Assembly: GCA_003021905.1 (NCBI GenBank)
Contig: PXPI01000099.1
Location: 1 to 64,000, forward strand
Length of the DNA: 64,000 nucleotides
Direction: 5' to 3'
Source: Cyanobacteria bacterium SW_9_44_58
GTDB taxonomy: Bacteria; Cyanobacteriota; Cyanobacteriia; Cyanobacteriales; Rubidibacteraceae
Part shown: in pieces, positions 1 to 64,000 of the stretch
Position numbering within the stretch: the first letter of the stretch is position 1
Layout of the letters: the number at the start of each line of letters is the position of its first letter
The notes under the pieces: model-generated
Databases searched by the model: none
Told to the model about the DNA's origin: nothing
The model's input: the letters and a program-made list of their open reading frames with translations, nothing else
Program-made: the position numbers and the translations under genes

Positions 1-170
1 TTTTTCCGAAAATCAATTGAATAAGGTTGCATGGACACGCTTATTTTAATCTACTGTCTTTCCTTCTCAGTGTACCTTATTGGTCTGAGAATTGCTATAG
101 GATGAATTTCTATTCTTTTTTATCAGTAAGGAATTGGCAGGCGTAACTCCTGGAAAAGAAACGTTGTCTC

Positions 171-758
171 TCAACCGTTTAATAACTTTTCGACAGAAAC
201 TGCTACTTCCGGAAATGCCAATGGCGAAATCTCTCCTGCGGTTAGGGAAAATTGTGAGGTATAATCTCCTTGAACAGGTTCCCGAAAAACAATCAATTGT
301 TCATGGTTTAAATCTCGCACCCAGTATTCAAGAATATTGGCTTGCGCATAGGTTTGACGTTTCACTTCTAAATCTTTTGTCAAGCTTGTACTCGAGAATT
401 CAATCAACCAGAAAATGTTTTCAGGATAGGGATGATGTTGCAGATATTCTCGACCTAGGCGCTGAACAATAGCAAGATCCGGTTCCGGTTCCGAATTGCT
501 GTTGGAAAGAGTAATTGGCGCAACTTCCCGAATAGCAACGCGATTTCCTAGCAGTTGGATTAAATACTCCTTGGTTTCCATGCGAAAATAAGCATGGGGT
601 TCAGCTTCGGGAGACATTTCGACAATTTCTCCATTCAGAAGTTCCACCTGACGATCGTCGAGAAGCCCTACCTGAATCATCCGATGATAGTCTTCTAGGG
701 TCCATTTTGCTGTAGTGACACTCATGCCAGTTTCCTCTGTGTTGCCAACAGACTTCAT
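171..758 (-). CDS. Uma2 family endonuclease-like protein (DUF820)
   Basis: ORF; WTLEDYHRM...LLNGEIVEMSPEAEPHA...EPEPDLAIV...WLIEFSSTSLTKDLEVKRQTYAQANILEYWVRDL pattern typical of Uma2/DUF820. Confidence 0.88.
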   Translation of the reverse strand: MKSVGNTEETGMSVTTAKWTLEDYHRMIQVGLLDDRQVELLNGEIVEMSPEAEPHAYFRMETKEYLIQLLGNRVAIREVAPITLSNSNSEPEPDLAIVQRLGREYLQHHPYPENIFWLIEFSSTSLTKDLEVKRQTYAQANILEYWVRDLNHEQLIVFREPVQGDYTSQFSLTAGEISPLAFPEVAVSVEKLLNG

Positions 759-897
759 CTATTGTGGCATTCTTTCAGAATTGATCAGGGAGAATAGATA
801 ATAGATAATTAGAGAGACAAGTATTCTGCCTTATCCTGCTCACAGAAGCTTCACTGAGCGTTGGGGAATTAAGTGACAGTAACAAAACCATATACAA

Positions 898-2037
898 ATG
901 ATCAATCATCAGGTAGAACCCGCATTACTGGTATTAGAAGACGGAAGCGTCTTTCGAGGCAAATCCTTTGGCGCTAAAGGAACAGCCGTGGGAGAAGTGG
1001 TCTTTAACACCGGAATGACTGGCTATCAGGAAGTATTAACCGATCCCAGCTATCGCGGCCAAATTATTGCCTTTACTTATCCTGAATTGGGCAACACCGG
1101 CGTTAATCCCGAGGATGAAGAATCGGATCAGCCCCATGTGCGAGGCGCGATCGCGCGCAATGTCTGCTATTTTCCCAGCAATTGGCGATCGCGCGGGTCT
1201 CTCCCGGACTATTTAGCCCAGCATCATATCCCTGGCATCTATGGGGTAGATACTCGTGCCCTAACTCGCATTTTACGCTCTTCTGGGGCCATGAACGGTG
1301 CCATTTCCACAGAAATTCTTGATGAAAAAGAACTGCTGAAACAGGTGCAAAATGCCCCGGCAATGTTGGGGTTAAACTTAGTCAAAGAAGTGACCACCAA
1401 ACAAATTTATGAATGGTCGGATCCCACTGATACCCGTTGGGAGTTCCGTCCTGTTGTCGGCGAAAATGATCCCGTTCCCTTAACTGTGGTGGCCATCGAC
1501 TTCGGCATTAAACGCAATATCCTGCGCCGTCTAGCCAGTTACGGCTGTCGGGTAATTGTCGTTCCCGCAGATTGCCCCCCGGAACAAATTTATCAATATG
1601 ATCCTGATGGGATTTTTCTGTCTAATGGCCCTGGTGATCCGGCAGTGGTCAAAGAAGGCATTGAAACCACAAAAGCCCTTCTGCAGCAAGGAAAACCCAT
1701 GTTTGGGATTTGTATGGGACACCAAATTCTAGGACTGTCTCTAGGGGCAGAAACCTTTAAATTAAAATTTGGGCATCGTGGACTGAATCAACCTGCAGGG
1801 TTACAACAAAGTGTGGAGATTACCAGTCAAAATCATGGCTTTGCGGTAACAGAAGATTCCTTGCAAGCTGATGTTGAAATTACTCATCTCAACTTGAACG
1901 ACCGTACAGTTGCCGGTTTACGTCATAAAACCTTACCGGTATTTTCTGTACAATATCACCCGGAAGCAAGCCCCGGTCCCCATGACGCCGACTATTTATT
2001 TGCCCAATTTGTCGCCTCCATGCGGGAATATCGGTAA
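898..2037 (+). CDS. carA: carbamoyl-phosphate synthase small subunit
   Basis: [18 protein letters not shown]...[13 protein letters not shown]-terminal GATase domain with GICMGHQ and [10 protein letters not shown]. Confidence 0.97.
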
Positions 2038-2169
2038 CCAACACAACTGAGACGTTAGTGAGACGATCCAAGCAAGAAAATATGCTAGTATACACTATCT
2101 ATCACAGGTTATTTTTGCGAAGGCATAATCTCCAACTCACTCAGATTTACCAATTGAAAGGAGGGTCTT

Positions 2170-2532
2170 ATTCCTGAACAACTCAACTTAACCGTCAGTT
2201 TGCGGGGAACACGGGAAACTAAAGAAAATTGCCAAATTTTTCGGTTAACTGGCTTGCTCGATGCCTTTTCCGAACCCACTTTCGCGAAAGTCATGGGCAA
2301 ATGTATTGAGGGAGGGCCAAAAAATATTATTTTGGTTCTATCTCAAATTGATTTTGTGGATAGTTCGGGCTTAGGGGCGTTGGTCCAACTCGTTAAAAAG
2401 GCCCAAAGTGAAGGGGGAACACTTCAAATTGTTACCAATGCTAGGGTGACACAAACGGTCAAACTTGTTCGTTTGGAAAATTTCCTTTCTTTACAGCCTA
2501 GTTTAGAAGAGGCTTTGGAATCCTTAAATTAA
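2170..2532 (+). CDS. STAS-domain anti-sigma factor antagonist-like protein
   Basis: FRLTGLLDAFSEPTF...LVLSQIDFVDSSGLGALVQLVKKA STAS signature. Track ORF begins at a TTG at 2200; the Shine-Dalgarno position suggests an in-frame ATT at 2170. Confidence 0.82.
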   Translation: MPEQLNLTVSLRGTRETKENCQIFRLTGLLDAFSEPTFAKVMGKCIEGGPKNIILVLSQIDFVDSSGLGALVQLVKKAQSEGGTLQIVTNARVTQTVKLVRLENFLSLQPSLEEALESLN

Positions 2533-2607
2533 TTCCTGCTGGGAACCGCTATCAACATTGTCAAAAATGCTGCTTTGCTTAAAATAAACCGATAAACTGG
2601 AAAAAAT

Positions 2608-3069
2608 TTGGCACCGCAACCCCATCAACCCAATAATTGTGATTCCGAAGTCGGATTCTTTTCAACTTTGGGGGGATTGGAAAACTTGCCCCCCTTAGAA
2701 CAAATTTCTCCAGCAGGCTTAGCTTATATTGGCGATGCCGTTTATGAACTTTATGTCCGTTTATACTATTTATTGCCCCCCAAGCATATTGCTGATTATC
2801 ATCAATTAGTTGTGGCGGAAGTACGGGCAGAAAACCAAGCCCAGCAATTGCAAGCCCTAATTCCCTATTTGACAGAATCGGAACAGGAAATTGTTAAACG
2901 GGGACGCAACGCAGCGGCTAAACCGCCTCGTCGCCTGTCTGCCCAAGTTTATCAGCAAGCAACGAGTTTGGAAACGTTAGTAGGTTACCTGTTTTTAAGT
3001 GATAAAAATCGTTTACAATCACTATTGTTGTCGTTACAAGAAAATCAAACCCCTACTAATAACAGCTAG
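2608..3069 (+). CDS. mrnC: Mini-ribonuclease 3
   Basis: LAYIGDAVYELYVRLYYL...KRGRNAAAKPPRRLSAQVYQQATSLETLVGYLFL RNase III-like domain without dsRBD. Confidence 0.9.
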   Translation: MAPQPHQPNNCDSEVGFFSTLGGLENLPPLEQISPAGLAYIGDAVYELYVRLYYLLPPKHIADYHQLVVAEVRAENQAQQLQALIPYLTESEQEIVKRGRNAAAKPPRRLSAQVYQQATSLETLVGYLFLSDKNRLQSLLLSLQENQTPTNNS

Positions 3070-3101
3070 TTTATCATTAACCCGCAATTGTCAGTGAGCA
3101 A

Positions 3102-3998
3102 TTGTCAACGCCATTAGTTATGAGTGAAACGCCCCATAAGGGAAATCCCAAAAACAGAAAAGGCAAACCTTTTCCCGGTTCTAGCCGCCCAAAACCGAAA
3201 AAATCGGAATCGCCAAATCAACAAGCCTCTCCGGGTGAGGATGATGACTTTATTTACGGCCGCCATACTGTCTTAGCCGCTTTAGAAAATCAACGCCAAC
3301 TCAATCGGATCTGGATCACTCCAAAACTCCGCTACAATAGTACGTTTAATTCGTTACTGCAAACGGCCAAAAAGCAGGGTACTGTCATTGATGAGGTTAG
3401 TATCGAGCGCCTGAATAAAATGACTCGCGGGGCAAATCATCAAGGGGTGGCGGCGCAAATGGCGCCCTACCATTATTTAGAATTGAACGAGTTAATTGAA
3501 AAAGTTAAAACTAGCAAGAAACCCCCTATTATTGCCGCTGAAGGCATTACGGATCCGCAAAATTTAGGAGCGATTATTCGCAGCGCCGAAGCGTTGGGTG
3601 CACAGGGATTGGTCATTCCGCAACGACGGGCAGTGGGAATCACTTCTACCGTCATGAAAGTTGCGGCCGGCGCGTTAGAATATCTGCCAACGGCAAGGGT
3701 GGTTAATTTTGCACGTGCTTTGGAAACGCTAAAACAATCAGGATTTTGGATTTACGGCACCGTTGCCGAAGGCGGAAAAGGTTTGCCCGAGGTTGATTTT
3801 GATGAATCGGCAGTTTTGGTCGTTGGGGGCGAACAACAAGGGTTAAATTTGTTGACTCAGCGCCATTGCGATGAGTTAGTCTCGATTCCCTTAACCGGCA
3901 AAACGGAGAGTTTGAATGCTCATGTTGCCTGCGCGATCGCGCTTTATGAACTCTCCTGTCGGCGGAAAAAACCCCTGAATCTATCGCAAGGGGTTTGA
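3102..3998 (+). CDS. rlmB: 23S rRNA (guanosine-2'-O-)-methyltransferase RlmB (SpoU family)
   Basis: YGRHTVLAALENQRQLNRIW...DPQNLGAIIRSAEALGAQGLVIPQRRAV...ESLNAHVACAIALYEL. Confidence 0.93.
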   Translation: MSTPLVMSETPHKGNPKNRKGKPFPGSSRPKPKKSESPNQQASPGEDDDFIYGRHTVLAALENQRQLNRIWITPKLRYNSTFNSLLQTAKKQGTVIDEVSIERLNKMTRGANHQGVAAQMAPYHYLELNELIEKVKTSKKPPIIAAEGITDPQNLGAIIRSAEALGAQGLVIPQRRAVGITSTVMKVAAGALEYLPTARVVNFARALETLKQSGFWIYGTVAEGGKGLPEVDFDESAVLVVGGEQQGLNLLTQRHCDELVSIPLTGKTESLNAHVACAIALYELSCRRKKPLNLSQGV

Positions 3999-4078
3999 AA
4001 AAAATCGAAAAAGTTCACAACATTAAAGACAGTAGCATTGTTTGACATCGCGTTTGAATTACGTCATCTTCAAAAAAC

Positions 4079-4381
4079 ATGGAAGAGTTTATCCTATCAA
4101 TCCTGGAATTTTTCGGCCAAGCCTGGTGGGTAGAAGTTAAAACCGAATCCCCCAGATGTACTTATTATTTTGGTCCTTTTTTGAGAAAACGGGAAGCTGA
4201 GAAGTGGAAGCCAGGCTATGTAGAAGATTTGGAAGGAGAAGGGGCAGAAATTGTTTCTCTGGCGGTTAAACGCTGTAAACCCGCCATTGTAACCGACTAT
4301 GAAGAACACGACGAACCAACAAGTGAGCAGCTTCCTAGCTTCAGTGGCAGCCGCGAGGTTAATAAGGCTTTTCGCGAGTAA
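4079..4381 (+). CDS. DUF1816 domain-containing protein
   Basis: WWVEVKTESPRCTYYFGPFLRKREAEKWKPGYVEDLEGEGAEIV, cyanobacterial DUF1816 pattern. Confidence 0.85.
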   Translation: MEEFILSILEFFGQAWWVEVKTESPRCTYYFGPFLRKREAEKWKPGYVEDLEGEGAEIVSLAVKRCKPAIVTDYEEHDEPTSEQLPSFSGSREVNKAFRE

Positions 4382-4748
4382 TTTCGATGGCAATGTTCCC
4401 GCTAAAATTCGGGATGGGAGGGGATGGTTTTGCCAGCTCCACCTTGACTTTTTGTACTAAGTTTAAGTCTAATACGGATTGCGCGATCGCGTGGGCTAGT
4501 TTTTCCACTAGCGTGAATTTTTTCGTCTTGATGAGATGTTTGACTTGCGCGATCGCGTTTCGGTAATCAAGGGTATCGGCGATATCATCGCTTTTTCCTG
4601 CCGGCGCTAAATCAACCCAGAGCGTGAGGTTAACTTCAAACCACTGTCCTAAGACTTGTTCTTCTGGTAAAAAACCAGTATAACCATAGCAATGAATTTT
4701 ATTAATTTTGATAGTGTCCATAGAAGCTTTAAAATAACAATCAATCAC
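4359..4748 (-). CDS. folB: dihydroneopterin aldolase
   Basis: YGYTGFLPEEQVLGQWFEVNLTLWVDL...DTLDYRNA...TLVEKLAHAIAQSVL. Confidence 0.93.
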   Translation of the reverse strand: MIDCYFKASMDTIKINKIHCYGYTGFLPEEQVLGQWFEVNLTLWVDLAPAGKSDDIADTLDYRNAIAQVKHLIKTKKFTLVEKLAHAIAQSVLDLNLVQKVKVELAKPSPPIPNFSGNIAIEITREKPY

Positions 4749-4823
4749 TATTTTACTATCAAAGTTCTAACTGTTTGCCAGCGATTATCAATCACGAATC
4801 ATCAATAATAACTAAGAAAGATA

Positions 4824-6164
4824 ATGAGTATTGCCCGAACCATTTGTCTTGGTTTTTTAGCGGTTATTTCAGTGGGGACGCTGTTATTAATTTTCCCTTT
4901 CACCACTGCCGATGGCAATTGGAATGATCCCATTACTGCTCTTTTTACTGCCACATCTGCTGTTTGTGTTACTGGCTTAGCAGTTGTAGATACCGGTACT
5001 TATTTCTCCTTTTGGGGACAGCTGATCATTTTATTACTAATCCAAATTGGCGGATTAGGTTATGTGACCACAAACACGTTTTTGCTATTTTTAATCCGTA
5101 AAAAATTTGATTTTCGGCAAAAAGTTGCAATTCAAGAATCGTTTGATCGTCCTTTTTTACAGGGAAGTAAAAATCTTTTAGTTTCCATTATTGCAACAAC
5201 AATAATCTTTGAGCTAACAGGTTTTTTTTTGTTACTTCCTTTATTTTCCGAGGAAAATTACGCCATTTGGCTAGCCTTGTTTCATAGTATTAGTGCTTGG
5301 AATAATGCGGGATTCAGCTTATTTAGCAACAGCTTAATGGACTATCAATCTTCTCTGCTAGCTAATCTTGTTATTCCCATACTAATTATTTTTGGCGGAT
5401 TAGGATATCAAGCGATTTTTGAAATGTTTATTTGGCTGAGACAGCAATTTTATAAAAAAATCCTTGCTAAAAATACAGAGATTTTTGTTTTTTCACTCAA
5501 CTCAAAAATTGTGACTGAAACCACTTTAATTCTTTTAATTGTCGGGACAGTTGCTTTTTTCTTTACAGACTTTAGCAATGCCAGTATTTTTGGTGATTTG
5601 CCGCTAAAACAGCGTGTCTTAGGGGCTTGGTTTCAATCAGTTACCACTCGCACTGCTGGATTTAACACGGTTGACATTAGTGCGATGACCGATGCAGGAT
5701 TATTTATTACTATTGCTTTTATGGTAATTGGTGCCAGTCCCAGCGGCACTGGCGGCGGTTTAAAAACAACAACCTTACGAATTTTAATTAATTCGACAAT
5801 TTCAACGTTGCAAGGAAAAACCGACGTTATCATTTATAAAAGACGAGTCCCTGTCAATTTAATTTTGAAAGCATTAGGAGTTCTGTGTACTTCAGTTGCT
5901 TTAGTCACAGTTGCTACCGCTTTAATTGCAATTACAGATCCCCAATTAAGCTTTATTCAAATTTTCTTTGAAGTTTGTTCCGCCTTTGCCACAGTGGGAC
6001 TTTCAACAGGGATTACCGGCAGTTTATCGGCACTGGGAAAACTGATTATCGCTATTACTATGTATATCGGCAGAGTCGGGGTTTTAATTGTTATTAATAC
6101 GCTGGTTCAGGCTTCTTCTCCTAGTGCTATTCACTATCCTGAAGAAAACCTATTAGTCGGATAA
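4824..6164 (+). CDS. ktrB: TrkH/KtrB-type potassium transporter subunit
   Basis: TATSAVCVTGLAVVDTGTYFS, SAWNNAGFSL, TTRTAGFNTVDI, GASPSGTGGGLKTTT, SAFATVGLSTGIT repeats of K+ filter motifs. Confidence 0.92.
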   Translation: MSIARTICLGFLAVISVGTLLLIFPFTTADGNWNDPITALFTATSAVCVTGLAVVDTGTYFSFWGQLIILLLIQIGGLGYVTTNTFLLFLIRKKFDFRQKVAIQESFDRPFLQGSKNLLVSIIATTIIFELTGFFLLLPLFSEENYAIWLALFHSISAWNNAGFSLFSNSLMDYQSSLLANLVIPILIIFGGLGYQAIFEMFIWLRQQFYKKILAKNTEIFVFSLNSKIVTETTLILLIVGTVAFFFTDFSNASIFGDLPLKQRVLGAWFQSVTTRTAGFNTVDISAMTDAGLFITIAFMVIGASPSGTGGGLKTTTLRILINSTISTLQGKTDVIIYKRRVPVNLILKALGVLCTSVALVTVATALIAITDPQLSFIQIFFEVCSAFATVGLSTGITGSLSALGKLIIAITMYIGRVGVLIVINTLVQASSPSAIHYPEENLLVG

Positions 6165-6247
6165 AATGGAATTGATCTTTTCGACTAATTGTTAATCGTT
6201 AAGCAATTACTGATCATTGACTATTATTACTCCTTTAAGTTAGCGCT

Positions 6248-7003
6248 GTGGATATTAGAGCTTCTCTTAAAATTTTCGATCAATTTCGTCATCAACCTCA
6301 AGAATTTGCAGTTATTGGTTTAGGGCGATTTGGCCAGGCAGTCTGCGGCGAATTGCGAAAATTAGGCTGTGAAGTTTTAGGAACTGATTGCGATGAAACC
6401 TTAGTGAATCAAGTGTTAACGGATAAGCTAGTGTCTCATGCCATTGAAATGGACGCTACCAAACCGGCAGCCTTAAAAGAAGCGGGAATTTTTGAATTTG
6501 AAGTTGTTATTATCGCGATCGGAGACTATGTTCAAGAAAGTATTATTACGACCCTAAATGTTAAAGAAAACGGCGTCAAATACGTAGTTGCCAAAGCCTC
6601 TTCGCATATCCATGGTAAGCTATTAAAACGAGTCGGCGCCGATCGCGTGGTCTTTCCCGAACGGGATGCCGGGTATGAATTAGCCCAGGCTCTTGCCCAA
6701 CCGGCAATTTTAGATAAATTTGACCTGGATCCCGAACATAGTATTGTGGATATTCAAATCCCGGAAGCCTTTGATGGGCATACGTTAGAAGAATTAGAAC
6801 TCAGAACCCGCTACGGATTAAACGTCATTGCCGTGAAATATGGCGAAAAATTTGATATTAATCCCACCCCTGATTATCGACTGGTCAAAGGTTCTCAAAT
6901 GATTGTCGTTGGATCTAATCAAGATATTAAACGCTTGCCCCAAGACTCAAATCAGCAACACATTCAATCAGACGAAGCAGGGGAATTGGAACAAGGGGTT
7001 TAA
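6248..7003 (+). CDS. ktrA: TrkA/KtrA family RCK potassium channel regulator (GTG start)
   Basis: FAVIGLGRFGQAVCGELRKLGCEVLGTD Rossmann fold plus C-terminal RCK_C; adjacent to ktrB. Confidence 0.92.
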   Translation: MDIRASLKIFDQFRHQPQEFAVIGLGRFGQAVCGELRKLGCEVLGTDCDETLVNQVLTDKLVSHAIEMDATKPAALKEAGIFEFEVVIIAIGDYVQESIITTLNVKENGVKYVVAKASSHIHGKLLKRVGADRVVFPERDAGYELAQALAQPAILDKFDLDPEHSIVDIQIPEAFDGHTLEELELRTRYGLNVIAVKYGEKFDINPTPDYRLVKGSQMIVVGSNQDIKRLPQDSNQQHIQSDEAGELEQGV

Positions 7004-7038
7004 TTAATCCGATGTTTTTATGTTGCAATCCGTTCTCT

Positions 7039-7632
7039 CTAAGCTAGATTTAAGTCCAATAAACCAGGGGGCAGTTCTAGTTCCAATTGTCCGTTTTCTA
7101 AATCCACAACGGGAACAATTTCTTCCACAAATGGAATCAAAATATTAGATGGGGATTTTTCCGAAAAATGTTTGTCTAAAAATGCTTGTTCTAATTTCAC
7201 CACTAATAATTCATTGCCAGCGACATAAATATCAACAACATGGCCGATTCTCTCCCCAGTTTCTTGATCAAAAACAGCAAGATTAATTAAATCATCAAAA
7301 TGGTATTCATTGTTTTCTAAGATTGGCCGATCGCGCTTTTCCACAAATAACTTGCTTTTTCGCAATGCCTCAGCTTCATTGCGATTTGTTACTTCTTGAA
7401 ACGCCACCACATATAATCCTTTTCCAGGTTGATAATATCCCCGTTTTAAGGTTACCCATTCATAACTATCTTGGTTGGGACGTTTGAGTAACCGTTTTCC
7501 CGGCTTTTTAAACCGTTCTGGAAAATCGGAATTGGTATAAACTTTCACTTCTCCTTTAATGCCATGAGGCGCAACAATAGTGCCAATTTCAATTAATTCC
7601 AACTCTTCCGTCATTACCGCTGTCTTAATCAA
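7039..7632 (-). CDS. rimM: 16S rRNA processing protein RimM
   Basis: IGTIVAPHGIKGEVKVYTNSDFPERF...IPFVEEIVPVVDLENGQLELELPPGLLDL. Confidence 0.95.
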   Translation of the reverse strand: MIKTAVMTEELELIEIGTIVAPHGIKGEVKVYTNSDFPERFKKPGKRLLKRPNQDSYEWVTLKRGYYQPGKGLYVVAFQEVTNRNEAEALRKSKLFVEKRDRPILENNEYHFDDLINLAVFDQETGERIGHVVDIYVAGNELLVVKLEQAFLDKHFSEKSPSNILIPFVEEIVPVVDLENGQLELELPPGLLDLNLA

Positions 7633-7656
7633 CTAATCAACGCGCGCGATCGACAA

Positions 7657-8541
7657 TTATTCCTGCCAACTCCGAAGTTGGAAATAAACTAACACAAACG
7701 TCGCCATTAACAATACAGCCGCTGCCGCCGCGGCATAACCAAAATCAAATCTGGCAAAGGCTTCCTGATAAATATAATAAACCAACAAATTGGTGGAATT
7801 AAGGGGACCGCCGCCTGTAACAACATAAACTTGTTCAAAACTGCGCAGGGTGAAAATCAGCGTGGTAATCGCGGTAAACACTAACGTGGGACGCAATCCC
7901 GGTAACGTAATATGCCAAAACTTAGCAAATCCATCCGCACCGTCTAATTCCGCTGCTTCATATCGGATTTGGGGAATAGCTTGCAATCCCGCTAAAAATA
8001 CCACCATATTGAATCCAAGTTGTTGCCAACTGCTAAGCAAAATCAACACCGGCATTGCCCAGACGGTACTATTGAGCCAAGGAATCGGATCCAATCCTAG
8101 CGTCGTTAATAAGTCATTAACTGGCCCTTGATTTTGAAATAGCCAACGAAACCCTAATCCCACAGCCACTAAAGAGGTAATCGAGGGAATAAAATAAACG
8201 GTGCGTAACAGCCCCCGCAATGGCACTGATTGATTCAGCAAAACAGCAATAATTAATGGCAAAATTAAACTGGGAATGACGGTGGCAACGGTAAAATAAA
8301 CCGTATTCCCCATTACCTGCCAAAAGTCTGGGTTCATCAATAAACGCAAATAGTTGCGCAATCCCACCCATTGCCCCCCTTGCGGGGTAAAACTGCCAGT
8401 TGTCAAACTCAGATAAAGCAGATAGCCAATGGGATAAAAGACAAAAATCCCCAGCCCAATTAAAGCAGGGGCGAGAAATAGCCAAGCGGTCACCGCTTCT
8501 TGTCGCTGCTGCCCAAAAACATTAATCGGTTTCGTCTTCAT
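7657..8541 (-). CDS. sugar ABC transporter permease (MalF/UgpA/GgtC-like)
   Basis: multi-TM; EAAELDGADGFAKFWHITLPGLRPT EAA loop; RSFEQVYVVTGGGP. Confidence 0.92.
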   Translation of the reverse strand: MKTKPINVFGQQRQEAVTAWLFLAPALIGLGIFVFYPIGYLLYLSLTTGSFTPQGGQWVGLRNYLRLLMNPDFWQVMGNTVYFTVATVIPSLILPLIIAVLLNQSVPLRGLLRTVYFIPSITSLVAVGLGFRWLFQNQGPVNDLLTTLGLDPIPWLNSTVWAMPVLILLSSWQQLGFNMVVFLAGLQAIPQIRYEAAELDGADGFAKFWHITLPGLRPTLVFTAITTLIFTLRSFEQVYVVTGGGPLNSTNLLVYYIYQEAFARFDFGYAAAAAAVLLMATFVLVYFQLRSWQE

Positions 8542-10159
8542 CGCTGTCTTTTTCTTCTTCTAGTTGATGTTGGGCTAATAATTTCGCTACTTTTTCTTTA
8601 ATCTGTTGATGCTGACTCACGCCTTCGTAGGTATAACGGTCGTAGCCATTGTCAACAATTTGGGTTTTAATATTATTGATTCGTTCTTCAACATCAGGGT
8701 GAGTGGATAGCCAAGCCGGAGGACTGGATTGATCGTTGTTTTTCCTTTCTTCTGCCAGCGTTTTCATGAGATGATACATGCCATCGGCCGCATACTCACT
8801 GCTTGCTAAAATTTGGGTTCCCAACTCATCGGCTTGTCGTTCCATGTCGCGACTATAATCCAAAACAATTAAACTAGCCGCAGTACCGCCCAAGGGAACA
8901 AACTGACCAACATTGGCTAAAAAATTGCCTTCAGTTACTAATTGAAAGCCGTGGGATAGAACGGCATGGGAGATTTCGTGGGCAACCAATCCGGCTAACT
9001 CAGCTTCTGAATTTGTTTTTAAAATAGCACCGGCATTAATAAAAACTTTCCCCCCAGGAAGGGCAAAGGCATTTAAATTCTCATCCATGACAATATAAAA
9101 TTCATAGTCAAAGCTATCTCTGCCTGTATATTGCGTCAAAGTTTTCCCCATCTCTGCCACGTATTGATTCGCTTCCTCATCTTTTAATAAGGGAAGTTTT
9201 TCTTCTAAATTGTTAGAAATTCTTTCTCCGACTTTTGATTCACCTTGCAAGAGCAGAGAAGCAGATTCAATCGCTGAAAACGGACCCGCTAAACTTCCGG
9301 TGACAGCGTAGCTTAAGGCGCCTGTAATGACACTGGCAAAGGTATTTTTTCGCAGCTTAGCTCGAAGTTTGCTTTGGTAGCTTTCTAAATGCTTATCAGC
9401 AAGGGCTTGATAGTGATCCGCTTTCGAATGTTCAGGATTGAGCAAGGCAAATCGACGGGCGGTTAAAGAAGCATCCAACCATTGTTCCCTTTCTTCATAG
9501 AGAGGCAACAGGGTTTCGATTAACGCCGCTTGTTCCGGATAGCGGGAAACGGCAGTTTCAAGATGGGTAATGGCTTGTTCCGTTTGGCCGAAATAGATTA
9601 AAGCTTCAGCATAGCGAATATGCCCGGGAATGAAGTCGGGATGTTTCTTGACTAAAAGTTTAAGAGGAGAGAGGGTTTTACTTTGAAGTTTGGAATCAAA
9701 TTCTCCTTGCCCATATTCCCAATAGACTTTTCCCCCTGGGGGAAGCGTTGCTGTTTCTGTGTAAGGCTTTCTGGATGTTTGTTGCTTATCGGGTTGGAAA
9801 AAACCTTTTGCTTGTTGGTAAAGCTGTCTGGCTTGTTGTTTTTTTCCGGCTTGGTAGAGTTTATCGGCTTTAATGAGGGTTGTCAGAGCGTTGCACTCTT
9901 GTTGACTAAGCGCCGGAAGCAGTTTGTTAATGCGTTGTTGAAGTGTTTCTGGCGCCTTTTTGTCTTTGGCAACCGATTGCTCAGGCAGTTCTGGGTTTTC
10001 AGAGGCATCTTCGTCTTGGCGGCTGGTTTGCCCATTGTTACTCTCAACCTGAGAAGAACAATTCACAGGAGAATTCTTTTTTAAAGACTCGCTCCAAGCA
10101 GCGCTGGGAACTAGGATTAAACTCAGCGCAATAAGCAGAGCATTCCAAGAACATTTCAT
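8522..10159 (-). CDS. M48 family metalloprotease with TPR-like N-terminal region
   Basis: HEISHAVLSHG zinc motif, NAFALPGGKVFINAG, SRDMERQADELG. Upstream in-frame ATG at 10183 is an alternative start. Confidence 0.92.
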   Translation of the reverse strand: MKCSWNALLIALSLILVPSAAWSESLKKNSPVNCSSQVESNNGQTSRQDEDASENPELPEQSVAKDKKAPETLQQRINKLLPALSQQECNALTTLIKADKLYQAGKKQQARQLYQQAKGFFQPDKQQTSRKPYTETATLPPGGKVYWEYGQGEFDSKLQSKTLSPLKLLVKKHPDFIPGHIRYAEALIYFGQTEQAITHLETAVSRYPEQAALIETLLPLYEEREQWLDASLTARRFALLNPEHSKADHYQALADKHLESYQSKLRAKLRKNTFASVITGALSYAVTGSLAGPFSAIESASLLLQGESKVGERISNNLEEKLPLLKDEEANQYVAEMGKTLTQYTGRDSFDYEFYIVMDENLNAFALPGGKVFINAGAILKTNSEAELAGLVAHEISHAVLSHGFQLVTEGNFLANVGQFVPLGGTAASLIVLDYSRDMERQADELGTQILASSEYAADGMYHLMKTLAEERKNNDQSSPPAWLSTHPDVEERINNIKTQIVDNGYDRYTYEGVSQHQQIKEKVAKLLAQHQLEEEKDSDEDETD

Positions 10160-10239
10160 AATTAGGGGGGAAACACTCAACAATGATCTGTTTCGATTTT
10201 AAATTAGAAAAATCGTGAAAATTTGCCCAATCAAACAAA

Positions 10240-10367
10240 AGAAAGACCAGCCCTTGGGCTGGTTTGTCTAGCTTGCTGCGTTGGGAGGAGAAAACCTAAG
10301 TTGCACCAAAACCGCCTGACGCTGCTGTTAAACTCAGTTCAGGAGATGGGACAATTTGGTTTAACTA
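10240..10367 (-). ncRNA. candidate small RNA or 5' leader upstream of the M48 gene
   Basis: minus-strand promoter-like TTGTAA-17 nt-TATGCT (10096-10101 replaced by plus coordinates 10396..10401 and 10373..10378) followed by an 8-bp ACCAGCCC/GGGCTGGT hairpin at 10246..10263 and a T-rich tract. Confidence 0.4.
10246..10263 (-). terminator. hairpin ACCAGCCC-tt-GGGCTGGT followed on the minus strand by CTTTCTTTTGTTTG
   Basis: perfect 8-bp inverted repeat with T-rich tail read on the minus strand. Confidence 0.6.
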
Positions 10368-10466
10368 ATCTTAGCATAACAATTTTCGTAAAGTTTTACA
10401 AATTTTTTTTACAATTTTGGAAAACTACTAGCGAAAACAACCAATTCGTGTCCTGACTAGATAGGA

Positions 10467-11321
10467 TCAACGATCGCGCACCGCTTGCCGCATCACTTCT
10501 ACGGGCACGGATTGCTGCAGCCACAGTTCTAAGGCTTTTGCCCCCTGTTGAATCAACATTTCTAGACCATCAAACGCGATCGCGCCCCCAGTATCTTGGG
10601 CGAGTTGCAAAAAGCGAGTGGGACGAGGGGTATAAATTAAATCGTAAGCAATTGCCCCCTGCGGGAAATGTTTCAACGCGGCTTCTGCCACAGGGGAATC
10701 CTCGGTTTGGGGCGACATACCAATGGGGGTGGTATTCACCAATAACTGGGTTTGGGAAACCAGTTCCGGCAGGTTGTCCCAGACATAGATGTTAATCTCG
10801 GCAGTAAGCCCGGTATGGTTCCAACTTTGCTTAAATTGTTCCAATTTTTCTGTATTACGCCCCACTACAGCAATTTGGGAACAGCCTAATTTGGCGCAAC
10901 CGGCAATGATAGCTCTGGCAGCGCCTCCATTTCCCAGAATAACCGGGGTAATTGCTGACCAATCGCGATTGAGGGCAGCCAAAGGGGCAATAAACCCATC
11001 CACATCGGTATTGGTGCCTTCCCAGCCCTTTTCCGTGCGCCATACGGTATTGACGGCCCCCACTTGTTGGGCTTCGGGGGCCACGCGATCCAGGTAAGGA
11101 ATAATCGTTTGCTTGTGGGGAATCGTTGCATTAAATCCCACCAGATTAATCGCGGAAAATCCGGCTAAGGCTCGTTCTAAATCGCCTTTTTTCACAGGCA
11201 GCGGCACATAGACATAATCTTTTTCTAAATAATTCAGCACCGCATTGTGCATGACCGGCGATAAGGAATGTTCCACAGGATCCCCAATGACGCCTAATAA
11301 TTTTGTTTTCCCGGTAATCAT
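10467..11321 (-). CDS. aroE: shikimate dehydrogenase
   Basis: LLGVIGDPVEHSLSPVMHNAVL...GFNATIPHKQ...VNTTPIGMSP. Confidence 0.96.
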   Translation of the reverse strand: MITGKTKLLGVIGDPVEHSLSPVMHNAVLNYLEKDYVYVPLPVKKGDLERALAGFSAINLVGFNATIPHKQTIIPYLDRVAPEAQQVGAVNTVWRTEKGWEGTNTDVDGFIAPLAALNRDWSAITPVILGNGGAARAIIAGCAKLGCSQIAVVGRNTEKLEQFKQSWNHTGLTAEINIYVWDNLPELVSQTQLLVNTTPIGMSPQTEDSPVAEAALKHFPQGAIAYDLIYTPRPTRFLQLAQDTGGAIAFDGLEMLIQQGAKALELWLQQSVPVEVMRQAVRDR

Positions 11322-11369
11322 TGCGCTGAGTTACGATTGCTGCCGCTTAATGTTAGCACTTTTTTCCGA

Positions 11370-13367
11370 TTAATTCCGCAATAATTTTTCTCTCAATTTC
11401 TTCACGCGATCGCGCAGATTGGCAGCTTTTTCAAATTCTAAATTTTCTGCCGCTTCTTTCATTTCCGTTTCTAATTGTTCCACTAATGGCGGAATTTTAT
11501 CCAACGGCAAATCATCGGCTTGTTCATAAACTTGTTCTAATTGTTGTGCATTTAAACGTCGGGAAATATCGAGAAACGCAAGAATAGAATTATTTTGTTG
11601 TTTGGCAATGGGTTGCGGCGTGATGCCATGTTTTTGATTATATTCCGACTGAATTTTCCGCCGTCTTTCTGTTTCTTGGATGGCATTGTCCATGCTATCG
11701 GTTAACGTATCCGCATACAAAATGGCTTGCCCCTCTATATGACGTGCCGTTCGCCCAATGGTTTGAATTAATGAGCGTTCTGAACGCAAAAATCCTTCTT
11801 TATCGGCATCTAAAATTGCCACTAACGAAACTTCCGGTAAATCCAATCCTTCCCGCAATAAATTGACACCGACTAACACATCAAACTTGCCTTGTCTTAA
11901 ATCTTGCAAAATTTCAATGCGTTCAATGGAGTGAATTTCAGAATGCAAATAGCGAACTCGGATGTCCCGTTGTTCGCAATATTCGGTTAAATCTTCGGCC
12001 ATGCGTTTGGTTAAAGTCGTCACTAAAACGCGCTCATTTTTCGCCGCTCGTTCTTTAATTTCTCCTAAGAGATCATCAATTTGTCCTTCAGTAGGGCGCA
12101 CATAAATTTTCGGATCTAAAACGCCTGTGGGACGAATAATTTGTTCGGCAACATTTCCTTGTGATTGTTCCAATTCCCAATTCCCAGGGGTTGCAGAAAC
12201 AAAGATACATTGATTCACTTTTTGCCAAAATTCTTCTGCTTTTAAGGGACGATTGTCGGTAGCGCTGGGAAGGCGAAAGCCATGTTCCACTAAGACTTTT
12301 TTCCGAGATTGATCGCCATTATACATCCCTCTTAATTGCGGAACTGTTACGTGGGATTCATCCACCACTAATAACCAATCCTCGGGAAAATAATCCACTA
12401 AACATTCCGGGGGATCTCCGGCTTTTCGCCCAGCTAAATGACGGGAATAATTTTCCACCCCATTACAATATCCCACTTCTCTTAATAGTTCTAAATCATA
12501 TTTGGTGCGTTGTTCTAACCGTTGGGCTTCCAATAATTTTCCTTCGCTTTCCAATTCTTCTAAGCGTTGTTTTAATTCCGCTTCAATATTTTGACAAGCA
12601 ATTTCTAACTGATCATCGGGGGTAACAAAGTGACGCGCCGGATAAATATTAATGCCTTTCAAACTTTGTAAAACTTCGCCGGTTGTGGGATCAACGTAGC
12701 GTAAGGCATTCACTTCATCCCCAAAAAATTCCACGCGAACAATGCGATCTTCGTAAGCGGGAACAATTTCTAACACATCTCCTTTTAAACGGAATCTGCC
12801 TCGCTGCAACTCGGTATCATTGCGGAAATATTGAACCGAAACCAAATCTCGCAGCAATTGGCGCTGATCAAGTTCTTCCCCGACGCGCAACGGAATCGCT
12901 GCGTTTAAATATTCGCTGGGCATGCCTAAGCCATAAATGCAGCTGATGGAAGCAACCACAATGACATCGCGGCGTTCAAACAGCGATCGCGTGGCGGAAT
13001 GCCGCAGCATATCAATTTCTTCATTAATGGAAGCGGATTTTTCAATATAGGTATCGGAAACGGGAATATAGGCTTCCGGTTGATAATAGTCGTAATAACT
13101 AATAAAATACTCCACCGCATTGTTAGGAAAAAACTCCCGCAATTCGTTGCATAATTGCGCCGCCAACGTTTTATTATGGGCTAAAACTAATGTGGGTTTT
13201 CCAATTTTTTCAATGACATGGGCAATGCTATAGGTTTTCCCGGTTCCCGTTGCCCCCAGTAAAGTTTGAAAACGGTTTTGATGGCGTAAAAATTCCGTTA
13301 ACTGCGCGATCGCGGTCGGTTGATCGCCAGTGGGTTCATAAGAAGATTGTAATTGAAACTCAGACAT
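11370..13367 (-). CDS. uvrB: excinuclease ABC subunit B
   Basis: [37 protein letters not shown]...[12 protein letters not shown]...[10 protein letters not shown]-terminal UVR domain. Confidence 0.98.
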
Positions 13368-13494
13368 ATTGATTCAATTTCGCGATTTGTTATTCAGAAA
13401 TTCAGCTGTAAAAACTTGCAACTTCCCCCATCAAAGCTGTTATAGGATTGATACTTAAGCATCCTTAAAAACGGAAAATTTTTAAGAATCAGCA

Positions 13495-13986
13495 ATGATG
13501 AACGATTTACCAATTAAACTCATTAACCAACAATTAATTGATACTGTAGCGAAACAAGCCCAAACCAGCGAGCGATTGCAAAAAAACTATAACTTTCATC
13601 AGTTGTCTGAGAAAGTCCAACGCTTCATCAACATTATGCAACCGGGAACTTATGTTCGTCCACACCGCCACTCTCGTCCGGAGGACATAAATGGGTTTGA
13701 GTTTTTTCTGGCCCTTCAAGGTAAAATTGGCGTATTGCTCTTTAACGACCGAGGCGATCTCATCCATCAAGAGCAGTTAAGCCCTCAGCAAAACAATTAT
13801 GGTATCGAAATTGCCGAAGGGACGTTTCACACGCTGGTTGCCTTAGCCCCCAACACGGTGATATTTGAATTGAAAGAGGGGCCCTACCTTGATCGCAATG
13901 ACAAAGCGTTTCTCTCCGATTTCCCGGAAGAGGGAACTGTTGCTGCCGAAGAACAGGTAAAAGCCTGGGAAGCCCAATTTGCCTAA
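13495..13986 (+). CDS. WbuC family cupin-fold protein
   Basis: MQPGTYVRPHRHSRPEDINGFEFFLALQGKIGVLLFNDRGDL...EIAEGTFHTLVAL. Confidence 0.88.
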   Translation: MMNDLPIKLINQQLIDTVAKQAQTSERLQKNYNFHQLSEKVQRFINIMQPGTYVRPHRHSRPEDINGFEFFLALQGKIGVLLFNDRGDLIHQEQLSPQQNNYGIEIAEGTFHTLVALAPNTVIFELKEGPYLDRNDKAFLSDFPEEGTVAAEEQVKAWEAQFA

Positions 13987-14012
13987 CACCTTTTTGATTG
14001 ACACTCCCCTAC

Positions 14013-15225
14013 CTAAAGGCGAGGGGATTCTTCATTCAACGACGTGACTTGCTCAGACAGGACTTGTCCTACCTGAGTAGTGATCTCATCTCCTGAAGCG
14101 TTTTCAGGGTCTAGCCCTGCCGTTCCCACGTGCCCCGTGGTACGAAGTCCTTCTCTCAGAATGTTGATGGCTGCGTTATGATCACGGTCTAAGATAGTTT
14201 CACAAGCACAAGCATGAGTTCTCGTGGACAGTGCTTTTTTAACAATTCGTCCACAATTAGAGCATTCTTCGCTCGTATATTGAGGCGGTACGGCTACTGT
14301 TGCTTTACCAAACTTATAGGCAAAGTATTCCAACCATATTCGGAATTGATACCAACCTACATCTGAGATTGATTTAGCAAGATTATGATTTTTCACTAAG
14401 TTTTTGACCTGTAAGTCTTCATAGGCGATGAAGTCGTTAGACAACACAACGCAACGCGCTATTCTCTTAGCGTGTTGCGTTGTGTTGTCTACTTATTCTC
14501 AGGTGTTTCTTAGCTAATCGTTGTCTTGCTTTCTTGCGATTAGATGAGCCTTTTTGTTTGCGAGATAGACGGCGATGGCTCCGTTTTAATTCCTCTTCTC
14601 CTTGACGGAAAAAACGAGGATTCGGTTCTTTATGTCCGTTACTATCAGTATAGAAATCAGTTAAGCCAACATCTAAACCAATAATTTGCTTGGTTGGCTC
14701 TACTTTTTCAGAGGCATCAACATTAATGCAAAACTGACAATAGTAGCCGTCAGCACGTCTAACCAAGCGAACCCGTTTGATTTGGTCTGGGGAATAAAAG
14801 TAGATATCTCGACTACCAATTAACTTAACTCTCCCAATATGGTTTTTATCGGTGAAAGTAATATGTTTTTTGGTATTAGGATCAAGTTTCCACCCCGTTA
14901 CCTTGTATTCAACGGAGCGATTATTCTTTTGAAACTGAGGATATCCTTTCTTCCCTTTAATTCCCGCTTTACAATTCTGATAAAAGCGATGAATAGCAGA
15001 CCAAGCACGTTCGGAGGAAGCTTGTCTTGCTTGCGCGTTGAGTTTTTTGGCAAAGCCAAACTCATCCCCTAACTGCTTACACAGTTTACTCAAGTCGTAC
15101 TTGTTTACGCCTTGATGATCCATCCAATAACGAACGCATTTATTCCGCACAAACTGAACAGTACGAATTGCTTCATCAATGGCAGAGTATTGAGTTTTAC
15201 TTGCTTTAACCTTATATATACTCAA
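14013..15225 (-). pseudogene. tnpB: RNA-guided endonuclease TnpB-family transposase, frameshifted (two ORFs 14467..15225 and 14013..14447)
   Basis: AIDEAIRTVQFVRNKCVRYWMD...GLDVGLTDFY (RuvC-I), SNDFIAYEDLQVKNLVKNH (RuvC-II), CSNCG...DRDHNAAINILREG (Zn finger/RuvC-III). The span of 1213 nt is 3n+1, consistent with a single +1 frameshift. Confidence 0.9.
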
Positions 15226-15247
15226 TTACAATATATACTCAATTACA
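15214..15247. repeat. perfect tandem duplication of 17 bp (atatatactcaattaca x2)
   Basis: 15214..15230 and 15231..15247 are identical and span the tnpB 5' end. Confidence 0.85.
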
Positions 15248-15423
15248 AACATACGCTACCTTATTGGCATAGCTTGATTATAACACAAAAGTTTGTTCGT
15301 TGTCGGGCTATTGAAGCCCTTAACTCATCCTCACCTCCGCTCCGGGCCTTATATCTTCTTCCTGAAGGAGAGAGGCGCGTGCGGCGACTTTCGGTAAGGT
15401 ATTAATTTTTCTAATTCATCTGT

Positions 15424-15520
15424 TGACACTCCCCTTCCTAGAAGAAAGGGGATTCTTGGTTCTGCGACGTGACTTGCTCAGACTGGACTTGTCCAACCTG
15501 AGTAGCGGTCTCGTCTTGGC
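15424..15520 (-). mobile_element. solo IS200/IS605 right-end remnant (3' tnpB/omegaRNA-like sequence)
   Basis: about 90 bp closely similar to 13998..14090 (tgacactccccttcct...ggggattcttgg..cgacgtgacttgctcaga.tggacttgtccaacctgagtag); no tnpB upstream. Confidence 0.8.
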
Positions 15521-15669
15521 ACAAGGCATAATTTTGTGCGAAATGGTTTCCAGTTCCTATAATGGAAGTAAATCCCAAAAAAAATATCAAGTTTAAAATC
15601 GGTAACGGAACGTGTTGATTGTGTTGAAAAAACACTTAAGTTACTAAAACTGCTATTAAGGAAATTACC

Positions 15670-16119
15670 ATGACCGAACAAGAAGCCCAAGAATTTGCTA
15701 CGCTAGAAGCGGAACAAGAGGAAACCGCCGCCGAAACTGCCTCGCAAACAACACAAAAAGAAAAACAAGAAACTAAGGCGGCTACTGGCAATCAACAAGC
15801 CCTTGCCCTCAAAACCGTCGGCAATCGTCCGGTAAGCGGCGGAAAACTTCAAATTTTTGGAACATTCCGCACCATGGGGGGAGATCGCCCCATTCTCGCT
15901 AGCCACTTGGATGTTGTGGAAACCTTCCGCACCATGGGAGGAGAACGTCCGATTTTTGCCGCCGAACTCCCCACAGTTGGCAATTTCTATTCTTCAGGAA
16001 GTCGCCCCATTGGCGCCAGTAAACTCAAAATTAGCGAAAACTATTCCAACTTTGGAAATCGTCCCATTGCCTCCAATCAAATTGATGATCCCACTATGTT
16101 GATGGGCTATATTGACTAA
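15670..16119 (+). CDS. uncharacterised protein with about five 20-aa GxRPI repeats
   Basis: GNRPVSGGKLQIFGTFRTMG/GDRPILASHLDVVETFRTMG/GERPIFAAELPTVGNFYSS/GSRPIGASKLKISENYSNF/GNRPIASNQ; followed by a strong terminator. Confidence 0.8.
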   Translation: MTEQEAQEFATLEAEQEETAAETASQTTQKEKQETKAATGNQQALALKTVGNRPVSGGKLQIFGTFRTMGGDRPILASHLDVVETFRTMGGERPIFAAELPTVGNFYSSGSRPIGASKLKISENYSNFGNRPIASNQIDDPTMLMGYID

Positions 16120-16157
16120 GTTTTTGAGCAAAAATTCTCGCTTAAAATGAGTTCATT

Positions 16158-16189
16158 CTCCCTTGTCTTTGTGGCAGGGGAGTTTTTTT
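16158..16189 (+). terminator. Rho-independent terminator CTCCCTTG..CAGGGGAG-TTTTTTT
   Basis: 8-bp stem (one G:U) plus 7 T. Confidence 0.8.
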
Positions 16190-16431
16190 GATCCTTATCT
16201 CTTGCGAGGGAAGCAGCGCGATCGCGCCTTTGCTATATTAACTAGAAACCCCCAAGCCAACTTAATCATTCCGAAGCAGTTGGTTGGGCGAAACGCCGGA
16301 AATTATTTCGATTTAGAAAATCGTCTGCCGGCTCAATTTTTCTATAAGAAACAATTATAAAGAACTTACAAAGAATAATTAATTTTTTATCTTGCCCAGC
16401 AATCTCTCATTGAGATAAATGAAAAAGGAGT

Positions 16432-16875
16432 TTGCCCATGCCATCAAAAAAAGAAATCATTGAACCAAAATTAACAGTTAATTTCCAAGCTGATTCATTA
16501 TACGCCACTCATCAACCCGTCTCTAAAGCAATGGGAAAATCAACACCCGTTATTGAACGAGAACTGAGGCGCATTCTTCCTAAAATTAATCCCGAACAGC
16601 GCCAAAGTGTTGCCCAACAGTTTCTTAAGTATCTGGGAAACAAAGGGATAGAAAAAACAACCCTCCAGAAAAAACTTTCCCTGGCCACGACTGATGCGGA
16701 ACAAATGAAGCTGGAAGAAATCACTAAATTAGCAACTTATGCCTATCAGCACTATCCTGATATTTTTCAAACCGTTCTCACCCAGCCTAATATTGTCCAG
16801 TTTTTAAGCCACCCCATACTATCGGCGATTGTTGGTATTATGGCAGCGAAATGGCTTAACCGATCTCCCAGTTAA
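16432..16875 (+). CDS. hypothetical protein with C-terminal hydrophobic segment
   Basis: single clean ORF upstream of the TamB-like gene; no family recognised. Confidence 0.65.
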   Translation: MPMPSKKEIIEPKLTVNFQADSLYATHQPVSKAMGKSTPVIERELRRILPKINPEQRQSVAQQFLKYLGNKGIEKTTLQKKLSLATTDAEQMKLEEITKLATYAYQHYPDIFQTVLTQPNIVQFLSHPILSAIVGIMAAKWLNRSPS

Positions 16876-16916
16876 CTTCCTCGTAAATCGATTTTTAACT
16901 ATTCTGCTACTTAGCA

Positions 16917-19900
16917 ATGACGTCTAACCACAATATGCAACTGGAGTCCTCCTCCAATCCTGAAGAGGTTCAATCTGAGCAGTCTCCGCCTCCTAAACCA
17001 ACCCCCCCCTGGTGGCGAGTTCTGTTGATTTTAATTCTATTGGGGCTAGGCGGCGGCGTTGCTTATACCTGGTATTTTATTTATTATCAATTATCTCCAA
17101 CTGTTGCAAAAAGTCTCAGTGAAATTCTGTCTCGTCCTGTGGAAGTGGGAGAAGTGGAATCTTTTTCTTTAACTTCTCTTGAATTTGGAGAAACCGTATT
17201 GCCGCCTAGCCCAGACCATTCGGAACAAGTCACGATTCCCAGCGTTGAAGTTGATTTTACCCCCCTCAAACTTCTCACTCAGCAAACCCTAGAACTTGAT
17301 GTCACGCTAGTTAGCCCAGATGCAACAATTGAGCAAACCAAGCAAGGGGAGTGGTTAACCACTAACTTGACAGTACAATCCCCAGGATTCATTGAATTTA
17401 AACTGGAAACGCTCAATGTTGAAAATGCTGATATTGCTGTTTCTTCCCGCAATCGGGAAGGGAAATTAAAAGCCCCCGTGAACCTGACCCTTGGTCAACT
17501 CAATAGTCAATTTCGAGATAATAATCAGCGCATTCAGTTTGAACTGGATCGCTTATCCGTTGCCAATACTCCAGGCAATTTGAATTTACAAGGAGAAGCC
17601 CGTCTCGAAAGCGGCGAAGTAGATTTAGCCGTCACCAGCAATAAATTAGCCATTGGCAGCTTAGCCCGATTAGTTCCGTCTCCCTTTGAAAAGATAGAAG
17701 GAAATCTAGATGCTGATACCGAGTTGAACCTATCCCTAGATGGAAATCTTCCCAGTTTCCAAGGAACTGCCGAATTCAATGAAGTTAACGCCAAGGTGGA
17801 TCAATTCAGCACTTCCATTACCGATACCAATGCCCAACTACGTCTTGCGGAACAAGATATTGTTGTCGAAAACTTTACAACGCAATTCGGCGGCATTGAG
17901 GCCACTGCCGGCGGAAAAATCAATCTTGCCCAGGGATATGATTTAACGGCTAATGTGAAACCGACGCCCATTTCCAGCCTCTTGTCCGCCGTTGAGATTC
18001 AACCGGATGTTCCGGTAAGTGGAACGATTCAAGCCAAGATTGACATTACCGGCGCCTTAGATAAGCCCCAAATCGATATTGCTGCCAGTAGTACCCAACC
18101 TATCCAGATTGATCAAGTTCAGTTTCAGCAGTTTCAAACCGCATTATCGCTTCAGGGAACAGAACTGGTTGTCGAAAATTTCCAAGCAACTTCGAATACA
18201 GGTGGCCAAATTGCCGCCCAAGGCAAAATCGGCTTAACCCCAGAACAAAAAATTGCCCTGGATGTGCGGCTTCAAAATGTTTCCGGCGAACTCATTCGTC
18301 CTTACCAACCGAACCTGCCTTCTAATTTAGGAACCCTCAATGCCTCGGGCAAAATAACCGGGGCTTTAAGCAAGTGGCAAAGTCTCCAAGCAGAGGGAAA
18401 AGCGACCCTTGCCATTGCTGAGGGAACTGTTACGTTACCGCAGCTGCAACTGTCAGAGGGTCGTGTCCAAGCCAAAATTCAGGTTAACCAACTGAAACCG
18501 CAACAACTGGCGCCGCAAGTACCGCCTCAGTTTCAAAACCCAGTTTCGGGACAATTTCGCCTCAATGCCAATTTAGCGGACTTTTCTCCGGAAAAAATTC
18601 GTCTGACAGGAGAAGGGGAATTAAAGGTTCCGCAAGGAGAAATCGCAGCAACTGCCGTAACGTTTAATGAGGGTCAGTTGAATGCCAATTTCACTCTCAC
18701 GAAAATTCCGTTAGCGTTACTTGCCCCGCAAACCCCTCCCGAGTTCAATGAATTGCTGTCGGCGCAATTAAATGTCAATGCTGATGTCGAAGCCTTTGAT
18801 CTGAATCAAATTCAAGGAACCAGTTCTGGATCACTTACCTTGACTAATGGCGATCGCGCTCAAGTCAACCTAAACAATCTCCGTCTCAACCAAGGCAACT
18901 GGCAAGGGAACATTCAAGCAAGCAATTTGAATCTTTACCGGTTGGTTCCCCAACTCCCGCAGCAATTCCAAAATTCCCGTTTCAATACGCAGCTGAAGGC
19001 TCAAGGAACCTTAGACAATCTTACCCCAAAAGGCATCACTGTCCGAGGAACTGGAGAAATTAATCAATTGTTGGGCGGAAAAATTACAGCAGATGTCTTG
19101 CGCCTGGAAAAGGGGAACTTTCAAATTGTTGCCTCTCCCGCCAATTTTGAACTTGCCCGGCTTTCAAACCAGCTTCAGGGCAAGGTTGGCGGCCAAGTTA
19201 CCGTTGGAGGCAATTTAAACAATCTCACTCCCGCAGGCATTAACGCCCAAGCCAACTTAGACTTTAGTCAAGGACTGGCTTTAATTGCCAATCCCCTTAC
19301 CACTCGCCTGCGTTGGGATGGGGAAAAAGTCATTTTAGAACAAGCCCAAGCCAAGAACTTTCAAGCTGAGGGAACCGTTGCCGTTAATCTCAACCAACAA
19401 GGACAAGAAATTATTGAACAATTTGATTTAACCGTCGATGCCCAGCAGTTGGACTTGTCCCAACTGCCCCTTCCCACTGCCCAACCCGTGGGGAAAATTG
19501 ATGTTAAAGGATTAGCCGACTTTTCCGGAAATCTGACCGGGACGCTGAATCAACCCCAAGTCCAAGGAACCATTGGCTTACAAAATTTTGCCGTGGAACG
19601 GTTTACTTTTGATTCCAAAATGACAGGGGGAATTCAGGTCAATTCCCAACAAGGGATTCAACTGAATTTAGTAGGCAATAGCCAAACCCCCGATCGCATT
19701 CAGTTGGCCTTGTCTTCGCCGCAACAGAAGCAGTTGCTGCCCTTAGAACCCGCCTCATTTGTCATTAAACGGGATAGCGCGATCGCGCAAGGAAAACGCC
19801 AAGGCCAAACCTTACAGGTCAATTTACAAGAACTGCCCTTGGATCTCCTGAAAGACTTTGCCCCACTTCCCAAAGAATTTGCCAATCAACCAGCTTCCGG

Positions 19901-22400
19901 CAAATTAAACGGCGATCTGGCCGTTGATTGGAAGCAGTTAGGGGTTTCCGGAGAACTGGCTTTAGAGAACCCCTCTCTAGGCAGATTTAACAGCGATCGC
20001 GTCACCGCCGAGTTTCGTTACGCCAACCAAATCTTCAACCTCAAACAAGCCGCCCTCTTGCAACAAGAAAGCGAATATCGCGCCAGCGGCCGCCTGAACC
20101 TCAGCAAAACCAGTCCCGACTTTGAAGCCAACCTCGATATCAAACAAGGGCGAATCCAAGACATTCTTAGTGCCTTACAACTCTTTGATTTGTCTGAAAT
20201 CCAACAAGACTTTGCCACCCCTGAATACGGGAACGCCCAAGATCTCGATGTCGCCTCCATCAATATCAAAAACGACCCCCTAGAAACCCAACTGCGCCGT
20301 TTTTCCGAAATTCAATCCCTCCTTGCCCAAATGCGGGATAAGCAAGACACAGCAACCGCCATTCCTTCCCTCGCCTCAGCCCAAGGCAACTTTACCGGAA
20401 GTATTTCTCTCACGGGAACGTCATTTCAACCGCAAGACATCCAAGGTGAGTTTCGTCTCGATGGGAACCAGTGGCAATGGGGTCCCTACCAAGCCCAAAG
20501 CGTACTTGCCGAAGGCAAAATTGATAACGGGATTGTGACCCTGCTGCCAGTTCGTTTCGCCTCAGGGGAAAGTTATATTAACCTCTCAGGCACCTTTGGC
20601 GGCCAAAACCAGTCCGCGCAATTGCAAGTCAATCAAATTCCGGTGGCAACGTTGCAAAATGTAGTTGAGGTTCCAGAATTTATTGGCGTCAGCGGCTTTG
20701 TCAACGGCACCGCTACCGTCGCTGGAACACCGGAAAACCCCACCGCAAGAGGAGAACTCCAAGTCAACGAAGCGACTCTCAATGAAACTCCCATTGATAC
20801 CATTCAGGGGAGTTTCAGTTATAGCAATTCGCAACTCAATTTCTTTGCCAAGGGCTTACTCTCCCCCGATAGCGATCCCCTAATCCTGAGCGGCAAATTG
20901 CCCTATCAACTGCCCTTTGCCAAAGTTCCCCCTGCTTCTGACAATTTAAACATCGAGATTAGTCTCCAAGATGAGGGCTTTGCTTTACTCGATGTGATTA
21001 GCAAGAACCAATTAACCTGGAAAGGAGGAGAAGGACAAGTCAATCTTGCCATTAATGGACCCTTCAACCCAGAAAACTTTCAATTGGAGCAACTCAATAC
21101 CTCTGGGGTAATTACTCTTTCTGATGCCAGCGTGGGAACTGCATTTTTGCCTGACCCCTTAACCAATATCAATAGTCGGGTGGAATTCAACTTTAATCAA
21201 GCCAGTGTGGAACAATTCAACGCTGACTTTGGGGGCGGGAAAGTAACTGCAACAGGAGAAATCGCTCTATTTAACCCTGATGCCGCCTCGCAACTCCTTA
21301 ATATTGACTTACAGAACCTTGCTGTGGATATCCCTGACCTTTACCAAGGAAATGTCGCTGGCAATATCAATTTGGGCCGAACAGCTATTGAACCCCTTAT
21401 TGGCGGGGAAATTACTCTCTCGGAAGGAGAAATTATGTTAGCCCAGGGTGAAACCGCCCCCGCAGAAAATGGCCAAGGCCGTGAAAATGGCCAAGGTACT
21501 GAAAATGGCCAAGGCAACAATAATTTGTCCAATGTTGGCTTTAATAATTTGACCCTGAACCTAGGGAAGAATGTGAAGGTCACCCGAGAACCGATTATGA
21601 ATTTTGTGGCCGATGGCAGTTTAAACGTGAATGGAACCCTTGCTGATCTACGCCCCAAAGGAACCATTTCCTTGCAGCGAGGTCAAGTCAATTTAGGGAC
21701 AAGTCAGTTTCGCTTAGCCAAAGGGTATGAACAGACCGCAAGATTTACCCCGTCCCAAGGCCTAGACCCCACTTTAAATGGGCGTTTAGTAACCTCTGTC
21801 GCTGAAACCAGCGGCAGTTTTCGGAATGAAAGCCGCCTCAGCGAACCTAGTGACGGCATTAACGCTAATATTGGCACTTTACAGTCAGTGCGGGTGGAAG
21901 CTTTGGTTCGAGGACGGGCTAGTGAACTGCAACCTGGACAGTTAACGCCCAATAATGAGGTGTTGACCCTAAGCAGCGATCCCAATCGTAGTGAAACCGA
22001 AATTATTGCCCTGCTCGGCGGCGGCTTAACCAGTGGGTTTGGTCAGGGCAATACGGCATTCGGAATAGCCAATTTAGCTAGTTCCACCTTTCTAGGAAGC
22101 TTTCAAAACACCATTGGCGATGCTTTGGGATTAAGCGATTTTCGGATTTTTCCCACGCTAATTCCCACAGAAACAGAAGAGGGAGAAGATAGTGGTTCCA
22201 ACTCGAGTTTAGGATTTGGTGCGGAAGCAGGGATTAACATTAGTGAAAATTTATCCTTCTCTGTTCTGACAATTTTTAATGCAAATCAACGTTTTCAATA
22301 TAGTATTCGCTATCGTTTAAGCGATGACATTTTACTCCGAGGAGCAACTGATTTAACCGATAATAACAGTTTCATTATTGAGTATGAAACGCGTTTTTAA
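16917..22400 (+). CDS. TamB-like translocation/assembly module protein (1827 aa)
   Basis: N-terminal TM anchor, long beta-repetitive AsmA/TamB-like body, C-terminal RGRASELQPG..LTLSSDPNRSETEIIALLGGGL...IGDALGLSDFRIFPTL..IRYRLSDDILLRGATDL..FIIEYETRF. Confidence 0.92.
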   Translation: MTSNHNMQLESSSNPEEVQSEQSPPPKPTPPWWRVLLILILLGLGGGVAYTWYFIYYQLSPTVAKSLSEILSRPVEVGEVESFSLTSLEFGETVLPPSPDHSEQVTIPSVEVDFTPLKLLTQQTLELDVTLVSPDATIEQTKQGEWLTTNLTVQSPGFIEFKLETLNVENADIAVSSRNREGKLKAPVNLTLGQLNSQFRDNNQRIQFELDRLSVANTPGNLNLQGEARLESGEVDLAVTSNKLAIGSLARLVPSPFEKIEGNLDADTELNLSLDGNLPSFQGTAEFNEVNAKVDQFSTSITDTNAQLRLAEQDIVVENFTTQFGGIEATAGGKINLAQGYDLTANVKPTPISSLLSAVEIQPDVPVSGTIQAKIDITGALDKPQIDIAASSTQPIQIDQVQFQQFQTALSLQGTELVVENFQATSNTGGQIAAQGKIGLTPEQKIALDVRLQNVSGELIRPYQPNLPSNLGTLNASGKITGALSKWQSLQAEGKATLAIAEGTVTLPQLQLSEGRVQAKIQVNQLKPQQLAPQVPPQFQNPVSGQFRLNANLADFSPEKIRLTGEGELKVPQGEIAATAVTFNEGQLNANFTLTKIPLALLAPQTPPEFNELLSAQLNVNADVEAFDLNQIQGTSSGSLTLTNGDRAQVNLNNLRLNQGNWQGNIQASNLNLYRLVPQLPQQFQNSRFNTQLKAQGTLDNLTPKGITVRGTGEINQLLGGKITADVLRLEKGNFQIVASPANFELARLSNQLQGKVGGQVTVGGNLNNLTPAGINAQANLDFSQGLALIANPLTTRLRWDGEKVILEQAQAKNFQAEGTVAVNLNQQGQEIIEQFDLTVDAQQLDLSQLPLPTAQPVGKIDVKGLADFSGNLTGTLNQPQVQGTIGLQNFAVERFTFDSKMTGGIQVNSQQGIQLNLVGNSQTPDRIQLALSSPQQKQLLPLEPASFVIKRDSAIAQGKRQGQTLQVNLQELPLDLLKDFAPLPKEFANQPASGKLNGDLAVDWKQLGVSGELALENPSLGRFNSDRVTAEFRYANQIFNLKQAALLQQESEYRASGRLNLSKTSPDFEANLDIKQGRIQDILSALQLFDLSEIQQDFATPEYGNAQDLDVASINIKNDPLETQLRRFSEIQSLLAQMRDKQDTATAIPSLASAQGNFTGSISLTGTSFQPQDIQGEFRLDGNQWQWGPYQAQSVLAEGKIDNGIVTLLPVRFASGESYINLSGTFGGQNQSAQLQVNQIPVATLQNVVEVPEFIGVSGFVNGTATVAGTPENPTARGELQVNEATLNETPIDTIQGSFSYSNSQLNFFAKGLLSPDSDPLILSGKLPYQLPFAKVPPASDNLNIEISLQDEGFALLDVISKNQLTWKGGEGQVNLAINGPFNPENFQLEQLNTSGVITLSDASVGTAFLPDPLTNINSRVEFNFNQASVEQFNADFGGGKVTATGEIALFNPDAASQLLNIDLQNLAVDIPDLYQGNVAGNINLGRTAIEPLIGGEITLSEGEIMLAQGETAPAENGQGRENGQGTENGQGNNNLSNVGFNNLTLNLGKNVKVTREPIMNFVADGSLNVNGTLADLRPKGTISLQRGQVNLGTSQFRLAKGYEQTARFTPSQGLDPTLNGRLVTSVAETSGSFRNESRLSEPSDGINANIGTLQSVRVEALVRGRASELQPGQLTPNNEVLTLSSDPNRSETEIIALLGGGLTSGFGQGNTAFGIANLASSTFLGSFQNTIGDALGLSDFRIFPTLIPTETEEGEDSGSNSSLGFGAEAGINISENLSFSVLTIFNANQRFQYSIRYRLSDDILLRGATDLTDNNSFIIEYETRF
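21465..21518 (+). repeat. 3 x 18-bp in-frame tandem repeat encoding ENGQG(R/T/N)
   Basis: gaaaatggccaaggYnnn three times inside the TamB-like gene. Confidence 0.9.
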
Positions 22401-22455
22401 CACAATCATGATAATCTAATCCACAAACTTTTTATTTGGGCAATCGAACCTCCCA

Positions 22456-22690
22456 AGCAACAAACGAAGTTAACCGGATTGCGTATCGCTTTTGCAATCA
22501 AATTCAACAATTAACCAAGGCGGTCCAAGAAAGTGAAGATGCAGCGCGATCGCTGGTTGAACGGTCTCAACAAACGCAATAAGCCCTTGATGAATTAGAA
22601 CGCTTAATTAATCAGTATAAAATCGTGCTCTCAAACAGGAAGAGGAAACTTCCCAAAAGGAAACCAAAACCCCGCAATCTGTTTAAAACG
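22456..22690 (+). pseudogene. degraded ORF (TNEVNRIAYRFCNQIQQLTKAVQESEDAARSLVERSQQTQ*ALDELERLINQYK)
   Basis: coding-like helical peptide across an in-frame TAA, no start codon seen. Confidence 0.4.
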
Positions 22691-22746
22691 TTAAAATTAG
22701 ACTAAGATCAATTTTTTTGTGAATTTATTTTTCGTGTTTCTATTCT

Positions 22747-22944
22747 ATGTTCTTAAGCGAACTAACACCAATCTTTCAAGAATTTACCCAACAACCCATG
22801 AGCTTTCTAGGAGGATTAGTTTCTGGGAGCTTGCGCCTCAACCCGAACCAAGAGCCTCTCAAAAGTTGGCTAGCTCAGCAAGGCGGGGGCCAGACAACGT
22901 CGTCTCCAAGCAATCGGCCGCCCCAAGCCATTAATATCGAATAA
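22747..22944 (+). CDS. small hypothetical protein (65 aa)
   Basis: FLSELTPIFQEFTQQPMSFLGGLVSGSLRLNPNQEPLKSWLAQQG, protein-like composition. Confidence 0.6.
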   Translation: MFLSELTPIFQEFTQQPMSFLGGLVSGSLRLNPNQEPLKSWLAQQGGGQTTSSPSNRPPQAINIE

Positions 22945-23497
22945 AGCAGGTAATTCTTCCGATTGCTGGATTCAGGCAACTTAACAAAAAGAGAGCATAA
23001 ATCGCGGGGTTCCCTTGTCGCTGGCAAGGGAAATTATTACAATTTTGCTAGGTTTTTCCGTTGGAAAGGGGAGCCTCTCTGTTAGGGAAATCCCCATGGG
23101 ATCTGGTTATCAAGGAGTTTTTAGTGTGGGATCGCTAGTGCTTTTTCAGTGCGAATTTATTAGGAATGTGCTAAAAGAGTTAAACAGTGGCAATTTATTC
23201 GGTGATTAAAAAAAATGAAGCAATGACGATAAATAGAAAGATGGGAGAACTCTCATTTGATGGCAAAAATTGCTTCTAATTCGATAAGTGATCAATGTAA
23301 CTGACCGTCAAGTTGCCATTTTTGTAAGAAAGGCTACAATCATGGCTAGGTCTTTCCTGTTACCCCCTCCTGTTAGCAACCCGGAATGAGATTGCTGGGC
23401 CTTTAAGGGAATGGACAGGAAAAACGTTAATGGCATCTTAATCAATGATCAATCATCATTTTCTGATGAAAACAGCAACAAGTAAAAGGAAAACGGC

Positions 23498-24706
23498 ATG
23501 ATGCAGGTAAACGCAGTAACCAGCCAACAAGATAAAAACGAACTCGAACGCTTAATTGAAGAGCAAAGTCAAGAAGTGGCTCAAGGCAATTCCATTGAAG
23601 TTGAAGTGGAACCGGCAGATTCTGACTTGGAAAAGGAGGCCGAGTTAGAAAAGGAGGCGATGTTAGAGACGACAGAACTGCCGGAAGGAACGTTGCAAAA
23701 ACCGGCGGAAAATGCCTCTGCGGAAAATGCCTCTCAAGATGAAACCCAAAAAAAGTCTTACACCGAAGACTCCATCCGTCTTTACCTGCAAGAAATCGGT
23801 CGGATTCGGCTGTTACGGGCTGATGAAGAAATTGAATTGGCTCGAAAAATTGCTGATTTATTAGAGCTGGAACGCACTCGCACCGAATTGCAAGCCACGA
23901 TTGGTTATGAGCCTACTATCGAAGAGTGGGCGCAAGAGGTGGATATGCCTTTACAGAAATTTCGCCGGCGCTTGATGCTGGGGCGCAGAGCGAAAGAGAA
24001 AATGGTGCAGTCCAACTTGCGTCTCGTGGTTTCCATTGCGAAGAAATACATGAATCGCGGTTTATCGTTTCAGGATTTAATTCAAGAAGGATCATTGGGC
24101 TTGATTCGGGCAGCGGAAAAGTTTGATCATGAAAAAGGCTATAAGTTTTCCACCTACGCAACGTGGTGGATTCGACAAGCAATTACCCGCGCGATCGCGG
24201 ATCAATCGCGAACTATCCGTCTCCCAGTTCACCTCTACGAAACAATTTCTCGCATCAAGAAAACTACGAAAGTCCTCTCCCAAGAATTGGGACGCAAGCC
24301 GACCGAAGAAGAAATTGCCGAACGCATGGAAATGACCATCGAAAAATTAAGATTTATTGCGAAGTCGGCTCAGCTTCCCATCTCGTTAGAAACCCCCATT
24401 GGCAAAGAAGAAGACTCTCGCTTAGGCGATTTTATTGAAGCTGACGGGGAAACCCCTGAAGATGAAGTTTCCAAGAGTTTACTGCGAGAAGATTTAGAAG
24501 ATGTTCTCGATACCTTGAGCCCGCGAGAAAGGGATGTTCTCCGTCTCCGCTACGGTTTAGAAGATGGACGGATGAAAACCTTAGAAGAAATTGGACAAAT
24601 TTTTAATGTTACTCGCGAGCGCATTCGACAAATTGAAGCGAAAGCTCTAAGAAAATTGCGTCATCCTAATCGCAACAGTATTTTAAAGGAGTATATTCGC
24701 ACCTAA
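23498..24706 (+). CDS. rpoD: principal RNA polymerase sigma factor RpoD/SigA
   Basis: [15 protein letters not shown]...[76 protein letters not shown]...[22 protein letters not shown]. Confidence 0.95.
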
Positions 24707-24737
24707 AAAGGATTAGCAATTTGGATGAATTTTAAAA

Positions 24738-24762
24738 GCTGGGTAAGACGATTTTACCCAGC
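24738..24762 (+). terminator. hairpin GCTGGGTAA..TTACCCAGC downstream of rpoD
   Basis: perfect 9-bp stem 12 nt or more after the rpoD stop, weak T tract. Confidence 0.6.
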
Positions 24763-24852
24763 GATTGTTATAATGTTGAGACAAATGATTTAAGAAGGCA
24801 TTGAGGGTGAGCTAAAATCACCCTTGTTCTCAAACTTAGGTCGCAATCAACT

Positions 24853-25005
24853 TTACAGAAGCCCCCAGAAATGGAGAACCCCTTGTCCAGTTAGGAGTTC
24901 GGTGAGCAGCGCAGCCACAAAGCCAATCATTGCTAAGCGGCCATTCCAATTTTCTGCAGATGTATTCCAACCAAATTTAAAGTCATTGCGATTTTCTTCA
25001 GTCAT
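24853..25005 (-). CDS. high-light-inducible protein (HLIP/CAB-like, 50 aa), absent from the supplied ORF track
   Basis: minus-strand translation [50 protein letters not shown] has the [12 protein letters not shown] chlorophyll-binding helix. Confidence 0.93.
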
Positions 25006-25071
25006 AATAACCTCTTTACAAATCGATATTAGTGCGGCTAACTCTGTAAATAAATGTAACTAAAAATTGTC

Positions 25072-25113
25072 AAAAAAGCAATACGTCTATTCCTTGCAGA
25101 CGATTGCTTTTTT
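25072..25113. terminator. bidirectional intrinsic terminator between divergent genes
   Basis: AAAAAAGCAAT(a)CGTCT..AGACGATTGCTTTTTT, about 16-bp stem flanked by A and T tracts. Confidence 0.85.
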
Positions 25114-25125
25114 GTATGTGATCGA

Positions 25126-25458
25126 TTGTCAGTTATTCGGCCTATGTTAGATAAACAAACCCTTTTTGCTGCTTCCCTCTTTCCCTATTTGGGTTTTCTC
25201 TGGTTTGTGGCGCGATCGCGCCAATTTCCCCGGCTAGCAGTCATTGGTTTTTATGTCTTGTTAATATTTGTGTTGGTGACTATCCCTGCCGGAATTTATG
25301 CCCAACAGGAATATGGAGAATCTTTAGCAAATGTGGACTGGTTGCATGGCAGTGCAGAATCCTTTCTCACTCTCTCGAATATTCTAGTGGCATTAGGATT
25401 TCAGCAGGCGATTCGACGTCGAAAAACTGCTTCTTCCAACCAACAGGAACAAACATGA
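25126..25458 (+). CDS. DUF3593 domain-containing membrane protein
   Basis: LDKQTLFAASLFPYLGFLWFVARSRQFPRLAVIGFYVLL; cyanobacterial family. Confidence 0.82.
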   Translation: MSVIRPMLDKQTLFAASLFPYLGFLWFVARSRQFPRLAVIGFYVLLIFVLVTIPAGIYAQQEYGESLANVDWLHGSAESFLTLSNILVALGFQQAIRRRKTASSNQQEQT

Positions 25459-26210
25459 CTTCCTCTTTTCAGAGCAATCTTTTATCAACGGTTCCAGAAC
25501 GGGCAACGGTCCTGGGGAACCCAGTTCACCTGCTGTCGGACTATCTCAGTTGGTTACAGGATCGCTGGCGCCAGAAGCAGGGCACTCATGTGGTGACTCT
25601 CAATGCGGAAATGGTGATGCTGGCTCGGAAAAATCCTCAATTAGCCAGCGCGATCGCGCAAGCAGAATTAGTCATTCCCGATGGGGCAGGAGTCGTCCTT
25701 TCCTTACGCTTACAAGGAAAAAAACAAGCTCGCTATCCTGGGATTGACCTGGCGGCTGCGTTATTAAAAACCACCGCCGCCGGAACGGCTCCAGGAGAAA
25801 TTTTCTTTTACGGCGGGGTACCTGGGCGAGCCGAAGCAGCGGCTCAACGGTGGCGAAACCAATTTCCCAATCTTTCCATTCGCACGCAACACGGTTATCT
25901 CTCCCCATCTCAAGAATCGGAACTGTGTCAGGAGTTAAGCCAGCGACAACCGCAATTGATTTTAGTCGCCTTGGGAGTGCCCCGACAGGAAGTTTGGATT
26001 GCTCAACATCGGCATCTTTGCCCCCAATCAATTTGGATGGGGATCGGCGGCGCTTTTGATATTTGGGGCGGTGCTAAATCGCGGGCTCCTTCCTGGTTTT
26101 GCGAACATAATTTGGAATGGTTGTACCGCTTATATCAAGAACCATCCCGTTGGCGGCGGATGATGGTGTTGCCTTTATTTGCTTGGGCTTCTCTGGTCAA
26201 TCGCAATTGA
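25455..26210 (+). CDS. WecB/TagA/CpsF family glycosyltransferase
   Basis: VTLNAEMVMLARKNPQL..VIPDGAGVVLSLRLQG..FFYGGVPGRAEAAAQRW..LVALGVPRQEVWIAQH..WMGIGGAFDIWGGAKSRAP. Confidence 0.95.
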   Translation: MTSSFQSNLLSTVPERATVLGNPVHLLSDYLSWLQDRWRQKQGTHVVTLNAEMVMLARKNPQLASAIAQAELVIPDGAGVVLSLRLQGKKQARYPGIDLAAALLKTTAAGTAPGEIFFYGGVPGRAEAAAQRWRNQFPNLSIRTQHGYLSPSQESELCQELSQRQPQLILVALGVPRQEVWIAQHRHLCPQSIWMGIGGAFDIWGGAKSRAPSWFCEHNLEWLYRLYQEPSRWRRMMVLPLFAWASLVNRN

Positions 26211-26212
26211 GC

Positions 26213-26560
26213 TTACCCAGCAACTTTATCTAACAGTTCCCATTGCGAATATTCCACTAGCGCCTTTTCCAACAAATCAAACATTTGCCGACAGTGATTG
26301 TTTGTGTGCAAGGGAAGTTCTTCATTTTTCATTACTAAATTCATACGCACTTGATCGTCACTGGCTGTGGTGCGATCGATTAATACCTCGACAGTTACCA
26401 GTTTGGGGAAAGGAGCGCGATCAGGAAACTCCCGCGCCATCATATATTCGCCTGTATCGTAAATAATTTCTAGATAGCAAGACTCTAAAATCTCCACAAG
26501 AGACTCTTGCAGGCGTTCTAAAGGAATCGCAACAGAAAAGGTACAAGTATATCGAGCCAT
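26213..26560 (-). CDS. hypothetical protein
   Basis: clean 115-aa ORF; no family recognised. Confidence 0.7.
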   Translation of the reverse strand: MARYTCTFSVAIPLERLQESLVEILESCYLEIIYDTGEYMMAREFPDRAPFPKLVTVEVLIDRTTASDDQVRMNLVMKNEELPLHTNNHCRQMFDLLEKALVEYSQWELLDKVAG

Positions 26561-26681
26561 AGTGTAATGGGGAGTAATCCGGTTGAGCGTCTTTATTCAT
26601 CATCTTATCGAACTTTATTTAATACTAATCAAGAGAGGCCTCTGCTACATTGGCAAGAAGCGTTGAAGCAGCAATCCTCCC

Positions 26682-27263
26682 TTAAGAATAAGTTTGTTCC
26701 TGGGAGGGCGACTGATAAAGTTGATGTTCCTGGGAATGAGGCAAAGCCTGGGTTTGTTCCTGGGAAGAAGAAGCAGATGGAGACGATACTGGTACTTGTT
26801 GCATTAAACTGGCCATTTCTAGGGCATTCATGGCATAGTTCCATCCCAAATTGCTTTTAATGCCCGCGCGTTCTAGGGCTTGTTGCATGTTTTCAGCAGT
26901 GACGACTCCAAATACCACAGGAATTCCTGTTTGGAAGCTTGTGGCGGCAATTCCTTTCGCCGCTTCACTGGCAACATAGTCAAAATGGGCCGTTTGGCCG
27001 CGAATGACAGCTCCTAAACAAATAATCGCATCATATCGCCGCGTTAACGCCATTTGCCGCGACATCATCGGCAGTTCAAAACTGCCAGGCACCCAAATAT
27101 AATCAACTTGCGTCCCATGCCAATCGACATCAACACCGTGACGTTTCAAACAATCTTGACATCCTGCTAATAACTTTTCCGTAACCAGATCATTAAACCG
27201 TCCAATAACAATCGCAAAGCGTAAGGAAGAGGTGTCTGCAAATGTACCTTCAAAAACTGCCAT
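26682..27263 (-). CDS. ribH: 6,7-dimethyl-8-ribityllumazine synthase with a Ser/Gln-rich C-terminal tail
   Basis: [82 protein letters not shown]. Confidence 0.96.
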
Positions 27264-27399
27264 AATTAATGATTAGTTATTAGTTATTTATTTGCAGTAT
27301 AGCGTTATCAATTTTTTTTTAATAAGTGCTTTTCAATGAGAATAACTCCCCATCCACACTCGAAGAGTTCGTTGGGAGGCTTAATCGCGCTGGCATTTG

Positions 27400-27552
27400 T
27401 TTCAGAAGCCATTGAAGGCGAATGTAAGAATTGCGCGATCGCGAGGCAAGATCACAGCGAAACGAGTGTCTGTTGGTGACAATATGGAGATTACCCTACG
27501 TGACGCCTGTACGCCTGTTGAGTTAACGATTCAAAAACAAGATTATTTATAA
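27400..27552 (+). pseudogene. possible fragment of an exodeoxyribonuclease VII large-subunit C-terminus
   Basis: AIARQDHSET.. then, after a frame change, RVSVGDNMEITLRDACTPVELTIQKQDYL*; resembles the xseA terminal GYAIAR...VGDxxEIxLxDG region. Confidence 0.3.
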
Positions 27553-27804
27553 TGATAGATGGCAAAAGCTTAAATTCACAACAAATTTTCGATTTTTTCA
27601 AGAACCATTTCAACAGACCAAAACTGAGTAAATTTTCAGGAAACGATTAACTCTCATTCAGTTCCGTTATTTAATTTAAAAACCTGTAGAATAATAAATA
27701 GATGTAGAAATAATAATTGGGAAAGCAATTACAAACTTAAAATTCGTTTTTGTAATCTTTTTCATAATTTTATGATACTTTGTTGCAGCAATATCAATTA
27801 AAAA

Positions 27805-29490
27805 ATGTTTGTTAGAGAAACTGAGTGGTGGAAATATAGCATTATTTATCAGATTTATCCCCTAACCTTTGCCGATGGGAATGGAGATGGAATCGGCGAT
27901 TTACAAGGCATTATTCAACGGCTTGATTATCTCAATGACGGCAAAGATAATAGCGATTCCTCTTTAGGGATTGATGCCATTTGGCTATCGCCTATTAATC
28001 AATCGCCGATGCTTGATAATGGTTACGATGTAAGCGATTATTACGATATTTGCAATACATTTGGAACCTTGGACGACTTTCAACGGTTATTGGAACAAGC
28101 TCACAGGCGAAACATTAAAGTGATTCTCGATCTAGTTATCAATCATACCTCCAGTGAACATCCTTGGTTTTTGGAATCGCGATCGAGCCGTTATAATCCT
28201 AAAAGCGATTGGTATTTATGGCATGATCCAGCCCCTGATGGAGGCGTTCCCAATAATTGGCTTTCCTATTTCGGGGGAACCGGTTGGACGTATGATGACA
28301 AACGGCAACAATACTATTATCATGCTTTTAATTCCCATCAACCGGATTTAAACTGGCACAATCCAGAAGTAAGAGCGGCGATTTATGATGTGATTCGCTA
28401 CTGGTTAGATTTAGGCGTCGATGGATTTCGCCTTGATGCCTCCAGTGTTTATAGCCAGGATAAATACTTTCGAAATAATCCGGTTAAATTTGAAGGTCGC
28501 GAGGACAAATATAAAGATCAGTATCATATTTATGATCAAAATTTGCCGGAAAATCATGAAATTATCCGCGAAATTCGAAGCATTATTGATGAGTATGACA
28601 ACCGCGTTTTATCAGGGGAAACCTTCATTGACAATCGGCTTTATGATTCTCTGATTTTTTATGGAGTGAATAATGATGAATTGCATCTGCCGTTTACTTT
28701 CGAATTTCCCTTAAGTCCTTGGTATCCGGGTTACCTGCAGCGAGAAATTGAGAAAAAAGAATTATTAACGCCCGAGGGCAGTTGGCAAGTTTATTTTCTC
28801 AATAATCACGATTTGCCTCGACATCTGTCTCGTTGGTCGGAATGCAGCATTTGTTTCGATACCTTCGCGATCGCGAAAGCCTCAGCAACCATTTTATTAA
28901 CCGTTCGCGGAACACCCATTTTATATTACGGGGAAGAATTGGGAATGGTCAATCATGAAAATATTCCTTTAGAACAACTCCGAGATCAAGTGGCAATGAG
29001 TTGTTTAGATGAGGAATGTTTGCCGTCGCGAGATGGCACCCGCACGCCTATGCAATGGGATGATTCCCCGCAAGCCGGGTTTAGTTTCGGCAAAGATGTC
29101 ACGCCTTGGCTGCCTGTTCACGATAATTATCAATATGTCAATGTAGAAACAGAATTATCGGAACAAGATTCTATCCTCAATTTCTATCGGGAATTAATTC
29201 AACTCCGCAAAAACAGTAAAGCTTTGCAAAAGGGAACTTGGAAACCGTTGATTTACTATCCCTATGAACATTTAGCATATTTACGAGAAACGGAACAGGA
29301 AACGGTGTTAGTGGCGATTAATTTTTCTTACGAAAAGAATTTCGACCTGGATCGCGCGATTCCCAAGCAGTATTGGCAAGTGTTGCTTTCTACTAATTTA
29401 TCAGTGGGCGATATCATTCCCTTACCGCAATTGCTGCAACCCTTTGAAATTTCCATTTTGCAGTTCACTCCAGACCATGCAGTGCCCTAA
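27805..29490 (+). CDS. GH13 alpha-glucosidase-like enzyme
   Basis: WWKYSIIYQIYPLTFADGNGDGIGDLQGI..DLVINHTSSEHPWF..GVDGFRLDASS..FLNNHDLPRHLSRW. Confidence 0.93.
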   Translation: MFVRETEWWKYSIIYQIYPLTFADGNGDGIGDLQGIIQRLDYLNDGKDNSDSSLGIDAIWLSPINQSPMLDNGYDVSDYYDICNTFGTLDDFQRLLEQAHRRNIKVILDLVINHTSSEHPWFLESRSSRYNPKSDWYLWHDPAPDGGVPNNWLSYFGGTGWTYDDKRQQYYYHAFNSHQPDLNWHNPEVRAAIYDVIRYWLDLGVDGFRLDASSVYSQDKYFRNNPVKFEGREDKYKDQYHIYDQNLPENHEIIREIRSIIDEYDNRVLSGETFIDNRLYDSLIFYGVNNDELHLPFTFEFPLSPWYPGYLQREIEKKELLTPEGSWQVYFLNNHDLPRHLSRWSECSICFDTFAIAKASATILLTVRGTPILYYGEELGMVNHENIPLEQLRDQVAMSCLDEECLPSRDGTRTPMQWDDSPQAGFSFGKDVTPWLPVHDNYQYVNVETELSEQDSILNFYRELIQLRKNSKALQKGTWKPLIYYPYEHLAYLRETEQETVLVAINFSYEKNFDLDRAIPKQYWQVLLSTNLSVGDIIPLPQLLQPFEISILQFTPDHAVP

Positions 29491-29527
29491 GTTGTAATAG
29501 GGAGAAAGTATTTCTGCCGAAACTGGG

Positions 29528-30748
29528 ATGACTTTCTCACAGCGGGTAAGCAATAATGTGGGAGCAAGCAACACAACAAAATTCGCCATGCAACGCCCCA
29601 TTTATCTAGACTGTCACTCCACCACCCCCATGGATCAACGGGTTTTGGATGCCATGTTGCCCTATTTTACGGAACATTTTGGCAACCCTTCCAGTACGTC
29701 TCATGCTTATGGTTGGGAAGCGGAAGCCGGCGTCAAACAAGCCAGAGAAACGATTGCACAAGCAATTAATGCCTCTGCTGAAGAAATCGTTTTTACCAGT
29801 GGGGCAACCGAAGCCAATAATTTAGCGATTAAAGGGGTTGCTGAGGCTTATTTCACTCATGGACAACATATCATTACCGTTGCCACCGAACATCGGGCGG
29901 TTATTGATCCCTGTCAGTATCTAGAAAGTTTGGGGTTTGAAATTACCTGGTTGCCGGTGGAAGAAGATGGGCGAGTCGATTTAGACCGTTTAGCCGACAG
30001 CATTCGTTCCGATACCATTTTAGTTTCGGTGATGGCTGCCAATAGTGAAATTGGGGTGTTGCAGCCATTAGCGGAAATCGGCCACATTTGCCGAGAAAAC
30101 AACGTGTTCTTTCATACCGATGCCGCCCAAGCGATTGGCAAAATTCCCCTGGATGTGGAAGCAATGAACATTGATTTAATGTCGTTGACTGCCCACAAAG
30201 TTTATGGACCAAAGGGCATAGGGGCGTTATATGTCCGTCGTCGCAACCCCAGAGTTCGGCTAGCGTCACAAATTCAAGGCGGCGGCCAAGAACGGGAGTT
30301 TCGTTCGGGAACGCTATATCCGCCGCAAATTGTCGGTTTTGGTAAAGCGGTGGAATTGGGCTTAGCCGAAATGGAACAAGAAGGAGAACGATTGGCCAAA
30401 CTGCGCGATCGCGCTTGGGAGGCATTGTCGCAACTGGAAGGCGTTTATTGGAATGGGCATCCCACGCAACGGCTTCCCGGGAACTTGAACGTTAGCGTGG
30501 CAGGGGTAGATGGAACAGCATTAATTTTAGGCTTACAGCCTGTCATCGCAGTTTCTTCCGGTTCCGCTTGTTCTTCCCAATCCACAGAACCGTCTCATGT
30601 AATTACGGCCCTAGGAAGAGGCAAATCTCTGGCTAAGGCTTCCATTCGCTTCGGGATAGGACGGTTTACAACCAGTGAAGAGATGGATCAGGCGATTGAA
30701 CATACCATTCGTACCATTGAATCGCTACGGAAGGCAAAACAGGGTTAA
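29528..30748 (+). CDS. cysteine desulfurase (NifS/IscS class)
   Basis: PIYLDCHSTTPMDQRVLDAMLPYFTEHFGNPSSTSHAYGWEAE..FTSGATEANNLAIKG..HKVYGPKGIGALYVRR..SGSACSSQSTEPSHV. Confidence 0.95.
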   Translation: MTFSQRVSNNVGASNTTKFAMQRPIYLDCHSTTPMDQRVLDAMLPYFTEHFGNPSSTSHAYGWEAEAGVKQARETIAQAINASAEEIVFTSGATEANNLAIKGVAEAYFTHGQHIITVATEHRAVIDPCQYLESLGFEITWLPVEEDGRVDLDRLADSIRSDTILVSVMAANSEIGVLQPLAEIGHICRENNVFFHTDAAQAIGKIPLDVEAMNIDLMSLTAHKVYGPKGIGALYVRRRNPRVRLASQIQGGGQEREFRSGTLYPPQIVGFGKAVELGLAEMEQEGERLAKLRDRAWEALSQLEGVYWNGHPTQRLPGNLNVSVAGVDGTALILGLQPVIAVSSGSACSSQSTEPSHVITALGRGKSLAKASIRFGIGRFTTSEEMDQAIEHTIRTIESLRKAKQG

Positions 30749-31197
30749 TCGTGTTCGGGCAACCAATCTTCATCAAGGGCTTGTTCTAGGGTAAACTCGG
30801 GCGTTTCTGGAATCAATCCAGGATCGATTTCACTTGCTTTGAGAAACAGTTTTCTCCCATTACAATACTGTTTAACAAAATTCTCCTCAAGAAATTGTTT
30901 TAAGCTAGGGCTAGCCTCTAAATATTCCTGGATTTGAATCCGGAAATTGGCAATTTCCACATTCCACCCTCTTATACAAGCATTTCGTTGTGAGTCCCAA
31001 TACTTGATCTTGAGCAGATGTTCACAAAGTCGCATCAGATAACTCGCGATCGCGCGTTTCTCGCTTCTGCCCAAACTGTCAAGTTCCTCAATTAAGTTTT
31101 CAAGGTCAATGTTATTAAAATTATGAGACCCCAACTGATTTAAGGTTTTTTCTATCCAGCGTTGATAGTCAGTTTCATATAAGGTGACAAGTTTCAT
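30745..31197 (-). CDS. DUF29 domain-containing protein
   Basis: YETDYQRWIEKTLNQL..NIDLENLIEELDSLGRSEKRAIASYLMRLCEHLLKIKYW. Confidence 0.92.
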   Translation of the reverse strand: MKLVTLYETDYQRWIEKTLNQLGSHNFNNIDLENLIEELDSLGRSEKRAIASYLMRLCEHLLKIKYWDSQRNACIRGWNVEIANFRIQIQEYLEASPSLKQFLEENFVKQYCNGRKLFLKASEIDPGLIPETPEFTLEQALDEDWLPEHD

Positions 31198-31457
31198 ATC
31201 TATTTTGAGGCAGGCTAGATGTTTGCGGTCAGGTACTTAGACAGTACCACAGCTGAAGCGATTATTACTTTGATTATCGCACAAATTTCCTTGGGAAAAC
31301 ATCAATTTATTTGCAGTCAATATGCTAAATTAATAGAAAAAACTCTATCTAATCAATACAAGATTTCGTTGCTAAATGATCACTTAGTTTGGAGGCGCAA
31401 GACTGTAAGATCGACTTAAACCATCGTGCCGACGAGACGAGAAAGGATTTAATTATA

Positions 31458-33656
31458 ATGACAGTTGCTAGCACAACTCCAGCATTTTGTCAAGGCATTC
31501 AATATTTTGCAGACGAACTCCCTGATTTTGAAACCTATGGCAGAGATGCCGCGATCGCGCAAGGAGAAACCCGGATTGCATCTCCCAGCGATTCCAAGGC
31601 CGTTTATCAAACCCTAGTGGCAGCAGAGGCGCTGCGTTATCTAACCTTACAGATTACCGCCTCGAAATCTTCCGGACACCCAGGCGGGTTTGCCAGCATT
31701 GCCGAAGAAATTGCCGCCCTAATGATGCTGGGCTATAAGAATATCGTAACGGAAGTGGGCCACCATGCCCCGGGGTTTTATAGCAATGTCTTTTTAGATC
31801 GCTCTTTAGAGGATATGGGAATCGAAACCGTGCAACAATTGCGCGATCGCTTCCGGGAAACGGATGGCTTATTAGGACACCTCTCCGGGCAAATTCCAGG
31901 ACTCCTAAATCCGGCAGGTCCTTTGGGACAAGGACAGCATTTCGCCATGGCCGCCGCGAAACTCAATCCGGGGACACTTTTCCCAGTAACCATTGGCGAT
32001 GGGGGGATTGGCGAACCCTATGTCACCTCCAGCATTAGCCACTTCCACACCGCTTTTCCCCATATCACCAATTTCCTGCCCATACTCGTCTGGAATGGTC
32101 ACTCCCAGGAACATCACAGCATGATTTCCACCAAAACCAACGAGGAAATGATTCGCTACTTTACCGGCAATGACTTCCAAGAAGTCTTCTTAGTGGATGC
32201 CAAAGATTATGATGATGCCAATCAAGCTGGCAACTATGTCGATAGCAGTCTTTTCTCCTGGCAACAACGTCTCGCTTTTACCCAAGCGGTTTTAGAAAAG
32301 ACGGAAAAAGCTGCCCAGTCCGCCCTCAATGGCAAACTGACAGTTCTGATTATCAAACAGCTTAAAGGCACCGGGGTGCATAAACGCGGGGCAAAATCCC
32401 ATAACCTATATCCTGGCGATACGGTGGAAAAAGACTATATTGTCACTGCCCTCAAAGAACGGGCATTACCGGCTCAAGCCTGGGAAGTTGTGCGTACCAA
32501 TTTCCATCGGGCTGGCGGCGGCCCTGCTTCAAAAACCGTTGTTACCGAAAAAGCGTTGCCCTTACCTGAAATTGGAACCTTACCCAAACAAGAATACTCC
32601 GTGGGCGAAGAGAAAAAAGTAGCCACCACTGCTATGGGAGAATTAATTGCCCATGTGGGGCAACAAAATCCCAACTTCATTATCTCCAACTCTGACGGGA
32701 ATGCGGCTTCGGGAATCAATAATGTGAACCAAGCCTTGAAAATTATTCATCCCACAGCGGATGATACTTATTCCCAACAACCAAAAGGCCAAGTGTATGA
32801 ACCCCTCAGTGAAGATGCGTGTGCCGGTTTAGCCGGGGCTAGTTCCCTAATGGGGGCGCGATCGGTTTGGTGTTCTTATGAGTCGTTTGCCATTAACGGC
32901 CTTCCCATTTGGCAGACGGTGACCCAAGCGATGGCGGAACTGCGTCGTCCTACCCCTTCTACCATTACCCTGTTTACTGCTGGGGCGCTGGAACAAGGGC
33001 GCAATGGCTGGACGCACCAACGTCCGGAAGTGGAAAACTATTTCGCCGCCATGATGCGCAACGGCAATGTCTTTCCGCTATTCCCCTGCGATGCCAATAG
33101 CATTCAAGTGTGTTACGAGTGGGCTTTAGGTACCAAGAATAAAGGCATTACCATTACCGCTTCCAAGTCGGGCTTACCGGTTCGCAGTACCTTTCAACAG
33201 ACGGAGGAAGCTCTAGAAAAAGGCGCCTTTGTCTTACAAGAAACCCCAGGCGATAAAACCGTGGTGCTTGCTGTAATTGGGGATATGACTTTAATCCCGG
33301 CCTTAGAAGCAGCACAGCAATTCAAAGAGCAAGGCATTGGTTCCAAAGTGGTTTCCGTGATTAGCCCGCGTCGGCTTTATCGCCCCCATGATACTGCTTG
33401 GGAAACTTGCGCTGAAGCAGATGGCGGCTTTATTGATGATGTGGAATTTCATAACCGATTCCATGGCGATGCCTTAATTGGCATTAGCGGTGCTGCCAGC
33501 GGCATGTTAGAGCCCATTATGCTGCGCAGCAACTGTCCTCGGGATACCTTCAGTTGGAAACGTGGGGAAACCGCAGCCAGTGCCAATGCGGTAATGGCCA
33601 TTAATGGGTTAACGGCAGAAAACTTTGTCAAACGTGCCCTTGCTTTGCTTGGTTGA
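31458..33656 (+). CDS. transketolase/phosphoketolase-like TPP-dependent enzyme
   Basis: ASKSSGHPGGFASIAEEIAALMMLG..GHLSGQIPGLLNPAGPLGQGQHFAMAAAKLNPGTLFPVTIGDGGIGEP..TLFTAGALEQGRNGWTHQRPEVEN; ATG at 31458 preferred over the track start at 31389. Confidence 0.85.
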   Translation: MTVASTTPAFCQGIQYFADELPDFETYGRDAAIAQGETRIASPSDSKAVYQTLVAAEALRYLTLQITASKSSGHPGGFASIAEEIAALMMLGYKNIVTEVGHHAPGFYSNVFLDRSLEDMGIETVQQLRDRFRETDGLLGHLSGQIPGLLNPAGPLGQGQHFAMAAAKLNPGTLFPVTIGDGGIGEPYVTSSISHFHTAFPHITNFLPILVWNGHSQEHHSMISTKTNEEMIRYFTGNDFQEVFLVDAKDYDDANQAGNYVDSSLFSWQQRLAFTQAVLEKTEKAAQSALNGKLTVLIIKQLKGTGVHKRGAKSHNLYPGDTVEKDYIVTALKERALPAQAWEVVRTNFHRAGGGPASKTVVTEKALPLPEIGTLPKQEYSVGEEKKVATTAMGELIAHVGQQNPNFIISNSDGNAASGINNVNQALKIIHPTADDTYSQQPKGQVYEPLSEDACAGLAGASSLMGARSVWCSYESFAINGLPIWQTVTQAMAELRRPTPSTITLFTAGALEQGRNGWTHQRPEVENYFAAMMRNGNVFPLFPCDANSIQVCYEWALGTKNKGITITASKSGLPVRSTFQQTEEALEKGAFVLQETPGDKTVVLAVIGDMTLIPALEAAQQFKEQGIGSKVVSVISPRRLYRPHDTAWETCAEADGGFIDDVEFHNRFHGDALIGISGAASGMLEPIMLRSNCPRDTFSWKRGETAASANAVMAINGLTAENFVKRALALLG

Positions 33657-33673
33657 ACATTAAGCGCGACAGT

Positions 33674-33703
33674 CCCTAATCGAGCGCGAAGCGGATTAGG
33701 GAA
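33674..33703 (+). terminator. hairpin CCCTAATC..GATTAGGG after the transketolase-like gene
   Basis: perfect 8-bp stem shortly after the stop codon; no T tract. Confidence 0.4.
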
Positions 33704-34084
33704 GGTGATTCGCGGGGGTGACGATTTGCATCAAGCGAGGGGGTGCATGAGAGGACTGATTCTGATCAAAAATCAAATAGAATTCTGTATCGAATTCTAT
33801 AGGGGTGCGGCCTCTTTAGACGTAGAGCTATCCTCCTATGGTTAGTTCAGAAGGACTAATTAAGAGGGAGCGATGAAGCGTCAGAAACCACAAGCTGAAC
33901 TTGCTTTGGCTTGTGCGTAGTTCATTTGATAACAATGGCTCTCCCGAGTAAGAGGAGCTGAGGCTTCATGGGAGTTGCCACATTAATCCCCCTCCCTGAA
34001 CTGGAAGGGGGTTGCAAGCTTTAGGAGGTATTATCGGCTAGGACTATCCGTTGGAACCTGCAATGGCTTGTTGGGACTAATTTA

Positions 34085-34276
34085 CCGAAAATCACGGGTT
34101 AAAGCCCATCCCTTTAGGGATTCCGTGATATAATAGGAGCATGTAGGGACGGGCAGTCCCGAACAAGGCTCGCTGAGGGTAAAGAAGCGGGGGTGATGTC
34201 AGGATTCGGTTCCGTGTCGCCTAGTTTTTCCCGTGGAAGCGAGAATCTCTTTCCTTCTAGGGAAGAGAGTGTCAAT
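34085..34276 (+). mobile_element. about 190-bp MITE-like IS200/IS605 derivative (left-end hairpin, right-end hairpin, no tnpB)
   Basis: ATCACGG(34091)..CCGTGAT(34129) then ATATAATAGGAGCATG; right end GAATCTCTTTCCttctaGGGAAGAGAGTGTCAATG matches the right ends at 14.0 and 15.4 kb. Confidence 0.65.
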
Positions 34277-35051
34277 GTTGGGATCCAATCGGATAATTAT
34301 CCGGCAGGGATTGAGCGACTTCTGTCGTACCAGCGTCACATTCGGGATGTCCCCAGCCGCTTTCGCTGCTGCCGTTATTAATGTCGTACACAATATTGTC
34401 ATCTCCGGTGGCGCTTACGCCTTTGGGAACATTATCCAATTTGAGTTTGTCCCGCAATTTCCAAGCGATATTGTGATCGGCACAGGAACTATCGCCGCTG
34501 ACACCAAGGGCACCTAACAAATTGCCCTCATTATCGTAGAGCGGCAAGCCGCCGCCGAAAATATTGACACCCCCGGGTTTTTGACCGACCATTGGATCCT
34601 GTTCGGTACCAATTTTTTCATCAGGACCTTGATAAATGACCGTCGGGTTAACAGGGTTGCTTGCTTGCAGCCCATACAAGCTGTTGCCCGGTTGAACGGC
34701 TGAAAAGAGGTTGGCAGTAGATAGGGCAAGTTCAGGCAGACTGAAAGCATTCGCTGTATTCGCTTTTTGAGCGGCAATCGCCCGACTGCCAGGCCATTGA
34801 TCCCCTCGCTCGTCTCCAGAAAAGACAACTGTTTGAACTACCCCATCGCGATCAACCACTGTTGCCCACATGTTAAAGCCAAAGCCGCCATTATCTTCGG
34901 CAACGACTTCTTTCAAAGCAGACTGAAGCTGATCATGAGTGGGGAAGGTTGCTGCCATTGCCGGCGCATCAAACCAAAGAATCGCGATCGCGCTCACTAG
35001 AACAGGTTTTAAGATTTGTACTAAATGGTTCATTACTTGAAGGATTTTCAA
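34272..35051 (-). CDS. heme-binding protein (GlcG/HbpS/DUF336-like) with signal peptide; 3' end abuts the MITE-like element
   Basis: signal peptide ..AIAILWFDAPAMAA; ATVVDRDGVVQTVVFSGDERGDQWPGSRAIAAQKANTANAF..GGVNIFGGGLPLYDNEGNLLGALGVSGDSSCADHNIAWKLRDKL. Confidence 0.9.
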   Translation of the reverse strand: MKILQVMNHLVQILKPVLVSAIAILWFDAPAMAATFPTHDQLQSALKEVVAEDNGGFGFNMWATVVDRDGVVQTVVFSGDERGDQWPGSRAIAAQKANTANAFSLPELALSTANLFSAVQPGNSLYGLQASNPVNPTVIYQGPDEKIGTEQDPMVGQKPGGVNIFGGGLPLYDNEGNLLGALGVSGDSSCADHNIAWKLRDKLKLDNVPKGVSATGDDNIVYDINNGSSESGWGHPECDAGTTEVAQSLPDNYPIGSQH

Positions 35052-35295
35052 TATATTGTTGCTAATTGAGAAAAACAGCCTTTCTACTTTTATCTTGAAT
35101 TGGTATCAATAGCAAGGCTAAGAGTCGATTTTATTTTTTATTAGATAGCAAAATTGAAAATTCTTTTTTTCATTTTTCGGTTTTTGGGTTTCAAAAAAAG
35201 TTTTAGATCACGCAAACAAAAAGCTATCGTTTTAAACTCCGCGAAAAATTGCTACTGTAGCTAACAGGGGTTAATGATAATAGCTGATAGAACTT

Positions 35296-36159
35296 ATGGA
35301 AACAATTTGGGAACTTGATTTTTACTCTCGTCCAATTCGAGATGAAAATAATAAAAAGCTTTGGGAAGTCTTAATTTGCGAAAGCCCCCAAGATGTGCAA
35401 ACGACACAAGATCAACTATTTCGCTATAACAAGTTTTGTTCGGCGCAAAATGTCAATTCGATTTTCCTGAAAGAAGTGCTCAATGACGCAATTGAGAAAG
35501 CGGGAACCTCTCCCAAGAAAATTCGCTTTTTTCGTCGGCAAATGAATAATATGATCTCCAAAGCCTGCGATGAAATGGGGATTACGGCGCTTGCAAGCCG
35601 TCGTACTTATGCCCTGCAAAAGTGGATTCAACAGCGCTTAGAGGAAGTCTATCCCCAACAGGAGGGATATGATGAAACGGCAGTGAGCAATGTTTCCGTG
35701 CAATATCCGGCAGAAAATGCCGCTATTCTTCCTGATGCGATTCGCGGGGATAAGGATGATAAATGGGCATTTGTCACCCTAGAAGCAAAAGAATTTCAAG
35801 AGATGGAACAATGGGATATTAGTTTTGGGGAAGGGTTTCCCTTATCCTTGTTTGAGTTGACGCCAGAGACAAAAATTCCCGGGTTGATTATTTTTTCTCC
35901 CCGTGCCATGCCCTTTGCCGGTTGGATGTCGGGGATGGAACTGTCGCAAATTCAACTGCAACAGGGAAGTATGCCTCGTTTGATTTTGCAAACCGGAACC
36001 AGTGAATGTTGGATTTTGGCCGATATTACCAATCCTGATACCCTAGAAGAAGCAAAAGGGTTTCAACAGGCGAAGGAAAAGGCAGAAGGGGTTCACTTTT
36101 TAGCCATTCAACAGGACCCTAATTCCCAGTCATTTGCCGGCTTTTGGTTACTAGCATGA
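35296..36159 (+). CDS. Tab2/Atab2 family RNA-binding protein
   Basis: WELDFYSRPIRDENNKKLWEVLICES..KKIRFFRRQMNNMISKACDEMGITALASRRTYAL..LILQTGTSECWILA. Confidence 0.92.
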   Translation: METIWELDFYSRPIRDENNKKLWEVLICESPQDVQTTQDQLFRYNKFCSAQNVNSIFLKEVLNDAIEKAGTSPKKIRFFRRQMNNMISKACDEMGITALASRRTYALQKWIQQRLEEVYPQQEGYDETAVSNVSVQYPAENAAILPDAIRGDKDDKWAFVTLEAKEFQEMEQWDISFGEGFPLSLFELTPETKIPGLIIFSPRAMPFAGWMSGMELSQIQLQQGSMPRLILQTGTSECWILADITNPDTLEEAKGFQQAKEKAEGVHFLAIQQDPNSQSFAGFWLLA

Positions 36160-37436
36160 TGAATCCGGAAGAAATTCTCGACAAAGCAAAGCAAGCCGGG
36201 GCCGACGAAGCCGAAGTTTATCAAGTCATCTCGCGATCGCGCCCGGTGTTTTTTGAGGCCAATCGCCTGAAACAGCTAGAAACAACCGAATCGGAAGGAA
36301 TTGCTTTGCGGGTATGGCAAAATCGCGCCCCTGGTGTCACCGTTGCCCATGGGGAAGTGGAACCGGAAGCTTTTGTGAAACGCGCCCTTTCCCTATGTCA
36401 ATTCAATCCCCCAGAAACCATTGAATTGATGGCCAACCACCAACAGGTTTATCCCACTCAGGGGAATTCTGTTTCCCGAGACAGTCTAATTGAAACAGGC
36501 AACAGCGCGATCGCGCAACTGAAAGAAAACTATCCTGATATCTTATGCCGCGGGGAACTGGACTGTGAAAAACACACCACTAGAGTGCTCAATAGCCAAG
36601 GAACCGACTGTCAATATACCGATATCAGTCTCAGTGCATTTTTTGAAGTGGAATGGATTCGCGGGGAAGATTTTTTAGAAATTGGCGATGGGGTAGAAAG
36701 CGCCGATTCTCTTAACTTGCAGACCACAAAACAGCGAATTTGTCAAGGATTGAATTGGGCCAGAGAAACCGTCTCGCCGCCAAAAGGGCACGTCCCCGTG
36801 ATTTTTACGCCGAAATCGGCCCCATTATTTTGGGATACCGTTATTGCCGCCCTCAATAGCAAACGAGTCTGGGAAGGCTCTTCCCCTTGGAGTGGCTCTC
36901 TGGGAGAAAACGTGCTGTCGGAACAGATTACGCTGTTTCAAGATCCCACCCGGAACCCAGAACGTTGTCCCTTTGACGATGAAGGAATGCCCACCCAGCG
37001 CTTCACCTTAATCAATCAAGGACATATCGAACAATTCTATCGCGATCGCGCCATGGGACGCTTATTCGGAAACGGCAGCACCGGCAACGGATTTCGTCCC
37101 AGTTTAGGCGGTTATCCCACTCCCGGTTTAGTGAATTTAATTGTCACCCCCGGCGAAGAAAAATTAGACGATTTAATCGCGCAACTGGATCAAGGCTTAG
37201 TCATTGATCAACTGTTAGGGGGAGATGCTGATCTTTCCGGCGACTTTTCCGCCAACATCGAACTGGGATATCGGGTGGAAAACGGAGCAATTACAGGCCG
37301 TGTGAAAGATACCATGGTCGCAGGGAACATTTACACGGCTCTCAATCACCTAATTGCCCTAGGCGGAGATTCCCAAATCAACGGCTCTTACGAAACGCCT
37401 TCCCTTGCAGTGGATGGGTTATCAGTTACCCATTAG
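36156..37436 (+). CDS. TldD/PmbA family protein
   Basis: KAKQAGADEAEVYQVISRSRPVFFEANRLKQLETTESEGIALRVW..GYRVENGAITGRVKDTMVAGNIYTAL. Confidence 0.92.
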   Translation: MMNPEEILDKAKQAGADEAEVYQVISRSRPVFFEANRLKQLETTESEGIALRVWQNRAPGVTVAHGEVEPEAFVKRALSLCQFNPPETIELMANHQQVYPTQGNSVSRDSLIETGNSAIAQLKENYPDILCRGELDCEKHTTRVLNSQGTDCQYTDISLSAFFEVEWIRGEDFLEIGDGVESADSLNLQTTKQRICQGLNWARETVSPPKGHVPVIFTPKSAPLFWDTVIAALNSKRVWEGSSPWSGSLGENVLSEQITLFQDPTRNPERCPFDDEGMPTQRFTLINQGHIEQFYRDRAMGRLFGNGSTGNGFRPSLGGYPTPGLVNLIVTPGEEKLDDLIAQLDQGLVIDQLLGGDADLSGDFSANIELGYRVENGAITGRVKDTMVAGNIYTALNHLIALGGDSQINGSYETPSLAVDGLSVTH

Positions 37437-37557
37437 GCAAGGGGAGTTATAGGCGACAGCCCCGTCCTTCTTTGCTCCGGTGTCCCGAAGGTCGGCAATT
37501 TTTTTGTTAGAACAGATATCATCCAATGATCAATGATTAATCATTAATAATTCATAA

Positions 37558-40185
37558 TTGATGTTTTCTTCTTGGTTGAAATTTTTACGCTTACGTCCCA
37601 TTGATCAACGTTATGCGCTGTTAGAAGCTTGTGTCATTGGAGTGATCTCTGCCCTGGCCGCGCTCACCCTAAAAGAAGGAATTGCTTGGGTCGGCAGCTA
37701 TCGGGTAAATGTTGCTAACGAACATGGTTGGTTGGTTCTCCCCTTAATCGGTTTTTTATTTGGCGGCTTAACCGGGGCTTGTCTGCAATGGTTTGCCCCA
37801 GAAGCAGGAGGGGGCGGGGTTCCCCAAGTGAAAGCCGTTTTAGCGCAACTCCCTATGTCGCTTTCGGTGCGGGGGGCATTGGTGAAAATGTTGGGAACGA
37901 TTTTGGTGTTGGGGGCAGGATTTACTCTCGGAAGACGAGGGCCAACTGTTCATATTGGGGCGGCGTTGGCGGCGCAGTTAAGTGTTTGGCTTCCCACCTC
38001 TCCCCAACACCGTCGTCAAATGATTGCTGCTGGGGCGGCGGCGGGGTTGGCAGCGGGCTTTAATACACCCATTGCTGGGATTTTCTTTGTTGTGGAAGAG
38101 TTAATGCGGGATATTTCCGGATTGACCCTGGAAACCGCAATTCTTGCCTCCTTTACGGGGGCTGTTGTCTCCCGATTATTAGGAGCTTCTAATATCAATC
38201 TTTCCGGCTTAGTCTCGCAAAATGCCTGGGAAGTGAGTTTTACCTCGCCAGAGATTCCCTTTTTTCTCTTACTGGGGATTAGTGCTGGCATTCTGGGAGG
38301 CATTTTTAATCGGGGAATTCTGTTTAGCCTGCATTTTTATCAATCCTTGCAATGGTCTCTTCCCCTGCGTATTGCCATTGCCGGATTGATTTCGGGATCG
38401 ATTGTTGCGGCGTTCCCCCCGTTCTTCCGAGACAATGCCGGTTTGCGAGATATTTTAATTACCGGGCAAGGGGGTTGGGAAATAACCGCGATCGCGCTCA
38501 TTGCCTATTTTTTTCTGATCCTCGTTGCTTACGGTTCCGGCGCTCCAGGGGGCTTATTTTCCCCGGCACTGGTTTTAGGATCGGCATTAGGGTATCTCAT
38601 TGGCGTGGCGGAAGTCTCTTTAATGGGCATCGGAAGCGAAAACACCTATGCCTTGGCAGGAATGGGCGCGGTGTTTACCGCCGTAGTACGAGTGCCTGTG
38701 ACGGCAATTGTGATTGTCTTTGAATTAACAGCCAGTTTTGAGTTGGTATTGCCGTTAATGATTAGTTGTGCCACTGCTTATGTTGTTGCAGAAAGCGTCT
38801 CTCGCGGGTCGCTCTATCAACAGTTATTAGCGGCGCAAGGGATTAATCTTCGCGAAGAAAACCAGGTGGATCCCCTGCTGGCACGTTTCACAGCAGCCGA
38901 AGTAATGCAATCCCCCGTAGACACCCTCTCCCCTAATTTAACCCTTGATGAAACTTATAAGGCATTTTCCAATTCCGCCCATCATGGCTTTCCCGTTGTG
39001 GAAAAGGGAAAGTTGGTGGGAATAATCACGCAAACGGATTTAGGGAAGTTTTTAGGCCGCTCCCCCTCTCTAAAACTCCAACAGATGATGACCTCGCGAC
39101 CCATTCGTGTCAATCCGGCTGCTCCGTTACAAGAAGTTCTCTATCTTCTAAATCGCCATCAATTATCTCATCTTCCCGTGACCAAGGGAGAGCGCTTAGT
39201 CGGAATTATTACCCGCAGCGATATTATTCGCGCCGAAGTCGAAGAGCTGCATGAAAGCCGCAGTTTGGATTCCCCCTTGCAACAGCGCGTGATTGGGGAA
39301 CCGTCTTATGCGATTTATCAAACCCGTTCTCCGGCAGTAGGAAAAAGCCGAATTTTAGCGCCCATTGCCAATTCCGATACTGCCATCGGTTTAACGGAAT
39401 TTGCCAGCGCGATCGCACAATTTCGGGAAGCGGAACTGGAATTGTTACACCTGATCAAAGTGCCCCGCAATGTTTCTCCCCATCAAGTTTGGGTAAACCC
39501 CGCCTTCGGCAGAGAATTGCTGCAACACACCGAAGCCTTGGCACGGCAACAACAGATTCCTGTTCATACAGAATTGAGAACCGCCCATAATCGGCGCGAT
39601 GCGATCTTAGAAGTTATCCAGCAACGGCAAATTTCCTTGTTAATCATGGGATGGCAAGGCAACAAGAATGTTTTGATGGCCGGCTTATTTGGCACCGTTG
39701 CAGAAACTCTTGTCAGACGCGCCCCCTGCGATGTCATTTTGATTAAACCGGGAAGAAACGTCCAACCTAAGGCATTATCGCTAACCGGGCGGTGGCTGAT
39801 TCCAGTTGCCATGGATGAGGCGCAAGCCAGCAAGCTAATAGAATTGCTCCCACAGCTTGTTTCTGGGGAAACAACGCCTGATTATATTTTATGTTCCTTC
39901 CAGACTCAGTCCCCTCAAGCTAATCCCGCAATTTCTCTTCAAGAAATGGCAAAACGAATAACGGAACAACTGCAAGCCCCCGCGGAAACGATTTCCCTAA
40001 CAGCAACTTCTCGAGAAAATGGGGTTTTGCAACTAGCTCAGGAAAAAGCCTGCGATGTAATTGTTTTATGGATCTCATTTAAGAAGGGATCCCGGGAACC
40101 TACCTTCGACAAAAATTTCCCGGCAATGATTGCCAATCGCTTTCCCGGAACCGTAATTTTTATTCGTCCCAGTGGTGTAGAGTGA
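37558..40185 (+). CDS. ClC chloride channel/antiporter fused to CBS pair and universal-stress-like domains
   Basis: GGGGVPQVKA, LGRRGPTVHIGAAL, GAPGGLFSPALVLGSALG; CBS repeats; ..LLIMGWQGNKNVLMAGLFGTVAETLVRRAPCDVILIKPGR Usp-like. Confidence 0.94.
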   Translation: MMFSSWLKFLRLRPIDQRYALLEACVIGVISALAALTLKEGIAWVGSYRVNVANEHGWLVLPLIGFLFGGLTGACLQWFAPEAGGGGVPQVKAVLAQLPMSLSVRGALVKMLGTILVLGAGFTLGRRGPTVHIGAALAAQLSVWLPTSPQHRRQMIAAGAAAGLAAGFNTPIAGIFFVVEELMRDISGLTLETAILASFTGAVVSRLLGASNINLSGLVSQNAWEVSFTSPEIPFFLLLGISAGILGGIFNRGILFSLHFYQSLQWSLPLRIAIAGLISGSIVAAFPPFFRDNAGLRDILITGQGGWEITAIALIAYFFLILVAYGSGAPGGLFSPALVLGSALGYLIGVAEVSLMGIGSENTYALAGMGAVFTAVVRVPVTAIVIVFELTASFELVLPLMISCATAYVVAESVSRGSLYQQLLAAQGINLREENQVDPLLARFTAAEVMQSPVDTLSPNLTLDETYKAFSNSAHHGFPVVEKGKLVGIITQTDLGKFLGRSPSLKLQQMMTSRPIRVNPAAPLQEVLYLLNRHQLSHLPVTKGERLVGIITRSDIIRAEVEELHESRSLDSPLQQRVIGEPSYAIYQTRSPAVGKSRILAPIANSDTAIGLTEFASAIAQFREAELELLHLIKVPRNVSPHQVWVNPAFGRELLQHTEALARQQQIPVHTELRTAHNRRDAILEVIQQRQISLLIMGWQGNKNVLMAGLFGTVAETLVRRAPCDVILIKPGRNVQPKALSLTGRWLIPVAMDEAQASKLIELLPQLVSGETTPDYILCSFQTQSPQANPAISLQEMAKRITEQLQAPAETISLTATSRENGVLQLAQEKACDVIVLWISFKKGSREPTFDKNFPAMIANRFPGTVIFIRPSGVE

Positions 40186-40257
40186 TAGCATAGCGGTGAT
40201 TGTCCTGTTGAACCTGCCCAATTTTGCTACCCGCCTAACAAGTTTGAGTGATCTTTT

Positions 40258-41034
40258 ATGAACCAGAATGCTCATACCGCTGAAGAATCTCCGGTTCGTT
40301 TGGAACGCGACCGAAAACAGGTGTTGCTGTATTTGCCGCCGTCGCCAACGGTAGATGCCATTAATGATTGGCGCGAATTATGGCAGAATTTGAAACATCA
40401 TCTCCATGCCAGTGAGCGTTTTTGGGAATCCCAAACCTTGGTTGCTCTCAAAGCTCAGGATCGCCTTCTGGATATGCCGCAACTCAGCGCGATCGCGCAA
40501 GCTCTCTCAGAAGTTGACTTGCGTTTATCCTCAGTGGAAACCAGCCGCCGCCAAACCGCAGTCGCCGCTGCCACTGCCGGCTACTCGGTCATCCAACCCT
40601 CTCCTCTTTCCCCCCTCAATCAACCCGTTGCCGCTCATCAATTTAAGCACCGAGAGCCTTTATACTTAAAAACAACCGTCCGGTCCGGCATGGAAATCCG
40701 TCATGACGGCACAGCCCTCCTATGTGGAGATGTGAATCCCGGCGGCTCAGTGATTGCCCACGGAGATATTATCATTTGGGGACGATTGCGGGGCATTGCT
40801 CATGCCGGGGTTAAAGGCGATCGCGGCGCTCGGATTATGTGCTTGCAAATGCAGCCCACGCAACTGCGCATTGCCGATGTGGTTGCCCGCGCCCCCAACA
40901 GCCCTCCTCAGGATCAACAGGCAGAAATTGCTTATGTCGCAGCCGCAGGCATTCGCATCACCCGCGGCTTGGATTTTCTCAAAACCCATCGCTTTGTCAA
41001 AGAACAAGAAATTTGGGAAGCATTTCCGATTTAA
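40258..41034 (+). CDS. minC: septum site-determining protein MinC
   Basis: VRSGMEIRHDGTALLCGDVNPGGSVIAHGDIIIWGRLRGIAHAGVKGDRGARIMCLQMQPTQLRIADVVAR. Confidence 0.95.
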   Translation: MNQNAHTAEESPVRLERDRKQVLLYLPPSPTVDAINDWRELWQNLKHHLHASERFWESQTLVALKAQDRLLDMPQLSAIAQALSEVDLRLSSVETSRRQTAVAAATAGYSVIQPSPLSPLNQPVAAHQFKHREPLYLKTTVRSGMEIRHDGTALLCGDVNPGGSVIAHGDIIIWGRLRGIAHAGVKGDRGARIMCLQMQPTQLRIADVVARAPNSPPQDQQAEIAYVAAAGIRITRGLDFLKTHRFVKEQEIWEAFPI

Positions 41035-41080
41035 TGAATATCATGGACAATTAACAACGAAGCAGTCTCTCTAGGGAATT

Positions 41081-41887
41081 ATGACGCGAATTATTGTAAT
41101 TACATCGGGAAAAGGCGGTGTGGGGAAAACCACTGCCACCGCCAATATTGGTAGCGCCTTAGCACGATTGGGCAATAAAGTAGCCCTAGTTGATGCTGAT
41201 TTTGGACTACGCAATTTAGATCTACTATTAGGATTGGAAAACCGGGTGGTTTATACGGCCATTGATGTGATTAACGGGGATTGCCGTTTAGAGCAAGCCC
41301 TCGTTAAAGATAAACGCCGCAACGGCTTAGTCTTGCTGCCCGCAGCGCAAAGTCGGGGCAAAGAAGCCATCACTCGCGAACAGATGAAAGATATTGTCAC
41401 GCGCCTTGCCCCAAATTACGATTATGTAGTAATTGATTGTCCCGCAGGCATTGAAATGGGCTTTCAAAACGCGATCGCGCCTGCCACGGAAGCTCTCATT
41501 GTCACTACCCCGGAAGTGGCGGCAGTGCGAGATGCCGACCGGGTGATCGGATTATTGGAAGCCAACAGCGTCAGTAACATTAAACTAGTAGTAAACCGAG
41601 TGAAGCCTGATATGATTCAAGCCAACGACATGATGAGTGTGGAAGATATTTTAGAAATCCTCGCTATTCCCCTCATTGGAATCATTCCTGATGATGAGCG
41701 GGTCATTGTTTCCAGCAATCGCGGCGAACCGTTAGTATTAGATGAAAAACTATCGACGCCAGGGCTGACCTTTAACAATCTTGCCCGGCGGATTACCGGC
41801 GATGAGGTACGGTTTGTGGATTTAATGGCCAATCAAGACACGCTGCTCAATCGTATCCGCCGCTGGTTTACTGAACCTTCTCAATAA
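41081..41887 (+). CDS. minD: septum site-determining protein MinD
   Basis: RIIVITSGKGGVGKTTATANIGSALARLGNKVALVDADFGLRNLDLLLGLENRVVYTAIDVI. Confidence 0.98.
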   Translation: MTRIIVITSGKGGVGKTTATANIGSALARLGNKVALVDADFGLRNLDLLLGLENRVVYTAIDVINGDCRLEQALVKDKRRNGLVLLPAAQSRGKEAITREQMKDIVTRLAPNYDYVVIDCPAGIEMGFQNAIAPATEALIVTTPEVAAVRDADRVIGLLEANSVSNIKLVVNRVKPDMIQANDMMSVEDILEILAIPLIGIIPDDERVIVSSNRGEPLVLDEKLSTPGLTFNNLARRITGDEVRFVDLMANQDTLLNRIRRWFTEPSQ

Positions 41888-41913
41888 CATAGATCAACCA
41901 ATTAGCAATCAAA

Positions 41914-42177
41914 ATGATGGGACTTCTCGAACGCATTTTCAACCCAAACGCTTCCCAACCCAGTGGGCAAGAAGCCAAACAACGGCTAAAACTCATTATC
42001 GCTCATGATCGCTCGGGATTAAGTGAAGAAACCCTAGAAACCATGCGCCAGGAAATTTTGCAAGTAGTCGCACGGTATGTGGAAGTGGATCTTGAGAGTA
42101 CCGAGTTTAATTTAGAAAGTGAAGAAGGGATGACTGCCCTAACTGCGAATCTACCCATACGCCGTATCAAAAATTAA
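41914..42177 (+). CDS. minE: cell division topological specificity factor MinE
   Basis: RLKLIIAHDRSGLSEETLETMRQEILQVVARYVEVD. Confidence 0.96.
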   Translation: MMGLLERIFNPNASQPSGQEAKQRLKLIIAHDRSGLSEETLETMRQEILQVVARYVEVDLESTEFNLESEEGMTALTANLPIRRIKN

Positions 42178-42246
42178 ACTCAAGGGGTCGAATAAAAACG
42201 TTAAAATTAGAAACGCTTTCCCTATTAACAATTCAACACCCGATCT

Positions 42247-43074
42247 ATGTGCCGTCTCCTAGGTTATCTCGGTTCTCCTGTACAAGTAGACCAACTGTTA
42301 TGTGAACCTCCCCATTCCCTAGTGGTCCAAGCCTATCAACCCCAAGAAATGGAGTCGGCGTTGATGAATGCGGATGGGTTTGGGATTGGTTGGTACCATC
42401 CCCAAAAAAATGCCTTTCCCTATCTTTATAGACAGACAACGCCCATTTGGAGCGATGTTAACTTACCCCAAATTACCCGCTATGTGGAATCGGGTTGTCT
42501 ATTGGGGTATGTTCGCAGCGCAACGCCGGGGTTAGCGGTTGACTTCAGCAACTGTCAGCCCTTTAGCAGCGAGGGATTATCCCTGCCTCACCCCTTATTA
42601 TTTACCCATAACGGCTATATCGAAAAGTTTCGGCAAACCTTATATCGACCGCTTCGTCTCAGTTTAAGCGATGAGGTGTATTTACATATCCATGGCACCA
42701 CTGACTCGGAACATATTTTTGGCTTGATTCTTAATCAGTTATATACCCAACCCAAACTCTCCCTAGCCCAAGCTGTGGAAACTGCCCTTAACCAACTGGC
42801 CGATATTGCCCAAGCCCAAGGGAATATCTATTTTTGCGCCAATATTGTCATCAGCGATGGCCAGCAGTTGGTCGCAACTCGCTTTGCCAGCCGTTCTCCT
42901 GCCCCTAGCCTTTATTGGTTAGACCATGATGTCAACTATCCCGCCGGAACAATCATTGCGTCAGAACCTTTATTTGAGGGAGACTGGAAAAAGTGTCCAG
43001 AACAAAGTATTATTCGTGTCGGAGAGGATGGAACAGTTAACATCAACCAAGTCGCACCGCGATGCTATTTATAA
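42247..43074 (+). CDS. class II glutamine amidotransferase, EgtC-like
   Basis: MCRLLGYLGSPVQVDQLLCEPPHSLVVQAYQPQEM...NADGFGIGWYHP..YVRSATPGLAVDFSNCQPFS..THNGYI. Confidence 0.88.
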   Translation: MCRLLGYLGSPVQVDQLLCEPPHSLVVQAYQPQEMESALMNADGFGIGWYHPQKNAFPYLYRQTTPIWSDVNLPQITRYVESGCLLGYVRSATPGLAVDFSNCQPFSSEGLSLPHPLLFTHNGYIEKFRQTLYRPLRLSLSDEVYLHIHGTTDSEHIFGLILNQLYTQPKLSLAQAVETALNQLADIAQAQGNIYFCANIVISDGQQLVATRFASRSPAPSLYWLDHDVNYPAGTIIASEPLFEGDWKKCPEQSIIRVGEDGTVNINQVAPRCYL

Positions 43075-44266
43075 AGCCTTAGAACAATGCCGCGATCGCA
43101 CCCTCGAATTATTCGATAATCTCGATTTTAATACCTTTTGCACGCAAGCCCATCCCGATTTTAGTCCTGTGGGTTGGCATTTAGGTCATATCGCTTTTAC
43201 AGAAGGCATGTGGATTCTCGAACATCTCAAAGGAACCCCGCCGTTATATCCCCAATACCGTAAACTGTTCGCCGCCGATATCCTCCCGAAAGAGCAACGG
43301 CAAAATCTTCCCCACATCGATACAATTCTCGATTATCTTCACGATATTCGTTCCTCAGTTCTGGCGTATTTAGAAACTGCTCCAGTTGAAGAACAAACTC
43401 GTCTCTGGCAATGGCTGATTCAACACGAATGCCAGCATAGCGAAACCATTAGCCTAATTTTACAACTGCAACAGCAAAGCCTGCCTCTTTATCCGGCTAC
43501 TCCCTCCACGGCAACCGGAGAGGTCGTTTCAGAAATGGTAGAAATTCCGGCCGGAGAATTTATTATGGGCAGCGATACCAACCCTCAAGATAATGCTCGT
43601 GCGGCGCATTGGGTATATTTAGACCGCTATTGGCTTGACCGCTATCCCGTGACGTGCGGCCAATATCGCGAGTTTATCGAAGCTGGAGGCTACCAAACCC
43701 CTCAATGGTGGTCGCAAGCAGGATGGCAATGGCTGCAAAATAATCCCGTGGCCAAGCCGCTATACTGGTCAGAAGGCAAAGAATGGGACGATCACCCTGT
43801 CTATGGGGTTAGTTGGTACGAAGCAGAAGCCTACGCCAATTTTGTCGGGAAACGCCTCCCCACGGAAGCGGAATGGGAAAAAGCCGCCCGTTGGAATCCC
43901 TTCACCGAAACCTCAACGACCTATCCTTGGGGAGAAGATCCCCCCCAATCCTGTCACGGCAATTACGACACCCGAATCGGACAAACCGCCCCCGTAAACG
44001 CTTATCCGGCAGGGAAAAGCCATTACGGCTGCCATGACTTATTGGGAAATGTTTGGGAATGGACCGCCTCTTGGTTTTCTCCCTATCCCAATTTTGAATA
44101 TTATCCCTATCGCGGTTATTCTCAAGTTTATTTCGACAACCAGCATCGGGTTTTGCGCGGCGGTAGTTGGGCAACTCGCCCTTGGGCATTGGAAAGCAGT
44201 TGGCGCAACTGGTATTATCCCCATCTCCGTCAACTTTTTGCCGGTTTCCGTTGTGCAACAAGTTAG
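43028..44266 (+). CDS. EgtB-like DinB/SUMF1-domain nonheme iron protein
   Basis: LFDNLDFNTFCTQAHPDFSPVGWHLGHIAFTEGMWIL..HECQHSETI..VEIPAGEFIMGSD..NVWEWTASWFSPYPNFEYYPYRGYSQVYFDNQHRVLRGGSWATRPW; ATG at 43028 gives a 47-bp overlap with the EgtC-like gene. Confidence 0.88.
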   Translation: MEQLTSTKSHRDAIYKALEQCRDRTLELFDNLDFNTFCTQAHPDFSPVGWHLGHIAFTEGMWILEHLKGTPPLYPQYRKLFAADILPKEQRQNLPHIDTILDYLHDIRSSVLAYLETAPVEEQTRLWQWLIQHECQHSETISLILQLQQQSLPLYPATPSTATGEVVSEMVEIPAGEFIMGSDTNPQDNARAAHWVYLDRYWLDRYPVTCGQYREFIEAGGYQTPQWWSQAGWQWLQNNPVAKPLYWSEGKEWDDHPVYGVSWYEAEAYANFVGKRLPTEAEWEKAARWNPFTETSTTYPWGEDPPQSCHGNYDTRIGQTAPVNAYPAGKSHYGCHDLLGNVWEWTASWFSPYPNFEYYPYRGYSQVYFDNQHRVLRGGSWATRPWALESSWRNWYYPHLRQLFAGFRCATS

Positions 44267-44434
44267 GAACTGCTTAAAGAAACTTAACGATACATTTATT
44301 AATTTTTTACAAAAATCGTAATTTGTTTTACATAATGAAGAAAGATGGTGATTTGAGATCATCTAGTTAATAAGATGAAATTTATTAAATTCCTGACTTA
44401 AATCATTTTCACGCCATGGGTTGAGGAGACTCTC

Positions 44435-46609
44435 GTGAAACCAAGGTCAATTCACATGAAACTCAAGCATCTAGAAACGCTCCAGATAGACGTGCAATTA
44501 AATCTGTTGGAGCCAGCCATTAATGCCAGCAGCAATGGTATTATGATCACCGATGCCCAACAAAAAGATAATCCCATTATTTACGTTAATGAAACATTTG
44601 AACGAATTACCGGTTATACCTTTAATGAAATTGCCGGTTACAATTGTCGTTTCTTGCAAGGGAATAATAATCGGCAACCGGGGGTAACTGAACTGAGAAA
44701 TGCCTTGCGGCAAGGAAAAGAGTGTCATGTTGTTTTGAACAATTATTGTAAAGATGGTTCCGAATTTTGGAATGAATTGCACATTGCTCCTGTTAAAAAT
44801 GCTCAAGGTGAAGTGACGAACTTCATTGGCGTACAAACGGATATAACAGAGCGTAAAAAGGCAGAAGAGGCATTGCAAGAAAGTGAGAAACAGTTTCGCT
44901 CGACCTTTGAATTAGCCCCAGTGGGAATGGCTTTGGTGGGGATTAATGGCAAGTTTTTACAGGTGAATGCGGCTTTATGTGAAACCTTGGGATATTCGAA
45001 ACAGGAATTAATGGCGCGATCGCTGTTTGCAATCAGCCATCCTGAGGATTTAGCCGAAGAAAAACAACGCTATCATCAATGTTTACAGGGAAATATCACT
45101 CATTTCCAACTGGAAAAACGGTATTTGCGAAAAGATAACAGTACTGTTGATGCTTTCGTGACAGCCGCCTTGGTTCGCGATGAAAACAGCGCACCGCTTC
45201 ACTATATTGTGCAAATTTGGGAGTTAAGTTCCCGTTTAACACCCCAACCGAAACCAGAGACTCAACCGCAAAAGCCATCCCTGTCTGAGCCACTATCGTT
45301 TCCCAATCATATTTATTACGACGGGTTAACTGGGCTGCCGAATCGGGGATTATTTGAACAATTTTTAGAGCAGGCTTTGCAACAGAAGCAACAAGGGGTT
45401 GTTTTATTTCTAGATTTAGATCGTTTCCAAGTCATTAATAAAAGTTTAGAACATGAGGTGGGAGATCAATTGCTGATTGCCATTAGTTCCCGCTTGCAAA
45501 AGGCATTGCAAGAAAAGGATTTTATGGCGCGATCCGGCGGCGGCGATGAATTTGTCATTTTTGTGGAAGGCATTACTACCCTAGCAGAGGCAAGGCAGGC
45601 GGCTGAAACACTTCAGCACCAATTAACCGCTCCCTTTACGATTCATATGCCTGAGGGAGATACGACTACCAGTCGCAACTTTATTACCGTCTCAGTGGGG
45701 CTTGCCCTAGCGGGAGAGAATGGGGAAAAAGGCAGCCGGCTGTTACAAGATGCTGAAATTGCCGTGGCGCGTGCCAAAAAGCGAGGAAAAGCCGCCATTG
45801 AAGTATTTGATCATACCCTGCGGCAAACGGTGTTGCGCCAATCTCGCTTGGAAACCGAACTGAAACAAGCGCTTTCTCAGCAAGAACTGTATCTGGAATA
45901 TCAGCCCATTTTTCATCTTACCACCGGAAACTTAACTGGGTTTGAGGCATTAGTGCGTTGGCAACATCCCGATATGGGTTTGGTTTCCCCTGGCGAGTTT
46001 ATTCCCTTGGCAGAAGAAACCGGATTAATTGTTCCCCTTGGGTATTGGGTGTTATCCCAAGCTTGCCAGCAACTTCAAGAATGGCAACAACGCTTCCCGA
46101 AATATCAAGATTTGACCATGAGTGTGAATCTCTCAGCATTGCAAATCAAAGATTTCAATTTAGTCGAGACAGTACGAGAAATTTTGCAAAAGACTGGCTT
46201 GGCAGGGAATCAACTCAAGCTAGAGTTAACGGAAACCGCCTTAATTGACAATGTGGAGTTAGCCACGCAACAACTGCAACAATTAAAGGCTCATCAGATT
46301 CAATTGAGTATTGATGATTTTGGCACAGGATATTCCTCCCTAAGTTATCTTCAACAGTTTCCAGTGGATGTGTTGAAAATTGACCGCTCTTTTGTTTATA
46401 CGATGAGCCCAGACAATAATAATTTAAAAATTGTCCAAGGGATCATTTCTCTAGCCCATGCCTTAGGATTGGAAGTCATTGGCGAAGGGATAGAAACGGA
46501 GTACCAACAACAACAGTTAAAAGCCCTAAATTGTGAAAAAGGGCAAGGCTATTGGTTTGCGAAACCGTTAAAGGCTGCTGATGCGACGCAGCTGATTGCC
46601 AATTATTGA
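44435..46609 (+). CDS. LOV/PAS-PAS-GGDEF-EAL cyclic-di-GMP enzyme
   Basis: PAS with [10 protein letters not shown] (LOV-type Cys motif), second [29 protein letters not shown] and [32 protein letters not shown]. Confidence 0.94.
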
Positions 46610-47205
46610 ACTTGCTGATTTTGCCAAAAGTCAGTCACGGTATATCCCAATTCTGTCAGCATTTGTCGGAATAAGGGGAGACTCAAACCGATAACATTGC
46701 TATGACAGCCTTCGATTTTTTCCACAAATAACCCGCCACTCCCTTCCAAGGCAAATCCGCCAGCACACTTGAGCGGTTCTCCTGTCGCCACATAATCGGC
46801 GATCGCGCGATCGCTGACTTGACTGAAATAAACAGTAGTGAGCCCATAGCGCACTAAACAGCGATCCTGCCTTTGGTCAATCAAAGCGTGTCCGGTGTAG
46901 AGTTGGCCAGCTTTGCCTCGCATTTGTTGCCACCGCGCGATCGCGATCGTTTCATTTTTAGGTTTGCCATGAATTTCGCCATCGACCACCAGCACTGAAT
47001 CACAGCCCACAATTAAACTGTCTTGATAGTGTTGAGCAACGGCTTGGGCTTTGCAAGATGCGAGTTCTGTCACCAAGGCACTCGGGTTGCGGGTCTGCAC
47101 TTGAGATTCATCAAAGCCGCTTTGACACACGACCGGATCCAGACCGGCACGGCGAAGCAGTCGTAAACGGGCCGGAGAAGCGGACGCCAGCACCAATTGC
47201 ATCAT
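46603..47205 (-). CDS. maf: Maf family nucleoside triphosphate pyrophosphatase
   Basis: [76 protein letters not shown]. Confidence 0.94.
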
Positions 47206-47207
47206 AT

Positions 47208-47759
47208 CTAATACACTTCAAAGGAATTGGCAATGGTATTAAACCGTTTAGAGAGGCTTTCCCAACGGCTTTGGGGGGTAGAAACATTCAGGGTAAAGAG
47301 TTTGCCGCGACTAACCGCTACACTGGCCATACTATGGCGTTTTTGATTATCGGGAAAGGTAACTTGGTATTCCAGGAGATAGTAAATTTTTCCGTTCTTC
47401 TCTTGTTTTTCGGCACGGATAAGTTCTCCTTGGCGCTCGGAATTGGGCGGGGCAATGGTGTTTTTCAAGCGTTGACCCACTTCGGAAGGGGTTCCCAAAT
47501 CAGTGAGTTGCCTCTGTTGACCCACCTCATTAATGACTACACTGACATTTTCGCTTTGTTCCACTAAATCCCGAAATACTACATCAACTCCAGCATCATC
47601 CTCATTATCAACTTTGACCTCTTGCCAGCCATTGGGATATAAAAATTCGTATCCTTGAGCGCCATTGCTGTAAGCTTGCAGGCCGCCAGTAGGATTACTA
47701 CAACTAAATAGCGCAATACTTAATACAAAAACAATTAGGGAAAGGGTTGCTCTCAACAT
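47208..47759 (-). CDS. PsbP-family photosystem II lipoprotein (CyanoP)
   Basis: lipobox-like [70 protein letters not shown]. Confidence 0.9.
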
Positions 47760-47815
47760 TCTTTTCTTGGATTATCAGCTTAGAGTTTAAAGCTATTTTC
47801 CCATGTTGTTGCGGA

Positions 47816-48325
47816 TTACTGAAATTCCTTTTGGCAAGTTGCTAGCATTCGTTTATCGTTGGGACTGATTTCTTCTAAAGGATGGTAGCCTTCCAACGTA
47901 ATTGGTGTTTCAGGCGCTCCATTGCGATCAGCCATAGGAGACTGGGGTTCCAGCGCGATCGCGTAGGAGTGGGTACTCTCATTATAGGGATCCTCGACCG
48001 TCATTTCAAGTTCATTGGCGGTAATTTCTCCCTGAAAACAACTAAACTCGGAACGCGGCATATATAATGCCCCCACCACCTTATCTCCACTGACTTCAAA
48101 GACAATATACTCTTTACCGAGTTGATCAGCTTGTGGCGATTGGCCATATAAATAAGTACCATTAGCCATAGCCCCTTCACTTTTTGCTTCCCCAGGGTTT
48201 CCCTTGGCATGATTATTTTGTCCCCACAAGGGAGCCATGGGCAGTGCTACTAACGCCAGCATCATTAACACGGCAATCATCATTTGCGAATACTGTAACC
48301 ATTGCAATACAAACACCATATTCAT
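47816..48325 (-). CDS. hypothetical protein with N-terminal signal/TM segment
   Basis: clean 169-aa ORF; no family recognised. Confidence 0.75.
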   Translation of the reverse strand: MNMVFVLQWLQYSQMMIAVLMMLALVALPMAPLWGQNNHAKGNPGEAKSEGAMANGTYLYGQSPQADQLGKEYIVFEVSGDKVVGALYMPRSEFSCFQGEITANELEMTVEDPYNESTHSYAIALEPQSPMADRNGAPETPITLEGYHPLEEISPNDKRMLATCQKEFQ

Positions 48326-48490
48326 AAAATAGGCTCATCCCCCTTTATTTTGGCAAATATCTTTTGTGGCAGGTTCACTCTCAAGAGTGACTTTCGCCTC
48401 TCCCCCTTGTTAGAGGAGAGCGTTTTTCCAGGGTTAAGTTAAAAAGGTGTCATCAGAGTGTCAAAGAACCGCAATCAAATAGAAAGAAAA

Positions 48491-48508
48491 CAAGGGGAAA
48501 TCCCCTTG
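48491..48508 (-). terminator. hairpin CAAGGGGA..TCCCCTTG with minus-strand TTTTCTTTCT tail
   Basis: perfect inverted repeat downstream of the minus-strand sigma factor gene. Confidence 0.6.
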
Positions 48509-48598
48509 CCTCCGATAATTAGCGGGCTTTCCCTGGAGTTGGAGGCAGTGCCTTCCCGTTGGGAAAGGATAATCTCTAACCTGTTTCCGGCGCCAGCG

Positions 48599-49585
48599 TT
48601 AACTCGCGGCAATGTACTCTTGCACCCCTGCTCGCCGTCTGCGGAGCTTTGCTAAAGCTTGGTGTTCCAATTGACGAACCCGCTCTCGGCTTAAATTGAG
48701 CTTTTTCCCAACTTTGGCCAAAGACAGTTCGTTGCCATCTTCTAACCCAAAACGCAATGAGAGAACTTCACGCTGTTGGGGGGTTAATTCCGAGAGCATG
48801 GAATCAATGTCTTGGCGCATTGACTCTTGCGTTAGATAGGTTTCGGGAGAGTTTTCGTCGTCTTCTAACAGCTCGGACAATTCAGTGTCCTGATTGTCGC
48901 CAACACGCACATCCAGGGAAATGGGCTGACGGGCAATGCTTAAATACTCTCGAATTTGTGACGGTTCTAGTCCCAATTCTTCAGCAATTTCGGTGGGCGT
49001 GGCATTGCGTCCAAGTTTTTGCGCGAGTTCCCGTTGTACCTTCTTAATTTTGTTGAGTTTTTCTGTAATATGAATGGGCAAGCGAATGGCGCGAGCTTGT
49101 TGCGCGATCGCGCGAGTAATCGCTTGGCGAATCCACCAGTAAGCATAGGTGGAGAATTTATACCCGCGGGTTGGGTCAAATTTTTCCACACCTCGCTCTA
49201 GCCCTAATGTTCCTTCTTGGATCAAGTCCAAGAATTCCATGTTGCGCTTTTGGTATTTTTTCGCGATCGCCACTACCAAACGCAAGTTGGCTTCAATCAT
49301 TTTGCGTTTGGCACGGTTGCCGGCTTTCATCGCTTTCTCAATTTCTGAGACGCTCATGCCGGCGCGTTCTGCCCATTCTTCGTCAGTGGCTTCCCGTCCC
49401 AGTTCTTTTTCTAATTCTTCTTTCTGTTCTAGGAGTCCCATCATCTTCTGCACTTGTTTGCCCAGAATAATCTCTTGCTCATGGGTTAGCAGGGGAACAC
49501 GGCCTATCTCGTGGAGATAGGTACGCACCATATCTGCAGAGAAGATGGGTTTATCGTTGTTTTGGTCTAGTTTTGCAGTGGGCAT
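48599..49585 (-). CDS. RNA polymerase sigma factor, RpoD/SigA family (group 2-like)
   Basis: [123 protein letters not shown]. Confidence 0.94.
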
Positions 49586-50096
49586 CTGTAATCGTCAGTG
49601 ACTCCGTTGATAAGCAGTTGTTTTGGGTATTGGGTTGCTCTCACTGTGGGGAAATCTTATCCCCTACTTATAGAATATCTGTTATTAATCGAACATTACA
49701 TCTTGCTCTTGACAGATTAAGCGATGAGTTGCTTCAGAAGATATTCCGATTATCTTTGTATTAATTTTTACAAGAACCGTGGAAGCTTGGCGCCGTTACC
49801 CCATTCATTATGTGAAGTTGTTATGACTTTATTTTATAATAGCGTATCATCGCCCTTGGGGCTTACGGAATGGGGACGGTTTTCTCACCAACAGTTGCAG
49901 ATTATGTCTTATTAAGCCGCAGAAAGCCCCCTACGACAACCGTTGGCCTAAAGAAGATCTCATCTCTAACCAGGTTTATTGTTCCCTAAATTGCTTGTTT
50001 TCCAGTCATTTCTCCTTTTTGTCGATTTTTTTCTATTGCCTTAAACTTCTAATATAGCAGTTTTATTGTTATATATCAAGCCTAGAGAAACCTTCT

Positions 50097-51506
50097 TTAC
50101 AAAAACTGGTTGGAAACGATGCCAGTGAGAAAAGCGGTAAGAACAATCATGATGGGAACAATGAAAGCAGCCTGAGATTCTGAAACATTAAGGAGTTGAG
50201 TGCAGCCGCCATAAAGTAAGAGAATGGTATGGGATAGAGCAAACACGCTGCCAATAATTAGAAATAGAAGATTTAGAAAATTCGGCAGCAAGTTCATCAA
50301 AGGAGCAAACAATAAGAAAATCCCGATTGGTAAAACGGCACTGCTGGCAAAAAATAAATCGCCCGTCCAATGACGATGATGCATTAAAAAAGCGCGTGTA
50401 ATCAGGCTTGCCAAAAATAGAGAAAAAATCGGAATCATTCCCACAGGGAAGAGACGCCAGATAGCATCCCCGCTCCAACCAAGGAAACTCATGGACAGCA
50501 TCAACCCTGCCTGAGCAACCCCCATAAAGCCCACAGATACCATCGCGAGAATGAGGGGTTCGAAACGGCCATAAGCAGGCAGCATTCCTCCCACTGGATC
50601 TCTCATCACTTGCAGTAAGGTTCCGAGCCAGGTTTGAATGATAAATCCTAGTCTTGTCACAAGTTGGCTCATCTGATGCTTAAGGCTTGTTAAAGCTTGA
50701 AACGGGCTACTGCGAGGATTGTCAAAATGGGTTGCCACTTTGGCTTTTCCCCAATGCCACCATCGTAGAGCTTGATTGCCCGGTTTAATATAGAGCCAAC
50801 TGCAACGGCGCAGGAGATCCATGCCCAGGCTATAGCCTTGCATATCTCCCTGTTGCTGACAAAGCTCTACATAGACTTGCCAGTCATAAATGGCTTGATT
50901 GCGATATCGCAGCTCGTAGTAAGCAATTCCTCGATAATAATAGGGAGGGGCAAAATTGGTTTGAAGACGAATTGCTTTATTGTAGGCTTTGACTGCTGAG
51001 TCAGTATAACCTAGGCGTTGCCGGGCGCGTCCCCGATAGTAATACGCGATCGCGTTATCCGGTTGATATCTGAGAATCCGTTGACAATCTTCTAAAAGGG
51101 CGCGATCTTTACCAACTGCAAGATAGGCTTCACAGCGTTTCAGGTAAGCTTCAATAAAGCGGCCGTTCAGGCGAATGGCTTCCGTCAAGGCATTAATTGC
51201 GCCTCGGTAATCTTTAATCAGCAGTTTTTCAGCCCCTCGCACGTAATAGACTTGAGAGGTGTTTTGTTTCTGATTTCGGGAAGAACGTTTTTGGCGGCGG
51301 CGATCATATTTTTTTCGCTGCTCGGTATTGCTCAGTACTTCGTAGGCTTCCCGCAAAATGCGAAATCGCTCTGCAGCCCGCGCATCATTGGGATGTAAAT
51401 CGGGATGACAATCACGGGCTAGGCGACGGAAAGATTTTTTAATCTCTTCCTGAGTGGCGTTTTCTGAGACGCGAAGGATTTCGTAGTAATCCTGATTTTC
51501 TGGCAT
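50097..51506 (-). CDS. J-domain protein with TPR repeats and a C-terminal multi-TM domain
   Basis: DYYEILRVSENATQEEIKKSFRRLARDCHPDLHPND (HPD intact); TPR AYYYRGRARQRLGYTDSAVKAYNKAIRL; several hydrophobic segments. Confidence 0.9.
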   Translation of the reverse strand: MPENQDYYEILRVSENATQEEIKKSFRRLARDCHPDLHPNDARAAERFRILREAYEVLSNTEQRKKYDRRRQKRSSRNQKQNTSQVYYVRGAEKLLIKDYRGAINALTEAIRLNGRFIEAYLKRCEAYLAVGKDRALLEDCQRILRYQPDNAIAYYYRGRARQRLGYTDSAVKAYNKAIRLQTNFAPPYYYRGIAYYELRYRNQAIYDWQVYVELCQQQGDMQGYSLGMDLLRRCSWLYIKPGNQALRWWHWGKAKVATHFDNPRSSPFQALTSLKHQMSQLVTRLGFIIQTWLGTLLQVMRDPVGGMLPAYGRFEPLILAMVSVGFMGVAQAGLMLSMSFLGWSGDAIWRLFPVGMIPIFSLFLASLITRAFLMHHRHWTGDLFFASSAVLPIGIFLLFAPLMNLLPNFLNLLFLIIGSVFALSHTILLLYGGCTQLLNVSESQAAFIVPIMIVLTAFLTGIVSNQFL

Positions 51507-51536
51507 TGATGTGTCTAACCAAGACTCGCTCCAATT

Positions 51537-52255
51537 TTATCTCGTTTTAGGTTTTGCGATCGCGCAAACGCCAATCACTTGAAATCCGGCTTTTTGCAAA
51601 GTAATTCTGGCGGCATTGACCGTAGCGCCAGTGGTGTATATATCATCCAATAACATGATTTTTCCTTGAGAATTGAACCCCTTGCCAATAACGAAGGCGT
51701 CTGCAACTTGGTTTTCCCGCTGTTTTGGGCTTAAGCCAAATAATGCTTCTGTGGGTTTAATCCGTTTTAAGCCTTGGGGTTGCAAAGGGAGTCGCGTTGT
51801 CTCACAAAAGGCGCGGGCAATCAACTCAGCTTGATTATACCCCCGTTGTTTTTGTTTTTCGGGATGGAGAGGAATGGGAACAACCAACGGTTTGCCAGAA
51901 GCAGGAAAAGCCGATGCCTTTAGCCAGGTTTGTCCCAGACGTTCTCCCAAAGGGCGAGCCAGTTGCGGTTGATGTTCATATTTTAGGGACGCGATCGCGC
52001 GTTTAAGAAGCCCGCTATATTGCCCCCAAGTGAACACGGAGAGATTTCCTTGACCAACGGTCGCAGCAGGCGCCTCCCCTTCAGGGAGGCGTAATCTGCG
52101 ATCCAGAAACTTGGGATTGGACCATTGATATTGGTTCAGTTGCCGATCACAGTTGTCGCAAAGAACGCTCTGGGCACTGCGTCCACACAGAGGACAATTG
52201 GGGTGCAAAAACCAAGATAAAATTTCCTCCCCCAGTTGTTTCCAGTCGGGCATAG
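51537..52255 (-). CDS. ComF family phosphoribosyltransferase-like protein
   Basis: NCPLCGRSAQSVLCDNCDRQL..VPIPLHPEKQKQRGYNQAELIARAF..IMLLDDIYTTGATVNAARITLQKAGF; ATG at 52255 preferred. Confidence 0.92.
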
Positions 52256-52264
52256 GACAATGAC

Positions 52265-52936
52265 TTAGGTTTGGCGATCGCGTTTCAGATCCAATAAACT
52301 CCGGGACATGCGATAACTGCTGCGTACCCCATCTAACAACAAATAAGGAATGCGCAAATTTAGGGGGGCAAGAATCGGGCGATAGAGCCAATAATAAGCC
52401 GTTTTCAAGTTTTCCCAGGCTGAACAAGACTCTAACTTGAGAAAATCAGACACATCCACCACATATCCCCGTCCTTGATACATCATGACATTTCGTCCAT
52501 GAACATCATGGGGAAGCAATCCTTGTCCTCTAGCATAGTCCAGGGCGGCATCAATATCTTGAATCACTTGTTTGGGAATTTTTAGGCCGCGATTGATACT
52601 ATCGTAGAGGGTGACTCCTTGTAGCCGTTTCAGGATTAAACAGTTGTCTTCAGCATAAAAACATTGAGAATAAGCCGGATGTTTGCCTAAACGTTGATAA
52701 ACTTCTCTTTCTTCCTCAAACCCAGGACGTCCAGGGGCATATAGTTTGATAACGACTTCGGGATAATCGGGATGGGAAAAAACCGCCGCATAGTTTCCGG
52801 CACCGATTTTTTCCCAGGGAGAAGGACAATAATGAACCGCAACTGGATTATGAGGATCAACGCTTTCTAACTTAAGCTGCGGACGCAGTTCGGTGTTGAT
52901 TTGGCTAATGAGAGTGTTTAGGCGCAATTTATCCAT
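52265..52936 (-). CDS. serine/threonine protein kinase-like protein
   Basis: KIGAGNYAAVFSHPDYPEVVIKLY..LLPHDVHGRNVMMYQGRGYVVDVSDF kinase-like HDxxxxN and DxS/D region. Confidence 0.85.
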   Translation of the reverse strand: MDKLRLNTLISQINTELRPQLKLESVDPHNPVAVHYCPSPWEKIGAGNYAAVFSHPDYPEVVIKLYAPGRPGFEEEREVYQRLGKHPAYSQCFYAEDNCLILKRLQGVTLYDSINRGLKIPKQVIQDIDAALDYARGQGLLPHDVHGRNVMMYQGRGYVVDVSDFLKLESCSAWENLKTAYYWLYRPILAPLNLRIPYLLLDGVRSSYRMSRSLLDLKRDRQT

Positions 52937-52987
52937 AATTCCCTCACCATTGCTGTTGATATCATTTTATCGGGCAAAAGCAGTTAG

Positions 52988-54106
52988 TTAGGAGGGGAGA
53001 ACGAAAAAGGCAATTAAAGCGAGAATCAGCGCAACGATGTAAAACGCGCCAACAATTTGCGTTTCTGACCAACCGCTTAGTTCCAAATGATGATGTAAGG
53101 GCGACATTTTCAATAATCGCTTGCCCACGCCATTGTCATCTTTAGTGGCTTTGTAATAGGCAACTTGGGCAATCACAGACAGGGATTCGGCAAAGAAAAT
53201 CCCCGTGACAATTAATAGCGGGAACAGTTGCTGGCTGGTAATCCCCACTGCTGCCAGGGCAGCCCCTAACGCCAAAGAACCGGTATCGCCCATAAATACT
53301 TTCGCCGGATTGCGGTTGTGAACCACAAAGCCCACACAAGCCCCGCTCATACAAGCACAAAATAGTATCAATTGCGGATGCGACGGTAGCACTGCCGCCC
53401 CTAATCCCAAAAACGCGATCGCGCAACTGCCGGCGGCTAAACCATCGACGCCATCGGTTAAGTTAGTGGCATTGCTTTCTGCGGCAAATACAAACACGGC
53501 TAATCCCCAAAATAGGGGACCCAGAGGCAAGATGATGCCAAAGGGAAGCCCAATATTGGTGATGTTGGAATCAGAAGTTTGCGCTAACCAGACACAAAAC
53601 GCGATCGCGCTAAGAATTTGCAATCCCAATTTTCCCCGAGGGGAAATCCCATTGTTGGACTTTTTCACTAAAATTTGCCAATCATCGGCTAACCCAATGA
53701 GAGCGTAACTCAAGGTAACCAATGAAACCGCGATCACTTCTGGATTAAACTGAGACCAGAGAGTTGCTGTTAAAAGCGCAATGGGAACAAAAAAAACACC
53801 ACCCATAGTGGGCGTTCCCGCCTTTCTCAGGTGGGTTTGGGGACCGTCTTCCCGAATAAATTGTCCGGCTTTGAGACGTTGCAAAATGGGAATGGCAATC
53901 AGCCCTGCCCCAGCACTTCCTAAAAAACAAATCAACAAGGGAAGGGTTATCCCAGCACTAGGGTTCACCCCGTAATCAATTATCACTGAACCAGTAATAA
54001 CAGCGGCAGTTAACGCCGCAAATAATCCTTTTCCGGAAGTGGCAATCAGTTCTTGCCATAATTTGGTTTGTACCACGTCCTCACCCCTATAAGAATTTCC
54101 TCTCAA
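52988..54106 (-). CDS. mraY: phospho-N-acetylmuramoyl-pentapeptide-transferase
   Basis: REDGPQTHLRKAGTPTMGG..NATNLTDGVDGLAAG..FMGDTGSLALGAALAAV..KMSPLHHHLELSGWSETQIV. Confidence 0.97.
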   Translation of the reverse strand: MRGNSYRGEDVVQTKLWQELIATSGKGLFAALTAAVITGSVIIDYGVNPSAGITLPLLICFLGSAGAGLIAIPILQRLKAGQFIREDGPQTHLRKAGTPTMGGVFFVPIALLTATLWSQFNPEVIAVSLVTLSYALIGLADDWQILVKKSNNGISPRGKLGLQILSAIAFCVWLAQTSDSNITNIGLPFGIILPLGPLFWGLAVFVFAAESNATNLTDGVDGLAAGSCAIAFLGLGAAVLPSHPQLILFCACMSGACVGFVVHNRNPAKVFMGDTGSLALGAALAAVGITSQQLFPLLIVTGIFFAESLSVIAQVAYYKATKDDNGVGKRLLKMSPLHHHLELSGWSETQIVGAFYIVALILALIAFFVLPS

Positions 54107-54224
54107 GGATATCAGAGATTAATCGATCTATTGATAAGTTGTTATTAGTCATTCGCGATTGTTTACTAGTTGCCAAGGCAAAGATGTTCCTGGAACGTCA
54201 AAACACAAATAACATAGAACAAAA

Positions 54225-55403
54225 TTGATCATGGATTGCGATTGGAAATTGGTGCAACGGGAACCCCAGCGACAGGTGATTATTTTAGCAACCGGAACCT
54301 TAATTACCATGGCAGGGGGGATGGTGACTCCGGTTTTTCCCAAAATCATTAGCGCCTTGGCGTTTGAGCGGACTTTAGGAACCCATTTGGTGAGTATTCA
54401 TGCCTTAACTTTGGCACTGTTTAGTCCCCTTTTGGGGATCGTAGCAGATAAAATTGGGCCGGTGCGGGTACTTGTTCCCTCTCTCCTCTTCTATGGAATT
54501 TTTGGAACCGCAGGAGCCTTGATTAGTGAGTTTTGGCTGCTTTTAGCCGCTCGCGGTTTGCTGGGGGCAGCAGCAGGCGGAATTGCCGCCGGCAGTTTAG
54601 GGTTATTAGGAAAACTTTATGATCAAGAAACCCGCGCTCAAGCCATTGCTTATGCAACAGCTATTCTAACAGTTGCTGGGATTATTTTTCCCTTAATCGG
54701 GGGCGGCATTGCTTCGATTCATTGGCGATATGCCTTTGCCCCGTATGCCATTGCGTTTCCCTTAGCGTTAGTCAGCAGTTGGGCATTTGCAGAGGCAAAA
54801 GACCATTCCGGCAACCAGACGAGGGGATTGTCTTCTGAAATCAGGAAGGTGTTGCTTCATCCCTCGGTTGTGGAATTGTTGCTGTTGGTGGCGCTAACCG
54901 CTGCCATTATGTATGCGGTCGTAATTTATGCTCCCCTATACCTGCAAGATAGCTTAGGGCTGGGAACAGTAGAAAACGGGGTTCTACTGGCAACACGGGC
55001 ATTGGGGGCGACGTTGATTTCCGCTTTGGGATCCAAAAAAATTGCTAAACAATGGTCCTCTCAGGGCGCGATCGCGCTAGGATTTGGCTTAATGGGAATC
55101 AGTCTTTTCACCATTCCTTGGTTGCAGGAATTTTTGCTAATTCTGTTTTCTGCGTTGGTGTTCGGCATAGGCTTTGGTTTAGTGTTACCCAACCTCTATA
55201 ACAGCTTATCCAATTTCGCCCCTGTTCAAGTCCGGTCTAGTATCCTTGCCATTGGCATTGGAACCAGTTTTCTGGGGCAGTTTTTATCGCCGGTTTTACT
55301 GAGTCCGGTTTTGCAATGGGGAGGATTAACTGCCGTTTTCAACACCGCTGCAAGTTTGGCTTTACTAGGCGGAATTTTTCTCTTGAGACGGATGCCCCGG
55401 TAG
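54225..55403 (+). CDS. MFS transporter
   Basis: about 12 TM helices; LFSPLLGIVADKIGPVRVLVPSLLFYGIFG..ARGLLGAAAGG. Confidence 0.92.
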   Translation: MIMDCDWKLVQREPQRQVIILATGTLITMAGGMVTPVFPKIISALAFERTLGTHLVSIHALTLALFSPLLGIVADKIGPVRVLVPSLLFYGIFGTAGALISEFWLLLAARGLLGAAAGGIAAGSLGLLGKLYDQETRAQAIAYATAILTVAGIIFPLIGGGIASIHWRYAFAPYAIAFPLALVSSWAFAEAKDHSGNQTRGLSSEIRKVLLHPSVVELLLLVALTAAIMYAVVIYAPLYLQDSLGLGTVENGVLLATRALGATLISALGSKKIAKQWSSQGAIALGFGLMGISLFTIPWLQEFLLILFSALVFGIGFGLVLPNLYNSLSNFAPVQVRSSILAIGIGTSFLGQFLSPVLLSPVLQWGGLTAVFNTAASLALLGGIFLLRRMPR

Positions 55404-55543
55404 GGGATGTTAGGCTAATATTAAACCAATAAGCAATTTCAAGCTATCCTGCCTCAATTTTTAAGGATTCAGAAACTGATGCTTTCCGGCACAGTCTCTG
55501 ACGCAACGTTATTGTAATGTTCCAAGCTAAAGAGGATTAAGAC

Positions 55544-56710
55544 GTGGTTGCAACACCGGAAACAACTCAACAAACAAGCCAACAAATTACTAACAACAGC
55601 GATAAGGTTGCGGTATTATTAATGGGCTATGGCGAAGTGGAAAGTTATGAAGACTTTGCCAACTATAACGAACAAGCCCTGAATTTACTAACCGCTAAAT
55701 TTGCCCCAGTCCCCACCTGGATGTATCCTCCCCTTGCAAAATTGTTGGCCCTATTTGACTCTCATGAATGGGGCCACCAACATGACAATTTTATTTCACC
55801 TCATAATCAAATTTTTGAAGCGCAACGGGAAGGCATTGAACAAGAATTGCAAAAAACTTGGGGCGAGCAAGTGGCTGTTTTTAAGGCCTTCAATTTCTGT
55901 GAACCTTATCTTCCCAACCAAGTTTTAGCCCAAGTCAAAGAACAGGGATTTAATAAATTATTAATCTATCCCTTGCTGGTTGTTGACTCCATTTTCACCA
56001 GCGGTATTGCCGTTGAACAAGTCAACGAAGCCTTACACGAATTGAATGAAGGAGAGGAACAATGGTTAAGCGGCATGCGTTATATTCCCTCCTTCTATAA
56101 TCAACCCGACTACATTGATTTAATGGCGCGGTTGGTGGAAGAAAAAATCCAAAATGAGTTGGCAGAAGCTTATCTTCCTTCCGAAATTGGCATTGTTTTA
56201 ATGAATCATGGCTGTCCCCACAAAGCCAAAGGATTCACCTCCGGCATCACCGAAAGTGAAGCCCTGTATGAAAGTGTGCGGCACAAATTGATTAATAAAT
56301 ATCCTTTGATTTCTGTGGGCTGGTTAAACCATGATACGCCGCTCATTGAATGGACGCAGCCCAATGCCGATTTAGCAGCAGAAAATCTCATTCAACAGGG
56401 TGCTAAAGCGGTAGTCATGATGCCCATTGGATTTGCCACAGAAAACCATGAAACCATTTTAGATGTGGACCATATTATTCATGATGTCCAGCGCAAGAAC
56501 AAGGATGTTAAATTCGTCCAAATGGCTTGCGTCAACGATCATCCCGAGTTCTTAAAAATGGCTGCCAATTGGGCAAGTCAACAAGTGGAGCAATTGCTTT
56601 CTGAAACCGCTACCGTGGTCAATCCCCAATTAGCCAGGGAAAAACTGGCCCATTCCCAAGATCATTATCATGGTCATAGCCATGATCATAACGAGCATCA
56701 CCATCATTAG
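55544..56710 (+). CDS. ferrochelatase-like protein with C-terminal His-rich tail
   Basis: KVAVLLMGYGEVESYEDFANYNEQ..VVMMPIGFATENHETILDVDHIIHDV; tail DHYHGHSHDHNEHHHH. Confidence 0.82.
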   Translation: MVATPETTQQTSQQITNNSDKVAVLLMGYGEVESYEDFANYNEQALNLLTAKFAPVPTWMYPPLAKLLALFDSHEWGHQHDNFISPHNQIFEAQREGIEQELQKTWGEQVAVFKAFNFCEPYLPNQVLAQVKEQGFNKLLIYPLLVVDSIFTSGIAVEQVNEALHELNEGEEQWLSGMRYIPSFYNQPDYIDLMARLVEEKIQNELAEAYLPSEIGIVLMNHGCPHKAKGFTSGITESEALYESVRHKLINKYPLISVGWLNHDTPLIEWTQPNADLAAENLIQQGAKAVVMMPIGFATENHETILDVDHIIHDVQRKNKDVKFVQMACVNDHPEFLKMAANWASQQVEQLLSETATVVNPQLAREKLAHSQDHYHGHSHDHNEHHHH

Positions 56711-56719
56711 TGTCTAATA

Positions 56720-56757
56720 AATTGTCCCCCTCCAATGAATTCGGGAGGGGGACAATT
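56720..56757. terminator. 14-bp perfect inverted repeat between convergent genes
   Basis: AATTGTCCCCCTCC-aatgaattcg-GGAGGGGGACAATT; no clear T tract. Confidence 0.55.
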
Positions 56758-56784
56758 AGGTCCCCAGTGTGTTTTGTTGCAACA

Positions 56785-56973
56785 TCAACCATCGGGAAAT
56801 TGCCAACACCGAATTTGTTCTAAGTTGTTGCTTCCACAGTTAGCGCAGGCGACATCTTTTTGGGAGTCCACCCATTCCTCGCCGCAGTCTCGACAGTGAC
56901 AGAAAATATTGTTGCGGTCAGCAAGTTCCACTTTACGCCACCATTGTTGGATGAGAAGTTTCTGTTCGCTCAT
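56785..56973 (-). CDS. small zinc-ribbon-like protein (62 aa)
   Basis: FCHCRDCGEEWVDSQKDVACANCGSNNLEQIRCWQFPDG, two CxxC pairs. Confidence 0.8.
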   Translation of the reverse strand: MSEQKLLIQQWWRKVELADRNNIFCHCRDCGEEWVDSQKDVACANCGSNNLEQIRCWQFPDG

Positions 56974-56999
56974 GGTTAAATATCCTATCGTTGAAGACT

Positions 57000-57310
57000 C
57001 TCACCACCAAATCAAAGATTATGGTGGGAGATTCTAGAACCTAATCACTCAGGTTCTCCTCCACTCAAATCGAGGGTTAGCAGGCTGACCACCTAACGGC
57101 TAGTCATCGTATCTCCATCCAGTTTAATTGGACACCCTGTCAATTCAGGGTTGCTCGTCAATTTCCGATGGACTACCGGTACAGAGGTTAATTTGGACAA
57201 ACCGTAAGGTTACCGCCCAATTCAACTTTCTAAGTTGTAGCACAAACTGTTCTGATTCATCTACCCATCAAATCAAAAATTATGATGGGAGTCTTCTCAG
57301 AACCCAAGAT
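57000..57310 (-). mobile_element. IS200/IS605-like tnpB 3'/right-end relic with two related hairpins
   Basis: minus strand reads ..LTLDLSGGEPE* then AGAATCTCCCACCATAATC..GGTGGTGAGAG; second hairpin CCCATCAaatcaaaaattaTGATGGG at 57271..57297. Confidence 0.55.
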
Positions 57311-57360
57311 AAAATGGAATACTGGAGATTATTAAAAGACGTTTTAATATAAACATCGTA

Positions 57361-58356
57361 ATGGATTTAATTGCGCTACAACATCAACTGGATAATATTT
57401 CGTTTTTAGTGCTGTTTGTGACCATGCTAATTTATTGGGTGGCAACAGCATTTTCGAATCTGACGTTTCTACACCCTTTGGGAACGGCAGGCATGGCAAT
57501 TGGGAATTTTTGCATCACTGGCTTACTCACTGCCCGTTGGATAGAAGCCGGGTATTTCCCCCTTAGCAATTTGTATGAGTCGCTGTTCTTTCTGGCTTGG
57601 GGCGTAACGGCAGTTCATTTGGTTATTGAAGGGAGTAGCAAGAATCAGTTGTTAGGCGTTTTCAGTGCGCCTTTAGCAATGGGCATTACTGCCTTTGCCG
57701 CCTTGAGTCTCCCGCCGGAAATGCAATCATCGGAACCATTAGTGCCCGCTTTGAAGTCGAATTGGCTCATGATGCATGTTAGCGTGATGATGCTGAGTTA
57801 TGCGACGCTAATGGTGGGCTCGCTGCTCGCGATCGCGTTTTTAATTGTTACCAAAGGAAACGCCGTGCCTCTTCAAGGGAGTTCTTATGGTGCCGGGAAC
57901 GAACGCCTTCGTCAGATGAGAAATCAAGGTGACTCGCCTGTGGCGACGGTTTCTGCCAGCACTGGCAACACTCAAACGGCAGTTTTGGATAAACCGGAAA
58001 CGGCAACAGAAACTCAGTTATCTCCCCAACGCTTGAATTTAGCGCAAACGTTGGATAATCTCAGCTATCGCGTCATTGGGTTAGGTTTTCCGTTACTCAC
58101 CATTGGCATTATTGCCGGTTCGGTATGGGCAAATGAAGCCTGGGGTTCCTACTGGAGTTGGGATCCCAAAGAAACCTGGGCCTTGATTACTTGGTTAGTC
58201 TTTGCCGCCTATCTCCATGCCAGACTAACGAAAGAATGGCAAGGCAGACGACCTGCTATTTTAGCGAGTACTGGCTTTATTGTGGTTTGGATTTGCTATT
58301 TAGGCGTTAACTTGCTAGGAAAAGGACTGCATTCCTACGGTTGGTTTTTCCAATAA
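57361..58356 (+). CDS. ccsB: c-type cytochrome biogenesis protein CcsB (ResC/CcsA family)
   Basis: [74 protein letters not shown]. Confidence 0.95.
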
Positions 58357-58433
58357 CTTGAGAACGGGAAAGGGAGAGAAATCCAAGTTGGCCGTTGGCA
58401 GTCGCTTCTCTCCCCTAATCAGGATAAATCAAC

Positions 58434-59417
58434 ATGAGTTGGAGCGTTTTTCACGCGAGAGTGCATAAAACCCTGCGTCAACGACAATTGCTGCCAAAGC
58501 AAGCCCGTATCTTACTTGCTGTTTCCGGCGGACAAGATTCTCTTTGTCTGCTGAAATTATTGGCAGATTTGCAACCGAAATGGCAATGGGAGTTAGCCGT
58601 AGCACATTGCGACCATCGTTGGTCAAATGACGCTGGCATGGCAGATCATGTACAGGAGGCGGTTCAGGCGTTCCCAATTCCCTTTTTTCGACTTACGGCT
58701 AAAACACCTGTTGCCCAAACGGAAGCCAGTGCGCGATCGTGGCGTTATCAGGTTTTACAAAACTGCTGTGAAGAGAATCAGTATTCTTATTTGGTCACTG
58801 GACATACTCGCAGCGATCGCGCTGAAACTTTTCTATATAATTTAATTCGAGGCAGCGGCAGCGATGGATTGCAAGCGCTTACCTGGCAAAGACCATTAAC
58901 AGAACAGATTCATCTGGTGCGTCCTCTTCTTAATTTTTCTCGTTCTGAAACCAAACAGATTTGCCAACAATTTCAACTCCCCATCTGGAACGATGTTGCC
59001 AACGAAAATCTCGCCTACGCTAGAAATCGTCTCAGAAACCAAATTTTACCTCAAATCAAAGAGCATTTTAACCCGCAGGTAGAAATCGCCCTTTCCCAAA
59101 CTGCAGAAGTGCTGCAAGCAGAAACCAACTATCTTCACCAACTGGCAACTGAATTATTTCACAAATCCTGGCATCAAACCGCAAAAAATTCTCTCAATAG
59201 GAGTCACTTGCAAACTGCCCCCTTAGCCCTAAAACGAAGAGTGATACGTCTATTTTGGGAAACAAATTTTACGCAAGGGGTTACGTTTGAACAAATTGAA
59301 GAACTCACTCATTTAATTCATGCTGGCAATCGAAGTCGCACCTCTTCTTTTCCTGGAAACATTTATGCTCAAGTTGAAGGCAACTGGATTATTTTAAAAT
59401 CATCAAACAATCATTAA
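58434..59417 (+). CDS. tilS: tRNA(Ile)-lysidine synthase
   Basis: RILLAVSGGQDSLCLLKLL..AVAHCDHRW..TGHTRSDRAETFLYNLIRGSGSDGL. Confidence 0.95.
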   Translation: MSWSVFHARVHKTLRQRQLLPKQARILLAVSGGQDSLCLLKLLADLQPKWQWELAVAHCDHRWSNDAGMADHVQEAVQAFPIPFFRLTAKTPVAQTEASARSWRYQVLQNCCEENQYSYLVTGHTRSDRAETFLYNLIRGSGSDGLQALTWQRPLTEQIHLVRPLLNFSRSETKQICQQFQLPIWNDVANENLAYARNRLRNQILPQIKEHFNPQVEIALSQTAEVLQAETNYLHQLATELFHKSWHQTAKNSLNRSHLQTAPLALKRRVIRLFWETNFTQGVTFEQIEELTHLIHAGNRSRTSSFPGNIYAQVEGNWIILKSSNNH

Positions 59418-59467
59418 GAATTCGTCTTGCTATTTCCGTGGAAAAATTATTGAGGTAGAATGATCAA

Positions 59468-61180
59468 TTACAGATTATTCATTAATTGTTTTACTTTTGA
59501 TAATTGTTGTTTTTGTTCTTGAGAATTCATTTTTTCCACTTGCTTAGCAATCGCTTCTAAATGTTGACGAATTTCTTGTAGTTCTTGATCTCTTTGCTGT
59601 AAAATTTCACCGTTTGCTTCCACGCGGGTTGCTAATTCATTAGCCTGTTTTTGAGTCTCTTGCCAATTGGTTTCTGCTTGTTAAATTTGTTCCTTTAGTT
59701 GCTGGCACGCTTGCTGTTGTTGTTGAATCGTGCTTTCTAATTCTTCGACTTGCGACTTTAAATTTTCGATTTCATCATTCACTTGATGAAATTCATCTTC
59801 ACTATAATCCCGTTGACTATCGATTTTATTAAAAATGGGACTTAAATCAACTTTTGCATTGCCTTCCTCTGCATCCGAGTTGCCTTGACGGCGGTTTAAT
59901 ATTTCTTGATGCTGTTGTAAAATATCTTCTCGCGCCATTAAATTGCGCCGTTGCCCTACTAAGGTTTTTTCTAGGAAGCGATAGCGATCTTGTTCTTCTG
60001 ACAACTCATTTTCAATATTTTCTTTTTCCGAGGAATTGGCTTGGTTTAATTGTTCTTCCAACTCTCGAACACTTTGTAACTGATAATCCAATTCTTCTTC
60101 TTGATCTTTAACAAAAGAAACAGCATCTTCAAAGGATTTTTTCATCCGATCCAATTCTTGTTCTAGCTCCTCAATGGGCATTTCTTCTAAGGATTGAACA
60201 TCCACGTCTTGTTGAATTTTTAACTGAGGAAAATTAATCACTAACCGAGATAACACATCTCGAGCTTCACTTTGCTTTTGCAGTTGGGCTCCCAAAAAAG
60301 TAACGATTTGCTGCTTTGTATCCAGTTGACTTTGAACCGTTGCTAAATGTTTTTGAGTATCCAGTAAATTGCCTTCTTTATCCCGCAATTGTTGACGAAG
60401 TTGCTGCAATTGTTGGCTTAATTGTTGAGCCTCTTGTTGTTTGTTTTCTGCCTGTTGCCGTTGTTGATCCAACGTTTCCCATTGATCCCGAATTGCTGTG
60501 TTTTTTTCATTAAGTAATGCTTGCGCCGCTTGCAGGGGATCTTGGGTTGTTTCTGCCGCTTCGATCGCGCCTTCTACTTGTTGCACCAAACGACGCAGGG
60601 ATTGAGCTTGCTCATCGGAAAGCCCGGGTTCTCCTTCTACTTCCTGCCGGAGATTTTCAAGACGTTGTTGTTCTCCCCGCAGCTGTTCCCATGCCCCTTC
60701 CAACTCAGCGCGATCGCGCTCCCATTGTTCCCGCAATTGTTGAATTTCGGTTCGTTCTTGTTCTAATTGATTTAATTCTTCTTCTTTCTCAGCAATTTGT
60801 TGTTCCGCTTCCTGCAATGCTTCTTGACGACGGTTCAATTCTTCTGCCTGATAACTCAGAGACTGTTTCCATTGTTCAATTTCATCTTGCTGACCTTTTG
60901 TTTTTTCCACTTGTCGGGAAAAAGTTTGCAATAAGTTGGCAATTTTTTCGCCAGCTAACGCGACACTGCCTTGCAATTGCCGATTGGGGCCTAAATCTAC
61001 TGTTATTAATGCGCCTTCGCCAAACTGCCCCGTCACATCTTCAGTGGTTATGGTTTCCTGTCCAGGAATGGTCGTCCAACGATTATCATTTTGTTGACAA
61101 GCGAGTAAACGAAGCACCGTTTTCGTGCCACCCATAAACGGTTTGGTTGTTTGCTTCTTAACTTCTGCGATATACAGCAC
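59468..61180 (-). pseudogene. hmpF: HmpF-like coiled-coil pilus-motility protein with in-frame TAA at codon 500 (59681..59683)
   Basis: MLYIAEVKKQTTKPFMGGTKTVLRLLACQQNDNRWTTIPG N-terminus plus long coiled coil; translation continues in frame after TAA: QAETNWQETQKQANELATRVEANGEILQQRDQELQEIRQHLEAIAKQVEKMNSQEQKQQLSKVKQLMNNL*. Confidence 0.85.
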
Positions 61181-61408
61181 AACCCTAATCCTATTTTTGG
61201 TGTCTAACCCGGTTTGGCTTCTGCTAAATTTTACATACGGTAAATCGATTTTTGAGGGAGATGAGATCGACGGGATAACATAAGATGCGTTTGATTTTAA
61301 CTTATTGCCACCATTATATTAACCGCCCCTTCCTACTTTTGTCTCCGGACTTAATCAGCATCGTTATTCTCATTTTGTATTCCGCCAATTGGAGTTGTTT
61401 TTTATCTT

Positions 61409-62617
61409 ATGTATGGTTCCCTCAGCGAAATTGATATCCCGAATCTCTTAGAGTTGATTGAACGCGGTCAACGAACCGGACAATTGCTCGTAGAAATTCC
61501 ATCTTCCCAGCAAGAATCAACCCCCTCTTGTGACAACCCATTTTGGTTCCTGTTTTTTACCAAGGGACAAATCACTTATGCCGTTAGCAATGCTCACCTC
61601 CATTTACAACGCTTGCAAGACTACCTTCGCCGCTATCAAGTGGAATCGAGACTAGAAGCGTTACTAGAAACAGAAACGTCTCAGTTTTCAGCAACTGAGT
61701 TACATTTAACAGGAAGAATCCTACCCGAATACGACTATCTCTGGTTGCTGTTAGAGCATAAGGTTCTCACAGCAAGCCAAGGAAGACAGATTCTCTCCAG
61801 TATGGTTCATGAAACTCTCTTTGACTTAGTGAGTTTAACTCAGGGACATTTTGTTTTTCAAAGCAACACGATTTTTCAACCAGAACTGACTCAAATTGAG
61901 ATATATCCTTTGGTGAAGCAGGTAATTCGACAATTGCAACAGTGGAAGCAACTTTCTCCCTATATTGCTTCTCCTGAACAATGTCCGTTGCTGAGGGAAA
62001 CAGAACAAGTACAAAACGCCTTAACCTCCTCAGCGTATCGGAGTTTAGCAGTGGCGTGTCAAGGTCAACTTTCCCTGCGGCGCCTTGCCCGTTACCTGAA
62101 CAAAGACATTGTCACCCTTAGTCAGGCGCTGTATCCTTATCTTCAAAAAGGCTGGTTAACCTTGCTGAATTCTCAACAGCCGCCAGAAAAAACTGCCGCC
62201 GAAAAAGGAACGGCATCAACTGTTTTCTTATCAAAAGTAATATGTGTTCATGAACTGGGTAAAATATGTGATCAGATAGAATATATGTTGAAGGAACAAG
62301 GGTACCGTCCCATTATCTTAAATGAGCCCATAGAAGCCCTGAGTGTCATCGTGCAGGAACAACCCAATCTTGTCTTTTGCGATTTGGAAATGTCGGCTTT
62401 AGCAGGAGAGCAGCTGGGCAGCTTGTTGCGGCATCTCCCAAGTTTGGCAAAGCTTCCGATTATTTTTGTAACGCCGGATAATCCAGATCCGCTGCGTTTA
62501 GCAAAAGCTCGGCTTTTAGGAGGAACAGCCTTTCTAACCCCGCCCCTAAACTCATCTAACCTATCACAAGTCTTAAAAACGTATTTGGGAAACAATCAAA
62601 CCTTTGCCACAGCATGA
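61409..62617 (+). CDS. PATAN (DUF4388)-type response regulator, HmpA/PilG/PixG-like
   Basis: MYGSLSEIDIPNLLELIERGQRTGQLLVEI..; C-terminal receiver-like fold; first gene of a pilGHIJ-like cluster. Confidence 0.88.
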   Translation: MYGSLSEIDIPNLLELIERGQRTGQLLVEIPSSQQESTPSCDNPFWFLFFTKGQITYAVSNAHLHLQRLQDYLRRYQVESRLEALLETETSQFSATELHLTGRILPEYDYLWLLLEHKVLTASQGRQILSSMVHETLFDLVSLTQGHFVFQSNTIFQPELTQIEIYPLVKQVIRQLQQWKQLSPYIASPEQCPLLRETEQVQNALTSSAYRSLAVACQGQLSLRRLARYLNKDIVTLSQALYPYLQKGWLTLLNSQQPPEKTAAEKGTASTVFLSKVICVHELGKICDQIEYMLKEQGYRPIILNEPIEALSVIVQEQPNLVFCDLEMSALAGEQLGSLLRHLPSLAKLPIIFVTPDNPDPLRLAKARLLGGTAFLTPPLNSSNLSQVLKTYLGNNQTFATA

Positions 62618-62726
62618 TTGCCCCTAAAAATTGGTGAATCCTTGGTCTCCAAATTCAATTAAAATCAAATTGAAACTGCCCATTGATCATAGTCATAATT
62701 TGAACAAGCAATAAGGAAAAAAATAT

Positions 62727-63098
62727 ATGAGTACTGTTTTAGTTGTTGAAGATAGCGCTACCCAAAGACAAATGATTTCCGATCTTCTCAAAGACAGCGG
62801 TTTAAACGCTTCTGTTGTCAGTGTTGGCGATGGGGTAGAAGCACTAGAGCAAATTAAAAACCAATGTCCCGATATTGTGGTTTTGGATATTGTTATGCCT
62901 CGCATGAATGGGTATGAAGTTTGCCGGCAACTTAAAACCGATCCCAATACCGAAAATGTACCAGTTATTATGTGTTCTTCCAAAGGAGGAGAATTTGATA
63001 AATACTGGGGAATGAAACAAGGGGCTGATGCTTATATTGCCAAACCTTTTGAGCCCACAGAACTCATTGGTACCATTAAGCAATTGCTAAGGAAATAG
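62727..63098 (+). CDS. CheY-like response regulator, HmpB/PilH/PixH-like
   Basis: VLVVEDSATQRQMISDLLKDSG..IVVLDIVMPRMNGYEVCRQLK..VIMCSSKGGEFDKYWGMKQGADAYIAKPF. Confidence 0.95.
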   Translation: MSTVLVVEDSATQRQMISDLLKDSGLNASVVSVGDGVEALEQIKNQCPDIVVLDIVMPRMNGYEVCRQLKTDPNTENVPVIMCSSKGGEFDKYWGMKQGADAYIAKPFEPTELIGTIKQLLRK

Positions 63099-63109
63099 TG
63101 TTAACTGAA

Positions 63110-63682
63110 ATGGTCAATCAAACCGAATTTAGCGAGGAAGCCAACAATAACGATGAGTATCAGATTATCGAGGAAAATCTGGATCTCAACCCGGAATAGG
63201 AGGTTAGTTCAGAACTTGAATCCTACGAACCGCCGGAAGGAGAATTGCATTTACGGCTTTATCTGTCTTCGAAACGACAATTAGCAATCCCGGCAACGGG
63301 GATTCGAGAAGTGGTCTCTCAATCCCCGAATTTAATTACCCCAATTCCCAATGCTTCAGTGTTATTATTGGGAACTATGAATCTGCGAGGACAGGTAATT
63401 TGGGTCGCAGATTTAGGGCAATTTTTGGGAGAACCAGGCATTTTAACGACAGAGCGTTCAGAAATTCCCATCGTTGCCATTGAAGACCAAGAAACTATCA
63501 TGGGACTCGCAGTGGAACAAATTGCAGGCATGGAATGGCTCGATTCAGAACAATTGGAAATAGCCAGCAATTTATCTGATGAAATGGCTCCCTTTATTGA
63601 GGGAGAATGGGAGTGGGAAAACGCTTCTTTATTGTTGCTTAATCCCTCAGCGATTTTGCGCTCGGCACGATGGGCTGCTTAA
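63110..63682 (+). pseudogene. CheW-like protein (HmpC/PilI/PixI-like) with in-frame TAG at 63197..63199; CheW domain in ORF 63245..63682
   Basis: MVNQTEFSEEANNNDEYQIIEENLDLNPE*EVSSELESYEPPEGELHLRLYLSSKRQLAIPATGIREVV..GTMNLRGQVIWVADLGQFLG, single frame across the stop. Confidence 0.8.
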
Positions 63683-63867
63683 AAAAAGGTATCGCTTAAT
63701 AAGTATAATAAAGTTGTCGAATAAGGGCACACTTATTTTAGCACCATTGGTCAAGTCAATTACTGGGGAAAAAAGTTAACCTAGAGAAAGTTTCCTAAGA
63801 AAGATTACAAATATTAATTTTTATTCAATACTTAAATTAAGTCGGTAGTTGTGAGGCAAAAAGGGCA

Positions 63868-64000
63868 ATGGCATCGGGTATCCAACATCAAAACCAATAT
63901 GAAAAAGCCAGAAATGCTTATATTAAGGGTAACTGTGAGGAAGCAGCTGCCATTTTGGAGGAATTAGTAAAACATTCCCCCACTGCACCGGAAGTTTTAC
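63868..64000 (+). CDS. N-terminus of a methyl-accepting chemotaxis protein (HmpD/PilJ/PixJ-like), truncated by window end
   Basis: MASGIQHQNQYEKARNAYIKGNCEEAAAILEELVKHSPTAPEVL.. TPR-like N-terminus, position after cheW. Confidence 0.65.
   Translation, partial: MASGIQHQNQYEKARNAYIKGNCEEAAAILEELVKHSPTAPEVL

What the first reader, a model, noticed from the sequence alone, without database searches (positions are those of the whole stretch)
14439..14490. TnpB frameshift lies inside a 22-bp near-perfect inverted repeat: likely quasi-palindrome template-switch mutation
Seen in sequence: arms agacaacacaacgcaacgcgct (14439..14460) and agcgtgttgcgttgtgttgtct (14469..14490) are complementary at 21/22 positions with an 8-nt loop. 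In the coding (minus) direction, the downstream arm reads ARCVVLSND in the frame that joins RuvC-II, matching the usual TnpB pattern; the upstream arm replaces the expected RQ(R/K)xDHA segment and is 22 nt instead of about 21, and the whole tnpB span is 3n+1. Inference: replication template switching copied one arm onto the other, making a palindrome and a +1 frameshift in a single event.
Basis: partly seen in the sequence, partly recalled or inferred. Interest (0 to 1): 0.7.

Follow-up and report, generated by a model that had tools for sequence, protein, structure and literature searches.

The report
Template-switch scar on tnpB RNA hairpin
A broken transposon gene in a cyanobacterium carries the scar of a single DNA-copying slip that turned one side of a short hairpin into a mirror of the other, and the spot where it slipped belongs to a conserved, apparently undescribed folded RNA domain hidden inside the coding sequence of this gene family.

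Summary
Arms 14439-14460 and 14469-14490 match at 21/22. In the nearest copy in the same genome (C15) the left (source) arm is almost unchanged, while the right arm differs by 5 substitutions and 1 inserted base within 17 nt, every one dictated by the opposite arm. None of 179 other copies carries the insertion. The best of them reaches an arm match of 14, against 21 here. Random placement of the same six changes reached 21 in 2 of 3 million simulations. One mismatch retained in the inner stem bounds the switch point; the tract is 14477-14488. This is a quasi-palindrome template-switch scar that frameshifts a tnpB already carrying a nonsense lesion upstream.

The larger result concerns the stem that seeded the switch. 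It is helix P3 of a roughly 95-nt RNA domain (three-way junction plus closing stem) encoded in-frame at the RuvC-II region of cyanobacterial tnpB. Synonymous sites covary: the top pairs among 78,112 third-position pairs lie here or in the 3' reRNA region. 21 of 31 pairs show two-sided changes, and wobbles favour the sense strand. Synonymous constraint peaks only here and at the 3' reRNA end. Rfam has no match. Its function is unknown.

The parts
14439..14460 (+). Left arm (coding-downstream). Source of the copied sequence; essentially unchanged relative to the C15 copy (one difference, C to T at 14460).
   Evidence: C15 carries AGACAACACAACGCAACGCGCC
14469..14490 (+). Right arm (coding-upstream), converted to near-perfect complementarity with the left arm
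14477..14488 (+). Inferred copied tract GCGTTGTGTTGT, replacing an ancestral 11-nt CACTACGTTGC; source of the +1 frameshift
   Evidence: Alignment to C15 and 30+ relatives; inference for the exact ends (CTA microhomology at the far end)
14473..14473 (+). Retained mismatch T opposite G14456 (ancestral His/Arg codon positions); lies in the pre-existing stem and so bounds the switch point
14461..14468 (+). Hairpin loop ATTCTCTT
14400..14511 (-). Internal structured-RNA domain of tnpB (P1, P2, P3, P4), P3 altered here by the template switch; model match 83.0 bits
14467..15225 (-). 5' fragment of tnpB (OrfB_IS605), 252 aa from TTG; ends at a TAA created in the shifted frame
14013..14447 (-). 3' fragment of tnpB (Cas12f1-like_TNB), 144 aa
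15214..15234 (-). Second lesion: 21-nt in-frame insertion (17-bp tandem duplication TTGTAATTGAGTATATA) bringing a TAA at 15226-15228
13998..14029 (-). Right end of the IS element (hairpin CCCCTCGCCTTTAGGTAGGGG and GTGTCAA)

Best explanation
The palindrome is a fossil quasi-palindrome template-switch mutation in a decaying, lineage-specific IS605/IS1341-type tnpB copy. Before the event the two arms matched at 15 of 22 positions, held together by an 8-nt inner stem (AACACGCC/GGCGCGTT). A nascent strand switched template at this stem, copied about 12 nt of the opposite arm and switched back, which replaced 11 nt by 12. That made the repeat near-perfect and shifted the reading frame in one step. 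The likeliest route is intramolecular: nascent + strand folding back on its own left arm, with 7 of 8 stem pairs plus one G.T as primer, returning at the shared CTA. A switch to the other parental strand is not excluded. The seed stem exists because it is helix P3 of a conserved RNA domain encoded inside the tnpB reading frame: P1 closing stem, P2, then a three-way junction with hairpins P3 and P4. Shown here: the directional, templated change; the conserved covarying structure; the sense-strand bias of its wobbles. Inferred: the replication mechanism, the strand, and that the RNA fold has a function, most likely a cis-acting element of tnpB mRNA (processing, stability, or TnpB/host-factor binding) separate from the 3' reRNA.
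For: Template switch: all six changes in one arm are templated by the other. The derived arm is unique in 293 genomes. Arm match is 21 in the window against at most 14 in 179 copies; randomised placement of the same changes reaches 21 in 2 of 3 million. The source arm is native in C15 and G001. RNA domain: the top third-position covarying pairs of 78,112 are 252-259 (z 15.2), 254-257 (13.3) and 253-258 (10.9), against a background sd of 1.07, besides two in the 3' reRNA region. There are only two peaks of synonymous constraint, codons 242-274 and 361-404. RNAalifold gives -50.8 kcal/mol on 179 sequences. 91.1% of cells pair against 30-39% in slid controls, 21/31 pairs have two-sided changes, and 0/500 shuffles reach these values. 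Tree-based count: 225 WC-to-WC double changes, up to 40 in one pair, against a control mean of 3.2 and maximum of 14. Single-sequence folds of distant copies agree. On held-out copies the structure model scores about 15-32 bits above sequence alone in 18 of 20. Sense wobbles 33 against antisense-type 7 in the three key P3 pairs.
Against: Two further window differences in the inner stem (C to T at the third position of Ala, G to A opposite) and one in the loop are not needed by the switch and may be separate substitutions. The exact parent copy is not available; C15 is 90% identical locally but only 77% overall, so the ancestor is inferred from many copies. Raw reads cannot be inspected. In P1, A.C mismatches are frequent at both ends, so P1 is the least certain helix. 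P1 also pairs in a shifted register in the window's genus. No expression data.
Confidence: 0.9

Rival explanations
1. Independent point mutations plus a one-base insertion in a decaying pseudogene happened to build the palindrome.
For: All five substitutions are transitions, and the copy is a pseudogene free to drift.
Against: Five of six ancestral mismatches and the gap were all repaired and none of the 15 matching positions was broken. The upstream 64 nt is identical to C15. Simulation: 2 in 3 million.
Confidence: 0.03
2. Gene conversion or recombination with another tnpB copy that already carried this arm.
For: The genome holds 33 TnpB-domain matches, and copies look mosaic (C15 is 90% identical locally, 77% overall).
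Against: The derived arm in its upstream position is absent from this genome and from 293 genomes of the order at up to 2 mismatches; the other matches are native downstream arms.
Confidence: 0.02
3. Insertion of a small palindromic repeat element (MITE-like) into tnpB.
For: A perfect-looking palindrome in a cyanobacterial genome invites it.
Against: The sequence replaces homologous sequence with a net gain of one base, there are no target-site duplications, and no other copies exist in the genome.
Confidence: 0.01
4. Assembly or amplification artefact (fold-back chimera).
For: The genome is a 136-contig draft; reads are not available.
Against: Fold-back chimeras join long inverted copies. Here both flanks continue as normal tnpB with a 12-nt copied tract and a net change of one base.
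Confidence: 0.03
5. The covariation at the stem is produced by recurrent template switching at DNA level rather than by selection on RNA (the mechanism proposed for rRNA stems in PMC8794818).
For: The window copy is a well-supported case at this very stem, and template switching can generate compensatory pairs (PMC8794818).
Against: Wobble intermediates are strand-asymmetric (33 sense against 7 antisense-type in the three key P3 pairs; 535 of 748 expected against 178 of 414 expected over all 31 pairs), which selection on sense RNA predicts and a DNA-level process does not. P1, P2 and junction sequences are also conserved.
Confidence: 0.1

Closest known systems
Quasipalindrome-associated template-switch mutations (T4 rIIB, yeast CYC1, E. 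coli thyA and lacZ reporters; PMC7202029)
   Same: An imperfect inverted repeat is made more perfect in one event, with substitutions plus a frameshift templated by the other arm.
   Different: Here it is a natural scar in a transposon pseudogene, reconstructed from many sister copies, and the seed stem is an RNA structure under selection.
Template switching in coding genes of Saccharomyces cerevisiae (PMC8604942) and in RNA hairpins (PMC8794818)
   Same: Arm homogenisation recognised by comparison with relatives; the idea that RNA hairpins and template switching interact.
   Different: Bacterial mobile element; the switch extends a conserved RNA helix and so damages both the protein frame and the fold.
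reRNA/omega RNA of TnpB elements (ISDra2, PMC8612924)
   Same: Structured RNA encoded overlapping tnpB on the sense strand; our 3' constraint peak (codons 361-404) fits it.
   Different: The reRNA is about 150 nt from the 3' end of tnpB and the RE. The new domain ends about 390 nt upstream of the stop codon and lies wholly inside the reading frame.
Rfam families
   Same: Covariation-supported RNA domain of the kind Rfam curates.
   Different: No family reaches threshold on the window or on ten family loci; only unrelated weak hits, plus a group II intron next to one copy.

Membership tests
Quasi-palindrome template-switch mutation | Ancestral imperfect inverted repeat at the site | tested here: met
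   C15 arms match at 15/22 with the gap placed; inner 8-nt stem
Quasi-palindrome template-switch mutation | Clustered changes confined to one arm and all templated by the other | tested here: met
   5 substitutions + 1 insertion, all explained; the source arm differs from C15 only at its innermost base
Quasi-palindrome template-switch mutation | Polarity: relatives lack the change | tested here: met
   179 copies, 293 genomes
Quasi-palindrome template-switch mutation | Replication dependence of the event | not testable with these tools
   Needs a reporter assay
TnpB (IS200/IS605) | OrfB_IS605 and Cas12f1-like TNB domains | tested here: met
   Pfam on both fragments and on an intact relative; NF040570 on the intact relative
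TnpB (IS200/IS605) | Intact reading frame in this copy | tested here: not met
   Nonsense near the start and +1 frameshift
reRNA/omega RNA | Position at the 3' end of tnpB running into the right end | tested here: not met
   The internal domain is at codons 243-274 of about 404, separate from the 3' peak
Known Rfam family | Covariance-model score above gathering threshold | tested here: not met
Palindromic repeat / MITE insertion | Extra sequence with target duplication and multiple genomic copies | tested here: not met
   Net +1 base, no other copies

The most novel reading that the evidence does not exclude
Cyanobacterial tnpB genes, and their cyanophage-borne relatives, carry a previously undescribed cis-acting structured RNA domain inside the coding sequence at RuvC-II, distinct from the reRNA. 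Synonymous codons are constrained to preserve it. A second, deeply diverged TnpB subfamily has its own hairpin at the homologous position, so an internal RNA element may be a general, unrecognised part of how TnpB elements work. Such selected RNA stems are also DNA-level hotspots for template switching.
Probability: 0.75. Interest if true: 0.75.

Novelty: new variant of a known kind. Interest (0 to 1): 0.6.

Why it matters
Template-switch scars are a known kind of mutation, and this one is unusually clean. Its value is that it points to a folded RNA hidden in the coding sequence of an RNA-guided nuclease gene, where only the 3' reRNA is described in the literature read here. If the domain works in processing or regulating tnpB mRNA, it adds a missing part to the biology of the ancestors of Cas12 and explains strong synonymous constraint that codon-optimised TnpB constructs would erase. 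The large multicopy family also makes it possible to ask whether RNA hairpins are kept by selection or by template switching; the strand asymmetry of wobble pairs argues for selection.

Tried and rejected
MITE insertion, gene conversion and independent mutation were tested and rejected. Rfam was searched on the window and on ten family loci: no family. Copies of the RNA domain outside tnpB were sought: listed full-length matches are 111 nt ungapped, as expected in coding sequence, and none was shown to stand alone, though not every hit was checked for its frame. Domain in non-cyanobacterial TnpB: no hit in Deinococcus, Staphylococcus, Streptomyces or haloarchaeal loci; blastn found only cyanobacterial plasmids and cyanophages. 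A viral-contig scan with a staphylococcal TnpB as outside control found nothing. An alternative pairing GCAACG/CGTTGC as the main P3 stem was considered and dropped because the Gln third position does not covary with its partner. A protein structure prediction was not run because it bears on neither question. Paper searches for a structured RNA inside the tnpB reading frame returned none, but the library lacks many subscription journals.

Full report
Check of the observation. The two arms, their 21/22 complementarity and the 8-nt loop are present as described. The repeat extends to 24 nt and is by far the strongest inverted repeat with arms of 16 nt or more in the 64-kb window; the seven others listed are only 73-88% complementary. 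It lies in tnpB on the minus strand, which is broken into a 252-aa OrfB_IS605 fragment and a 144-aa Cas12f1-like_TNB fragment. The span is 3n+1 whether counted from the TTG at 15225 or the ATG at 15252. The genome is a 2.94-Mb, 136-contig draft of a cyanobacterium with 33 matches to the TNB domain. Halothece MAG loci are among the closest, and one fetched relative has the contig size (4,179,170 bp) that I recall for Halothece PCC 7418 (memory, not tested).

What happened. The nearest copy at the site is in the same genome (C15, about 90-91% over 170-190 nt). On the coding strand C15 reads AGTAGGCAACGTAGTG-AACACGCC-AAGAGACT-GGCGCGTTGCGTTGTGTTGTCT and the window reads AGTAGACAACACAACGCAACACGCT-AAGAGAAT-AGCGCGTTGCGTTGTGTTGTCT. 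The downstream arm is the same apart from its first base. The upstream arm has five substitutions and one inserted base within 17 nt, after 64 identical nucleotides, and every change equals the reverse complement of the downstream arm. In the C15 configuration the arms match at 15 of 22 with the gap placed. Five of six mismatches and the gap were repaired and none of the matching positions was broken. All 30-odd aligned relatives lack the insertion. Scored with a gap penalty, 179 other copies reach at most 14 against 21 in the window. When the same number of changes was placed at random with a transition bias, 2 of 3 million trials reached 21. The derived arm in this position exists nowhere else in 293 genomes of the order at up to 2 mismatches; the other matches are native downstream arms. 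Gene conversion from a sister copy and insertion of a repeat element are thereby disfavoured.

How it most likely worked (inference from the anatomy). The only mismatch left, T14473 opposite G14456, lies inside the 8-nt stem that existed before the event, so the copied tract begins after it. The tract 14477-14488 (12 nt) replaced 11 nt, and the return point is a shared CTA. If the nascent + strand folded back on its own left arm, the primer was 7 paired bases plus a G.T wobble. A switch of a nascent minus strand to the other parental strand would enter at the 3-nt CTA/TAG microhomology and leave in the stem. The first looks easier, but the strand is not settled. Not everything is explained by the switch: C-to-T and G-to-A at the innermost pair (a common T-A state in relatives) and one loop change may be separate.

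State of the gene. The copy was or became a pseudogene in a second way: a 21-nt in-frame insertion containing a 17-bp tandem duplication near the start brings a TAA at 15226-15228. The element is lineage-specific: G002, G003 and G005 have the neighbouring genes without it. Fold prediction gives the window segment a 23-bp hairpin, z = -9.7, replacing the fold of its relatives.

The unexpected part. In the alignment the inner stem varied in a way that kept it paired. A codon alignment of 179 tnpB copies less than 95% identical was built. All 78,112 pairs of third codon positions were scored for complementarity beyond chance. The background has sd 1.07 and a 99.9% quantile of 4.2. The top five are 252-259 (15.2), 364-368 (14.5), 365-367 (13.5), 254-257 (13.3) and 253-258 (10.9), followed by 263-266 (8.6) and 244-273 (7.9). 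252/253/254 with 259/258/257 are exactly the stem under the window palindrome: Glu/Asp GAN with Arg xGN (A-T 99, C-G 51, T-A 13, G-C 10), His CAY with Ala GCR, Ala GCN with Val/Leu xTN. Synonymous codon choice is unconstrained along most of the gene (about 0.2 bits) except in two stretches: codons 242-274, and 361-404, the position of the known reRNA (reRNA about 150 nt from the 3' end, PMC8612924).

Structure. RNAalifold over codons 238-280 gives one consensus fold: P1 CCUCAAA/UUUGAGG, an internal loop, P2 GUAGGC/GCCUAU, then a junction with P3 (the window hairpin) and P4 CCAAUC-UAAC-GAUUUGG. On 99 sequences 91.1% of cells pair (30-39% when slid by 1-3 columns), 21 of 31 pairs show two-sided changes and no shuffle of 500 reaches any of the five measures. 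Counting on a tree built from the rest of the gene gives 225 Watson-Crick to Watson-Crick double changes, up to 40 in one pair, against a control mean of 3.2 and maximum of 14. P1 is the weakest helix (81.7% paired, A.C mismatches at its ends, shifted register in the window's genus). Distant copies fold into this shape singly. In 18 of 20 loci that were not in the model, the structure model scores about 15-32 bits above sequence alone; the two most divergent gain nothing (the models' weighting differs, so this is supporting evidence only).

Which strand. In the three key P3 pairs, intermediates that wobble in the sense strand (G.T) number 33 and those that would wobble only in the antisense strand (A.C) number 7. 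Over all 31 pairs it is 535 of 748 expected against 178 of 414 expected. This favours selection on sense RNA, or on top-strand single-stranded DNA, and argues against template switching alone keeping the arms alike, the mechanism proposed for rRNA stems (PMC8794818). Both can be true in different ways: the RNA stem is kept by selection and, as DNA, seeds the switch that ruined this copy.

Distribution and novelty. The model finds the domain in 43 of 146 genomes sampled from the phylum, with listed full-length matches ungapped, and in seven places in this genome. DNA similarity places it only in cyanobacterial plasmids and cyanophages, and TnpB loci from Deinococcus, Staphylococcus, Streptomyces and a haloarchaeon give no match. 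A sister cyanobacterial TnpB subfamily (about 33% identity) also has a synonymous-constraint peak at the homologous place and its own hairpin there, CTATC/GATAG replaced by CTAAG/CTTAG through a serine codon class switch; evidence there is weaker. Rfam has no family, and paper searches found no description of such a structure inside tnpB, in a library that is incomplete.

What is shown and what is not. Shown: the scar, its direction and template, the covarying fold and its location. Not shown: that the fold forms in cells, what it does, and on which strand the switch happened. My best guess for function is a cis-acting element of tnpB mRNA for processing, stability or protein binding; nothing here tests that.

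Noticed in passing
L228 (G112:C220:20050-21801), tnpB codons 8-25: A 25-nt inverted repeat (2 mismatches, loop 16) joins TCAGGGACAAAACGAGCAGTACGAA with TTCGTACTGCTCGTTTTGTCCGTAA; the downstream arm looks native and the upstream arm derived, so this may be an in-frame template switch in an intact tnpB.
   Followed up: partly
L003-L006, L277-L366 (sister TnpB subfamily), codons 246-265: Second internal synonymous-constraint peak with a conserved hairpin CTATC-nCGCnn-GATAG, swapped for CTAAG...CTTAG through a Ser TCN to AGT codon switch.
   Followed up: partly
15423-15532: Remnant right end of a second IS element of the same family, directly beside the broken tnpB element and in the same orientation.
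   Followed up: partly
15214-15250: 17-bp tandem duplication TTGTAATTGAGTATATA at the start of tnpB, with a TATA expansion and an in-frame TAA.
   Followed up: yes
G000 (whole genome): 33 TnpB-domain matches in a 2.94-Mb genome, several in truncated frames; the C15 copy is itself broken upstream.
   Followed up: no
H74-H86 (Nodularia, Anabaena/Nostoc and Microcystis phages): Cyanophage genomes carry tnpB genes with sequence similar to the internal RNA domain.
   Followed up: no
L059:1409-1486: A group II intron domain match (RF00029, 55.4 bits) lies directly upstream of a tnpB in Arthrospira sp. PCC 9108.
   Followed up: no
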